Positions 1 to 37,848 of a DNA stretch of 37,848 nt are shown piece by piece. The stretch covers positions 1 through 37,848 of the forward strand of contig DXUR01000002.1 in NCBI GenBank assembly GCA_019417795.1, written 5' to 3'. Position 1 is the stretch's first letter, and every line of letters starts with the position of its first letter. This stretch comes from Clostridiales bacterium. GTDB taxonomy: Bacteria; Bacillota_A; Clostridia; Oscillospirales; Oscillospiraceae. The notes under the pieces are model-generated. The model was not told the origin of the DNA, ran no database searches, and was given only the letters and a program-made list of their open reading frames with translations. The position numbers and the translations under genes are program-made.

Positions 1-94
1 CCATTGAAATAACGGCACTTAACGGTGAGCAATCTGAAAAGATGTTTCTATAACAGAAGCATCCAATCCAGTCCCCACGCCACTTTTAGGCCAC

Positions 95-140
95 AGGTGT
101 AGGAGTAGTCAAGAAATAACCGGCTCTCCTACACCTTTTT
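95..140 (+). terminator. Rho-independent terminator-like hairpin reading rightward
   Basis: An 11-base perfect inverted repeat (95-105 with 126-136) encloses a 20-base loop and runs into five T on the plus strand (136-140). The T-tract is on the plus strand, so it would stop rightward transcription entering from left of the window, converging on the leftward late genes. On the minus strand there is no T-tract after the stem. Bases 1-94 hold no gene that I can see. Confidence 0.6.
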
Positions 141-153
141 CGACCTCTAATCA

Positions 154-456
154 CTACTTATGGATCTGCGCAAGTGCTTCTTTCAGCTTGTCAAATCCGA
201 ACATTGCCGCATAAGCCACCATGAACGCGAGGACCACCGCGGCAAACACCATATACCACACCACAGCGATCTCCTTGATGGAACAATATGCAAAGAAAGC
301 GCCGAGCGTCAGCACCAGCGAAACGATCATCGCCAGAGCATTCGTCGGCAGCTTGTCCCAGGTTACTTTCTTGAGTACCTGTACCACAATGTTCGTCAGC
401 ACCACCAGCACGCCAATGATGCTGATGATGACAGACCAGTTCAGTACACTCTCCAT
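154..456 (-). CDS. Putative holin
   Basis: A 100-residue, very hydrophobic protein with about three membrane segments (roughly residues 7-27, 40-60 and 64-88), a short polar link with KKVTWDKLPTN, and a charged C-terminal tail (FDKLKEALAQIHK). Size, topology and position as the last gene of the late cluster fit a phage holin, which permeabilises the membrane so that endolysin reaches the cell wall. The ATG at 456 follows AGGAGGAAAAGAAT. Two other membrane proteins precede it, so which one makes the lethal hole is inferred. No endolysin is adjacent; the only lytic enzyme in the window is at 20850-21677. Confidence 0.7.
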   Translation of the reverse strand: MESVLNWSVIISIIGVLVVLTNIVVQVLKKVTWDKLPTNALAMIVSLVLTLGAFFAYCSIKEIAVVWYMVFAAVVLAFMVAYAAMFGFDKLKEALAQIHK

Positions 457-471
457 ATTCTTTTCCTCCTG

Positions 472-852
472 TTATCCCACCCCGTCTTCGGGCGGAGTAG
501 AGTTTCCCTTGTCAGGCCATGAGTTGTTCTTGCTCAGGTTTTCAAACAGCGCCTTGAGACCGTAGATCAGCACCACGCCGATGATCTCCTTAAGCGCGAC
601 CTGTGACAAAGCCTCTGCGATCTGCTCCCGTCCGAGCAATGCAAGGATATAGCTGCACCATACCCATGCAAGCCCGTTGAGAATGCAGACCCACACGATA
701 ATTTTCATCGTGGTGACCTTGAACCCTGTTTTGGAAGAAGACGTGGGGTCCTTTTCAGGAACACCCCCATCCCCCTCCAAAATATCAGTGAACGGTTCCG
801 CTTCTTTGCAGGCTTTCATTTGCTCGGAAAGGCCGATGCCCCACCTGCTCAC
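472..852 (-). CDS. Phage membrane protein of the lysis cassette
   Basis: A 126-residue protein with a hydrophilic N-terminus of about 48 residues, one clear membrane segment (about 49-73, WVCILNGLAWVWCSYILALL), a second weaker hydrophobic segment (about 85-103), and a polar Pro/Gly-rich tail. It starts at GTG 852, which overlaps the stop of the previous gene in a GTGA junction, with AAGGAGG ten bases upstream, so the two are translationally coupled. Position between another membrane-anchored protein and the holin suggests a holin partner or antiholin. I do not recognise a named family. Confidence 0.6.
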   Translation of the reverse strand: MSRWGIGLSEQMKACKEAEPFTDILEGDGGVPEKDPTSSSKTGFKVTTMKIIVWVCILNGLAWVWCSYILALLGREQIAEALSQVALKEIIGVVLIYGLKALFENLSKNNSWPDKGNSTPPEDGVG

Positions 853-1304
853 AGCGCCGCCACCTCCTTCTTATCCTCGTCCTGAAGGAAGTCTCGTTTC
901 TTCAGCCGGACCTTATACACCTCTCGAATGTTCTCAATGGCAATTTCCGCTCGGCTGTTTGGATACTCAGGGTTCTTTTCGCAATAATGCTCGTACTTGT
1001 CGATATACCCAAGTACCTCTACGAATTCTTCCTTCGTATGACGGATCGGACGAAGCAGCTCATTGTTAAAGCGGAGTATCGCCGCTCGCCAGTCATCGGC
1101 ACGGCCTTGATCATCCGTTTTGATATGTGAGTCCAGCTTTTTCTCGATCTCGTCGAGGCGCTTTGAAATGTCAGCATTGATCGCCTTGCCAATGGCTTTG
1201 GCGAGTGCTGACCAGGGGTTGATTTTGACGGGGGCGATTTGCACCAGGGTCATAAGGATCAGGAGCAGACCGCCCCCGCCGGCTAAAATCTCTTGAATAG
1301 TCAC
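849..1304 (-). CDS. Membrane-anchored phage protein, lysis cassette
   Basis: A 151-residue protein. The N-terminus holds a single hydrophobic segment (about residues 4-25, with GGGGLLLILMTLVQIAPV). A long charged helical region follows (IGKAINADISKRLDEIEKKLDSH..., coiled-coil-like), then a mixed C-terminus. It starts at GTG 1304; an ATG two bases earlier is followed at once by a stop, and GGAGG lies eight bases before the GTG. The layout of one membrane anchor plus a cytoplasmic helical rod resembles haemolysin XhlA-like or holin-associated proteins, but the match is only to architecture. It is coupled to the next gene. Confidence 0.55.
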   Translation of the reverse strand: MTIQEILAGGGGLLLILMTLVQIAPVKINPWSALAKAIGKAINADISKRLDEIEKKLDSHIKTDDQGRADDWRAAILRFNNELLRPIRHTKEEFVEVLGYIDKYEHYCEKNPEYPNSRAEIAIENIREVYKVRLKKRDFLQDEDKKEVAAL

Positions 1305-1324
1305 ATCTCAATCCTCCGGTGCGA

Positions 1325-1465
1325 TTATTTCGCCTTGAGCATGGCGACGAGCTCCTCATACTCGCTTCCGGTCAGCTTGTTGGCTGCGAAGAAAATATCA
1401 ATCTTCTCCTCAAGGCCGTCGGTCTGACCGCGCTCGATCATGCGCTTCAGAGTGCGATACAGCAT
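1325..1465 (-). CDS. XkdX-like short phage protein
   Basis: A 46-residue ORF beginning MLYRTLKRMIERGQT and ending YEELVAMLKAK, with AAGGAGG upstream of ATG 1465. Length, the opening aromatic/basic segment and the final pattern of a short helix followed by an 'LTGSEYEEL' turn match the XkdX family (first seen in Bacillus PBSX), which lies between tail-fibre genes and holin in many Firmicutes phages. Its function is unknown. The location here, between the tail/DGR block and the lysis genes, is the usual one. Confidence 0.75.
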   Translation of the reverse strand: MLYRTLKRMIERGQTDGLEEKIDIFFAANKLTGSEYEELVAMLKAK

Positions 1466-1487
1466 AGTCGTTTTCCTCCTTTCTCAA

Positions 1488-1865
1488 TTATTCCGAGAGA
1501 CCCAGCTCAAGCAGGGTCAGTCGGTATTCGTGATCCACGCTCATCGCGTCCGTATCCTGGACGATGGAGTCTGTGTTTTTCTGAGCGCGGAACAACGCAT
1601 CGTTACTGCGGTCGACCTCATTGTCCTTACCCTTTGCAAGGTAGGTGTCGTAGTTCTCCCGCACGCTGGCAGCAAGTCCGGGCCAACTCTCGACCTCAAC
1701 GCAGTATTCGTCATACTGGAACCCGTCAAGGCCTTCCTTGTCCTCGGCATCCTTAGCGATCTTGCACGCCTCCACATTCTGGTAGAGACGGACAAGACTT
1801 CGTTTGGTACCGGGGATCTCTTCCACAGTAAAGCTGCCGGGGTTGACCATTCCCTGTACTTTCAT
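1488..1865 (-). CDS. Conserved phage protein of unknown function downstream of the DGR
   Basis: A 125-residue acidic protein (MKVQGMVNPGSFTVEEI...). The ATG at 1865 is preferred because AAAGGAG lies eight bases upstream; the in-frame GTG at 1874 touches that ribosome site. The first part looks like a small beta domain (RSLVRLYQNVEA..., QYDEYCVEVES); the second is helical and polar. It sits where an Avd accessory protein might be sought, but Avd proteins are basic four-helix bundles and this one is acidic, so I do not call it Avd. The position before the XkdX-like gene suggests a tail-fibre accessory protein. Confidence 0.6.
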   Translation of the reverse strand: MKVQGMVNPGSFTVEEIPGTKRSLVRLYQNVEACKIAKDAEDKEGLDGFQYDEYCVEVESWPGLAASVRENYDTYLAKGKDNEVDRSNDALFRAQKNTDSIVQDTDAMSVDHEYRLTLLELGLSE

Positions 1866-1880
1866 GAAAATCACTCCTTT

Positions 1881-3056
1881 TTATGCCGCCTGGTATGGCG
1901 GATATAATGCCTGAAGTCTTCTGCACTCCTTTCGGACGACTTTCTTCAGTGCAAACATCGTCTTGGGCTGATAATACCTGTCCAAAACCTGCTGATGATT
2001 GCATTTGCGAAGCTGTCCGAGCCGTGAGATCAGTCCCGAAGCCCTCTTGAATGAGATGACGCGGTTCCTGTCTCGCCGGTAGTAGTAAAGATGAAGCGAT
2101 TGCTTGAGCCGGAATAGATTATGCTTTCGCAAGATCGTGTAACCGTGTCCGAATCGGTATCCAAGAGCCGATGGTAAGCGCGGGCGGCGGTGCCGTTGCT
2201 TTTTCTTCGGCAAAGCCTGATGTGCTCTCTCGACTTTTGGCGTAAACCCGACGCGGAAGATCTGCCAGTTACCTTTGATCTTCATTCCGATCTCGGCAAG
2301 CCACTTCTTGATATCTTCCAGCAGCTTCCTCAGTTTTCGCTTGTTGGAACCGAAGATCGTGAAGTTGTCCATCTGCCGCAGATAGTGTGATACGCCATAC
2401 TGCTTTTGATGGATCATCAGATCTAAGGGCTGGAGTGTCAAATGGAGAAACCATGCGGAGAAGAATGCGCCAATGAGGACTCCGTATTCCATAATGGCGT
2501 CGCACAGCCAAAGCGTTTCGGTGTCCTTGAACACCCGCTTCAAGGCTTCGATGACATACGGCGGGTCAAGCTCCTCAAAGCAGTGGTAGATGTCGCACTC
2601 GCAGCAATACTTCGTGCCCTCTACATTGTTCTTCATCCACTTTTTCAATGCCTTGACGCCGTAGGAGTTCCCTCGGCCGGGGACGCTTGCGATGCAGTAC
2701 CGGTCCATGCTCCGCATAATGTGCGGGATCATCGGCTGCACAACAGCGTGGTGAACATATTGGTCCGGCCACAGAAGCGGCTCGTTGATGTCTCTCCATT
2801 TGCCCTTGCCGCTGTCCGCGTTGCGGTCCCAGCGCCGTCGCTTGAGGGGAGGGTGCATGTGCTCGTCTCCGTCGACCAGACCTTGGATGAATGCTCGGAG
2901 CTTCTCCACATATTCATCCATATTATTTTCGATCTCAATGACCTTTTTGTTCAGGCTGTGATTGCCGTTTCGCCGATGGCCGGCGTTCACTTCCCGAATT
3001 GCCAGACGAAGGTTTTCGTCTGATATGATCTCTTTGTAAACTCGAACTCGTTTCAT
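1881..3056 (-). CDS. Reverse transcriptase of a diversity-generating retroelement, with noncanonical QMDN active site
   Basis: A 391-residue reverse transcriptase. It would copy the adjacent template-repeat RNA into adenine-mutagenised cDNA that replaces the variable repeat of the target gene. Visible motifs are: a basic N-terminus with PLKRRRW (70-76); PGRGNSYGVKALKKW (126-140, motif before the palm); motif A CECDIYHCF with catalytic D155; LIGAFFSAW (194-202), matching the DGR-type (I/L/V)GxxxSQ motif except A for Q; and motif C RQMDNFTIF (227-235), where YxDD is expected, so the second Asp is Asn231. A strongly basic C-terminal extension (about 275-391) probably binds RNA. The ATG at 3056 follows AAGGAGG by twelve bases. 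The gene is next to template repeat 3256-3393, the classic arrangement. Confidence 0.93.
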   Translation of the reverse strand: MKRVRVYKEIISDENLRLAIREVNAGHRRNGNHSLNKKVIEIENNMDEYVEKLRAFIQGLVDGDEHMHPPLKRRRWDRNADSGKGKWRDINEPLLWPDQYVHHAVVQPMIPHIMRSMDRYCIASVPGRGNSYGVKALKKWMKNNVEGTKYCCECDIYHCFEELDPPYVIEALKRVFKDTETLWLCDAIMEYGVLIGAFFSAWFLHLTLQPLDLMIHQKQYGVSHYLRQMDNFTIFGSNKRKLRKLLEDIKKWLAEIGMKIKGNWQIFRVGFTPKVERAHQALPKKKQRHRRPRLPSALGYRFGHGYTILRKHNLFRLKQSLHLYYYRRDRNRVISFKRASGLISRLGQLRKCNHQQVLDRYYQPKTMFALKKVVRKECRRLQALYPPYQAA

Positions 3057-3255
3057 CAGGGATGTTTTCCTCCTTGTAGCCTCACAACCGTTCCAGCGCC
3101 GCGGGGTGTTCCAAGGCGAGACCCGGCCCGAAGTGTACTAAGCTGTGTCCTGTCGGCTTTTCTTCAGCAAGTGCTGTGCGGTCAACCGTGCGATATAGAA
3201 AGGGTGAGGAACCCCTACTACCAAATGGAGGGTTAGCCTGTGGCTCAGCAAGGAT

Positions 3256-3393
3256 GCGACAGCCGATGTTGTCGTTCGTGTTCGACGCGTTGTTGTAGTT
3301 GATGTAGAACGGACCGTGATTCTGGTTCTGGTTATAGTTACCGCCATGGTACAGGCACGGATATCTACCATTGAAGTTCCAGTTATCCGGGAC
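3256..3393 (-). repeat. DGR template repeat (TR)
   Basis: A 138-base non-coding copy of the 3' end of the gene at 3516-6242. Aligned without gaps to the variable repeat at 3546-3683, 122 positions are identical. All 16 differences are at template adenines (minus strand; T in the plus listing): 11 A-to-G and 5 A-to-T. The TR has 42 adenines, many in AAC codons that would read as Asn (for example NWNFNG and NYNQNQN). Four more downstream bases (3252-3255) may belong, adding one A-to-C. About 200 bases separate it from the reverse transcriptase start, and it is presumably part of the DGR RNA. A 112-codon ORF runs through it but lacks a ribosome site. Confidence 0.95.
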
Positions 3394-3466
3394 CATCGTC
3401 TGCTGCACAGTTGACCCCATGTTAAATTGTTGTTTTTCTTAAAATATCAGTGAAATGCAAGGGGAA

Positions 3467-3510
3467 GGGGCTGCGGCCCCCTCACCCCTGCACCCCTACC
3501 TCTTCAGGGG
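3467..3510 (-). other. Paired GC-rich hairpins between target gene and TR
   Basis: The 95-base gap between the target gene stop and the TR holds two inverted repeats: 3493-3497 with 3506-3510 (CCCCT/AGGGG), and 3467-3471 with 3476-3480 (GGGGC/GCCCC, 4-base loop). On the minus strand they follow the target stop codon and lead into an A/T-rich stretch, not an immediate T-tract. They could attenuate transcription between target gene and DGR RNA, or take part in retrohoming. I cannot tell which. Confidence 0.4.
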
Positions 3511-3515
3511 AACAG

Positions 3516-6242
3516 TCACGCCGCCTTTGGCGGGCGTTCCTGGAGGCGACAGCCGACGTTGACGAACGTGTCCGACGCGCCGTTGTAGCTGATGCAGAAC
3601 GGACCGTGATTCTGGACCTGGCTATAGCTACCGCCATGGTACAGGCACGGATACCTACCATTGAAGCTCCAGTAATCCGGGACATAGGTCGTTTGACTGC
3701 CGTTTGCCGCGCTCGGGAACAGCGCCCATTCAAGACCGCTTGCTGTCGGAATGGTGAAGTCGGACGGATAGCCCGAAGAGGGCGTGCCGACCAGCGTGCC
3801 ATTCGCGCTGTCGCTGAAGTTGTTGGGATTGCTGATGACATTCAGGCCGTTATTGTTGTAATAGCAGCCGTCCATCCAGTCATAAACATTGTCCCACCAG
3901 CCTTCGATGTTGCGATACTGCGTGAAGCCGTAGCTGTCGCGGCTTGCCGCGGTCGTACCGGTGTGATAACCCATCGCGTCGGTCTGGCCGTTGTTCATCT
4001 TGGAACCGCTCGTAGAGCAGCCTCTGCCGATGCGCTCGCCATTCCAATCGGCAAACTCCACAAGGAACAGCATGTTCACATACCAGAACTGAGCGAAATC
4101 CATCTGCCAGAAGTTAGCGCCGAGGTTATGAATACCGCTGCGCGCCTGGCTTCTCGTGATGTTTACCTGCTGTGCGGCGCCCGTGGTGGACTTATAACCG
4201 CTGGCGCAGTGATAACGGCCGATGTAGGAGTAGTCCAGCTCGCCAAGGCCGTCCCCGCGGTCCCTGTTTACAGGGTCAACGGAGAAGCCCTCGACATAAC
4301 CGTCAGCGATCTGGAGCTTCAGCTTCTTGCCGGTCTTCGTCCACTTGAACCAATACTTTGGCTCCTTGACCTCAACGCCGCCGCTGCGGGTCTCCTTCAC
4401 CATACCGGACCACGGCATCAGGTTGTCGAAGGGAGAAGAACCACTGCCGTTGTTCACAGCCGGAGACGGGTCGCCGAAACTTGCCGCCGCGTCCGTGCGA
4501 GTGCCCTTGGTCTGGCCGCTGCTCGTCCAATCCCACTCAACGCCGTAGATCGTGACGAAAGTGGCCGTCACATTGACCGTCGTGTCGGAAGCCGCCTTGT
4601 AGTTTGTCCCCTCGGCGACCTTGACGGTGATCTTGGCCGTGCCGGTCGTGTAGTTCACGCTCTCAACGGTCACAACGCCGGTGCTTTGATTGATGGATTT
4701 GATCTTCGCGACGCTCGTGTTGTTCGAGGTGGCTGTGATCGTACCGTTGCCATTGCGGTTCACCGTAAAGGTTGCGGTCTTGGCACTGCTCTTCAGCACG
4801 ATGGAGCTCGGCGAATTGGTCACGCTGTTCACGGCCTTGTCGATCGTCCACGATGCTGTCTTGCCTCCGGTGCTTCCGTCGGACCACTTGTAGTTGGAAG
4901 TCGGAGTAAAGGTAGCGCTGTAAGTGCCTGCGTTGGTAGCGGCCGTCACGGAAACGGTCATCTTTGCCGAGTCATAGGCGGTATTCCACGAAGGAGTCTT
5001 CGGGTTGCCGTCATAGACAAGCGTGCCGCTCTGGGCGGGGACTGCCGCGATGGTGGCTCTGCCGATGGTCCACTTGATGGTCTTGGCCGCGGTCGTACCG
5101 TCCGTCCACATACCCTTCTTCAAGGTAAAGGTCGCCGTGTACTCGCCGGCATTCGTCTTGGCAGATACGCTCACAGAGGAGTTCTCATTGTCGAAATTCT
5201 GCCACTTCGGCGTCTGAGCGCTGCCGTTGTAGGTCAGCGTACCGCTCTGCGAAGGAATGGAAACGAGCACCGAGATGATCGTCCACTTCACTTCCTTGGC
5301 GCCTGTGCTGCCATCAGACCACTTGTAGTTAGAAGTCGGCGTAAAGGTCGCCGTGTACTCACCGGCAGCCGTACCGGAGGTATCGCCGCCAATGGTCATC
5401 TTGTTGGTGTCATAGCCGTTCCAGCTCGGTGTCTTGCTCGTGCCGTCGGCAACAAGCGTTCCAGTCTGCGTCGGCAGAGCCGAGATGACAGCGCGGTCGA
5501 TCGTCCACTTTACGCGGGCTTCATCCGTGCCGTCCGGGAACAAATAGCCGTAGGACAGCTTGAAGATCGCCGTGTAACTACCTGCGTCAGAGGCGCTCGT
5601 AACGCCGGAGATCTCCATTTTGAGTGGATCGTAGCCGTTCCAGCTCGGTGTCTTATCCGAACCGTTGTAGGTCGGGATGTTCGTCTGCGTCGGAACGGCA
5701 ATGGTCTTGCCCTGCACCGTAACGACAAGGTCTGTGCTCTTCGTCACACCTTCGTAGGTGTATTCAAGCTTCATGACCTGACGCCCCAATGTAGAGAAGT
5801 TCGTCGTCGGATAGGTGTAATCCAGTACCGCCGCCGTGCTCCCGTCCGAGAAGGTCGCGGTCACGACCATGCCCGTCGGATCAAGGCTCTCCTGATACTG
5901 ATAGACCGTCTTGGTCGGCTGCGTAGTGATGGCGATGCTGACAAGCACCTTTTTCACCGTCACGGCAACCGTCGCGGTCTTCGTGATGCGACCCTCGGTG
6001 TAGGTGATGACAACTTTGCTCACCCCGTCCGTAAGAACAGAGGGAGAGACGGTGTAACCCGTCACATTTGCCATCAGACCTTCGCCGTAGTTTGCCACAA
6101 CGACCATGCCGGTGGGGTCGAAAGTTTCACCGGACTTATAGACCGTCTTGTTGGGCGGGGTGGCGATAGTCAGACTTTCCATCTTCGGAGAGCCGCTGCC
6201 ACCGCCGCCGGAAAGGTTGAATACCTTGCCAACATTACTCAT
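3516..6242 (-). CDS. DGR target: Ig-repeat display protein with C-type-lectin-like variable tip
   Basis: A 908-residue protein. A native GGGGSGS linker (12-18) follows the N-terminus. Two Ig-like domains come next (about 21-96 and 99-178, each with a TVY...DPTGMVV motif). Four repeats of about 70 residues follow (179-466; YNG..KTPSW ... GxYTATF ... KWTI), then another Ig-like domain (467-560). The C-terminal 340 residues are Trp/Gly/Asn-rich and resemble the formylglycine-enzyme/C-type-lectin fold used by DGR targets. The variable repeat encodes residues 854-899; compared with TR, the altered residues are 857, 859, 872, 874, 876, 883, 885, 888, 891, 893, 894 and 896. The ATG at 6242 follows GGAGG by nine bases; a longer in-frame start at 6284 lacks one. 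It is probably a receptor-binding tail protein, as it follows the fibre genes. Confidence 0.92.
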   Translation of the reverse strand: MSNVGKVFNLSGGGGSGSPKMESLTIATPPNKTVYKSGETFDPTGMVVVANYGEGLMANVTGYTVSPSVLTDGVSKVVITYTEGRITKTATVAVTVKKVLVSIAITTQPTKTVYQYQESLDPTGMVVTATFSDGSTAAVLDYTYPTTNFSTLGRQVMKLEYTYEGVTKSTDLVVTVQGKTIAVPTQTNIPTYNGSDKTPSWNGYDPLKMEISGVTSASDAGSYTAIFKLSYGYLFPDGTDEARVKWTIDRAVISALPTQTGTLVADGTSKTPSWNGYDTNKMTIGGDTSGTAAGEYTATFTPTSNYKWSDGSTGAKEVKWTIISVLVSIPSQSGTLTYNGSAQTPKWQNFDNENSSVSVSAKTNAGEYTATFTLKKGMWTDGTTAAKTIKWTIGRATIAAVPAQSGTLVYDGNPKTPSWNTAYDSAKMTVSVTAATNAGTYSATFTPTSNYKWSDGSTGGKTASWTIDKAVNSVTNSPSSIVLKSSAKTATFTVNRNGNGTITATSNNTSVAKIKSINQSTGVVTVESVNYTTGTAKITVKVAEGTNYKAASDTTVNVTATFVTIYGVEWDWTSSGQTKGTRTDAAASFGDPSPAVNNGSGSSPFDNLMPWSGMVKETRSGGVEVKEPKYWFKWTKTGKKLKLQIADGYVEGFSVDPVNRDRGDGLGELDYSYIGRYHCASGYKSTTGAAQQVNITRSQARSGIHNLGANFWQMDFAQFWYVNMLFLVEFADWNGERIGRGCSTSGSKMNNGQTDAMGYHTGTTAASRDSYGFTQYRNIEGWWDNVYDWMDGCYYNNNGLNVISNPNNFSDSANGTLVGTPSSGYPSDFTIPTASGLEWALFPSAANGSQTTYVPDYWSFNGRYPCLYHGGSYSQVQNHGPFCISYNGASDTFVNVGCRLQERPPKAA
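3521..3533. other. Short hairpin just beyond the variable repeat (possible homing-site hairpin)
   Basis: CCGCC-TTT-GGCGG is a perfect 5-base inverted repeat with a 3-base loop, covering the last codons of the target gene. It starts 12 bases beyond the 3' end of the variable repeat in coding sense. In the Bordetella phage DGR a GC-rich hairpin just beyond the variable repeat and its IMH segment promotes homing. Position and composition agree, but this stem is shorter. Confidence 0.45.
3546..3683 (-). repeat. DGR variable repeat (VR)
   Basis: The last variable segment of the target gene, paired without gaps to the template at 3256-3393 (offset 290). Thirteen codons differ, twelve changing the amino acid (for example Asn to Tyr, Ser, Val, Gly, Asp or Phe); one Arg change is silent. 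No difference occurs at any of the 96 template positions that are not adenine. The coding-strand 3' end, GGCTGTCGC, is unchanged and GC-rich, as expected for the IMH side. Confidence 0.95.
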
Positions 6243-6621
6243 CTGTTCCGACCTCCAGTCGAATGATAAAGACGGACAAGTCAACGGTCGGCGTCGTATC
6301 GCACCGGAAAGTCATCTGCCCGCTCGTAGTTACATTGTCTGCGCTCACGCCATAACTGTCGTACACATTACGGGTACCGGCGTCTGCGCCTACAAGATAA
6401 ATATAGTTGCTGTCAGCTAAGAGGGAAGCATGTGCAACAGTCTGCGCTCCGCCGCTCCAATTCGCGGCCGGCAGAGTAACAGAGATGCCGATATGCTGGA
6501 GATCCTCCAGTCCGGCGGCAACAAGCTCCGCCAATTCAGCTACCTGCTTGGCGGAATCCTTCTTCCCCGCAAGTGCCAGCTTTTTGAGCTGGTCAAATGT
6601 GGAAAACTTATGCTCTGCCAT
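6235..6621 (-). CDS. Small tail protein: QLKKLAL adaptor plus fibre C-terminal beta-domain
   Basis: A 128-residue protein of two modules. The N-terminal helix (about 6-30, FSTFDQLKKLALAGKK) matches the start of the protein at 6692-7522 (HTTIKQLKKLALRTK). The C-terminal 80 residues match the end of the fibre protein at 8152-9444: LPAANWSGG against LPASGWSNG, TTSGQMTF against STTGFITF, and VFIIRLEV against VNIVRLEL. This looks like a conserved beta-sandwich cap. Its stop overlaps the start of the DGR target gene by 8 bases. Shared parts suggest a baseplate or fibre adaptor linking successive tip proteins; the exact role is inferred. The ATG at 6621 follows a GGAAGG-type site. Confidence 0.7.
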   Translation of the reverse strand: MAEHKFSTFDQLKKLALAGKKDSAKQVAELAELVAAGLEDLQHIGISVTLPAANWSGGAQTVAHASLLADSNYIYLVGADAGTRNVYDSYGVSADNVTTSGQMTFRCDTTPTVDLSVFIIRLEVGTDE

Positions 6622-6651
6622 ATGTTGTTACCTTCCTTTCAAAAGGTGGAA

Positions 6652-6676
6652 CGGGGGACAGAAAGCCCATCCCCCG
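6652..6676 (-). terminator. GC-rich hairpin between tail-tip genes
   Basis: A perfect 7-base inverted repeat, CGGGGGA (6652-6658) with TCCCCCG (6670-6676), sits in the 70-base gap after the gene ending at 6692. On the minus strand it is followed by a mixed TTCCACCTTTT stretch, so it is a weak terminator or an RNA-stabilising hairpin. Confidence 0.4.
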
Positions 6677-6691
6677 CTCGCATATGCTGGA

Positions 6692-7522
6692 TCAGACAGA
6701 AGCCTGAGCGCCGAAGACTTCGGTCAGCATGGCGTCGACTTCCTCGTCGGTAGCCATCACGATGTCCGTCTTCTTGACAAAGGTTTCGTCGACCTGGGTC
6801 TTGGTGTAGTAAGACTCCAGGGCGGTGCTGATCGCGGCAGTCACCTCAGTCGTCTTGGCGTAATCGGCGATGCTCAGAGCATTGATCGCCTCGGTGATGT
6901 AGGCGACAACGGTGGTAGAGGTCGCACCCTCGGGCAACGTGCCGACAAGAGTCTTCAGGTCGGCGATAGCGGTCTTGTTCTCGCTGATGCCGCCGGCCAT
7001 CTTGGTCGCCTCAGGGCCGTGCTTGGCAACCCAGTCGATCAGCTCCTTGTAGCTGTTGACCACATTGTCATCGGTCACATCGGTGGCGAACTTGTTGATA
7101 GCCTTGTCGATCATCTTGCTGATGGAGCCTTCGCCGTCGCCGGTCAGGGTATCCAGGTCAGCCTGCTTCGCCTTGGCGTCGATGATGGCCTTCAGAGCGG
7201 CAGCCAGATCGCTCTCAGCAACCTCGGACTTGTAGGCCAGAGCCGCCAGACCGTGAACGGGAATATCAACGCCGTTGGCGGAGATGGTGCCGTTGGTCTT
7301 GCCCTCAGCAATGAGAATGTCGGCGATCTTATCGGTCAGGGCCAGCAGAGTGCCGTTGACCTTGATGCCTTCCAGCTTGTTAGGCTCGCCGCCGGCAGTC
7401 ACCAGGTCATTGACCTTAGTGGTCAGGCCGGTAACCTTAGCGTCGACAAGGCCGATCTCACTCTTGGTGCGCAGCGCCAGTTTCTTGAGCTGTTTAATAG
7501 TAGTGTGCTTGGTAGTAGACAT
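6692..7522 (-). CDS. Helical tail-tip/adaptor protein with EVDxML C-terminal motif
   Basis: A 276-residue protein starting MSTTKHTTIKQLKKLALRTK. Most of it is predicted helical and polar with repeated Leu/Ala patterns (for example ALAYKSEVAESDLAAALKAI). It ends in ATDEEVDAMLTEVFG, the same motif found twice at the end of the next protein upstream (7551-8150). The ATG at 7522 follows GGGGA; longer starts lie inside the preceding gene. It probably belongs to the tail-tip or side-fibre set. No enzymatic motif is visible. Confidence 0.65.
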   Translation of the reverse strand: MSTTKHTTIKQLKKLALRTKSEIGLVDAKVTGLTTKVNDLVTAGGEPNKLEGIKVNGTLLALTDKIADILIAEGKTNGTISANGVDIPVHGLAALAYKSEVAESDLAAALKAIIDAKAKQADLDTLTGDGEGSISKMIDKAINKFATDVTDDNVVNSYKELIDWVAKHGPEATKMAGGISENKTAIADLKTLVGTLPEGATSTTVVAYITEAINALSIADYAKTTEVTAAISTALESYYTKTQVDETFVKKTDIVMATDEEVDAMLTEVFGAQASV

Positions 7523-7550
7523 ATTGCATGTCCCCATTAAATATATTTGT

Positions 7551-8150
7551 TCACGGCTGTTCGCCGAAAACATCATTGAGTAGGTCATCCACTTCTTTGT
7601 CAGAAGCGGTGTTGTCGGGTGTGCTTCCGCCCGGGTCGCTCGAAGCAAAGGCGTCGTTCAACATATCGTCGACCTCTTTATCCGAGGCCGTTCCTGAAAT
7701 GCTTCTCTGAATCTCAACGATCACCTCGGTCAGCGTCTTGTTGCCAAAACCCGCCGTCGATGGGTCACCGATGATTCCCATGATCTGCTTGTAGGCTTCA
7801 TCGCCCATCGGGTCTCCAGAGCCGCCTGTGCCAACGCTGATATTGGCCGGGAAGAGGATCTTGCTGGTAACATGCCAGCCCGTCGACTTCCGTTCCTCGC
7901 CCTTGACGCCATAAACGGCGATCTTCAGCGGGATACCGCCTTTCTTCAGGCATTCGCCCGGAATGTCACACTTGTCTTCGCTCAGCACAACAGCCATGCT
8001 GACACCGCCTGCCTCAAAGAGCGCAGTCTTTGCGAACCCGTCCCAATCCTTGCTGAAGGCGAATTCGACCGGATAAGGCGTCGCTGCGTTCTGGATCAGT
8101 GTAGTGTCCTCCACCAGCGTGGTGAAGCAGCTTTTGATCGCAATTTTCAA
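7551..8150 (-). CDS. Tail-fibre/baseplate protein with two TASDKEVDD motifs
   Basis: A 199-residue protein, most likely starting at TTG 8150: AAGGAGG lies eight bases upstream, and the in-phase ATG-like site is out of frame. The first 120 residues look like a beta-rich domain (FTTLVEDTTLIQNAATPYP..., VEFAFSKDWDGFAKTALFEA), reminiscent of N-terminal baseplate-attachment domains of Firmicutes phage fibres such as BppU. The C-terminus has two copies of a short acidic motif, TASDKEVDDMLNDAF and TASDKEVDDLLNDVFG, linked by a Gly/Ser/Pro stretch. Only one base separates the start from the stop of the gene before it. Function inferred from context. Confidence 0.65.
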   Translation of the reverse strand: MKIAIKSCFTTLVEDTTLIQNAATPYPVEFAFSKDWDGFAKTALFEAGGVSMAVVLSEDKCDIPGECLKKGGIPLKIAVYGVKGEERKSTGWHVTSKILFPANISVGTGGSGDPMGDEAYKQIMGIIGDPSTAGFGNKTLTEVIVEIQRSISGTASDKEVDDMLNDAFASSDPGGSTPDNTASDKEVDDLLNDVFGEQP

Positions 8151-8151
8151 A

Positions 8152-9444
8152 TCATTCGCCTCCTTCTTCGGCATTGACCGACAGTTCAAGACGCACGATG
8201 TTCACCGTGATGTCTTTAATCGGGTCGGTATCGTTCACAAATGTGATGAAGCCGGTCGTGGAGATGTCTTTCGGACGCACATTGCATTCGAGGTATTCTT
8301 CACGGCTGGCTTCATATGCATCAATGAGGTATTTGTACTTGGCAGCGGCCACAAGGCGGCTCTCCGCCACAGTGATGGAACCGTTCGACCATCCGGAGGC
8401 CGGCAGCACCAGATCGAAATGGATGCCGAGCACATCGCCCGTACCCGTTCCGTTCAGACCGTTGTAGACGGCGATGTTGTACTTGCTTCCGTCTGTCATC
8501 GTAACGGTGTAAATATCAGTCGAGCCGGGCGTATGATTGCCCTGCGTCAACTGAATGCTCTGAATACCGTTGCCGGTCGGGCCGGTCAGCTCGCAACTGA
8601 TGTTGGTGTTCACATAAGTGCCATTCTCAGCGTCCCAGATCCACCAGGTACCGTTCTCCGGCTTAGGCGGCTTGCCGCTGTACTGCTGTGCGGTCGCGGC
8701 GCTCTCTGCGGCAGACTCCTTGTAAGTCTTGGCGTTTGCCTCAGAGTTCTCGGCGGACTCCCGCGCGTTCTCGGCGGCCGTTTTAGCGGTCTGCGCCTTG
8801 TCACGGGCATCCACAGCAGCCGTTTTAGCAGCTTCGGCGTCCGTCTTCGATACAGCAGCGGCATCTTCCGATGCTTTTGCTCCATTTTGACTGTTCACCG
8901 CCGCGTCTCTTGCAGCTTCCGCAGCAGCACGGGCCTCTTCCGCTGCGTTGCGGTCAGCAGTAGCCTGTGCGCCCAGTGTCTCAGCCTCTGAGCGAATAGT
9001 TCTCACGCGCTCCTCGGCGGCCTTGACCTCTCCCTCTGCAAGCGTTGCCGCTGTCTTGGCGTCCGTGGCCTCCTGTGCCTTCTGCTTGGCAATCTCTTCC
9101 GAATTCTTCGCCTCTGTCTCAGATGCCTTAGCACCAGCGGCAGCTTCTTTTGCGTCCGCGGCCTGCTTGTTGACATTTTCCTCAGAGGTCTTGATGCTTC
9201 CCTCGGAGAGTGCAGCCGCGGCAGCGGATTCGGAGGCGCTTGTCGCCTTTTTGTCGGCATCTTCGGCGGACTTCTTGGCAGCCGCGGCATTTGCCTGTGC
9301 GGAATCCTTTGCTGTGGAGGCAAACTCCATCGCGCTGCTGGACTCCGTGTTCATCGCCGCCAGAGCATCATGGATGGAGCCGCGAACCTCTTCGCCATAA
9401 ATGGCGCTGAGGATTTTTTTCAGAAAGCTGCTGATATCAGCCAT
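8152..9444 (-). CDS. Ala-rich coiled-coil tail fibre
   Basis: A 430-residue fibre. After a conserved N-terminus (MADISSFLKKILSAIYGEEVRGSIHDAL, about 1-30) comes a stalk of some 215 residues built from Ala/Glu/Lys/Asp with regular spacing (AKxAAEEA, AKTAAENARESAENSEANAK), typical of a long trimeric coiled coil. Then come PENGTWWIWDAENGTYV (about 260-280), a collagen-like TGPTGNG, and a C-terminal beta-domain (about 345-425) shared with the protein at 6235-6621. It probably projects from the baseplate. The ATG at 9444 follows GGAAGGAGTGATTTAG. Confidence 0.78.
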   Translation of the reverse strand: MADISSFLKKILSAIYGEEVRGSIHDALAAMNTESSSAMEFASTAKDSAQANAAAAKKSAEDADKKATSASESAAAAALSEGSIKTSEENVNKQAADAKEAAAGAKASETEAKNSEEIAKQKAQEATDAKTAATLAEGEVKAAEERVRTIRSEAETLGAQATADRNAAEEARAAAEAARDAAVNSQNGAKASEDAAAVSKTDAEAAKTAAVDARDKAQTAKTAAENARESAENSEANAKTYKESAAESAATAQQYSGKPPKPENGTWWIWDAENGTYVNTNISCELTGPTGNGIQSIQLTQGNHTPGSTDIYTVTMTDGSKYNIAVYNGLNGTGTGDVLGIHFDLVLPASGWSNGSITVAESRLVAAAKYKYLIDAYEASREEYLECNVRPKDISTTGFITFVNDTDPIKDITVNIVRLELSVNAEEGGE

Positions 9445-9460
9445 CTAAATCACTCCTTCC

Positions 9461-9841
9461 TTAGTCCTCCAGCATCCAGTCAAGCAGCAGGATCTCCTCG
9501 CCGCTCAGACAGCCGATCGTATCTTCATACTTGGCAGTCATCAGCTCTACCTCATGCTCCATCTCATTGAACGGAGCAAGCTCGTCGCAGAAGGCCTTAA
9601 AATTAGGAGAGCCCACCTTGATGGAAATGGTTCCGGTCTCGTTGCCACTTTCATCCTTGTCAGGCTCTCCGTATTTGTTGATAAGGTCGTGTTTGAATGC
9701 TTCATACTCGGTCAAAGTAGTAGAAAGCATCCGGAAGTTCCTCGCGGCGATATAGCCGATCTTGTTGCGGAGCTGAAGAAGCGGCCGCAGGTTCTGGACC
9801 ATCACGACCATTTCTGAATTTTTAAGCTGTTTCTTCAACAT
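9461..9841 (-). CDS. DUF1617-like phage protein
   Basis: A 126-residue helical protein (MLKKQLKNSEMVVMVQNLRPLLQLRNKIGYIAARN...). Overall length, the N-terminal helix with repeated charged/hydrophobic pattern and the midway acidic GEPDKDESGNETG segment resemble DUF1617 proteins encoded next to tail-tip genes in Firmicutes phages. The start overlaps the stop of the upstream tail gene in a TAATG junction, so it is translationally coupled. Function unknown; family assignment is by general resemblance. Confidence 0.6.
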   Translation of the reverse strand: MLKKQLKNSEMVVMVQNLRPLLQLRNKIGYIAARNFRMLSTTLTEYEAFKHDLINKYGEPDKDESGNETGTISIKVGSPNFKAFCDELAPFNEMEHEVELMTAKYEDTIGCLSGEEILLLDWMLED

Positions 9842-12498
9842 TATCCCTCCTTTTGCTGAAGCAGTTCTTCGACCATTTGATAGAGTTTCTGGATCATGTG
9901 CGTATTGAGCGCAATAAGTTCGCCGTATCGGATGCTGTAACGGTAGTCCGTGAGACCATCTTCCAAAATCTCCAACACGGGGTCTTTAACGAGTGCGGCA
10001 AGTTGACTGGAGGTCAATCCAACATCGAGCATAGCCTGTTCCACATCTTGGGCGATAAATCCAAAATGAGTTCGCCCTGAGGTGCCTTTGTTGTACTTGA
10101 AAGTAGATGGCTTCAACGCCAGGAAAAACGCCTCGTAGGCTGAAAGGTCATAGTCGATCGTGTTCTTGATTCTAAGATCGGAACGAATAGTTGGCTCCTC
10201 ACTCATTGTGATGCCACCAGAAACGACAATATCTGCGCCGATTCCGGACATACGGGCTCCGGCATTGGTCACGATGATATAAGGATCATAGCCGGGGCCA
10301 TTGGAACCATACATCATAGAACCGTAAGTTGTATGCACACCGTCGGAACCGTGGCCCTTGCAGAATCCACCATAACCGCATGATAGGTCGATATAGTCAG
10401 CGTCGATCGTACCGGAGCGAATATAATTTGCATTGATATAGAGCCGGCCAGTCGTCGAATCACTGAAAATACCGAACTTCGTACCACCAGAGGTGAGCAC
10501 ATCAAACACATTCTGGTCAGTACACCGATCCTGATAGGCCCTGTTTGCTCTCGACCATGCGGCAGAAGCCTCATCATAAGCGTCGTTTGCGGTACTCTGC
10601 GCAGCGGAAGCGTTCGCATTCGCCGTGCTTGCCAGCGAGTAGGCGGGGTTGGAGGTGAGGTTCTGGTTCGTCACGGATGCCCAGTTGATCGTGCTTCCGG
10701 CGGACAGCGTCACCTTACCGTCTATGGTAACGGAGCCGCTGGAATCAACAGCAAATGTCGTGCGGACACCGTTGGTAACGGTAAGTCCGTAGACGCTCAG
10801 GTATTTGGACTTGAATCGCTCGTCGTCCATCATGCTGTTGCCCGCTCGGTCAAGGAAGTCAGAGGCCTGAACCACGCCCTTAAAGTTTCCGTCCACACCG
10901 ACCAGCGTACCGCTGAAGGTTCCTTTCGCCGCAGCCAGAGTACCCGCAAAGGTGCCTCGGCGTGCGGTCAGGTTGCCTTCCTCGTCAACGGTGAAGTTTC
11001 CGTCTCCAATGTTGATGGAGCCTTTCTTCATCGTCAGCTTGCCGCTCTCGAAGTCAAGCGAGAAGTTTCCGCCGTAATCTTTCAGCGTACCGGCGCGGAT
11101 CACATCGGCATTGAGAACGCCGGTCGTGATATAGTCTGCCACAATAGAACCATCCATTGTGATGGCAAGCCCAAAGGTCTTTCCATAATCCTTGGAGTAG
11201 CCAAGACCGTTCATGTTCCATTTCCAGAGCTTGTCGGCTTTGGTATAGTCGCGGATATTGGAAATATAAAGCGTGTCAGAACCATATTCGTCCCGTGTGA
11301 TCGTGATGTAGCCGGTCGTGGCCGCTGTCATGATCTGTGTGGCGTTTTCTTTTGCCTCTTTCAGGATGTTGTGCGCCTTGGGGAGACCCTCGATTTTCTC
11401 AAGGATAGCGGCGCTGATCTGGTTGTTCACACTGGTAAGGCTTGTATGCACCGTGTCGCCAAGCGTAAACTTGGTATTCTCCGGGCTGTCCAAAGGGATC
11501 TCCAGCTTCGTGACAGGAAATACACGGTCGAGGCCATGCGGCAGCGAGATCACGCGGATCTCGTCCAGCAGCTTCACTGCCTCCACATTCGCGTTGAGAT
11601 AATGGAGGTCAAGAGCACTGACTTCCAGTTCCATATTGTCGAACTGTAAGTCGGCAAGATATGCCTTCGCCTTTTCCAGCAGCGCTTCAGGATCAGAAAC
11701 GCTGTCCCATGTCACTGTTTTCTCGATCCAGCCATATGTTTTCACAGCCTCGGAGGACTGGACATAAAGGCTGCCCTCATTCACGCTCTCAACGGTCAGA
11801 TAGGCGTCCAGCGCCTCGATCTCGCTCTTGTCAAGCCTGTTGCCAAGCGGAACGATGACCGTTGCAAACTCCGTCATATCCCATCCCTTGGTGTGTTCGA
11901 TGAGGTTGGAGCCGAACTGGATCGTCTGGCTGCAAGTGTCGGGGTAATCTGCCAAATAGTCAAGATAGCGGATGCCGTCTTCTTTGCGTACTCGCAGATG
12001 ACCGCCGTACTGTGCCACCAACGCATTCAAGATCGTGATGGTCTTTTCATAGTTGGTGTAATAAGTCGGAAAATCTTCATCCACCACCGTAACAATGCCG
12101 ATAGTGAACTTCCGGTTGTTTCCGACCTTTGCATTGTGAATGGCGATCATCGCCTCAAGGTACTCACGGATCGTCCCTCCGACGTACTCCGCAGGCGGCT
12201 GTATGCTGTCGTTGAAGAATGCAAGCTCACCCTCGCAAGTAAGCACCCGGTTTAGGTAAAAGTCCTCGTTTTCAGAGAGGACGCGCCCCGCCCAGATCTC
12301 TTTTCCGTCCTTGTGGACGGCAATGTCGGTCACCATACGGATGATGGTGCTATATCCGAGATTGGAGGGCGGAACCGTCATCACGAAGGAACCGGCCGCA
12401 TTGTCTTCCAGCGTCAGCTTGGGGCTTGCAAGCTTCATGTTGTCCAACGCGAAGGCATCATTGTAGATGCAGACGCCATCGGCATAAACAGAATACAT
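9841..12498 (-). CDS. Tail-associated protein (Tal-like) with C-terminal S74 chaperone domain
   Basis: An 885-residue structural protein. The first 350 residues (MYSVYADGVCIYND...) resemble the tail-hub/prophage tail endopeptidase family that closes the tail tip after the distal tail protein. The middle holds short Gly-rich beta-repeats (FTVDEEGNLTARRGTFAGTLAAAKG-type) typical of elongated fibres. The last 113 residues are an intramolecular chaperone of endosialidase type (peptidase S74): SDLRIKN with S773 and K778 spaced five apart, then FGFIAQDVEQAM. In the family this domain trimerises the fibre and cuts itself off just before the Ser. It lies directly downstream of the distal tail gene; ATG 12498 follows GGGAGG. 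Confidence 0.85.
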   Translation of the reverse strand: MYSVYADGVCIYNDAFALDNMKLASPKLTLEDNAAGSFVMTVPPSNLGYSTIIRMVTDIAVHKDGKEIWAGRVLSENEDFYLNRVLTCEGELAFFNDSIQPPAEYVGGTIREYLEAMIAIHNAKVGNNRKFTIGIVTVVDEDFPTYYTNYEKTITILNALVAQYGGHLRVRKEDGIRYLDYLADYPDTCSQTIQFGSNLIEHTKGWDMTEFATVIVPLGNRLDKSEIEALDAYLTVESVNEGSLYVQSSEAVKTYGWIEKTVTWDSVSDPEALLEKAKAYLADLQFDNMELEVSALDLHYLNANVEAVKLLDEIRVISLPHGLDRVFPVTKLEIPLDSPENTKFTLGDTVHTSLTSVNNQISAAILEKIEGLPKAHNILKEAKENATQIMTAATTGYITITRDEYGSDTLYISNIRDYTKADKLWKWNMNGLGYSKDYGKTFGLAITMDGSIVADYITTGVLNADVIRAGTLKDYGGNFSLDFESGKLTMKKGSINIGDGNFTVDEEGNLTARRGTFAGTLAAAKGTFSGTLVGVDGNFKGVVQASDFLDRAGNSMMDDERFKSKYLSVYGLTVTNGVRTTFAVDSSGSVTIDGKVTLSAGSTINWASVTNQNLTSNPAYSLASTANANASAAQSTANDAYDEASAAWSRANRAYQDRCTDQNVFDVLTSGGTKFGIFSDSTTGRLYINANYIRSGTIDADYIDLSCGYGGFCKGHGSDGVHTTYGSMMYGSNGPGYDPYIIVTNAGARMSGIGADIVVSGGITMSEEPTIRSDLRIKNTIDYDLSAYEAFFLALKPSTFKYNKGTSGRTHFGFIAQDVEQAMLDVGLTSSQLAALVKDPVLEILEDGLTDYRYSIRYGELIALNTHMIQKLYQMVEELLQQKEG

Positions 12499-12501
12499 CG
12501 C

Positions 12502-13263
12502 TTACAACCTCCCTTGTCTGAAATCAACGGACACGGTCCCCGTTCCCTCATCAACCCAAAGATAGATCGTCCCGCCGTAGTCGCCAAACAGAATAAACTC
12601 AGGGATCTGAATGGTTCCATCCGGCAAAAGCTTTGTCAGGTCGATGCTGAGCTGACGGTTGACAAATCGGACATGAACGCCGCGTCCCTCACTGCTTTGC
12701 ACAATGAATCTGGGGCATACCGGAGCCCGTCCGTACATCACCGCGTCCAGCTCGATCTCTTTCATCTCAGTCGTCACCGCAATGTTGCGGAACAAAGCTG
12801 CCTGAATGACTCCATTTTGAAAGTTGAACGGGTCCCACAGCCAGTTGTCGATGGAGGAAAGGTTTTTCCACTTGTAAGGGCCGACATCGTAGTCGATGAC
12901 GAGCCGCGACCAGTCCTTTTCCGACTTCCAGGCGTTCACTGTGAAGCGCCCTTCGTAGAAATATTCAGGATCATCCTCAAGGATCGCCCGCATGGTCTGT
13001 CCGTGCAGATAGTCCATGATATCCGAGTATGCCATGTGCCATGGTTTGAAATCATTCATGACGATAAACTCGATAGACCCTGTCCGGTTCTGATACACCG
13101 GATACCCGGTGAGGGCTTGCGACAGATCAATGACGCCGTCCCCACCGGGAATGTCCAGAGTCTTCACCTTTTGTGCAGGTGGATTGAATAGCGGACGGGA
13201 AGCGGGGACAAGCCGCCAATCGTCCCATGTGTTCTTATCGCCAAATGTGATCGAATGGTACAA
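12502..13263 (-). CDS. Distal tail protein (Dit-like)
   Basis: A 253-residue protein beginning (M)YHSITFGDKNTWDDW. It carries the usual early pattern of Firmicutes phage distal tail proteins (SRPLFNPPAQK, VKTLDIPGGDGVIDLS). These form a ring between tail tube and tip. I place the start at TTG 13263: AGGGGG lies a few bases upstream, and only one base separates it from the tape-measure stop. A GTG at 13344 would force an 80-base overlap and adds residues unlike the family. It is followed by the Tal-like gene, the standard order. Confidence 0.82.
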   Translation of the reverse strand: MYHSITFGDKNTWDDWRLVPASRPLFNPPAQKVKTLDIPGGDGVIDLSQALTGYPVYQNRTGSIEFIVMNDFKPWHMAYSDIMDYLHGQTMRAILEDDPEYFYEGRFTVNAWKSEKDWSRLVIDYDVGPYKWKNLSSIDNWLWDPFNFQNGVIQAALFRNIAVTTEMKEIELDAVMYGRAPVCPRFIVQSSEGRGVHVRFVNRQLSIDLTKLLPDGTIQIPEFILFGDYGGTIYLWVDEGTGTVSVDFRQGRL

Positions 13264-13264
13264 C

Positions 13265-16200
13265 TTAAATCCCCCTTCCTCTTTGTGTAGACCGCTGCCC
13301 GAGCGCCACATCCATCGGTTCAGCAAGTTCGCCGACGAGCGCACCGGTGTTCAGCACAACACGCAGCTTCTCCATGCGTTCCAGCATCGAAGCCATCTCA
13401 CCTCGAAGCGTGCGGAGTTCAGCCACAACATCGTCATTGTCGATGGAAATTGTTGTCTGGCTGCTTCCGCCGCGCTGTGCCTCAAATGCAACGGCAGCCT
13501 GCCCGACAAGGCCGACCGCTCGCTGCGAATAGAATAGGTTGTTCAAGGCGTCTGCTCCGGCCGATACGGCAGATAGATCCAGAACAGGACGGATCACCGG
13601 CTCCATATCGAACCCGCCGCTCACAATGTCGGCAATGGTCTGAAGCACGCCGGAAAGACCGCCCTCAGCCGACTCCGCCATCTCAGAACCGGCCGCATAA
13701 GAGCGGTCAACATAGTCCTGAAGACCTTTTACGAAACCAAGACCAGTGTAGTTACCGATCTCACGGAACACCCTCGACGGAGAGTGGATGTCCAGTGTCG
13801 ACTTCGCCGCCTGTACGCCTGCAAGAGCCAGTTGCGTGATCTCATCAACAAAGCTGGACTTCTCAGACTGAACGCCTTCAGTAAGCCCCTTGACGATCTG
13901 CTTGCCGGTCTTATCCCAGCCAGCTTCCGTCAGAACCTTCTGCGCCGTGTCGGCCATCTCCTGAAGCTCATCCTCAGTATTGTTCTTGATAAGACCAACC
14001 TTTTCCTCAAAGCTTCTGCGGAGCTGTTCCAACTGAGCGTTGGCGTCTTCCGTGACCTGATTCATCTTCTCCTGCCAGAGAGCACGATACTCGGTAAGCT
14101 CCTGATCGGCCTCCTCGCGGAGTTTTGCAATATTCTGCTGGGTCTCTTCGCGCAGCCCCTCTAATTCGCCGACCGCCTGCTCGCGAGCCATTGCGTGCTT
14201 GACCTTCCAGAGGTCAGCATACTTCTCAAGCTCAGAGTCGCTCATGTTGTTCAGCGCCTTAATCTGGGCGATCGCGTCAGGACCCATATCCTGAAGTTCC
14301 TCGATAAGGTCACTGTCAAGTCCTCTGCCGGCAAGAGACTCTAAAATATCCTGCCATTCGCCAAATTCCTTGACCTGACCCTCAAGATTCTTCATCAGGG
14401 TGTCGCCGCTGACCTCATCACGCTCCTTCACAGCGTCAAAGAGGCCATAGGACTTATAGAGGGAATCCTCGCGGGATTTCAGAGCATTCTCGTACTTGTC
14501 GTTCTCGGCCTGAATATCGCTCGCCAGTTGCGCGTTGATCGACTTTACCTTATCGGCGTACTCTTCCTCCAGGTCGAGCCGCTTCTGGTTCGCCTCGCTC
14601 TGCACAGACTGCACATCAGAGATATACTGTTTCTGTGCGTCGCTGATCTCTCTCTCTAACTGGTAAACTTGCAGGTCGAGCTTCTTCCGCAGCTCTGTCC
14701 CCTTGGCATATCGGCTCTGAACACGCTTATAAGCAGCCAGTTCCTCCGCAAGGGTCAGCTTGTTATACGATTTCTGCTCTTCGATCCAGTTCATCGAATA
14801 CTGATAAGTGGCCGTAACCAACTCATTTTGAACACGATAGACCTCACGGTCGATCTGCTTTCGTTCCTCACTGCCCTCGCGGTATTTCTTCTGGAGCGTT
14901 TCCCATCCAGCAAGCTCCTCTTTCAAGCTGAGCTCGCTGTAATATTTCCGATCTTCCGCCCAATCCTTAAAGGAGTCGAGTCCCTTCTGCGCGACCTTGA
15001 TGGCTTCATCACTCATCTTTGCCGCAGCCGAAGAAACCGGAACGATAGCATTGTTGATACCGATGGTCATACCCTCGCCAATGTTTTTACCAAGCTCGAT
15101 AAACTCGCGGGAGGGAGAATGGCTGTCCAGCGCCTTCTTTGCCGCATTCAACGCCGCAAGACCCAGATCACGGCCCGCCTGAGAGGCGCCGCTCAGCTTC
15201 GAGCGGATGCCGTTGATAAAGCCCTGCGAAACATTCCTGCCGGCTTCGTTGAACTGATCCTTGTAGTTGTTCACTTCTGCCACAACGACCAGCATGACAG
15301 ACTGCATCGCCGTCCGCACGGAAGCACCGTTGCTGCGGATCGTGGTGCTGAAGCCGACCATCATCTGCACGACCGCGGTATTCATGCTCGTGGTATGTGC
15401 TTTCACGGTCGCGGCCATCGCAAGCATCAGCTCAGCCATCGCCACATTAACGATCGTCTGGTTCTGCCGGATGGTCGTGCCTGCGGAATTGAGCATATAG
15501 ATGACCGCCGTGCTCACGGTAGCTCCACTGTTATAGAAGGCGTCGGTAAAGTTTTGGATACTTGTGTTTGCCAGCAGAACCAGCGCATTCGTAAAGTTCA
15601 CAAATGCATACTGATCCATATTCTTCACCGTATCGGCAAGCGCCACCAGCTTCTCGACCTGTGTGATCGCGCTGGAGAGCTTGCTCATGTTGATACCCTC
15701 GATAGAGGCGGAGTAAGCCGCAAGACCATTGCCGAAAAGAACGAGCTGGTCGCCGAAGTCGGCAATGCTGTTGTCTCCGGTGAAGAAACTCACAAGCCCG
15801 CCGCAGTTCGGAATGGTATTGGATAGTTCCACGAGCGCCTTACCGGCAGAAGCGGAATTGCTGACAGCACCGACATCCATTCCTTTGACAGCGAGAGAGT
15901 AGTCCTTCATGGCCTTTCCGAACGGAACCAACTGCTCTCCAAACTTGTCCATGTCATTCTCACCGGCAAAGAAGCCGACTACACCGCCGCTGTTCGGCAG
16001 CGTTGTGGCCATCTCTGCAAGTGCCTTACCGGCAGTCGCCGCTTTGGAAACAAGGTCGGCGTCCATCCCGCTGATGGCGTTGCTGAACTCCGCCATGCTT
16101 TCTCCGAACGGAACGAGCTCATCAGCAAAATCCGAAAGAGAAGAACTACCCGTGAACCAGGACGCAATACCCTGCACAAGCTCGGCCTTCGTCAGCAGCA

Positions 16201-19200
16201 ATATCGCGTCTGTCAATGCCTGCACACCGCTGAACATCGCCGGAGAGATACTGCTTGCGCCGTCGATAAACGGCTGAACATTTGTCATAAACGCTGCAAG
16301 ATCACTGCCGATCTGCGGGAACTGACTGGAAATACCACTCATGAATCCGCCGACAATGCCGCCGACAAACCCACCGATCGCCGTACCGATCTGCTCCAGC
16401 AGCTTACCGCCCTCACCGATCAGCCAGGAAAGGCCGGGGATCTGTGCAAGGGCACCAACAGCAGCAAGAACGATCGCCAGTTCAGCGATAAGAGCACCCA
16501 TGCCGAGCACACCTATCATAGCGCTTGGAATCAATGCGGCTACCGCACCCAATGCGACCATAATGCCGGACAGCAGACCGATGCCGGCGATGGTTTTCAC
16601 CAATACGCTTGTATCAAGTCCTGCCAGAGCATCAATGATGCCGGAGAAGAATGCCGCGATCACATTGACTGCCGCCTGAATGAGTTCGGGCAGCCGCTCT
16701 GCAATACCGTTCAGCAGGTTGATCAGGAACAGCATGACAGAGTCAACGATTTCCGGAGTATAGTTTGCAAGAGAAGCGAGCACGCCGGACAGCAGTGCTA
16801 ATGCACCGTCAGCAATGGCAGGGACGCACTCAACAAGTACATCCACCAGCGTAAGAACGACGGCCTTAATAGCTTCTCCAATAGCGGGAGCCCCCTGAGC
16901 GATCACGCCGCAGAACGCTATAATAGCCTCACCGAGCTTTTCGGCAACGGCAGGGATCAATGCGGCAATCCCTGTGATGATCGTGCTGAGTCCTGCCACA
17001 ATAACGGTCACACCTGCGCCAAGAGAAGTAGCCAAAGCGGTAATGCCGACTGCAATAACCGACAGTCCGGCACCGGCAGCGAGAAGACCTGCTCCGATAG
17101 CTGCGGTACCGACACCGATCAACGCAAATGCTCCGGCAAGCGCCAGGATCGTCGGAACAAGAGGAGTCAGCACAAGACCGGCCACGCCGATCACGGTGAA
17201 TGCACCGGCAATCGTCACAAGCCCCTTGGCGATGCTCTCCCAACTCATTGAGCCAAGAGCCAGCAGCACTGGAGTCAGAATAGCCAATGCGCCAGCCGCT
17301 ACCAGCATGGCAGCAGAGCCAGGCAAAGTACCGTTCATCACATTCAGACCGATGGCAAGCTCTGCAAGAGCGCCGCCCATTGTGACGAGCCCCTTTGCGA
17401 TCTCTTCCCAGGTCATACCGCCCATCTTTCCAAGGGCATTTGCCACGATCTCAAGTGCGGCACCGACAGCGATCAGACCAACGCCAACACTTATCGTGTT
17501 CTTCGGCATCACCTTCATAGCGATAGCCACTTCGGCCAATGCGCCGCCCATAGCGACAAGCCCCTTGGCGATCTGATTCCAGTCAAGGTTTCCGAAGTCG
17601 CCCATCGCGGAAGCAAAGATCTTCATAGCAGCGCCAATCCCGATCATCGCGATCCCGGTGGATACCAGGCCCTTTGCATCGCCGGTCAACTTGGTAAAGA
17701 CCGTGATCTCCGCCAGAAGAACACCAATAGAGCCAAGCCCCTTCACAAGCTGTCCGAAATCGAGACTACCGAGATCCTTACAGGCGGATGCCAGGATTTT
17801 GATTGCCGAGGCAAGAATGACGATGCCCGCCGCTGTTGTCAAAGACTTTCCACTGAATTTTGCGGTGTTCATAAAGAGCGAGACTTCCGCCAGCAGCACG
17901 CCGACACCGGTCAGCCCTTTTGCAAGCCCATCCCATTCAAGCGTTGCAAGGTCTGTGCAGACCGATGCAAGGATCTTGATGGAAGCCGCAAAGAGAACCA
18001 TCTGTGTCGCACCCTTCATCGAAGAACCGCCGCTCATGTTGAGCAGCTTCACCGCGCCGACCATTGCAGCCATCAAGGCCGTCACACCGGCAACACCTTT
18101 TGCAAGCTGTCCGCCATCCAAGTCACCGATCTTCTTCAGAGCTGATGCAAGGATCAGGATGGATGTGGACATAGCGAGCATCACTGTCGAACTCTTCACC
18201 GCACCTTTAACATCTCCGCTGATTTTGGTAAAGACCGACATGGATGCCATCAGTTCAGCAAAGAGAACCGTAATAGCTCCCAGTGACGCAGATAACTTCT
18301 CACTATCAATAAGAGAAATCGCGACGATAGATGCTGCCAGAATCGCAATAGCGCTTGCTATTTTCAGCAAAGTTCCGGCTTTTAACTGCGTCTGATACGC
18401 CTCAAAGCATCCACGAACCCCATCCAGAATCCCCTTCACATTGTCAAGAAGGCCTCCGACTTCATCAAAGGGCTTCGTCAAACTATTGGTGAATTTGGTT
18501 ATGGCAATCGCAATACCGCCGATAGAAATTCCGTTCAGCAGGTCGATGATTCCGCTAAAATCAGCGTTACTCACCGCGGTTACGATCTTATTGATGCCGT
18601 TTCCGACCACATCGAAAATACCCCCGCCAATTTTCTTAGCGGCAACGGATAGTGCTTGGATCAATGCGGCAAATTTCGACACATCGGTATTTCCGCCAAT
18701 CTTAGAAAACGCATCGGAGATGCCATCTTTCAGACCGACAATAGCGTCTTTGACCTGACCAGCACGCTCTTTCAGCTTCTCCAGGATCGTGTGCAGGAGT
18801 TCCAGTCCGGGAACCTGAATCTTCTCTTCGGCAGTACCAAAGAGTTCTTTCATAGACTCCTTCGCTTCGTCAAGCGTCGGCAGACCGAGGTATTCACGAA
18901 CAGACTCGGCAAAATTCTTGATGGCCGTAACAGCACCGCTCACAAAGTCGGATATTTTCTCAATGCCTTTTCCGAAAATGTCGTTCTTCTTGATCGCTTC
19001 GTCAAGCTTGACGAGCCATTCTCCGATAGAGCCGGTCACACCGAGAACGCCACCGCCTAAGCCGGTTACTTTTCCAAGAAGAGAACCGACCGGACCCAGA
19101 ATTGCGCCGATCGCCCGCTTGCAAATATCAAGAATGGCGAACAGACCCTTGAAGGTGTTCTTCAGGTTTTCGGAAGCAGTGTCACTAAGCGTCAGCTTTT

Positions 19201-20452
19201 CTGTGAACTTCAGCAGTCCTTCCGTCAGATTATGAAGCTGTTCCGCAGTAGTTGGCGGAAAAATATCACGAAAGGCTTCTGTGATCGGCTTGATAACTGT
19301 CCCGATTCCCTTGAGCGTATTCTTAAGAGACTCGATCAGCTCGGTTCTGCCGCCAAGGTCTTTCCATCCCTGAAGTACCAAATTACGAGCATCAGACTGC
19401 GTATCAATAAATCCGCCGATCGCCTGACTAAGACCAGTCCACAATTCCTTGGCTTCATCAAAGTCACCAAAGAGGATCTCCCATGTGTTGGCCCAGCCGG
19501 AGCCCGCAGCTTCCTTTAAGGTGTCCATCAACTGTGAGAATGTCTTAACATCCTGTGCAGCAGCGAATGCCTTCTTGCCGATGTCGGTCGTTTCATCGGC
19601 ATAATTACGAAGTGTGCCGACAAGAGCTTCCGTCGTCATCCACTGATCCTGCAAAGAATCGTTAAAGTTATGTGTGGCGTCGATGACATTTCCCTTGACG
19701 GTCTTATACATTCCGTCTGCGGTTTTCGTCAAAGTTCCGCACGCAACAGCCGACTCCAAAAGCTGCGTCTTGAATTCCACCGTTGCCATGTTCGCGTTTT
19801 CAATGGATTTCCAGTCGATCAGCTTGACATATCCTGCGGACAGGGCCTGCGCAAAGTTATACATCGCACGGGAAGCCTCGTTTGCATTTGCACCGGATAC
19901 GGCAGCCACATTCGACACGCCCTGGATAGCCATAACAGCATCTTCAAGGCCGACGCCGGCATTCGTAAACTTACCGATATTGGAGGTCATATCCTGGAAA
20001 GAGTAAATTGTCTTATCGGAATAGGTGTTCAGCTCCTGAAGATACTTGTTGACCTCCTCCAGCGATGCGCCGGTGCTCATCATGATCGTCTGAATAGAGC
20101 CCATCTTAAGCTCGTATTCGTCAAAGCCTTGTTTGACAGGCTCCAATGTAAACGATTCGATCATCCGTTTTCCGGTATTGATGACCGAGTTGGTAATGTT
20201 TGAAAGGGCGGTCACCGCCATGACTTCGAGCGCCGAGAATTTCATCCGAACAGTCTCGACGGAATTGCTAAGGGTCGAAAGGTCGCACTTTTTAGCTGCG
20301 TCGCCAAGGCCCTTCAGACCTTTAGCCGCACCGTCCAGATCCAAACCCTCTTTGAGTTTGTCGAGCGTGGACAAACTTGTCTTCACACCCGCCTCGAATT
20401 GACGGTTGTCGAATCGCATTTCAACAACTCTCTCGTCGATCGTTGTGCTCAT
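13265..20452 (-). CDS. Tail tape measure protein, 2395 residues
   Basis: Sets tail length and is ejected with DNA. It starts at ATG 20452, an ATGA overlap with the previous gene, with GGAGG upstream. The N-terminal part has the usual mixed helices. A long hydrophobic centre (about 640-1130) holds about seven imperfect repeats of 65-80 residues built on (W/L)xx(I/L)AKGLxxMGGALAE. Around 1340-1530 there are three repeats with DxFGxxLVPFGxxMxxYS and SGKALxEL. A charged coiled-coil region follows (about 1780-2190). Two LDxHSPSRxFxELG motifs, common in tape measures, flank it. At about 0.15 nm per residue the predicted tail is near 360 nm. No muralytic domain is obvious. Confidence 0.92.
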   Translation of the reverse strand: MSTTIDERVVEMRFDNRQFEAGVKTSLSTLDKLKEGLDLDGAAKGLKGLGDAAKKCDLSTLSNSVETVRMKFSALEVMAVTALSNITNSVINTGKRMIESFTLEPVKQGFDEYELKMGSIQTIMMSTGASLEEVNKYLQELNTYSDKTIYSFQDMTSNIGKFTNAGVGLEDAVMAIQGVSNVAAVSGANANEASRAMYNFAQALSAGYVKLIDWKSIENANMATVEFKTQLLESAVACGTLTKTADGMYKTVKGNVIDATHNFNDSLQDQWMTTEALVGTLRNYADETTDIGKKAFAAAQDVKTFSQLMDTLKEAAGSGWANTWEILFGDFDEAKELWTGLSQAIGGFIDTQSDARNLVLQGWKDLGGRTELIESLKNTLKGIGTVIKPITEAFRDIFPPTTAEQLHNLTEGLLKFTEKLTLSDTASENLKNTFKGLFAILDICKRAIGAILGPVGSLLGKVTGLGGGVLGVTGSIGEWLVKLDEAIKKNDIFGKGIEKISDFVSGAVTAIKNFAESVREYLGLPTLDEAKESMKELFGTAEEKIQVPGLELLHTILEKLKERAGQVKDAIVGLKDGISDAFSKIGGNTDVSKFAALIQALSVAAKKIGGGIFDVVGNGINKIVTAVSNADFSGIIDLLNGISIGGIAIAITKFTNSLTKPFDEVGGLLDNVKGILDGVRGCFEAYQTQLKAGTLLKIASAIAILAASIVAISLIDSEKLSASLGAITVLFAELMASMSVFTKISGDVKGAVKSSTVMLAMSTSILILASALKKIGDLDGGQLAKGVAGVTALMAAMVGAVKLLNMSGGSSMKGATQMVLFAASIKILASVCTDLATLEWDGLAKGLTGVGVLLAEVSLFMNTAKFSGKSLTTAAGIVILASAIKILASACKDLGSLDFGQLVKGLGSIGVLLAEITVFTKLTGDAKGLVSTGIAMIGIGAAMKIFASAMGDFGNLDWNQIAKGLVAMGGALAEVAIAMKVMPKNTISVGVGLIAVGAALEIVANALGKMGGMTWEEIAKGLVTMGGALAELAIGLNVMNGTLPGSAAMLVAAGALAILTPVLLALGSMSWESIAKGLVTIAGAFTVIGVAGLVLTPLVPTILALAGAFALIGVGTAAIGAGLLAAGAGLSVIAVGITALATSLGAGVTVIVAGLSTIITGIAALIPAVAEKLGEAIIAFCGVIAQGAPAIGEAIKAVVLTLVDVLVECVPAIADGALALLSGVLASLANYTPEIVDSVMLFLINLLNGIAERLPELIQAAVNVIAAFFSGIIDALAGLDTSVLVKTIAGIGLLSGIMVALGAVAALIPSAMIGVLGMGALIAELAIVLAAVGALAQIPGLSWLIGEGGKLLEQIGTAIGGFVGGIVGGFMSGISSQFPQIGSDLAAFMTNVQPFIDGASSISPAMFSGVQALTDAILLLTKAELVQGIASWFTGSSSLSDFADELVPFGESMAEFSNAISGMDADLVSKAATAGKALAEMATTLPNSGGVVGFFAGENDMDKFGEQLVPFGKAMKDYSLAVKGMDVGAVSNSASAGKALVELSNTIPNCGGLVSFFTGDNSIADFGDQLVLFGNGLAAYSASIEGINMSKLSSAITQVEKLVALADTVKNMDQYAFVNFTNALVLLANTSIQNFTDAFYNSGATVSTAVIYMLNSAGTTIRQNQTIVNVAMAELMLAMAATVKAHTTSMNTAVVQMMVGFSTTIRSNGASVRTAMQSVMLVVVAEVNNYKDQFNEAGRNVSQGFINGIRSKLSGASQAGRDLGLAALNAAKKALDSHSPSREFIELGKNIGEGMTIGINNAIVPVSSAAAKMSDEAIKVAQKGLDSFKDWAEDRKYYSELSLKEELAGWETLQKKYREGSEERKQIDREVYRVQNELVTATYQYSMNWIEEQKSYNKLTLAEELAAYKRVQSRYAKGTELRKKLDLQVYQLEREISDAQKQYISDVQSVQSEANQKRLDLEEEYADKVKSINAQLASDIQAENDKYENALKSREDSLYKSYGLFDAVKERDEVSGDTLMKNLEGQVKEFGEWQDILESLAGRGLDSDLIEELQDMGPDAIAQIKALNNMSDSELEKYADLWKVKHAMAREQAVGELEGLREETQQNIAKLREEADQELTEYRALWQEKMNQVTEDANAQLEQLRRSFEEKVGLIKNNTEDELQEMADTAQKVLTEAGWDKTGKQIVKGLTEGVQSEKSSFVDEITQLALAGVQAAKSTLDIHSPSRVFREIGNYTGLGFVKGLQDYVDRSYAAGSEMAESAEGGLSGVLQTIADIVSGGFDMEPVIRPVLDLSAVSAGADALNNLFYSQRAVGLVGQAAVAFEAQRGGSSQTTISIDNDDVVAELRTLRGEMASMLERMEKLRVVLNTGALVGELAEPMDVALGQRSTQRGRGI

Positions 20453-20826
20453 GTCTTCGTGACCTCCTTCCATGCGTCATTTGCGATTTGATCAAAAATA
20501 GGCCGGATAGCAGAATTGATGTAATCACGTCCCGCTACCCAGCCGCCGGTTCCAGTTCCATGTCCATACTGCAAAATGATGGCGATTGGAACTCCATTTT
20601 GAATATTTGAATTGTGAAACGAGATACTCACAAAACCCTTATTGTTCGTGATCTCGTAATACCACGATTGGGCCGTTTCTCCAGAGTCAACAGGCGTTGC
20701 AGACGCAAGAGCGGCCACTCCGGCTCGGCCATACTGATCGAGGTCTCCGAGATGCACCGTTTCTTTGGCTCTCTCCAAAAACCTCGTCAGCTTGGAGAAG
20801 TCGCCCTTTTGTCTGAACGTGATCAT
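20449..20826 (-). CDS. HK97 gp10-like tail completion/minor structural protein
   Basis: A 125-residue protein starting MITFRQKGDFSKL. The ATG at 20826 follows TTTGGAGGAAAAC; a longer in-frame start at 20925 lies inside the CHAP gene. The pattern of an N-terminal helix, a central beta part, VPIAIILQYGHGTGTGG and then a final RPIFDQIANDAWKEV helix matches HK97 gp10-like proteins at the head-tail or tail-terminator level. Its gene normally lies before the major tail protein. Here it comes after the chaperones and the CHAP enzyme and is coupled to the tape measure. Confidence 0.75.
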   Translation of the reverse strand: MITFRQKGDFSKLTRFLERAKETVHLGDLDQYGRAGVAALASATPVDSGETAQSWYYEITNNKGFVSISFHNSNIQNGVPIAIILQYGHGTGTGGWVAGRDYINSAIRPIFDQIANDAWKEVTKT

Positions 20827-20849
20827 GTTTTCCTCCAAATTGCACTTGT

Positions 20850-21677
20850 TTACTTCTTCAAATACTGAGAACTGCAAAATCCGGTATATGTGACACCCTT
20901 GTAAGTGACCTGAACATAAAGCCACTTTATATTGCCGACAAGCGTGTAGTACCCATAGTTTGCAACTTTTGTACCTTTGGGAAGTACGGCGAGACTGGCC
21001 TTACCGGTTCCTGCACCATTACGGATATGCAGCCCAACATTCGCAGTAACAACATAAGTACCGGCCAAAGTCTTATCGAAAGACCTTGCTGCCTCAGATG
21101 CCTTTTTAGCACTTGCGGGCTTGCTTGCCGAGCCATTACTCGGCGGTGTCGTCGTGTTGGAACCTGTCGAACCAGCTTTGGCAGAATACTTGGGGAGGCA
21201 ATAGCCTCGAATGTATTTGCCATTCACCCGCAAGGTTCTATACCCAACGGCATCACTCATATTTCCTTCGATGACCTTGATGGAATTTCCGGAAACACTC
21301 ACCACAATACCGACATGATCAGCGGCACCGGTATTATCACCAACGCCGTTATCTTGCCAGTCGTACATAACAACATCACCCGGAGAGGGGACATAGGCAT
21401 CATTCTCTTCCCAACGACCGATCTTCTTATAAAGATTGATCATTGCTCCGCATCCGCATTCGGTCGGCGCGATCTCTGTCAAGCCGGCCTCAATAAACAC
21501 AGCGCTCACAAAAGTTGCGCACCAGGCGTCTGTGTATTTCACGCGGTAGCCTCGTGCAAGCGGTTTATGACTGTTATAGAGGTCGATGATTTTTCTATGC
21601 GAGCCATTGCTTTCCTTGCATCCGAGATACTTCTCTGCGATCGAGACTACTTTGGCTCTCAGTTCTTTTTCTGTCAT
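20850..21677 (-). CDS. CHAP-domain peptidoglycan hydrolase with C-terminal SH3b domain (endolysin-like)
   Basis: A 275-residue enzyme expected to cut peptidoglycan cross-bridges or amide bonds. CHAP core: Cys53 in DAWCATFVSAVF, His121 in ADHVGIVVS, and a third position in VIEGN (about 136-140). A low-complexity Ser/Thr/Gly/Ala linker (about 168-195) leads to an SH3b-type cell-wall-binding domain (about 208-275, ANVGLHIRNGAG ... GFCSSQYLKK). It lacks a signal peptide, so it would need a holin or particle delivery. ATG 21677 follows AAGGGGG. It lies between a tail chaperone and the tail completion gene, so it may be the lysis endolysin in an unusual place or a virion-associated hydrolase. Confidence 0.85.
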   Translation of the reverse strand: MTEKELRAKVVSIAEKYLGCKESNGSHRKIIDLYNSHKPLARGYRVKYTDAWCATFVSAVFIEAGLTEIAPTECGCGAMINLYKKIGRWEENDAYVPSPGDVVMYDWQDNGVGDNTGAADHVGIVVSVSGNSIKVIEGNMSDAVGYRTLRVNGKYIRGYCLPKYSAKAGSTGSNTTTPPSNGSASKPASAKKASEAARSFDKTLAGTYVVTANVGLHIRNGAGTGKASLAVLPKGTKVANYGYYTLVGNIKWLYVQVTYKGVTYTGFCSSQYLKK

Positions 21678-21681
21678 GGTG

Positions 21682-22221
21682 TTACCCCCTTGTATTCCAC
21701 TGCTTCCGTCGGGCAGCGTTCAGCGCTTTATACTGCGCGGCAACCTCCGATCTCGAAAGCTTCTGAGGCGGCGACCCCTCCACATTACACACATTGATAA
21801 GGGTCAGAAGTCGGTTCAGATGCCATTTCTGGCACTCAAACGGGATACCGTAGGAGATCATCCAATAATAAATGACCTCTGCCGTGACGATTTTACGGCT
21901 TCCACCCTTTTTCTTTGCATTGGAGATGGTCGTGGCGGTCATCGGAGCGTCAATGTACTCTGTGACCGTCTTCAAATTCGATGGAGTGATCGCTTTATAC
22001 ACATTCGGGTCGACATTCTGTGTCAGTGTCATGCACCGGATGTAGTCGATCGTCTCTTCTATGGTCATCGCCTTACGGGACAAGTAAGGCTTGTGCCATT
22101 TGGCTTCCCATTTTGAAAGAGAGACCAGCGAATGCTCCAACTGGAGCGTCTGCTCCTTGGTATTGATAAAGTTTCCGACCCCGTCAAACAATTCGGTAGC
22201 CGGCACTGTGATCTTCAGCAT
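21682..22221 (-). CDS. Tail assembly chaperone, second component (gp14-like)
   Basis: A 179-residue protein (MLKITVPATELFDGVGNFINTKEQT...). The pattern EHSLVSLSKWEAKWHKPYLS and the closing basic tail are typical of the second tail chaperone in Firmicutes siphophages. It normally lies between the first chaperone and the tape measure and is sometimes made by ribosomal frameshift. Here it is a separate gene with its own ATG, 18 bases after the first chaperone's stop. No slippery heptamer was noticed at that junction. It helps polymerise the tail tube around the tape measure. Confidence 0.75.
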   Translation of the reverse strand: MLKITVPATELFDGVGNFINTKEQTLQLEHSLVSLSKWEAKWHKPYLSRKAMTIEETIDYIRCMTLTQNVDPNVYKAITPSNLKTVTEYIDAPMTATTISNAKKKGGSRKIVTAEVIYYWMISYGIPFECQKWHLNRLLTLINVCNVEGSPPQKLSRSEVAAQYKALNAARRKQWNTRG

Positions 22222-22239
22222 CGCCGGTCCTCATTATCA

Positions 22240-22656
22240 TCAGTTTTCAGGAACAGCGGGAGCTTCGGCACTCTGATCGGCCGGGGCCGCCTTTTCCGTC
22301 TTGGGAGGAACGATGCCGTTGACGAACTCGCTCGCAGCCTTAGCGTCGGTTGCCAGCTCCATGAACAGGTTGCTGTACGCCTCGGTCTGAGCGAAGGCAT
22401 CGCGGACTTCCTGGTTCTTGATGAATCGACGACCATCCGGAGACTTCTCACCGTAAGCACGCAGAATGATGTCCTTGAAGGTTTCAATGATGACCTTGCC
22501 ATTCTGCGCGGCAACGATGCGGTTGATCATTTCGACCAGGCCTCCCTCAACAGAGACCTCCAGTTCAGTCACCTCAGCCTGTGTCAGGTTGAAGTAAAAA
22601 TCCTCCTTGCGAGTGTTACCGTTGTAGTCGGTATAAGCGATGGTTTTCTTAAGCAT
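22240..22656 (-). CDS. Tail assembly chaperone, first component
   Basis: A 138-residue acidic protein starting MLKKTIAYTDYNGNTRKEDFY, the usual opening of tail chaperones that follow the major tail protein in Firmicutes phages. It ends in an Ala/Pro/Glu-rich tail. ATG 22656 is preceded by AAAGGAGAAAGTATC; a longer in-frame start at 22674 is less likely because it lies on the ribosome site. Confidence 0.78.
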   Translation of the reverse strand: MLKKTIAYTDYNGNTRKEDFYFNLTQAEVTELEVSVEGGLVEMINRIVAAQNGKVIIETFKDIILRAYGEKSPDGRRFIKNQEVRDAFAQTEAYSNLFMELATDAKAASEFVNGIVPPKTEKAAPADQSAEAPAVPEN

Positions 22657-22674
22657 GATACTTTCTCCTTTCAA

Positions 22675-22717
22675 AAATTAAAGAAAGCGGAGCCCTCGGT
22701 GAAGAGAGCCCCGCTTT
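22675..22717 (-). terminator. Intrinsic terminator after the major tail protein
   Basis: AAAGCGG (22684-22690) pairs with CCGCTTT (22711-22717), and an inner GGCTCT/GAGGGC pairing extends the stem. Read on the minus strand, it is followed by CTTTAATTTTTG. Partial termination here would raise major tail protein mRNA over downstream tail genes. Confidence 0.7.
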
Positions 22718-22737
22718 AGAAGTTCTTGTACCGTGGA

Positions 22738-23403
22738 TCAGCCGGCAGCCTTCGTCAGCTCGATGACCTTCTCGGGCATCGGAAGCGTGGGTTCGGTGGC
22801 CTGGTCGCCATCGGTGCCGTACAGCATCTCCTCCAGCTTCGCGAGCTTGGCCTTGTCGGTCTTGGTGGAGTCGACGACCAGATGCGCGGTCGGCTTGAAA
22901 CCCGGGACTTCCACAGGCGTGGTGCTGATCTCCCAGCTCATGGTGGCAGCCTCGGGGCTGTCGTTCACGGTCTGGTTGTTCTTCTCAGAGGGAGAAGCCT
23001 GCGCACCGTACACCAGATGGAGCTTGTAGCCATAGTTCGTACCAACCGTATCGTTGCCGATCAGCGTGCGATAGCAGAAGCCGAACATCTTGCGATCCTG
23101 CTGGGCGATGGTGACACCCGGGGCGATCTCAGCGCAGCCGTTGCAGGCCTCGAACTCATCGGGATAGGTGTAAGCCTCGATGGTGGCGCCGAAGTCCTCG
23201 GCACTCATCAGGTTCAGGTACTTGATGTTATCCGCCCATACGGCATTAGGCTCGCCGCCGGAGGGGCTCTCGTTAACGGCGCTCAGGCCGTACCAGGGCA
23301 CACCTTTGCCGTATGCATTGTCCTCGCCCATCGGGAACAGGACGCCGTGGTCGACGCCGGTCTCATACAGACGCTTGCCGACTTCATCCCATTTGATCTT
23401 CAT
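22738..23403 (-). CDS. Major tail protein (tube)
   Basis: A 221-residue protein starting MKIKWDEVGKRLYETGVDHGVLF, followed by YGKGVPWYGLSAVNESPSGG. This is characteristic of the phi13-type major tail family, whose hexamer rings stack to make the tail tube. The middle has GCAEIAPGVTIAQQDRK and a beta-rich stretch; the C-terminus is helical (KTDKAKLAKLEEMLYG). ATG 23403 follows AAGGAGGAAACAGCT. A terminator hairpin follows the gene, consistent with high expression. Confidence 0.85.
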   Translation of the reverse strand: MKIKWDEVGKRLYETGVDHGVLFPMGEDNAYGKGVPWYGLSAVNESPSGGEPNAVWADNIKYLNLMSAEDFGATIEAYTYPDEFEACNGCAEIAPGVTIAQQDRKMFGFCYRTLIGNDTVGTNYGYKLHLVYGAQASPSEKNNQTVNDSPEAATMSWEISTTPVEVPGFKPTAHLVVDSTKTDKAKLAKLEEMLYGTDGDQATEPTLPMPEKVIELTKAAG

Positions 23404-23424
23404 AGCTGTTTCCTCCTTGTAAGG

Positions 23425-23745
23425 TTAGAAATATAGGTTGAACACATCATGGTTCAGGTTTTCTTTGGTATAGTGGCGTTCATGGCTGCACATCGGAAGA
23501 AGCGCGATCTTGCTTGGGATTTCGCTGTCAGGATTTCTGTAAATCACAGTCACCTGATACCGGTTGTGAAGCGCATAAGGATGATTGTCAGCAAAAGTAG
23601 GTTCAATACGGCTGCGCTCGTAAACGATGCAGTCATAAATCATTTCCTTACTGGCGGGAGGCTGAAAGTACACACGGCACTTTTCGCCTCGGTCGGGGCA
23701 TCCAAGAATGTCAGATAGCGTCTTCTGAAGAAGTAGTCTCTCCAT
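23425..23745 (-). CDS. Head-tail joining/tail terminator-like protein
   Basis: A 106-residue protein (MERLLLQKTLSDILG...) with a beta-rich core (KCRVYFQPPASKEM, DCIVYERSRIEPTFADNHPY, RYQVTVIYRNPDSEIPSKI). This is a widespread pattern in Firmicutes siphophages, in the slot between head closure and major tail protein, where the tail terminator is expected. The function is inferred from slot and size. ATG 23745 has GGAGG eight bases upstream and overlaps the previous gene by 35 bases. Confidence 0.65.
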   Translation of the reverse strand: MERLLLQKTLSDILGCPDRGEKCRVYFQPPASKEMIYDCIVYERSRIEPTFADNHPYALHNRYQVTVIYRNPDSEIPSKIALLPMCSHERHYTKENLNHDVFNLYF

Positions 23746-24052
23746 TGTAGATACCTCCGATCGTCAGGATCAGTCTTGGATAATGGACTTCAACATTGGA
23801 GATCTTCCAATTTGCCCCCATAAAGCCAACATACCGCATTCGGTGGAAATTCTGGTTGGCAAACGGATCGGCGACTATGCTGATCTCATTTGCAACATTG
23901 ATGTCGTCATTGAGCGTTTCCGATGACTGAAGACGCCTGGTGTTACGGGTCAAGTCTCCGAAGTACATCCGCTCCGTGATCTTTTCCACATATACACCAG
24001 GCGCCGTTTCCACCGTTTCAGCATAGCCTACCGGTCCATAAAATTTTGCCAT
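23711..24052 (-). CDS. Head closure/connector-level phage protein
   Basis: A 113-residue protein starting MAKFYGPVGYAETVETAPGV and containing RNTRRLQSSETLNDDINVAN and VADPFANQNFHRMRYV, a pattern conserved in phages of Clostridia. It lies directly after the capsid gene in the head-tail joining block, where head completion or closure proteins sit. It is mostly beta-strand in appearance, ending LTIGGIYNGE. The role is inferred from position only. Confidence 0.6.
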   Translation of the reverse strand: MAKFYGPVGYAETVETAPGVYVEKITERMYFGDLTRNTRRLQSSETLNDDINVANEISIVADPFANQNFHRMRYVGFMGANWKISNVEVHYPRLILTIGGIYNGETTSSEDAI

Positions 24053-24067
24053 TTTGAATTTTCTCCC

Positions 24068-25246
24068 TTAGATGCCTTCGTGACCGGTATCCTCGGTCTG
24101 GCCGGAAGAGGCCTTCACGGGCTCTTCCAGTGCGATAGCAGACCACAGTCTGGTCAGCGCGCCGGACAGACGAGTCTCGATCAGGTACTTCTCCTGGTTG
24201 AAGTCGATGTCGAACTGGTTGAAGCGGGTGATCTCGCCGCCCTTGGTAGAGCCGACGGTGTAGTCGCTCAGGTTGACGAAGATACCCAGCAGGTTATGCT
24301 TCTTGCCGGTCTTGTCGGTGCGGGCCAGACCCTCGAACTGCTCAGCAGTGTGCAGCTCGTTGATGTTCAGCGCGGCAGCCAGATCAGCCTTGGAGTTGTA
24401 GATGCGGCGACCGTTGGTGTCGCGGGCCAGCAGCATCACATTCACCAGATGCGGCGTGCAGAAGAAATCGGGAGTGCCGGTGCCCTTGAACTTCTCGCGG
24501 GAGTAAAGGGCAGCCGTGATGATCGCCTCGGCGTAGATGTAGTTCTCGCCGAAACGGGAAGCGGTGCCGGTACCCTGAAGCTCGTTGCGGGCAGCCTCGA
24601 TGTCCACATCATAGTGGATGGTGTAGAGATCGTCGTCATTCCAGATAGAACGGACATGCTCCTCAGAGATCTTGTGCTCATCCGCCTCATCGCGACCGTC
24701 ACCGATCAGGATAGCGGTAGCGACCTCTTCCAGCAGAGTCTGACGCATCACACCGTACTGGTACTCGACCACATCGAAATCGGTGATGTCGATGATGTCA
24801 TCGCGGTGCATGGAGTCAGTGATGTAGATGGTCTGCGGATCGGTGGTGCGCTTCATCAGCTTCATGTTGCCGGAAGGAACCTTCTTCTTGCCCTTCTGAT
24901 AACCATGCGCGCGGATATCATCGCCGCGGGCATCCATGTTGCGGGTACGGATACGGCTGATAGGGCTCTTGTGGACCTTGTTCATGACCACATTGACCCA
25001 GCCCTGGTCACGGGTGATGAGCTCAGGAGCGCCGGTGCGCAGATCCTTATACTCGGGGAACAGGGCCTCGATGTCGTCGATACCGTGCTTCAGAGTATCG
25101 TTATGCTGCTCGGCGTAGAGCTTCATAGCCCCCTGAAGAGTGCCTACGCTCTTGAGCTTGGCGCTGGCGATGATCTCGGTCTGAGCGGAATGGCTCAGGG
25201 TGATCGCCTGATTGTCCTCAGGCTTCTCGAAAACATTGTGTTTCAT
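24068..25246 (-). CDS. Major capsid protein from internal start within the fusion gene
   Basis: ATG 25246 (residue 240 of the fusion) is preceded by AAGGAGGAG at 25255-25263, with eight bases between, the best-placed ribosome site of the neighbourhood. It would yield a 392-residue capsid protein without the protease and acidic linker. Phages often express protease and scaffold in small amounts and capsid in large amounts from nested starts. The full-length product would supply protease and delta domain, and the internal product the shell. It is the same frame as the long ORF, so this is an alternative product, not an extra locus. Confidence 0.75.
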   Translation of the reverse strand: MKHNVFEKPEDNQAITLSHSAQTEIIASAKLKSVGTLQGAMKLYAEQHNDTLKHGIDDIEALFPEYKDLRTGAPELITRDQGWVNVVMNKVHKSPISRIRTRNMDARGDDIRAHGYQKGKKKVPSGNMKLMKRTTDPQTIYITDSMHRDDIIDITDFDVVEYQYGVMRQTLLEEVATAILIGDGRDEADEHKISEEHVRSIWNDDDLYTIHYDVDIEAARNELQGTGTASRFGENYIYAEAIITAALYSREKFKGTGTPDFFCTPHLVNVMLLARDTNGRRIYNSKADLAAALNINELHTAEQFEGLARTDKTGKKHNLLGIFVNLSDYTVGSTKGGEITRFNQFDIDFNQEKYLIETRLSGALTRLWSAIALEEPVKASSGQTEDTGHEGI

Positions 25247-25963
25247 AGTCTTATCTCCTCCTTCGGATTTGTCAGAATGTTCGATGTGGCCGTCGTCCTT
25301 CTTCTCTTCGCCATCATCGTCGTCAGAATCGCTGTGGGCCATAGCATTGGCGAGCAGAGCAACCACAACGGTCTTCTGCTTTTCGGTCAGGCTGTTGATA
25401 ACATCTTCAACGGTGTCGCCATCTCCGGTATCTTTCTTGTCGCCATCGGCGGACTTCTTGCCGTCATCGGCAGAGTCATCAGCTTTGCCTTCATCTGCAT
25501 GGGCGAGCGTGATAGGTTCGTTGGCACAGAAGATAACTTCCTGCTCAGCGCCCTCTCCATGAGCAAGATCGACAAAGTCGATGAATGCTCCGGGATTTGC
25601 ACCGGCGACCACAAGGCTCAGCTCCTTGATGTCACCATGCATCACATTTCCGCCCTGCTGCTTCAGGCCGTTGGCATAGATGGACAGGGAATCCACATCT
25701 CCATGCTGCACGATCAGCTTAGCAGCCTTACCGGCAGCAGTTTCGTTGAATGTGCAGTAAGCGTAAACGCCATCCTCGCGGTTTTCCAGCAGCGCATGGC
25801 CCAGAATATTGGTCGGGTCGTCATGCTGGTGATTCCATACGAGGGGGACGGTCTTTCCGTCGCAATGCGCAAACGCATCACGGCGAATGGTGCGGCCATC
25901 ACTGCACACAAGGTCATTGCGCGTCGCCCAGCCGCTGAAGTCGTACTTAAGTTTCTTCTCCAT
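24068..25963 (-). CDS. Fused prohead protease and HK97-type major capsid protein
   Basis: A single 631-residue ORF. Residues 1-135 match prohead proteases of the HK97/herpesvirus assemblin type: WNH with His45, DSLSIYA with Ser94, and KELSLV with Glu114, then the usual ANPGAFIDF ending. Residues about 135-239 are a very acidic, low-complexity linker (Asp/Lys/Ser) that may serve as delta/scaffold domain. From 240 on is the major capsid protein (MKHNVFEKPEDNQ..., WVNVVMNKVHKSPISRI, GIFVNLSDYTVG, LIETRLSGAL). It overlaps the portal gene by 17 bases. An internal start with strong ribosome site probably makes most of the capsid protein (see 24068-25246). Confidence 0.88.
   Translation of the reverse strand: MEKKLKYDFSGWATRNDLVCSDGRTIRRDAFAHCDGKTVPLVWNHQHDDPTNILGHALLENREDGVYAYCTFNETAAGKAAKLIVQHGDVDSLSIYANGLKQQGGNVMHGDIKELSLVVAGANPGAFIDFVDLAHGEGAEQEVIFCANEPITLAHADEGKADDSADDGKKSADGDKKDTGDGDTVEDVINSLTEKQKTVVVALLANAMAHSDSDDDDGEEKKDDGHIEHSDKSEGGDKTMKHNVFEKPEDNQAITLSHSAQTEIIASAKLKSVGTLQGAMKLYAEQHNDTLKHGIDDIEALFPEYKDLRTGAPELITRDQGWVNVVMNKVHKSPISRIRTRNMDARGDDIRAHGYQKGKKKVPSGNMKLMKRTTDPQTIYITDSMHRDDIIDITDFDVVEYQYGVMRQTLLEEVATAILIGDGRDEADEHKISEEHVRSIWNDDDLYTIHYDVDIEAARNELQGTGTASRFGENYIYAEAIITAALYSREKFKGTGTPDFFCTPHLVNVMLLARDTNGRRIYNSKADLAAALNINELHTAEQFEGLARTDKTGKKHNLLGIFVNLSDYTVGSTKGGEITRFNQFDIDFNQEKYLIETRLSGALTRLWSAIALEEPVKASSGQTEDTGHEGI
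25255..25263 (-). promoter_or_regulatory. Internal ribosome binding site for capsid protein
   Basis: AAGGAGGAG on the minus strand, eight bases before ATG 25246, lies inside the protease-capsid ORF at the end of the acidic linker. It decides the internal start of the capsid product. Confidence 0.75.
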
Positions 25964-27191
25964 TTTGATTGTTGTCCTCCTTCGGTGTTGATGCCGGCGT
26001 GCTTTCCGCCGGTGCGCTCAGATTGCTGTTGCGCAGCTCGTCCGCCTTTGGGTCGGAAGAAGGCTTCATGCCGATCTTCTGCCGGATCTCATTCGAGGTC
26101 ATAACCTCGTTGCGGGTGAACTTGTCAGTCATCTCAGCGATCTTATCGACAGGCACCAGCTTGAAGGGATCTCGGAAGAACAGGATGGACTGCTTTTGCG
26201 ACCGAGCAGTTTTTGTGAGGAATTTCCTCTTGATCTCATCAACAATGGCAGAGAGGATTGGCTCAACGATTCGAGTCAGGTAGTTCTGCATCGTCTTATC
26301 ATCGGCAGAACCATCCAGAATGCCCTGGGTCAAACCTAACTGGCTGTAAAGCATACTCGTTAAGTATTCGATCTGGGACATCAGGTTGTTCTCGACGGGG
26401 CGATTCAGTTGGACCACATGCTCAGTTCCGTCAGTGTATGCAACACCATATTTGGAGCTGGCTAACTGGTTCTCGATATCTTGTCGGCGCAATTCCGCCT
26501 GTTGACGACGTGCTTCTGTCTTGATGACATACGGCAACTGAATGATGAGGTTCAGCTTTCCGGAACTGTTCTGCTCGTCAATGGCGTCCAGCAGGTTCAG
26601 CTTTCGGATAAGCCGCTGCATCGTAGAGTTCGGTTCATTCATGACAGCATAGAAAGGATTCTCCACAATGCCGACTGTACTCTTGGGGACAAGAATATCC
26701 TCTTTCTCACCGCGCTGGTCATTGTAGACGCGAACCTTTACATGCTGCGGGAACCATTCAAGAATCTTGCCGGTCCGCATCGTCTCGATGTCAATGCCGC
26801 CGGTTTTCTCAGGATCAAAGTTTGTATCGACAGGGATGATAGCAACGCAGCCCTCGTCCAGCATCGACATAACAATGTCCTGCATAAAAGCCCTTCCGGT
26901 CTGGTCAACATTGGCTTCTACCGTTAAACAGTTATTAAGCCCACTCTCGATGACCTCCTTGAATCGGTCGCTGCCATCCAGTCGCACATGCTGAACGGTC
27001 ATAGATGAGACATCCAGCGCAATACGGTTATAGACCGAGGTAATGATCGAACGCTCATTTCCACGGCTGAAGAGTGGACGGTCGGGGCGATAACCGTAAC
27101 TCGGCCCAATCGACATCCGAGAAACATAAGAATCTCGGTTCATGAATGTATTCCATGCGTGCTTTAGCCGCGTGGCAACTGTCATTTCCAT
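25947..27191 (-). CDS. Portal protein (HK97 family)
   Basis: A 414-residue portal subunit; twelve copies form the DNA channel at one vertex. It shows the N-terminal NERSIITSVYNRIALDVSSM, then NCLTVEANVDQTGRAFMQDIV, the QLGLTQGILDGSADD segment near 295-310 and the closing RNEVMTSNEIRQKIGMKP helix, all typical of HK97-like portals. The C-terminal tail is Ser/Pro/Asn-rich. ATG 27191 is 13 bases after GGAGG, somewhat far; another in-frame ATG is two codons in. It overlaps the protease-capsid gene start. Confidence 0.9.
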   Translation of the reverse strand: MEMTVATRLKHAWNTFMNRDSYVSRMSIGPSYGYRPDRPLFSRGNERSIITSVYNRIALDVSSMTVQHVRLDGSDRFKEVIESGLNNCLTVEANVDQTGRAFMQDIVMSMLDEGCVAIIPVDTNFDPEKTGGIDIETMRTGKILEWFPQHVKVRVYNDQRGEKEDILVPKSTVGIVENPFYAVMNEPNSTMQRLIRKLNLLDAIDEQNSSGKLNLIIQLPYVIKTEARRQQAELRRQDIENQLASSKYGVAYTDGTEHVVQLNRPVENNLMSQIEYLTSMLYSQLGLTQGILDGSADDKTMQNYLTRIVEPILSAIVDEIKRKFLTKTARSQKQSILFFRDPFKLVPVDKIAEMTDKFTRNEVMTSNEIRQKIGMKPSSDPKADELRNSNLSAPAESTPASTPKEDNNQNGEET

Positions 27192-27219
27192 TCGGAACTC
27201 ATCACCTCCTTCGTGGCAT

Positions 27220-27250
27220 AAAAAATCCGCAGACTATTAAAAGTCAGCGG
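27220..27250 (-). terminator. Intrinsic terminator between large terminase and portal
   Basis: In the 139-base gap between terminase and portal, 27227-27235 pairs with 27242-27250 (CCGC and GACT arms with one internal mismatch). On the minus strand this is followed by ATTTTTT (T run at 27220-27225). A classic terminator in the middle of the late block implies partial read-through, antitermination or a separate portal/head promoter. The rest of the gap shows no ORF. Confidence 0.75.
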
Positions 27251-27330
27251 TTTGATAAACGGTTATTTTCTACCAGATAAAGCACTTCGATAACTTGGGT
27301 ATTGTTCTTTGTGAATTCATCCCATATTTC

Positions 27331-29076
27331 TCATTCGAACGCCTCCGGATTCCGCTTGTAAGCGATATAGGCATCCATCATAGCCGACACGGCGTCGATT
27401 TTCTGCTCGTACCGCTTCTTCATCAGCTTCCGGTTTCCGTTGGTATCTTCCATGGCGATGCAGTTGCCCATGGCATAGGTCATCAGCTCTTCATCAAAGA
27501 GGAGCATCCGGTCTTCGGCCAGCTTCTTCAGCTCACCCAATGGAACGGACTCCGTCTTCGCGCCCTGAATGACTTTCTCAATGCCGAACGGGCCATTCTC
27601 AGCCGCCCAACGTTCCACAAACTCCTTGGCGTTGTATGGGTCATAGCCAAAGCAGCGGACATCATACCCACACGCAACGATGTACTCGTCCAAGTCCTCA
27701 TAGACCTGCATAGGGTCCAGAACCGTTCCGTCCAAAACGACAAGACTGCCCTCATCCATAAACTGCTCATACTTATTACGCATAGCAGCAGGCAGCTTAT
27801 TCAGCGTTCTGGAAGTAATGTAGTTTCTGGTCTTCACACCAAAGGAACCATTACGCAGCGGGAACAAAAAGGTGAACGAACAGAAGTCGTCACCCTGAGA
27901 AAGGTCTCCGCCCAGCGCGCAGGCCATCTGCCAGTAATCGCGTTTGCGATGCGGCAGTGTCTCTTCGTAGGTGAAGTAATAGGTATAGCCCTCCATCGGC
28001 AGTCCGAAACGCTTGGCAAGAATATCATTCCTTGCGGCAGGCGCTTTCTCGGCGCGTTCCACATCAAGCTGATAAGTCTCGTAACTTACCGTCTTTCCGA
28101 TGTTCGGGTTTGCCTTCATCCACATCTCCGGATAGCCGACCTCGTCGACAGAGTCGAGCTTGTACCACCAGATCGAAACATGCGGGTTTGGATAATCCCC
28201 CTTGAGAATGCTCATAAGCTCCATTTTGATGGTATCGCCGGCGCCGTTACGAACAGTACCCTCCGAACTGGTGGCCACGATCAGATAGTCGTCCACCTTG
28301 GAAGCGCCCTGCTCAATAGCGCCGATAACATCCTCGCGAATGTCGCCGGAGAGCCACTCGTCTACGGTTGCAATCTTGCATCGGAGACCTTGCAGCTTGT
28401 TGATCGACATGGGGCGGATCTCAATAAGAGAGCCGGTCAGAAAGTTCTCAATGCCTTTCTTGGTCGAAGCCAACTTGACGCGGTTGGCCTGCGAACCGGT
28501 CGTGTTCTGAAGTGAGCCTTGGGTCAGAAATTGGAATACGGGGCCGCGGGCTCTTGTTATGGCGGTGCGGATCGGTGACATGACCTCTTCGGCAAGTTTC
28601 ATAGTCGGAGCTGTCGTGATCTGGTGTGTCGTACTCGTGTCCACATTCTCAAAGAACGACTGGATACACGAGTCATAGATCGACTTCGCGGCACCTCGTC
28701 CGACAATCAGATACTGCTTGTTTACAAGCCGCTTCTTAATCATCTTCTTGACATAGTGCCCGCCTCGGCCGTCGCTGTTCGGCTCATAGACCGTGCGCTC
28801 TACAAAGTAATACCAGCCGAATACCTGTTCGCCCCACAGCTTGAAGCTGTCAAGGAGGTGAAGATCGGAACCGTCCGTCAGGGTCATCTCTGCCTCGCAA
28901 TACTTGATCCAGCCCTCAACGGCTTTATCATCGTAATAGATTCCGGGATTTGCAATCAGATCGTCGATCCGGTTCATCTCCATTGAAATCTCTTTGCAGA
29001 CAGGGATCTCACCCCGAATCACCGCTTCACGAAATTTCCCGTAGTACCGGGGGACAGCAGTATTCGACAGGGCCAT
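27331..29076 (-). CDS. Terminase large subunit
   Basis: A 581-residue DNA-packaging motor. The ATPase has Walker A VGRGAAKS (125-132), Walker B KIATVDE (D239, catalytic E240) and a coupling segment VATSSEGT (267-274). The nuclease domain has acidic residues at D391 (GGDLSQGDD), D479 (GYDPYNAK) and D561 (KIDAVSAMMDA). It cuts concatemers and drives DNA through the portal. The small subunit is at 30741-31076, separated by four small genes. A terminator-like hairpin follows the gene. Confidence 0.95.
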   Translation of the reverse strand: MALSNTAVPRYYGKFREAVIRGEIPVCKEISMEMNRIDDLIANPGIYYDDKAVEGWIKYCEAEMTLTDGSDLHLLDSFKLWGEQVFGWYYFVERTVYEPNSDGRGGHYVKKMIKKRLVNKQYLIVGRGAAKSIYDSCIQSFFENVDTSTTHQITTAPTMKLAEEVMSPIRTAITRARGPVFQFLTQGSLQNTTGSQANRVKLASTKKGIENFLTGSLIEIRPMSINKLQGLRCKIATVDEWLSGDIREDVIGAIEQGASKVDDYLIVATSSEGTVRNGAGDTIKMELMSILKGDYPNPHVSIWWYKLDSVDEVGYPEMWMKANPNIGKTVSYETYQLDVERAEKAPAARNDILAKRFGLPMEGYTYYFTYEETLPHRKRDYWQMACALGGDLSQGDDFCSFTFLFPLRNGSFGVKTRNYITSRTLNKLPAAMRNKYEQFMDEGSLVVLDGTVLDPMQVYEDLDEYIVACGYDVRCFGYDPYNAKEFVERWAAENGPFGIEKVIQGAKTESVPLGELKKLAEDRMLLFDEELMTYAMGNCIAMEDTNGNRKLMKKRYEQKIDAVSAMMDAYIAYKRNPEAFE

Positions 29077-29082
29077 TCGGTA

Positions 29083-29628
29083 TTACCCCGCCTTCTTCTG
29101 CAACTGCTGAATTGCGAGGGCAATACTCAGAGCCGAGCTGCCGACAGCCAAAACCGTTCCGGCGCTGTCAAGCACATCGGAAAGGTAGCGGCGGCCTTTA
29201 GACACTGACTCCTTGGCAAACAAATCGTTGTACTGCCGTTCCAAAAGCTCACGGTTGATCTGATCACGAAGCTCCTTGTCAGTCTTCTTGCTCAGGTCCA
29301 TCCGCTCTTTCTTCGTGCCTTTGCGGCTGTCCTGCTCCATCTTCTTCGCCCGATTAACAAGCTCGGAAGTGGCATCCACAGCTTTCTTGGTCGGCTCAAG
29401 CTTGGAGGGCGGTGTCGGCTTTTTAGTCAGATCCTTGTATCTGTTTTCAAGAGATAACCGATTGATAGCCTTTCTAAGGTCTTCATCTTTCATCTCTTTC
29501 ACAGGATCTTTCTTCTCCTGCTGCTGAGCGCGGCGTTTTCCCTCAGAGGTGTAACTGCCGTCTTCATTCTGGAAGCGGCGAACACCCCACTTCTGACCTT
29601 TGATGCCATAGTGGCAAAGTTCATCCAT
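29083..29628 (-). CDS. Minor head protein with HYGIKGQKWGVRR motif
   Basis: A 181-residue protein starting MDELCHYGIKGQKWGVRRFQNEDG. The HYGxKGxKWGxRR peptide is common at one end of phage head proteins and may be an anchoring or packaging tag. The rest is highly charged and helical (Lys/Glu/Arg), with KxPTPPSKLEP in the middle, then a hydrophobic C-terminus (TVLAVGSSALSIALAIQQL, about 157-175). I choose ATG 29628 after GGAGG, not the longer TTG/ATG. The last 8 bases of the upstream gene overlap. It could be a scaffold-like or ejected protein; this is inference. Confidence 0.7.
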   Translation of the reverse strand: MDELCHYGIKGQKWGVRRFQNEDGSYTSEGKRRAQQQEKKDPVKEMKDEDLRKAINRLSLENRYKDLTKKPTPPSKLEPTKKAVDATSELVNRAKKMEQDSRKGTKKERMDLSKKTDKELRDQINRELLERQYNDLFAKESVSKGRRYLSDVLDSAGTVLAVGSSALSIALAIQQLQKKAG

Positions 29629-29995
29629 TTTGACTCTCCTCCTCTCTTGCAGCATTATCGGCCGCTACGAAGAGCCTCCACTCAAACTCGCTGATCTGAC
29701 GGTTCATCGCGTCAATAGCAGAGGAGGCAGTAGGCAGATCGAAAAGCAGCCGAACTTTAAGGTGCATATAGGATTTTACAAGGGCAAGCCGACCAGGGTC
29801 ATCCTCCAAAAAGTCAGACCACTTTTCACCAGCACCAGAAATGGCAAATCCTTTCTTCGGACCAACTCCCATCTGTCCAAGAATGGAAAAGACGGAGTTG
29901 ATGTGCATGATGAGGTCGGCATCAAAGTGAGTGTAACTCTCGTCAATTCCGAGAAGCTTCTTCACCGATGTCAGGATGCTTTCAGTCGTATCCAT
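29621..29995 (-). CDS. Head-tail connector-like protein
   Basis: A 124-residue, largely helical protein (MDTTESILTSVKKLLGIDESYTHFDADLIMHINSVFSILGQMG...). Short N-terminal helices with DxxLIxHINSVF, then KWSDFLEDDP, LVKSYMHLKVRLLFDLP and a terminal EFEWRL helix are typical of Firmicutes phage gp6-like connector proteins that sit under the portal. It lies before the large terminase gene, not after the capsid gene where most phages have it. ATG 29995 follows AAGGAG. Confidence 0.7.
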   Translation of the reverse strand: MDTTESILTSVKKLLGIDESYTHFDADLIMHINSVFSILGQMGVGPKKGFAISGAGEKWSDFLEDDPGRLALVKSYMHLKVRLLFDLPTASSAIDAMNRQISEFEWRLFVAADNAAREEESQNG

Positions 29996-30006
29996 AGATG
30001 CGCTCC

Positions 30007-30315
30007 TTACTTAGCCAGGGCGATGTACTTCCTCATACAAAAGCCCTCGGCCCCGTCAGAAGTGCTGACCTTGTAAAAGTCTTCCGTGGATGCATCCAGG
30101 TCAACGCAAACCTGTGTCAGCGCGTCGATAACGACGGCGACATCTGCGTGGATGTCAGGCTGCTTGCGCACATTCAAACAGATACAGTCCGTAACAACAC
30201 CGGAAGCAGTGTGCGGCTCATCGGCTGCTTCTGTCTCAGTGCAAAGTTCCGGCACATCCTGACGCTTACTGCGAAGCTCCTGAATGATGTCCTGCTTATG
30301 AACATTATTCTGCAT
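30007..30315 (-). CDS. Small protein with SH3b-like C-terminus
   Basis: A 102-residue protein. After a charged N-terminus (MQNNVHKQDIIQELRSKRQD) the second half (about 42-100) reads like a bacterial SH3 domain: ICLNVRKQPDI, then VCVDLDASTEDFYKVSTSDGAEGFCMRKYIAL. SH3b domains bind peptidoglycan or mediate contacts. There is no signal peptide and no enzymatic partner domain. ATG 30315 follows AAAGGAGG. It lies between HNH nuclease and connector genes; function unknown. Confidence 0.6.
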   Translation of the reverse strand: MQNNVHKQDIIQELRSKRQDVPELCTETEAADEPHTASGVVTDCICLNVRKQPDIHADVAVVIDALTQVCVDLDASTEDFYKVSTSDGAEGFCMRKYIALAK

Positions 30316-30334
30316 AGTCGGTTCCTCCTTTGGT

Positions 30335-30751
30335 TTAATGTTTCCAGGGACAGGTATCATTCCTTGTCCGCTGGGGCGGTGTGGTGAGCAAAAGATTTTT
30401 GTCACCGTAGTGAATTGCCTGATGCGTCTCATGGGTCGTCGTGATGAGATACTCAGGGTCGAGCAGAATGTCCGTTCGTTCCAGAAGATCTCTCTGCCGG
30501 ATCGGGTTCAGATGGTGAATGATGACCCGCCCAAATATCTCGTTACCCTCAATACCGAGATCACAGCCAAGATCTCTTGCGATCACTGTGTCTCGGATCT
30601 TCTTCCATTCCAGCGACCGGTAAAACACCTGGTTCATGTAACGCTCAAAGCCGAAAGTCGTTTCACCAACGATGCCATCAAGCCGAAGATACTCAAAGCG
30701 CTCCTCAAAGGTTGAAAGAAGAACAAGCTCGGAATAGCACTTAATATTCAT
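30335..30751 (-). CDS. HNH endonuclease next to the small terminase
   Basis: A 138-residue protein with HNH core RVIIHHLNPI (His79, His80) and a later THETHQAIH (His107, His110, His114). The Cys pairs that bind structural zinc in many HNH proteins are absent. HNH proteins beside terminase in cos-type phages, such as HK97 gp74, assist terminase cutting. ATG 30751 is chosen because GGAGG lies nine bases upstream; the ATG at 30760 would touch it. It overlaps the small terminase gene by 11 bases. Confidence 0.85.
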   Translation of the reverse strand: MNIKCYSELVLLSTFEERFEYLRLDGIVGETTFGFERYMNQVFYRSLEWKKIRDTVIARDLGCDLGIEGNEIFGRVIIHHLNPIRQRDLLERTDILLDPEYLITTTHETHQAIHYGDKNLLLTTPPQRTRNDTCPWKH

Positions 30752-31076
30752 CCTCTTCATCCTCCTGGCCCTGATAGCTCTTCATGGCCTTGGTCGCCTT
30801 GAGGTACAGCTCCTCCATCTTAGCGGAGGACTCGATCGCTTCGGCCTTTGCCGCGGCAAGATCTCTCTGCTTCTCAAGCAATTCTTTTTCGATCTGGGCT
30901 CTGGTGGAGCCGAGCTTCAGAAAATGGGAAATCACCTGAGAGGAAGCAGTGCCGTTGCGCATCTGCTCTTCGGCAACATCAATGGCTAAGGCGATCAGTT
31001 GCTTCTCTCTTGCTTCGGGAGTAAGAGCCGCACGGGATTTAGGTACTTTCTCAGATGATCTTGCGGCCTTTGCCAT
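30741..31076 (-). CDS. Terminase small subunit-like protein
   Basis: A 111-residue protein with pattern MAKAARSSEKVPKSRAALTP, then EAREKQLIALAIDVAEEQM and a long coiled-coil-like helix to an acidic tail (EDEEDEY). This layout occurs beside HNH and large terminase genes in Firmicutes phages and acts as the DNA-recognition subunit. I choose ATG 31076 (AGGAGG eight bases upstream), not the GTG at 31085. The following gene starts within its end. A 460-base non-coding, GC-tract-rich region upstream is the candidate recognition or cos site. Confidence 0.72.
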   Translation of the reverse strand: MAKAARSSEKVPKSRAALTPEAREKQLIALAIDVAEEQMRNGTASSQVISHFLKLGSTRAQIEKELLEKQRDLAAAKAEAIESSAKMEELYLKATKAMKSYQGQEDEEDEY

Positions 31077-31533
31077 CCTTGCCACCTCCTCTCGCTGAGT
31101 TTAATAATGGTATCCACTGTGTTTTACATCACTTATTTAGACTTTGAGACAGGGCTTGAAAGAACCCACAGAACTGACTGGCTGAACAAGTTGAAAGGAG
31201 AAATCCCCAAATGAAAGATGGAGGTAGAGAAAGCACTTGCATGATCCGGTCGTGGCAATTCCATGGAAAGAAGAACACATCAGGAGGTGAAATATCAGCC
31301 CTGTGGGCCCGTTCAAACCCTGCCTCGTCGCCCAAAACTCCCTCCGACAGCCCCGACCCCCGAAAACATTTTCCAAAAATATCCCCCGGAGAATTTTCAA
31401 AGACCGCCGCGATGCAGAGGGGGGTGCTGTTTTTGCGACCCCCCCTATACCTTTTGGAAAGCAAGGTATTCTCACTAAGCAAAAGGTGACTTGGAGTTAA
31501 AACTTATCGTGTTGCAAAAGCAGAGCCAAAGAT
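31077..31533. other. Non-coding candidate cos/packaging region
   Basis: About 460 bases without a convincing gene, upstream of the small terminase. Runs of C and G alternate with A/T-rich blocks (CCCCGACCCCCGAAAAC, ATCCCCCGGAG). Two perfect hairpins lie back to back: GGGGGGT (31419-31425) with ACCCCCC (31438-31444), and ATACCTT (31447-31453) with AAGGTAT (31463-31469). Position next to TerS and an HNH nuclease fits the cos site of a cohesive-end phage; cut sites cannot be read from sequence alone. A plus-strand ORF here (31211-31489) has atypical Pro/Ser composition and I do not call it. Confidence 0.5.
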
Positions 31534-31590
31534 AAAACCTCCCGATTTGAGTGAAAGAGGCTGCTAAAGCCTTTATGCGCTCACGGGAGG
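31533..31590 (-). terminator. Terminator overlapping the end of the small acidic protein gene
   Basis: CCTCCCG (31538-31544) pairs with CGGGAGG (31584-31590). A TGAG/CTCA pair and an inner GGC/GCC hairpin lie inside. Minus-strand transcript then reads TTTTATC (T run 31534-31537). It ends the upstream RNA polymerase-containing unit before the candidate cos region. Confidence 0.65.
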
Positions 31591-31839
31591 CGAATCCTTT
31601 GTATCTGCTTTTACTTTTTTGTAGATCCCAAGGGGATCGTATTTGATGATGTCGTCGATGGCACGCTCAAGTTCCTGTTCGTTTTCAGCATCTGAAAGCT
31701 GATCAGAGGTCCTGGCTATACGGGCCAGGTAGGCGCAAGAGTGATAGCCTTTGCCTTCATCAAAGCGATACCAAGCATCGTACTGGGTAAAGGGATCATA
31801 CGGATTGTCTGTCGTAGTCAGCGCGCATGATTGAGCCAT
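31573..31839 (-). CDS. Small acidic phage protein following the RNA polymerase-like gene
   Basis: An 88-residue protein. The first half (DNPYDPFTQYDAWYRFDEGKGYHS) is rich in aromatic and acidic residues. The second half is a helix (SDQLSDAENEQELERAIDDIIKYDPLGIYKKV), common in phages of Clostridia next to this large gene. I do not know a function. Small acidic proteins by RNA polymerases can be DNA mimics or polymerase-binding factors, but that is a guess. ATG 31839 follows AAGGAAG. The stop lies within a terminator hairpin. Confidence 0.6.
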   Translation of the reverse strand: MAQSCALTTTDNPYDPFTQYDAWYRFDEGKGYHSCAYLARIARTSDQLSDAENEQELERAIDDIIKYDPLGIYKKVKADTKDSPPVSA

Positions 31840-31855
31840 TTTCTCTCACTTCCTT

Positions 31856-34546
31856 TCATGAATTCAGATACTTGGAAACGGCAGAAGTCGAAATTCCCAA
31901 AGCTTCAGCGATTTCAGCATTTGTGTGGCCAGAATTCGCCATTGCTTTGATTCTGCTAATGCGAGCATCAGACAACTGCGTTGTTCTTCTCGGCGTTGCT
32001 CGTTCTCTAACGGTTTTCGGTTCGGCATAACGCAAGATCTCGCTCAAGGTTGTGTCTGAAATTGCACCAGACTGAATTGCAGTCCATTCGCCATCGCTGA
32101 TTGTAATGCGAGTTCGCTTTCCGCTTGCACCAGTAGAATTTCTGGCATCACTGATGGCGGCACGACGGATCTTGGAAATCTCATCTTTGTCAGTAATGTT
32201 GTTTGCCTGAACCTTTGCTTTTACACGAGCATTTGCAATTCGTTGAGCTTCTCGTTCAAGAGGAGCATTCAACTGTGCGACCTTGAGAGCAGCCATAAGG
32301 CGGTTCACTTCGGGCTCAAAGGCCTTGGCCGCACTGGCAGAGCGCTTCAGAGTAGGGGTAGCCTTGTATTCAAGACGGGCCTTATTGGCAAGGTCTTTCA
32401 TCTTGTTGGCATAGTCGGCATAGGCCTCTTCCTGAAGCGTTCCAGAAGACATCGAACGAACATCATCAACTGCGAGGATGCGTTTAACTTTAGTGGTTGC
32501 CGCTACCGTCTTTCCGGTACGGGGGTCCACATAAGTTCTGCCGGACTCCTTGTAAACGACTTTTCCTGTCAGAGGATCAATGACACCGCTGCCCTGACGC
32601 TCCGGTACCTCAACATCCTGCTTTCTACGGGATAAGAGGGTAGAGGCGCCGCCATGGTGACCAGTCTCGTCGTCAAAGCCTTGATACTTCTTCTTAAGCT
32701 CGGCGATACCATTGTCTTTCTCAGACTGCCGGTAGTCGAGCTTGTGCTTGGCCGCATCAATGACAACCATGCTGTGTTTGACCGCTCTTGCGATCTCAGG
32801 CTCAGTAGCGCCTTTCAAAGTCATGTCAGTAATGAGATTTGAAATCTCACCCATCTGTCTCTGTGTAGCAGCACCCTTTGCAAGGAGCCGAACGCCAGTC
32901 TTGCCCTCAGTCGAGTAGTCAGTCTTAGGATCGAAGTCTTTCAAATCCTTAAGGGCGGGGGTAGATTGGATCTTCACCCTCCCATCGGTCGGAATAACAA
33001 CGACCTGGTCGCCATCAAAGTCGGCACCGGAAAGACGCTCTGCAACCTTGGGGTTGATACCAACAGCATCCCGAATGTTCTTTCCAAGAACGGAAACGGC
33101 AGTCGGATTTTTGTTATTGACTGTGAGCTCAGGGATCTCAAAGGTACCGCCATGAGGGTAGCGAATGAGCACGACCTTTTCGCCATCACGATAGTTCGGG
33201 GCAAAGATCTCAGTCTCTTTCATCGCATTAAGCGGAAGGATAACCTGCGTGCTCTGACGAGGGAGCGCAGCAGCTTTCAGATGAACAGCAGCCGAGTCGC
33301 ACTCATCTGCAAAGTCTAACAGGAGCTTCCGCTTTACGGTGGGGTTGTTCAAAGAACAGATTTCCGAGAACTCGTCAGCGGCATCAGCGTAAGTCAAATC
33401 CAACTGTTTCTTGATGAGCTGGATTGGCTGCTTAGAAAGGAACTGGGAAGAAAGGTTCTTACTCATCTTGTCCCAGTCGCCCTCTTCTTTCAGCTTGTTG
33501 ATCGCAGAGAGTTTCTCGTTGCCGTCGGCATCAATGTAGTGACTCTGGCCATTAGCCTTGATCAAGGCCCCGAAAGGGTTGTCGGGATCATCCTGAATTT
33601 TCTTCAGAACATCCATCTTCGGTGTTCCGGTATGCTTGTTGGTGTTGAAGACGATGTCTGCACCATCAGGCATATCATCGGAGTACATTGCCATTCCTTT
33701 GAGATAATGGGTGCCATCCACAAGGATACGAACCTGAGCATAGTGAGAATCCCCAAGATCAAGGTCGGCAACGCCGCGACGGATCTCAATGACACCGTCT
33801 TTCAGTGCGCCACCCTCATCGCCATAAAGAATCTTCACACGGCTGGAATCAATGCTCGCCGGATACTCACGCTTATCCCAAGACTCGCCACCATCAGTAG
33901 AATGGTAGTCGCCAACAGACTTCACCAAATCAAGGTTCTGATAAACCTCTCTCTGGTCAATCTCAGGAACGGAAATAACGGGGGTGATCGTGCGTTTCTT
34001 CGGGTCGTTTACCTGGGGAACGCCGACACCATAGCGGTTATAACCCTCGGTTTCCAAAATGAAAAGAGCCTCTTGAAGAACACCGGTAGAAACGCCAAGC
34101 TGCCGCTCAACGCCGGTGCCTACATCAATGGCTCCTTTTTCCGCAAGCTCTTTCTTCAGAATCTCTGCCGTGGCTTGCGCCTTATTCTTATTGGCTGCCG
34201 TATTCTCATTCAGCAGTGCGCGAACAGAAGAGTCATTCGCATAACCGAGGATTGAGGCGATCTCATCCAGCGTCTTACCGTCTTCCCGCAAAGAACGGGC
34301 ACGGTCTGCCTGAAGAGCACGGCGTTCATGCTTTGCGACGCGAACCTGCATCCGCAAGTCAGTCGTCGAAAGATGAAGTTCATCAGCAATCTGTTTTTCA
34401 GTTTTGCCGAGCCGCTGAAGCTCTTCAACGCGAGCAAGAAAGTCGCCGCCATGTTGGTAAGGGTTATCACCGGAACCCCACGGATAGCGCCCAGAGCGCC
34501 GTTTGACGCCATAGTGCATCAGAATATCTTCCTCTACGAGATCCAT
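31856..34546 (-). CDS. Putative single-chain double-psi beta-barrel RNA polymerase (YonO/QDE-1-like)
   Basis: 896 residues. The key signature is GADFDGDQVVVIP: ADFDGDQ at 508-514 is identical to the cellular RNA polymerase beta-prime motif, with metal-binding D509, D511 and D513. Upstream, VVLIRYPHGG (458-466, R462) aligns with the beta-prime RAPTLH segment. YLKGMAMYSDDMPDGADIVF (281-300) resembles the first barrel (KG...PGDI) of QDE-1-type polymerases. Downstream, MGEISNLITD (565-574) and HSMVVIDAAKHKLD (591-604) match their GxISN...D and AVDxxK motifs. Helix-turn-helix segments lie near 47-72, 84-112 and 866-893. The N-terminus has HYGVKRRSGRYPWG (11-24), like virion-module proteins. ATG 34546 follows GGAGGG. 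Expected role: phage transcription, perhaps late genes or from within the virion. Activity is inferred. Confidence 0.8.
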   Translation of the reverse strand: MDLVEEDILMHYGVKRRSGRYPWGSGDNPYQHGGDFLARVEELQRLGKTEKQIADELHLSTTDLRMQVRVAKHERRALQADRARSLREDGKTLDEIASILGYANDSSVRALLNENTAANKNKAQATAEILKKELAEKGAIDVGTGVERQLGVSTGVLQEALFILETEGYNRYGVGVPQVNDPKKRTITPVISVPEIDQREVYQNLDLVKSVGDYHSTDGGESWDKREYPASIDSSRVKILYGDEGGALKDGVIEIRRGVADLDLGDSHYAQVRILVDGTHYLKGMAMYSDDMPDGADIVFNTNKHTGTPKMDVLKKIQDDPDNPFGALIKANGQSHYIDADGNEKLSAINKLKEEGDWDKMSKNLSSQFLSKQPIQLIKKQLDLTYADAADEFSEICSLNNPTVKRKLLLDFADECDSAAVHLKAAALPRQSTQVILPLNAMKETEIFAPNYRDGEKVVLIRYPHGGTFEIPELTVNNKNPTAVSVLGKNIRDAVGINPKVAERLSGADFDGDQVVVIPTDGRVKIQSTPALKDLKDFDPKTDYSTEGKTGVRLLAKGAATQRQMGEISNLITDMTLKGATEPEIARAVKHSMVVIDAAKHKLDYRQSEKDNGIAELKKKYQGFDDETGHHGGASTLLSRRKQDVEVPERQGSGVIDPLTGKVVYKESGRTYVDPRTGKTVAATTKVKRILAVDDVRSMSSGTLQEEAYADYANKMKDLANKARLEYKATPTLKRSASAAKAFEPEVNRLMAALKVAQLNAPLEREAQRIANARVKAKVQANNITDKDEISKIRRAAISDARNSTGASGKRTRITISDGEWTAIQSGAISDTTLSEILRYAEPKTVRERATPRRTTQLSDARISRIKAMANSGHTNAEIAEALGISTSAVSKYLNS

Positions 34547-34549
34547 AGC

Positions 34550-35107
34550 TTAACCCTCCTCTTCTCTAATTTTGTTGATGACCTTATCGGCTGTGATGAT
34601 CCTGTCCATGATTGGCAGAATATCCTCAACAGTCGGCTTATGGTACAGAATTTGGTCGTGCTGGTAGATACGCAGTTCCATTTCAATGTCGGCTGGACGA
34701 ATATGATACTCCAAACAGAACAGAGCGGCATAGACCTCCAACTGTTCAATGTGAGCATCAATTTCTCCGGTCTTCAAATCATGGATGCGAAGAAAATTAT
34801 TTCGGAAACAAATCGCATCGGTCGTTCCGAAACAGTTCGGGGAATAGTAGAGGATCTGTTCTGGCGTCATCTTATAACCGATAGCGTCATTCACATACAT
34901 ATTCAGAGTCTTCTGAGACTTGGGAAGTTTCTGCCCCAAAAGAATACACTGAGCGGCGAATGCGTGAAGAACAGTTCCTTTCTGTGTTGCCAGAAATCTC
35001 ACATAGGAGTCCGCGATTTTATCATCGGTGTAATTGATCCAGTGATACTTACTTGCACCAAGGAAGGCGTGCTGACCTTCAAGGTTGGAATGCCTGTTGA
35101 AGTTCAT
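34550..35107 (-). CDS. PD-(D/E)XK nuclease, RecB/Cas4-like
   Basis: A 185-residue protein with RecB-type nuclease motifs: LHAF (His48), TTDAI (Asp97), HDLKTG (Asp110, Lys112) and QLEVY (Gln122, Tyr126). The metal-binding Asp/Lys and Q...Y signatures suggest exonuclease activity for replication-recombination or DNA processing. ATG 35107 follows GAGGAGGTATTGA. It overlaps the second, smaller nuclease by 29 bases and is followed by the RNA polymerase-like gene, so all three are co-transcribed. Confidence 0.78.
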   Translation of the reverse strand: MNFNRHSNLEGQHAFLGASKYHWINYTDDKIADSYVRFLATQKGTVLHAFAAQCILLGQKLPKSQKTLNMYVNDAIGYKMTPEQILYYSPNCFGTTDAICFRNNFLRIHDLKTGEIDAHIEQLEVYAALFCLEYHIRPADIEMELRIYQHDQILYHKPTVEDILPIMDRIITADKVINKIREEEG

Positions 35108-35378
35108 TCAATACCTCCTCTTTATTTTCCGGACACACAAAGCGAGAGAATGACATATCGTTCATCTTCTCGACATAGTAGTCCTGATTTGGGCGCTTCT
35201 TAGCTGTCGCAGACCTCTTGCATTCGAGGGAGGCCCACTTCTCGCCATAAAGAATCAACAGATCGGGAAGTCCCTGAATTTGGTCCATCTTGAAAACCAT
35301 GCATCCAGGGAACAACGCTTTCAATGACTCGATTAAACGGTCTTGAAATCCGCTCTCAAGTCTGGAACTTCTGGCCAC
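35079..35378 (-). CDS. Small PD-(D/E)XK nuclease, VRR-NUC/resolvase-like
   Basis: A 99-residue protein with the compact nuclease pattern IQGLPDLLILYG (Asp39), SLECKRS (Glu52, Lys54) and later PNQDYYV (Gln65), plus the early GFQDRLIESL helix. This set is typical of VRR-NUC and Holliday-resolvase-like phage nucleases. I start it at GTG 35378, where AAAGGAGG lies seven bases upstream; the longer start has extra hydrophobic residues and no ribosome site. It is upstream of and overlaps another nuclease. A terminator-like hairpin lies just before it. Confidence 0.78.
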   Translation of the reverse strand: MARSSRLESGFQDRLIESLKALFPGCMVFKMDQIQGLPDLLILYGEKWASLECKRSATAKKRPNQDYYVEKMNDMSFSRFVCPENKEEVLNELQQAFQP

Positions 35379-35397
35379 GAAATGACCTCCTTTCGAC

Positions 35398-35449
35398 AAA
35401 AAATAAAATGGAGAGAGGGAAATGTGTAACACATCTCTCTCTTCTCCAT
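35398..35449 (-). terminator. Second hairpin and T-tract upstream of the nuclease genes
   Basis: An imperfect palindrome spans 35408-35449 (ATGGAGA...TCTCCAT outside, ATGTG-TAA-CACAT in the middle). On the minus strand TTTTATTTTTTG follows. It lies 20 bases before the GTG start of the small nuclease, so a transcript reaching that gene has to pass it. Attenuator or back-up terminator. Confidence 0.6.
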
Positions 35450-35487
35450 AAAAGACCCTGTTTTTTCTGCGGAAGCCAAAAAGGCAT

Positions 35488-35520
35488 AAAAAAGCCGAGA
35501 CGCTTGAAAAAGTGTCTCGG
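35488..35520 (-). terminator. Strong intrinsic terminator after the 40-residue membrane peptide
   Basis: CCGAGAC (35495-35501) with GTCTCGG (35514-35520), extended by four inner pairs to a GAAA loop (plus strand). On the minus strand CTTTTTT follows (T run 35488-35493). This ends the short unit 36196-35537. Confidence 0.85.
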
Positions 35521-35536
35521 TCAAATATCCAGAGGG

Positions 35537-35659
35537 TCAGCTATTATTTCGCAGATACCGAATGAGTATCCAAATCAGCCACAGACCTCCTGTGCAGAAA
35601 GTAAGTATCACATCGAGGATCAGTCCACAAGTGCTACGCTTTCCGTTACCTTTACTCAT
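35537..35659 (-). CDS. 40-residue membrane peptide
   Basis: ATG 35659, eight bases after AAAGGA, opens MSKGNGKRSTCGLILDV and closes WLIWILIRYLRNNS. One or two hydrophobic segments (about 12-33) lie between a basic head and basic tail, with TGGLWLIWILIRYLR, a pattern seen in small phage and superinfection-immunity-like membrane proteins. Function unknown. It lies 16 bases after the stop of the membrane-anchored gene 35675-36196 and is followed by a strong terminator. Confidence 0.6.
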   Translation of the reverse strand: MSKGNGKRSTCGLILDVILTFCTGGLWLIWILIRYLRNNS

Positions 35660-35674
35660 GCTGTCTGTCCTTTC

Positions 35675-36196
35675 TCATAAATCCGTTATGTTGTCATCAT
35701 CAATGTTGTTGCTCTCTTTCAGTGCGATGTTACCTCCAAGACTCGAAGCCAAAGCCGCGACAATGGCAGCAGCTACGCCGCCGATAACCCCAATGAGCTT
35801 CAAACGATTCCTCGATTTTTCAGAGTCCTTATCCGCTACCGCTGCGGCAACTTCCTGCATCTGATCGAGAATATAAGTCTTCTGCTCAAATGTCAGGTCG
35901 TCGTTGTCCAGCATTTTTTCAAGAGAATCCATCACGCGGTTATACATATCGTAACAACTGCGCATACTCTCTCGATCGTCTTCCATCGCTTCCTGGATGA
36001 CGCTGCGGTACTCTTTCAAAACATCAAGTGAAGTCGAAGCGAAGTTCGGAAATTGCTCAAGAGCTTTCTTTGCAACTTCGGGGTTCATCTTCGGAACCAT
36101 CGTCGCAAAAGCAATGACTTTTTCTTTTGTCAAATGTCTGAAATCAGGAATATCCAGTTTCTTGAGAACTTGCTGTTCAGTGTAAGGCCGTGCCAC
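35675..36196 (-). CDS. Membrane-anchored helical protein, first gene after the structured leader
   Basis: A 173-residue protein. The GTG start at 36196 follows GGGGAGGACGGAGC; a longer in-frame ORF to 36307 would run through a terminator hairpin. Residues 1-125 are charged and helical (VLKKLDIPDFRHLTKEKVIAF..., FEQKTYILDQMQEVAAAVADK). A hydrophobic segment (about 136-155, IGVIGGVAAAIVAALASSLG) and an acidic tail follow. It is the first product of the unit controlled by the leader at 36284-36393. Family not recognised; a tail-anchored regulatory, exclusion or signalling protein is possible. Confidence 0.6.
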   Translation of the reverse strand: MARPYTEQQVLKKLDIPDFRHLTKEKVIAFATMVPKMNPEVAKKALEQFPNFASTSLDVLKEYRSVIQEAMEDDRESMRSCYDMYNRVMDSLEKMLDNDDLTFEQKTYILDQMQEVAAAVADKDSEKSRNRLKLIGVIGGVAAAIVAALASSLGGNIALKESNNIDDDNITDL

Positions 36197-36226
36197 GCTC
36201 CGTCCTCCCCTCGTAAGAGTGCAAAT

Positions 36227-36258
36227 AAAAAAGGTGCGCCCCAACGAAGAGACGCACC
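36227..36258 (-). terminator. Leader terminator before the 36196 gene, with possible antiterminator
   Basis: GGTGCG (36253-36258 on minus) pairs with CGCACC (36233-36238). Four further pairs, two of them G-U, close on a TTCGTT loop, and TTTTTT (36227-36232) follows. An upstream segment 36269-36276 can instead pair with 36248-36255 (eight pairs, one G-U), overlapping the 5' arm. This gives two mutually exclusive structures, as in attenuators. Confidence 0.85.
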
Positions 36259-36283
36259 CTGCAAAAGCGCATCTCTCATTGCT

Positions 36284-36393
36284 GCGACACAATCCTCTTA
36301 CCACCACTATGGGTATAACGAGTTAAGAGAGAAACACTTGTTGCCAAGTAATTCTCCCATAGTGAAGCGGATAAGAAGATTTAATTGTGTCGC
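36284..36393 (-). ncRNA. Structured leader RNA, about 110 nt
   Basis: A nested inverted-repeat element. The outer arms are GCGACACAAT (36284-36293) and ATTGTGTCGC (36384-36393), ten perfect pairs. Inside, CACTATGGG (36305-36313) and CCCATAGTG (36356-36364) give nine perfect pairs, with a TCTTA/TAAGA match between the two stems. Inside these, ACTTG (36337-36341) and CAAGT (36346-36350) form a small hairpin. The predicted start of transcription coincides with the first base of the outer stem (36393), and a terminator follows at 36258-36227, giving an RNA of about 165 nt if it stops there. It could be an antitermination leader, a riboregulator or a separate small RNA. Confidence 0.65.
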
Positions 36394-36399
36394 AAGCTT

Positions 36400-36428
36400 A
36401 GTATATCACACTCGCACACGAAAAGAAA
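36400..36428 (-). promoter_or_regulatory. Extended -10 promoter for the leader
   Basis: TGA-TATACT on the minus strand (36408-36400) gives an extended -10 element. The -35 position 17 bases upstream is weak (TTTCTT, 36423-36428). Transcription would start near 36393, at the base of the hairpin. Confidence 0.6.
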
Positions 36429-36466
36429 GTCAGAGTTTTTGAGGAAAATTAGGCTTTGGTCAAAAA

Positions 36467-36725
36467 CCCACTTTTTCTCGCCACTTATATATATTTTTTA
36501 CATTTTTTCTTCACACTAATTAAAGAAAAAAGTGGGAAAGTGGGCAGAAAGCCCGCAAAGCCTTGTGTACCAACGGTTTCAGCCCGCCCACTTTTCAAAT
36601 AAAACCGGGCAAAAACCCACTTTTTTTGGCCAGAACCGTCTCTACAAGTCCCTCAACTCGCCAAAATATATCAAGTTTCTGAAAGAAAGTGGGCAGAAGC
36701 CCGTTTTTCAAAATAAAAGTGGCCA
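36467..36725. repeat. Cluster of AAAGTGGG repeats in both orientations (iteron-like)
   Basis: An A/T-rich gap of about 400 bases without a gene. Copies of AAAGTGGG or its complement lie at about 36467-36476, 36526-36536, 36537-36545, 36586-36595, 36616-36625 and 36686-36694, with a weaker copy near 36715. Two copies are followed by AGAA(A)GCCCG so that each can form a GGGC/GCCC hairpin. AAAGTGGGC (36537) and GCCCACTTT (36586) form a 9-base inverted repeat. A T/A-rich tract (36484-36510) lies next to them. This fits a binding array for a replication or regulatory protein; a plus-strand ORF through it is repeat-driven and not called. Confidence 0.6.
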
Positions 36726-36740
36726 CAATTTTTGCGCATG

Positions 36741-36782
36741 AAAGAGCCCCGAATCCTATCTTAGATTAGACAGAACCGGGGC
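36741..36782 (-). terminator. Terminator after the small gene 36805-36996
   Basis: GCCCCG (36746-36751) pairs with CGGGGC (36777-36782), with a loosely paired 25-base centre. On the minus strand TCTTT follows. It separates the right-hand accessory genes from the repeat and leader region. Confidence 0.6.
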
Positions 36783-36804
36783 AAATTCACGCGGTTTGGA
36801 GAGG

Positions 36805-36996
36805 CTACCTCCATATCCGTCCGGACCGCTTGTCGATCAGAACGACACGACCTTCGATCTCGAAGTCCGCCAAGTCACACACATCCTTGATAGACCTGAG
36901 CAACTTCTTAAAGCGAAGCTCCTCGATTTCAAGGTTCATCATGGCCTGGTAGGCTGTCGGATCTGAGTAGCCCTCCGAGTTTTTTCGGTCGCTCAT
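36805..36996 (-). CDS. Small phage protein of unknown function
   Basis: A 63-residue protein: a polar N-terminus (MSDRKNSEGYSDPTAYQAMMN), a helix (EIEELRFKKLLRSIKDVCDLADF) and a short beta end (GRVVLIDKRSGRIWR). The ATG at 36996 overlaps the stop of the previous ORF in an ATGA junction, and GAGG lies upstream. It lacks catalytic motifs; perhaps a regulator or a host-takeover peptide. Confidence 0.6.
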   Translation of the reverse strand: MSDRKNSEGYSDPTAYQAMMNLEIEELRFKKLLRSIKDVCDLADFEIEGRVVLIDKRSGRIWR

Positions 36997-37106
36997 TGGT
37001 CACCTCTTTCTTTCTCCCACTTTTCAAGATCACAGCCGATCTCTTTCAGCTTGTAGGTACAGAGCCAGACATCGTCGCCCTGCTCCATCTCATAACGACG
37101 GATCAA
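36993..37106 (-). CDS. Short ORF with uncertain start (possible frameshifted partner of 37144-37212)
   Basis: The reading frame ends IRRYEMEQGDDVWLCTYKLKEIGC...ERGDQ and its stop overlaps the next gene's ATG, so it looks coding. The only in-frame usual start is TTG 37106, without a good ribosome site. Protein-like sequence continues before it (RLKKFYDNFSRGIEA), up to the end of the small ORF at 37144-37212, which is in a frame one base away. Either the start is nonstandard or the two parts form one gene through a +1 shift or a base error. Confidence 0.45.
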   Translation of the reverse strand: MIRRYEMEQGDDVWLCTYKLKEIGCDLEKWEKERGDQ

Positions 37107-37381
37107 AGCCTCGATGCCGCGGGAGAAGTTGTCATAGAATTTTTTAAGCCTCTTTCTCGGCAGCAGACATTACGGCTCCGAACACTCTTTTTCCGGCTTT
37201 CTTTACTTTCATGAACGGGTCCTCCCATGATCCAGTTTTCTTTTGCGAAGAACATCGGAACTCCGAAGAAAAGAGAAAGGAGAAGGACCGTACCATCCCT
37301 CTCCAAAATAACAACCGGCAAAGATGCCAGCACCATCAATACCGCATAGATCTTGTTGCGGATCAGTTCGCGCTTCCACAT
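37103..37381 (-). CDS. Small membrane protein
   Basis: A protein of up to 92 residues starting MWKRELIRNKIYAVLMVLASL, with AAAGGAG eight bases before ATG 37381. Two membrane segments (about 10-27 and 31-46; LLLSLFFGVPMFFA) and KENWIMGG are convincing. The C-terminal half is basic, low in hydrophobicity and overlaps two other ORFs, so its extent is doubtful. It directly follows the lipoprotein gene. Function unknown. Confidence 0.5.
   Translation of the reverse strand: MWKRELIRNKIYAVLMVLASLPVVILERDGTVLLLSLFFGVPMFFAKENWIMGGPVHESKESRKKSVRSRNVCCRERGLKNSMTTSPAASRL
37144..37212 (-). CDS. 22-codon ORF with strong ribosome site
   Basis: GGGAGG eight bases before ATG 37212 opens MKVKKAGKRVFGAVMSAAEKEA and a stop. 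The peptide is basic and helical. It lies inside the 3' part of the membrane protein gene in another frame and just before the frame at 36993-37106. Probably translated because of the ribosome site, but it may be the first part of a longer, frameshifted protein. Confidence 0.4.
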   Translation of the reverse strand: MKVKKAGKRVFGAVMSAAEKEA

Positions 37382-37386
37382 AATCA

Positions 37387-37653
37387 TTACTCCTTTATCA
37401 GTACGATGTTGACGGAATGAACCAGATATGTAGTTCCGTCAATTTTTACCTGAATCTGATCGCCGTCATCATAGTCTTTCCAGCTCTCGATTTTCCCGCT
37501 GATGACTGAACCATCTGGAAGCGCCAGGATAGCATTGTCATAGCTGAATGTCGTGTCGATGACTTGTCTGTTACAACCAGTCAGGAACATCAGCATCATG
37601 GCGACAACGAGGAGGATCGCCGCAAGCATACAAAGCGCTCTCTTAGCTTTCAT
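37387..37653 (-). CDS. Phage-encoded lipoprotein
   Basis: An 88-residue protein with a basic start (MKAKRA), a hydrophobic core and lipobox LTGC, with lipidation expected at Cys27. The mature 62 residues (NRQVIDTTFSYDNAILALPDG..., WKDYDDGDQIQVKIDGTTYL) look like a small beta-barrel. ATG 37653 follows GAGGAGG by nine bases. Surface lipoproteins in phages often act in superinfection exclusion; here that is inference. Confidence 0.7.
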   Translation of the reverse strand: MKAKRALCMLAAILLVVAMMLMFLTGCNRQVIDTTFSYDNAILALPDGSVISGKIESWKDYDDGDQIQVKIDGTTYLVHSVNIVLIKE

Positions 37654-37654
37654 C

Positions 37655-37848
37655 TTACTTATCCTCCTCAACAGTATAGATAGGCTTGTCATAAGCGTAC
37701 AGAGTCGCATGACTCTCATCCGGTGTATCCATCTCCAACACAGTCATGATGGCATAGTTTGCGAGATCGAGCAGCGTATCACGAATGGACTCATCCGTAA
37801 CTTGCTGCTGGTCGCGGTCATTGCAGGAAAGGCGGGACAGGGTCTTGA
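37655..37848 (-). CDS. C-terminal fragment of a DUF1599/Nmad1-like protein (cut by the window edge)
   Basis: The last 63 codons of a gene whose start lies beyond the right edge. KTLSRLSCND, then VTDESIRDTLLDLANYAIMT is the conserved end of the nucleotide-modification-associated domain (DUF1599), a helical MazG-like family common in phages. The tail is DTPDESHATLYAYDKPIYTVEEDK. One base separates its stop from the lipoprotein start, so the two are in one operon. Confidence 0.75.
   Translation of the reverse strand, partial: KTLSRLSCNDRDQQQVTDESIRDTLLDLANYAIMTVLEMDTPDESHATLYAYDKPIYTVEEDK

What the first reader, a model, noticed from the sequence alone, without database searches (positions are those of the whole stretch)
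3256..3683. Diversity-generating retroelement with 16 of 16 differences at template adenines
The template (3256-3393) and variable repeat (3546-3683) align without gaps over 138 bases. All 16 mismatches are at adenines of the template strand (42 of 138 positions). If mismatches were placed at random, the chance would be roughly 0.3 to the 16th power. Eleven are A-to-G and five A-to-T, with no A-to-C inside the core. Twelve residues at the tip of the target protein change, which indicates past adenine-specific mutagenic homing and probably present activity.
Basis: seen in the sequence. Interest (0 to 1): 0.9.

Follow-up and report, generated by a model that had tools for sequence, protein, structure and literature searches.

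The report
Active phage DGR with altered polymerase
A phage, probably of gut bacteria, carries a machine that rewrites the end of one of its tail proteins through copying errors made only at A's; its copying enzyme has an unusual catalytic site and, with its relatives, almost never turns an A into a C.

Summary
In detail: template repeat (TR, 3256-3393) and variable repeat (VR, 3546-3683) differ at 16 of 138 positions, all template adenines (11 A>G, 5 A>T), changing 12 residues. It is a diversity-generating retroelement (DGR): DGR-type reverse transcriptase (1881-3056), C-type-lectin-like tail target, and a structured RNA (Rfam RT-18) between TR and RT. Relatives show recent diversification: the nearest genome has an identical TR (0/138) while its VR differs at 16 sites, all template adenines, against 2.1% elsewhere; five other elements with identical TRs carry five different VRs. 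Beyond the original claim: the RT's YxDD box reads QMDN and its SQ motif reads SA. YxDN marks the whole clade; a published set of 155 DGR RTs had both aspartates invariant. Elements of this clade almost never convert A to C (18 of 634 adenine substitutions, against 249 of 1237 in YxDD elements), and no bAvd protein was found. YxDN alone does not explain the A>C gap: another YxDN lineage makes A>C freely (32 of 110). Verdict: a DGR, known kind, new variant.

The parts
3256..3393 (-). Template repeat (TR), 138 nt, 42 adenines; identical in the nearest relative
3546..3683 (-). Variable repeat (VR), near the 3' end of the target gene, 16 substitutions, all at TR adenines
1881..3056 (-). [not shown]
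2364..2375 (-). RT catalytic box QMDN (residues 228-231) in place of YxDD
2454..2474 (-). RT motif 4 IGAFFSA (residues 195-201) in place of (I/V/L)GxxxSQ
3070..3176 (-). RT-18 RNA (Rfam RF03021, 66.9 bits, gathering score 41.3) in the TR-RT spacer; same relative position as the Phage_DGR RNA (RF03022) in BPP-1
3516..6284 (-). Target protein, 922 aa: Big_3 Ig-like domain matches, phrog_5302 tail protein; C-terminal variable domain
3516..4400 (-). C-terminal variable domain; predicted fold matches the DGR variable protein TaqVP (5vf4, Foldseek E 2e-8) and, with E above 0.001, Mtd and formylglycine-generating enzymes (C-type-lectin fold)

Best explanation
A DGR in a phage or prophage of a Clostridia host (host inferred from record titles of relatives) diversifies the C-terminal lectin-like domain of a tail protein. 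The TR is transcribed together with the RT-18 structured RNA 3' of it (inferred); the RT copies the TR RNA and misincorporates almost only opposite adenine (shown by the TR/VR patterns); the cDNA replaces the VR while the TR stays unchanged (TR invariance shown; the homing step inferred from BPP-1). The RT belongs to a clade that has YxDN (here QMDN) instead of YxDD; these enzymes are very likely catalytically competent, because their VRs are adenine-mutated. In the VRs of this clade A is almost never replaced by C, i.e. dG is hardly ever placed opposite template A, so an AAC codon is in practice sampled into 9 amino acids rather than 15.
For: Window TR/VR: 16/16 at A. Nearest genome: TR 0/138, VR 16/138 all at TR A, rest 187/8818. 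Five elements with identical TRs, five different VRs. RT under purifying selection: dN 0.0044, dS 0.053 against L082. RT fold: BPP-1 DGR RT is the top match; target domain: TaqVP is the top match. RT-18 RNA in the window and in 34 of 34 further loci tested (20 of 20; 14 of 14), mostly of this clade with a few of its neighbours, beside the RT. Of the 120 listed (of 611 found) homologues of the RT, 95 read QMDN, 9 YMDN, none DD, 16 gapped or odd there. A>C share: window's clade 18 of 634 adenine substitutions in 55 elements, YxDD elements 249 of 1237 in 106. The gap holds after thinning to RTs under 55% identical (3/132 in 10 against 54/252 in 22, P 2e-4), among elements with a homologous target (17/608 in 52 against 13/73 in 7), and at about equal locus GC (0.53 against 0.55 and 0.56 in the two large YxDD groups).
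Against: No transcription, cDNA or homing was observed. The A>C figures come from VRs that have passed selection, not from unselected cDNA. YxDN is not sufficient for the low A>C share: a separate YxDN lineage with motif 4 KGxxxSP has 32 of 110 A>C in 10 elements. For the second YxDN lineage the drop against its YxDD sister (5/78 against 4/24) is not significant (P 0.21 and 0.35). In the A-before-C context the nearest YxDD sister group is itself low (1 of 20). The VR is not the only fast stretch against the nearest genome: another 138-nt stretch starting at 1302 has 14 differences.
Confidence: 0.93

Rival explanations
1. Once-active, now dead DGR: the RT lost its second catalytic aspartate and the SQ motif; the VR diversity is old.
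For: Changing both YMDD aspartates to asparagine abolishes HIV-1 RT polymerase activity (PMC5498913, passages); QMDN and SA depart from motifs reported as conserved in DGR RTs (PMC3521204, passages).
Against: The VR differs at 16 sites from that of a relative whose RT is 99% identical and whose TR is identical; the RT is under purifying selection; 113 of 311 aligned RTs read xxDN (loci drawn with chosen queries, some fetched twice) and adenine-biased TR/VR pairs were found in all three DN clades (55, 7 and 10 non-redundant pairs; the finder itself demands an adenine bias). In the HIV case both aspartates were changed together, here only the second.
Confidence: 0.04
2. The low A>C share reflects selection on the target protein or host nucleotide pools, not the polymerase.
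For: VRs are selected; the compared clades sit on partly different phages and hosts.
Against: Seven YxDD elements with a homologous target domain show 13 of 73 A>C (one of them, L280, 0 of 14). In genomes of one bacterial family, 7 YxDD elements show 14 of 69 (7 of the 14 from L111 alone) against 3 of 81 in 8 elements of the two low-A>C YxDN clades (the third YxDN clade's L094-L096, with 13 A>C of 39 were left out of that comparison). Locus GC is about equal to that of the two large YxDD groups.
Confidence: 0.2
3. Two copies of a duplicated gene end that drifted apart by ordinary substitution.
For: Direct repeats 290 nt apart.
Against: P of all 16 at A 5e-10; same pattern in relatives with identical TRs.
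Confidence: 0.005

Closest known systems
Bordetella phage BPP-1 DGR (bRT, Avd, mtd; PDB 8ub7; Rfam RF03022)
   Same: Target with VR, then TR, then RT on one strand; a spacer RNA at the same place; adenine mutagenesis; RT fold
   Different: No Avd found; QMDN and SA instead of YMDD and SQ; the spacer RNA is RT-18, not Phage_DGR; almost no A>C. For bRT in E. coli, G was 26.4% of misincorporations opposite A, a figure its authors call inflated by one context; 22.5% in an earlier in vitro study they quote (PMC12875486, passages)
Phage-encoded DGR clades 1, 4 and 6 of Roux et al. 2021 (PMC8144416, passages)
   Same: Phage-encoded, gut hosts including Firmicutes, structural targets with C-Lec fold, adenine bias
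   Different: Its main text holds none of the words catalytic, YxDD, active site or motif; its introduction states roughly equal misincorporation of dATP, dGTP and dCTP, unlike this clade. I could not place the window in one of its clades
Faecalibacterium prophage DGRs (PMC11792537, passages)
   Same: Prophage DGRs in Clostridia with adenine-biased VR variation among cognate genomes
   Different: RT active site, Avd and spacer RNA are not treated in the passages seen
RT-18 RNA (Rfam RF03021)
   Same: Window match 66.9 bits, beside an RT gene
   Different: Here tied to TR/VR pairs, so it can be read as the spacer RNA of a DGR clade; no held paper contains 'RT-18 RNA' or 'RF03021'

Membership tests
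DGR (broad sense) | RT of the DGR lineage | tested here: met
   phrog_1423 RT, only PDB sequence match and best fold match 8ub7; falls among RTs with TR/VR pairs
DGR (broad sense) | TR/VR pair with mismatches confined to TR adenines | tested here: met
   16 of 16
DGR (broad sense) | VR near the 3' end of a target gene with C-type-lectin fold | tested here: met
   VR lies in the last 55 residues of 922; model pLDDT 92.9, top match TaqVP 5vf4
DGR (broad sense) | TR conserved while VR diversifies | tested here: met
DGR (broad sense) | Initiation-of-mutagenic-homing site at the VR end, with nearby hairpin | tested here: inconclusive
   GC-rich shared 3' end and a 5-bp hairpin just after the VR in L001 and L009 (no shuffle control); function not tested
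DGR (broad sense) | Mutagenic retrohoming | not testable with these tools
   needs reads or experiment
Canonical BPP-1-type DGR | Avd accessory protein (bAvd, PF22296) | tested here: not met
   0 of 16 records or genomes of the window's clade against 11 of 12 YxDD records (5 of the 11 over cut-off; viral records may be fragments); none of the 10 window proteins matches it. A divergent Avd is not excluded
Canonical BPP-1-type DGR | YxDD catalytic box | tested here: not met
   QMDN
Canonical BPP-1-type DGR | (I/V/L)GxxxSQ motif 4 | tested here: not met
   IGAFFSA
Rfam RT-18 RNA (RF03021) | Score at or above the gathering score | tested here: met
   66.9 against 41.3 bits

The most novel reading that the evidence does not exclude
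Replacement of the second catalytic aspartate by asparagine, together with the partners this clade has (RT-18 RNA, no Avd), retunes the DGR polymerase so that dG is no longer placed opposite template A: mutagenesis with a three-letter alphabet (A, G, T) that narrows an AAC codon from 15 to 9 amino acids. It would be a natural polymerase family with an altered metal-binding triad and a programmed error spectrum.
Probability: 0.3. Interest if true: 0.78.

Novelty: new variant of a known kind. Interest (0 to 1): 0.55.

Why it matters
How DGR RTs err only at template A is not settled. This clade offers natural variants: on the tree used here the catalytic Asp/Asn trait changes at least three times (gains and losses not told apart), and adenine-biased TR/VR pairs occur in every group. 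One class of error (A>C) is nearly lost in the window's clade, lower but not significantly so in the second YxDN clade, and unreduced in the third. That separates adenine specificity from the choice of the wrong base and makes both testable with native enzymes. It also ties an RNA family that I could find only as an Rfam name (RT-18) to a likely job.

Tried and rejected
Rejected: drift after duplication; a dead RT. The 112-aa ORF 3082-3420 that reads through TR and spacer was considered as a gene and rejected: of 16 close elements only the window and L082 have an ATG before the TR in that frame, and the stop lies at different distances (103, 92, 61, 51 codons or none in 200). The 128-aa ORF 1488-1874 behind the RT was considered as Avd: no bAvd match, and relatives in only 20 of 87 loci of the clade. 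RNAalifold covariation in the spacer of 8 close relatives was weak (3 of 45 pairs changed on both sides); the Rfam match is the stronger evidence. The idea that YxDN by itself causes the low A>C share was tested by sampling sister groups and is not supported as a sufficient cause. The hairpin count after the VR had no shuffle control and is not used. A near-identity search of the phage collection with window 1-12000 found nothing.

Dropped before counts: 109 of 311 aligned RT loci had no TR/VR pair by my finder, cause not examined; 24 of 202 pairs were dropped as the same VR. The finder demands at least 5 changes at A, at least 85% of mismatches at A and a TR within 2 kb of the RT, in all clades alike, so the pooled adenine bias is not evidence by itself; it often takes only part of a repeat (88 nt and 7 of the 16 changes for the window). 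L082's VR was left out of the ungapped counts because of its 3-nt insertion; its ungapped part is in the later tables. Several contigs were fetched twice under different locus ids (for example L290-L296 repeat contigs of L001-L008); locus counts include such repeats. My group 'DD_L104like' is a remainder of the YxDD loci, not one clade.

Literature: 'YMDN' with DGR terms was searched (no paper holds all three terms) and YMDN/YxDN/YADN/YVDN (25 of 1309 papers listed; one unrelated hit with YVDN), so the absence claim rests on these two. For the error spectrum and the passages were seen. RT-18: 8 of 265 listed, none with the name; 0 papers. Only open-licence papers are held; the paper that I recall as the source of RT-18 is not held. 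Papers were seen as passages only.

Full report
What is there. On the minus strand the order is target gene (6284-3516) with the VR (3683-3546) near its 3' end, TR (3393-3256), RT-18 RNA (3176-3070), RT gene (3056-1881). TR and VR align without gaps over 138 nt; 16 mismatches, all at the 42 TR adenines, 11 A>G and 5 A>T, 12 residues changed. The hypergeometric chance is 5e-10. The finding is exact.

Is it active? The window's own assembly is not held. The nearest genome (G001) carries a like prophage stretch, 97.7% identical over 8962 aligned columns. Over 8956 window positions there are 203 differences: 0 of 138 in the TR, 16 of 138 in the VR (all at TR adenines), 187 of 8818 elsewhere; one other 138-nt stretch, from 1302, has 14. 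Its VR also holds one extra codon; PMC12875486 (passages) mentions insertions and deletions in AAC repeats explained by slippage in multiples of three. Among 14 close elements with ungapped pairs, window included, 246 of 253 TR/VR differences are at template A (175 A>G, 70 A>T, 1 A>C), 7 at C. L005, L006, L007, L008 and L066 have identical TRs and five different VRs. The RT is under purifying selection (dN 0.0044, dS 0.053 against L082; dS is above 1.5 for the four others tried). One cluster 98% identical to the RT counts 4607 member sequences.

An unusual catalytic box. The RT reads QMDN where DGR RTs have YxDD, and IGAFFSA where they have (I/V/L)GxxxSQ. DiGReF (PMC3521204, passages) reported the two aspartates as 100% conserved in 155 DGR elements and the SQ motif in 90%. 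Of the 120 listed homologues (611 found) 95 read QMDN, 9 YMDN, none DD, 16 gapped or odd there. Of 311 aligned RTs from 331 loci, drawn with chosen queries and with repeats, 113 read xxDN (YMDN 72, QMDN 22, HMDN 5, YVDN 4, YIDN 4, LVDN 2, NMDN 2, YLDN 1, FVDN 1) and 198 xxDD. With the two motifs masked, a tree of 88 RTs puts the DN rows in three groups, each with SH-aLRT 100, and needs at least three changes of the trait; which are gains and which losses is not told, and some deeper branches are weak.

The error spectrum. From 178 non-redundant TR/VR pairs the share of A>C among adenine substitutions is 18/634 (2.8%, 55 elements) in the window's clade, 5/78 (6.4%, 7) in the second DN clade, 32/110 (29%, 10) in the third, whose motif 4 is KGxxxSP, and 249/1237 (20.1%, 106) in all DD elements. 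In the window's own QMDN group it is 1/123 in 12 elements. The gap between the window's clade and DD holds when RTs are thinned to under 55% identity (P 2e-4) and among elements with a homologous target (17/608 against 13/73). In genomes of one bacterial family it is 3/81 (first two DN clades) against 14/69 for DD, half of the 14 from L111; the third DN clade (13/39 in L094-L096) was left out there. The YVDD sister group has 31/97, but its loci are AT-rich (GC 0.34), and in the A-before-C context it has only 1 of 20. Published views: G is 26.4% of misincorporations opposite A for BPP-1 bRT in E. coli, raised when a C follows the A and called inflated by that context (PMC12875486, passages); C is the rarest outcome in DiGReF's set; PMC8144416 speaks of roughly equal proportions (passages). 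A near-absence of A>C in a whole clade is in none of the passages I saw.

Does YxDN cause it? Not by itself: the third DN clade makes A>C freely. The window's clade is far below its DD sister (P 3e-8 by elements that are not independent), the second DN clade not significantly below its own. The likeliest reading is a property of this clade's polymerase to which the DN box may contribute.

Accessory parts. The bAvd profile rings in 11 of 12 DD records (5 over cut-off) and 0 of 16 of the window's clade, and in 0 of 23 records of the other groups around it (in which nothing rang). If real, the absence is wider and so probably older than YxDN. In all 202 pair-bearing loci the TR lies upstream of the RT. 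RT-18 RNA is in the window's spacer, in 20 of 20 loci and 14 of 14 of the clade and near groups, some of them near-duplicates, and in 6 of 20 mixed loci, where BPP-1 and two BPP-1-like loci instead have Phage_DGR RNA in the same place. I read RT-18 as the DGR spacer RNA of this clade (inference).

How it works. Shown: TR fixed, VR changing at template A, RT and target conserved. Inferred: TR/RT-18 transcript, priming, homing, and binding of the variable tail domain to the host surface. That the host is a Clostridia bacterium is inferred from the titles of related records.

Judgement. As a DGR it is ordinary and was correctly seen. The altered catalytic box with adenine specificity kept, and the clade-wide scarcity of A>C, are the parts a specialist would want to test.

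Noticed in passing
L082:869-1009 (VR of the nearest genome): The VR carries one extra codon relative to the TR, next to the AAC-AAC tract; fits three-base slippage during copying.
   Followed up: partly
window 3070-3176 and 34 further loci: Rfam family RT-18 (RF03021) coincides with the TR-RT spacer of this DGR clade; RT-17 overlaps it in L314 and L265, and RT-2 lies just upstream of the RT of L104.
   Followed up: partly
L094, L095, L096 and relatives: A DGR lineage with YxDN and a KGxxxSP motif 4, yet with adenine-confined TR/VR differences and plentiful A>C.
   Followed up: partly
L260 and L264 (one contig, IMGVR_UViG_3300028832_000128): Two DGR-type RT genes on one 75.6-kb viral contig.
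   Followed up: no
P0002: A 98%-identical cluster next to the window's RT stands for 4607 member sequences, so this lineage is common in the sampled data.
   Followed up: no
window about 1302-1439: Besides the VR, the most divergent 138-nt stretch against the nearest genome (14 differences); cause not examined.
   Followed up: no
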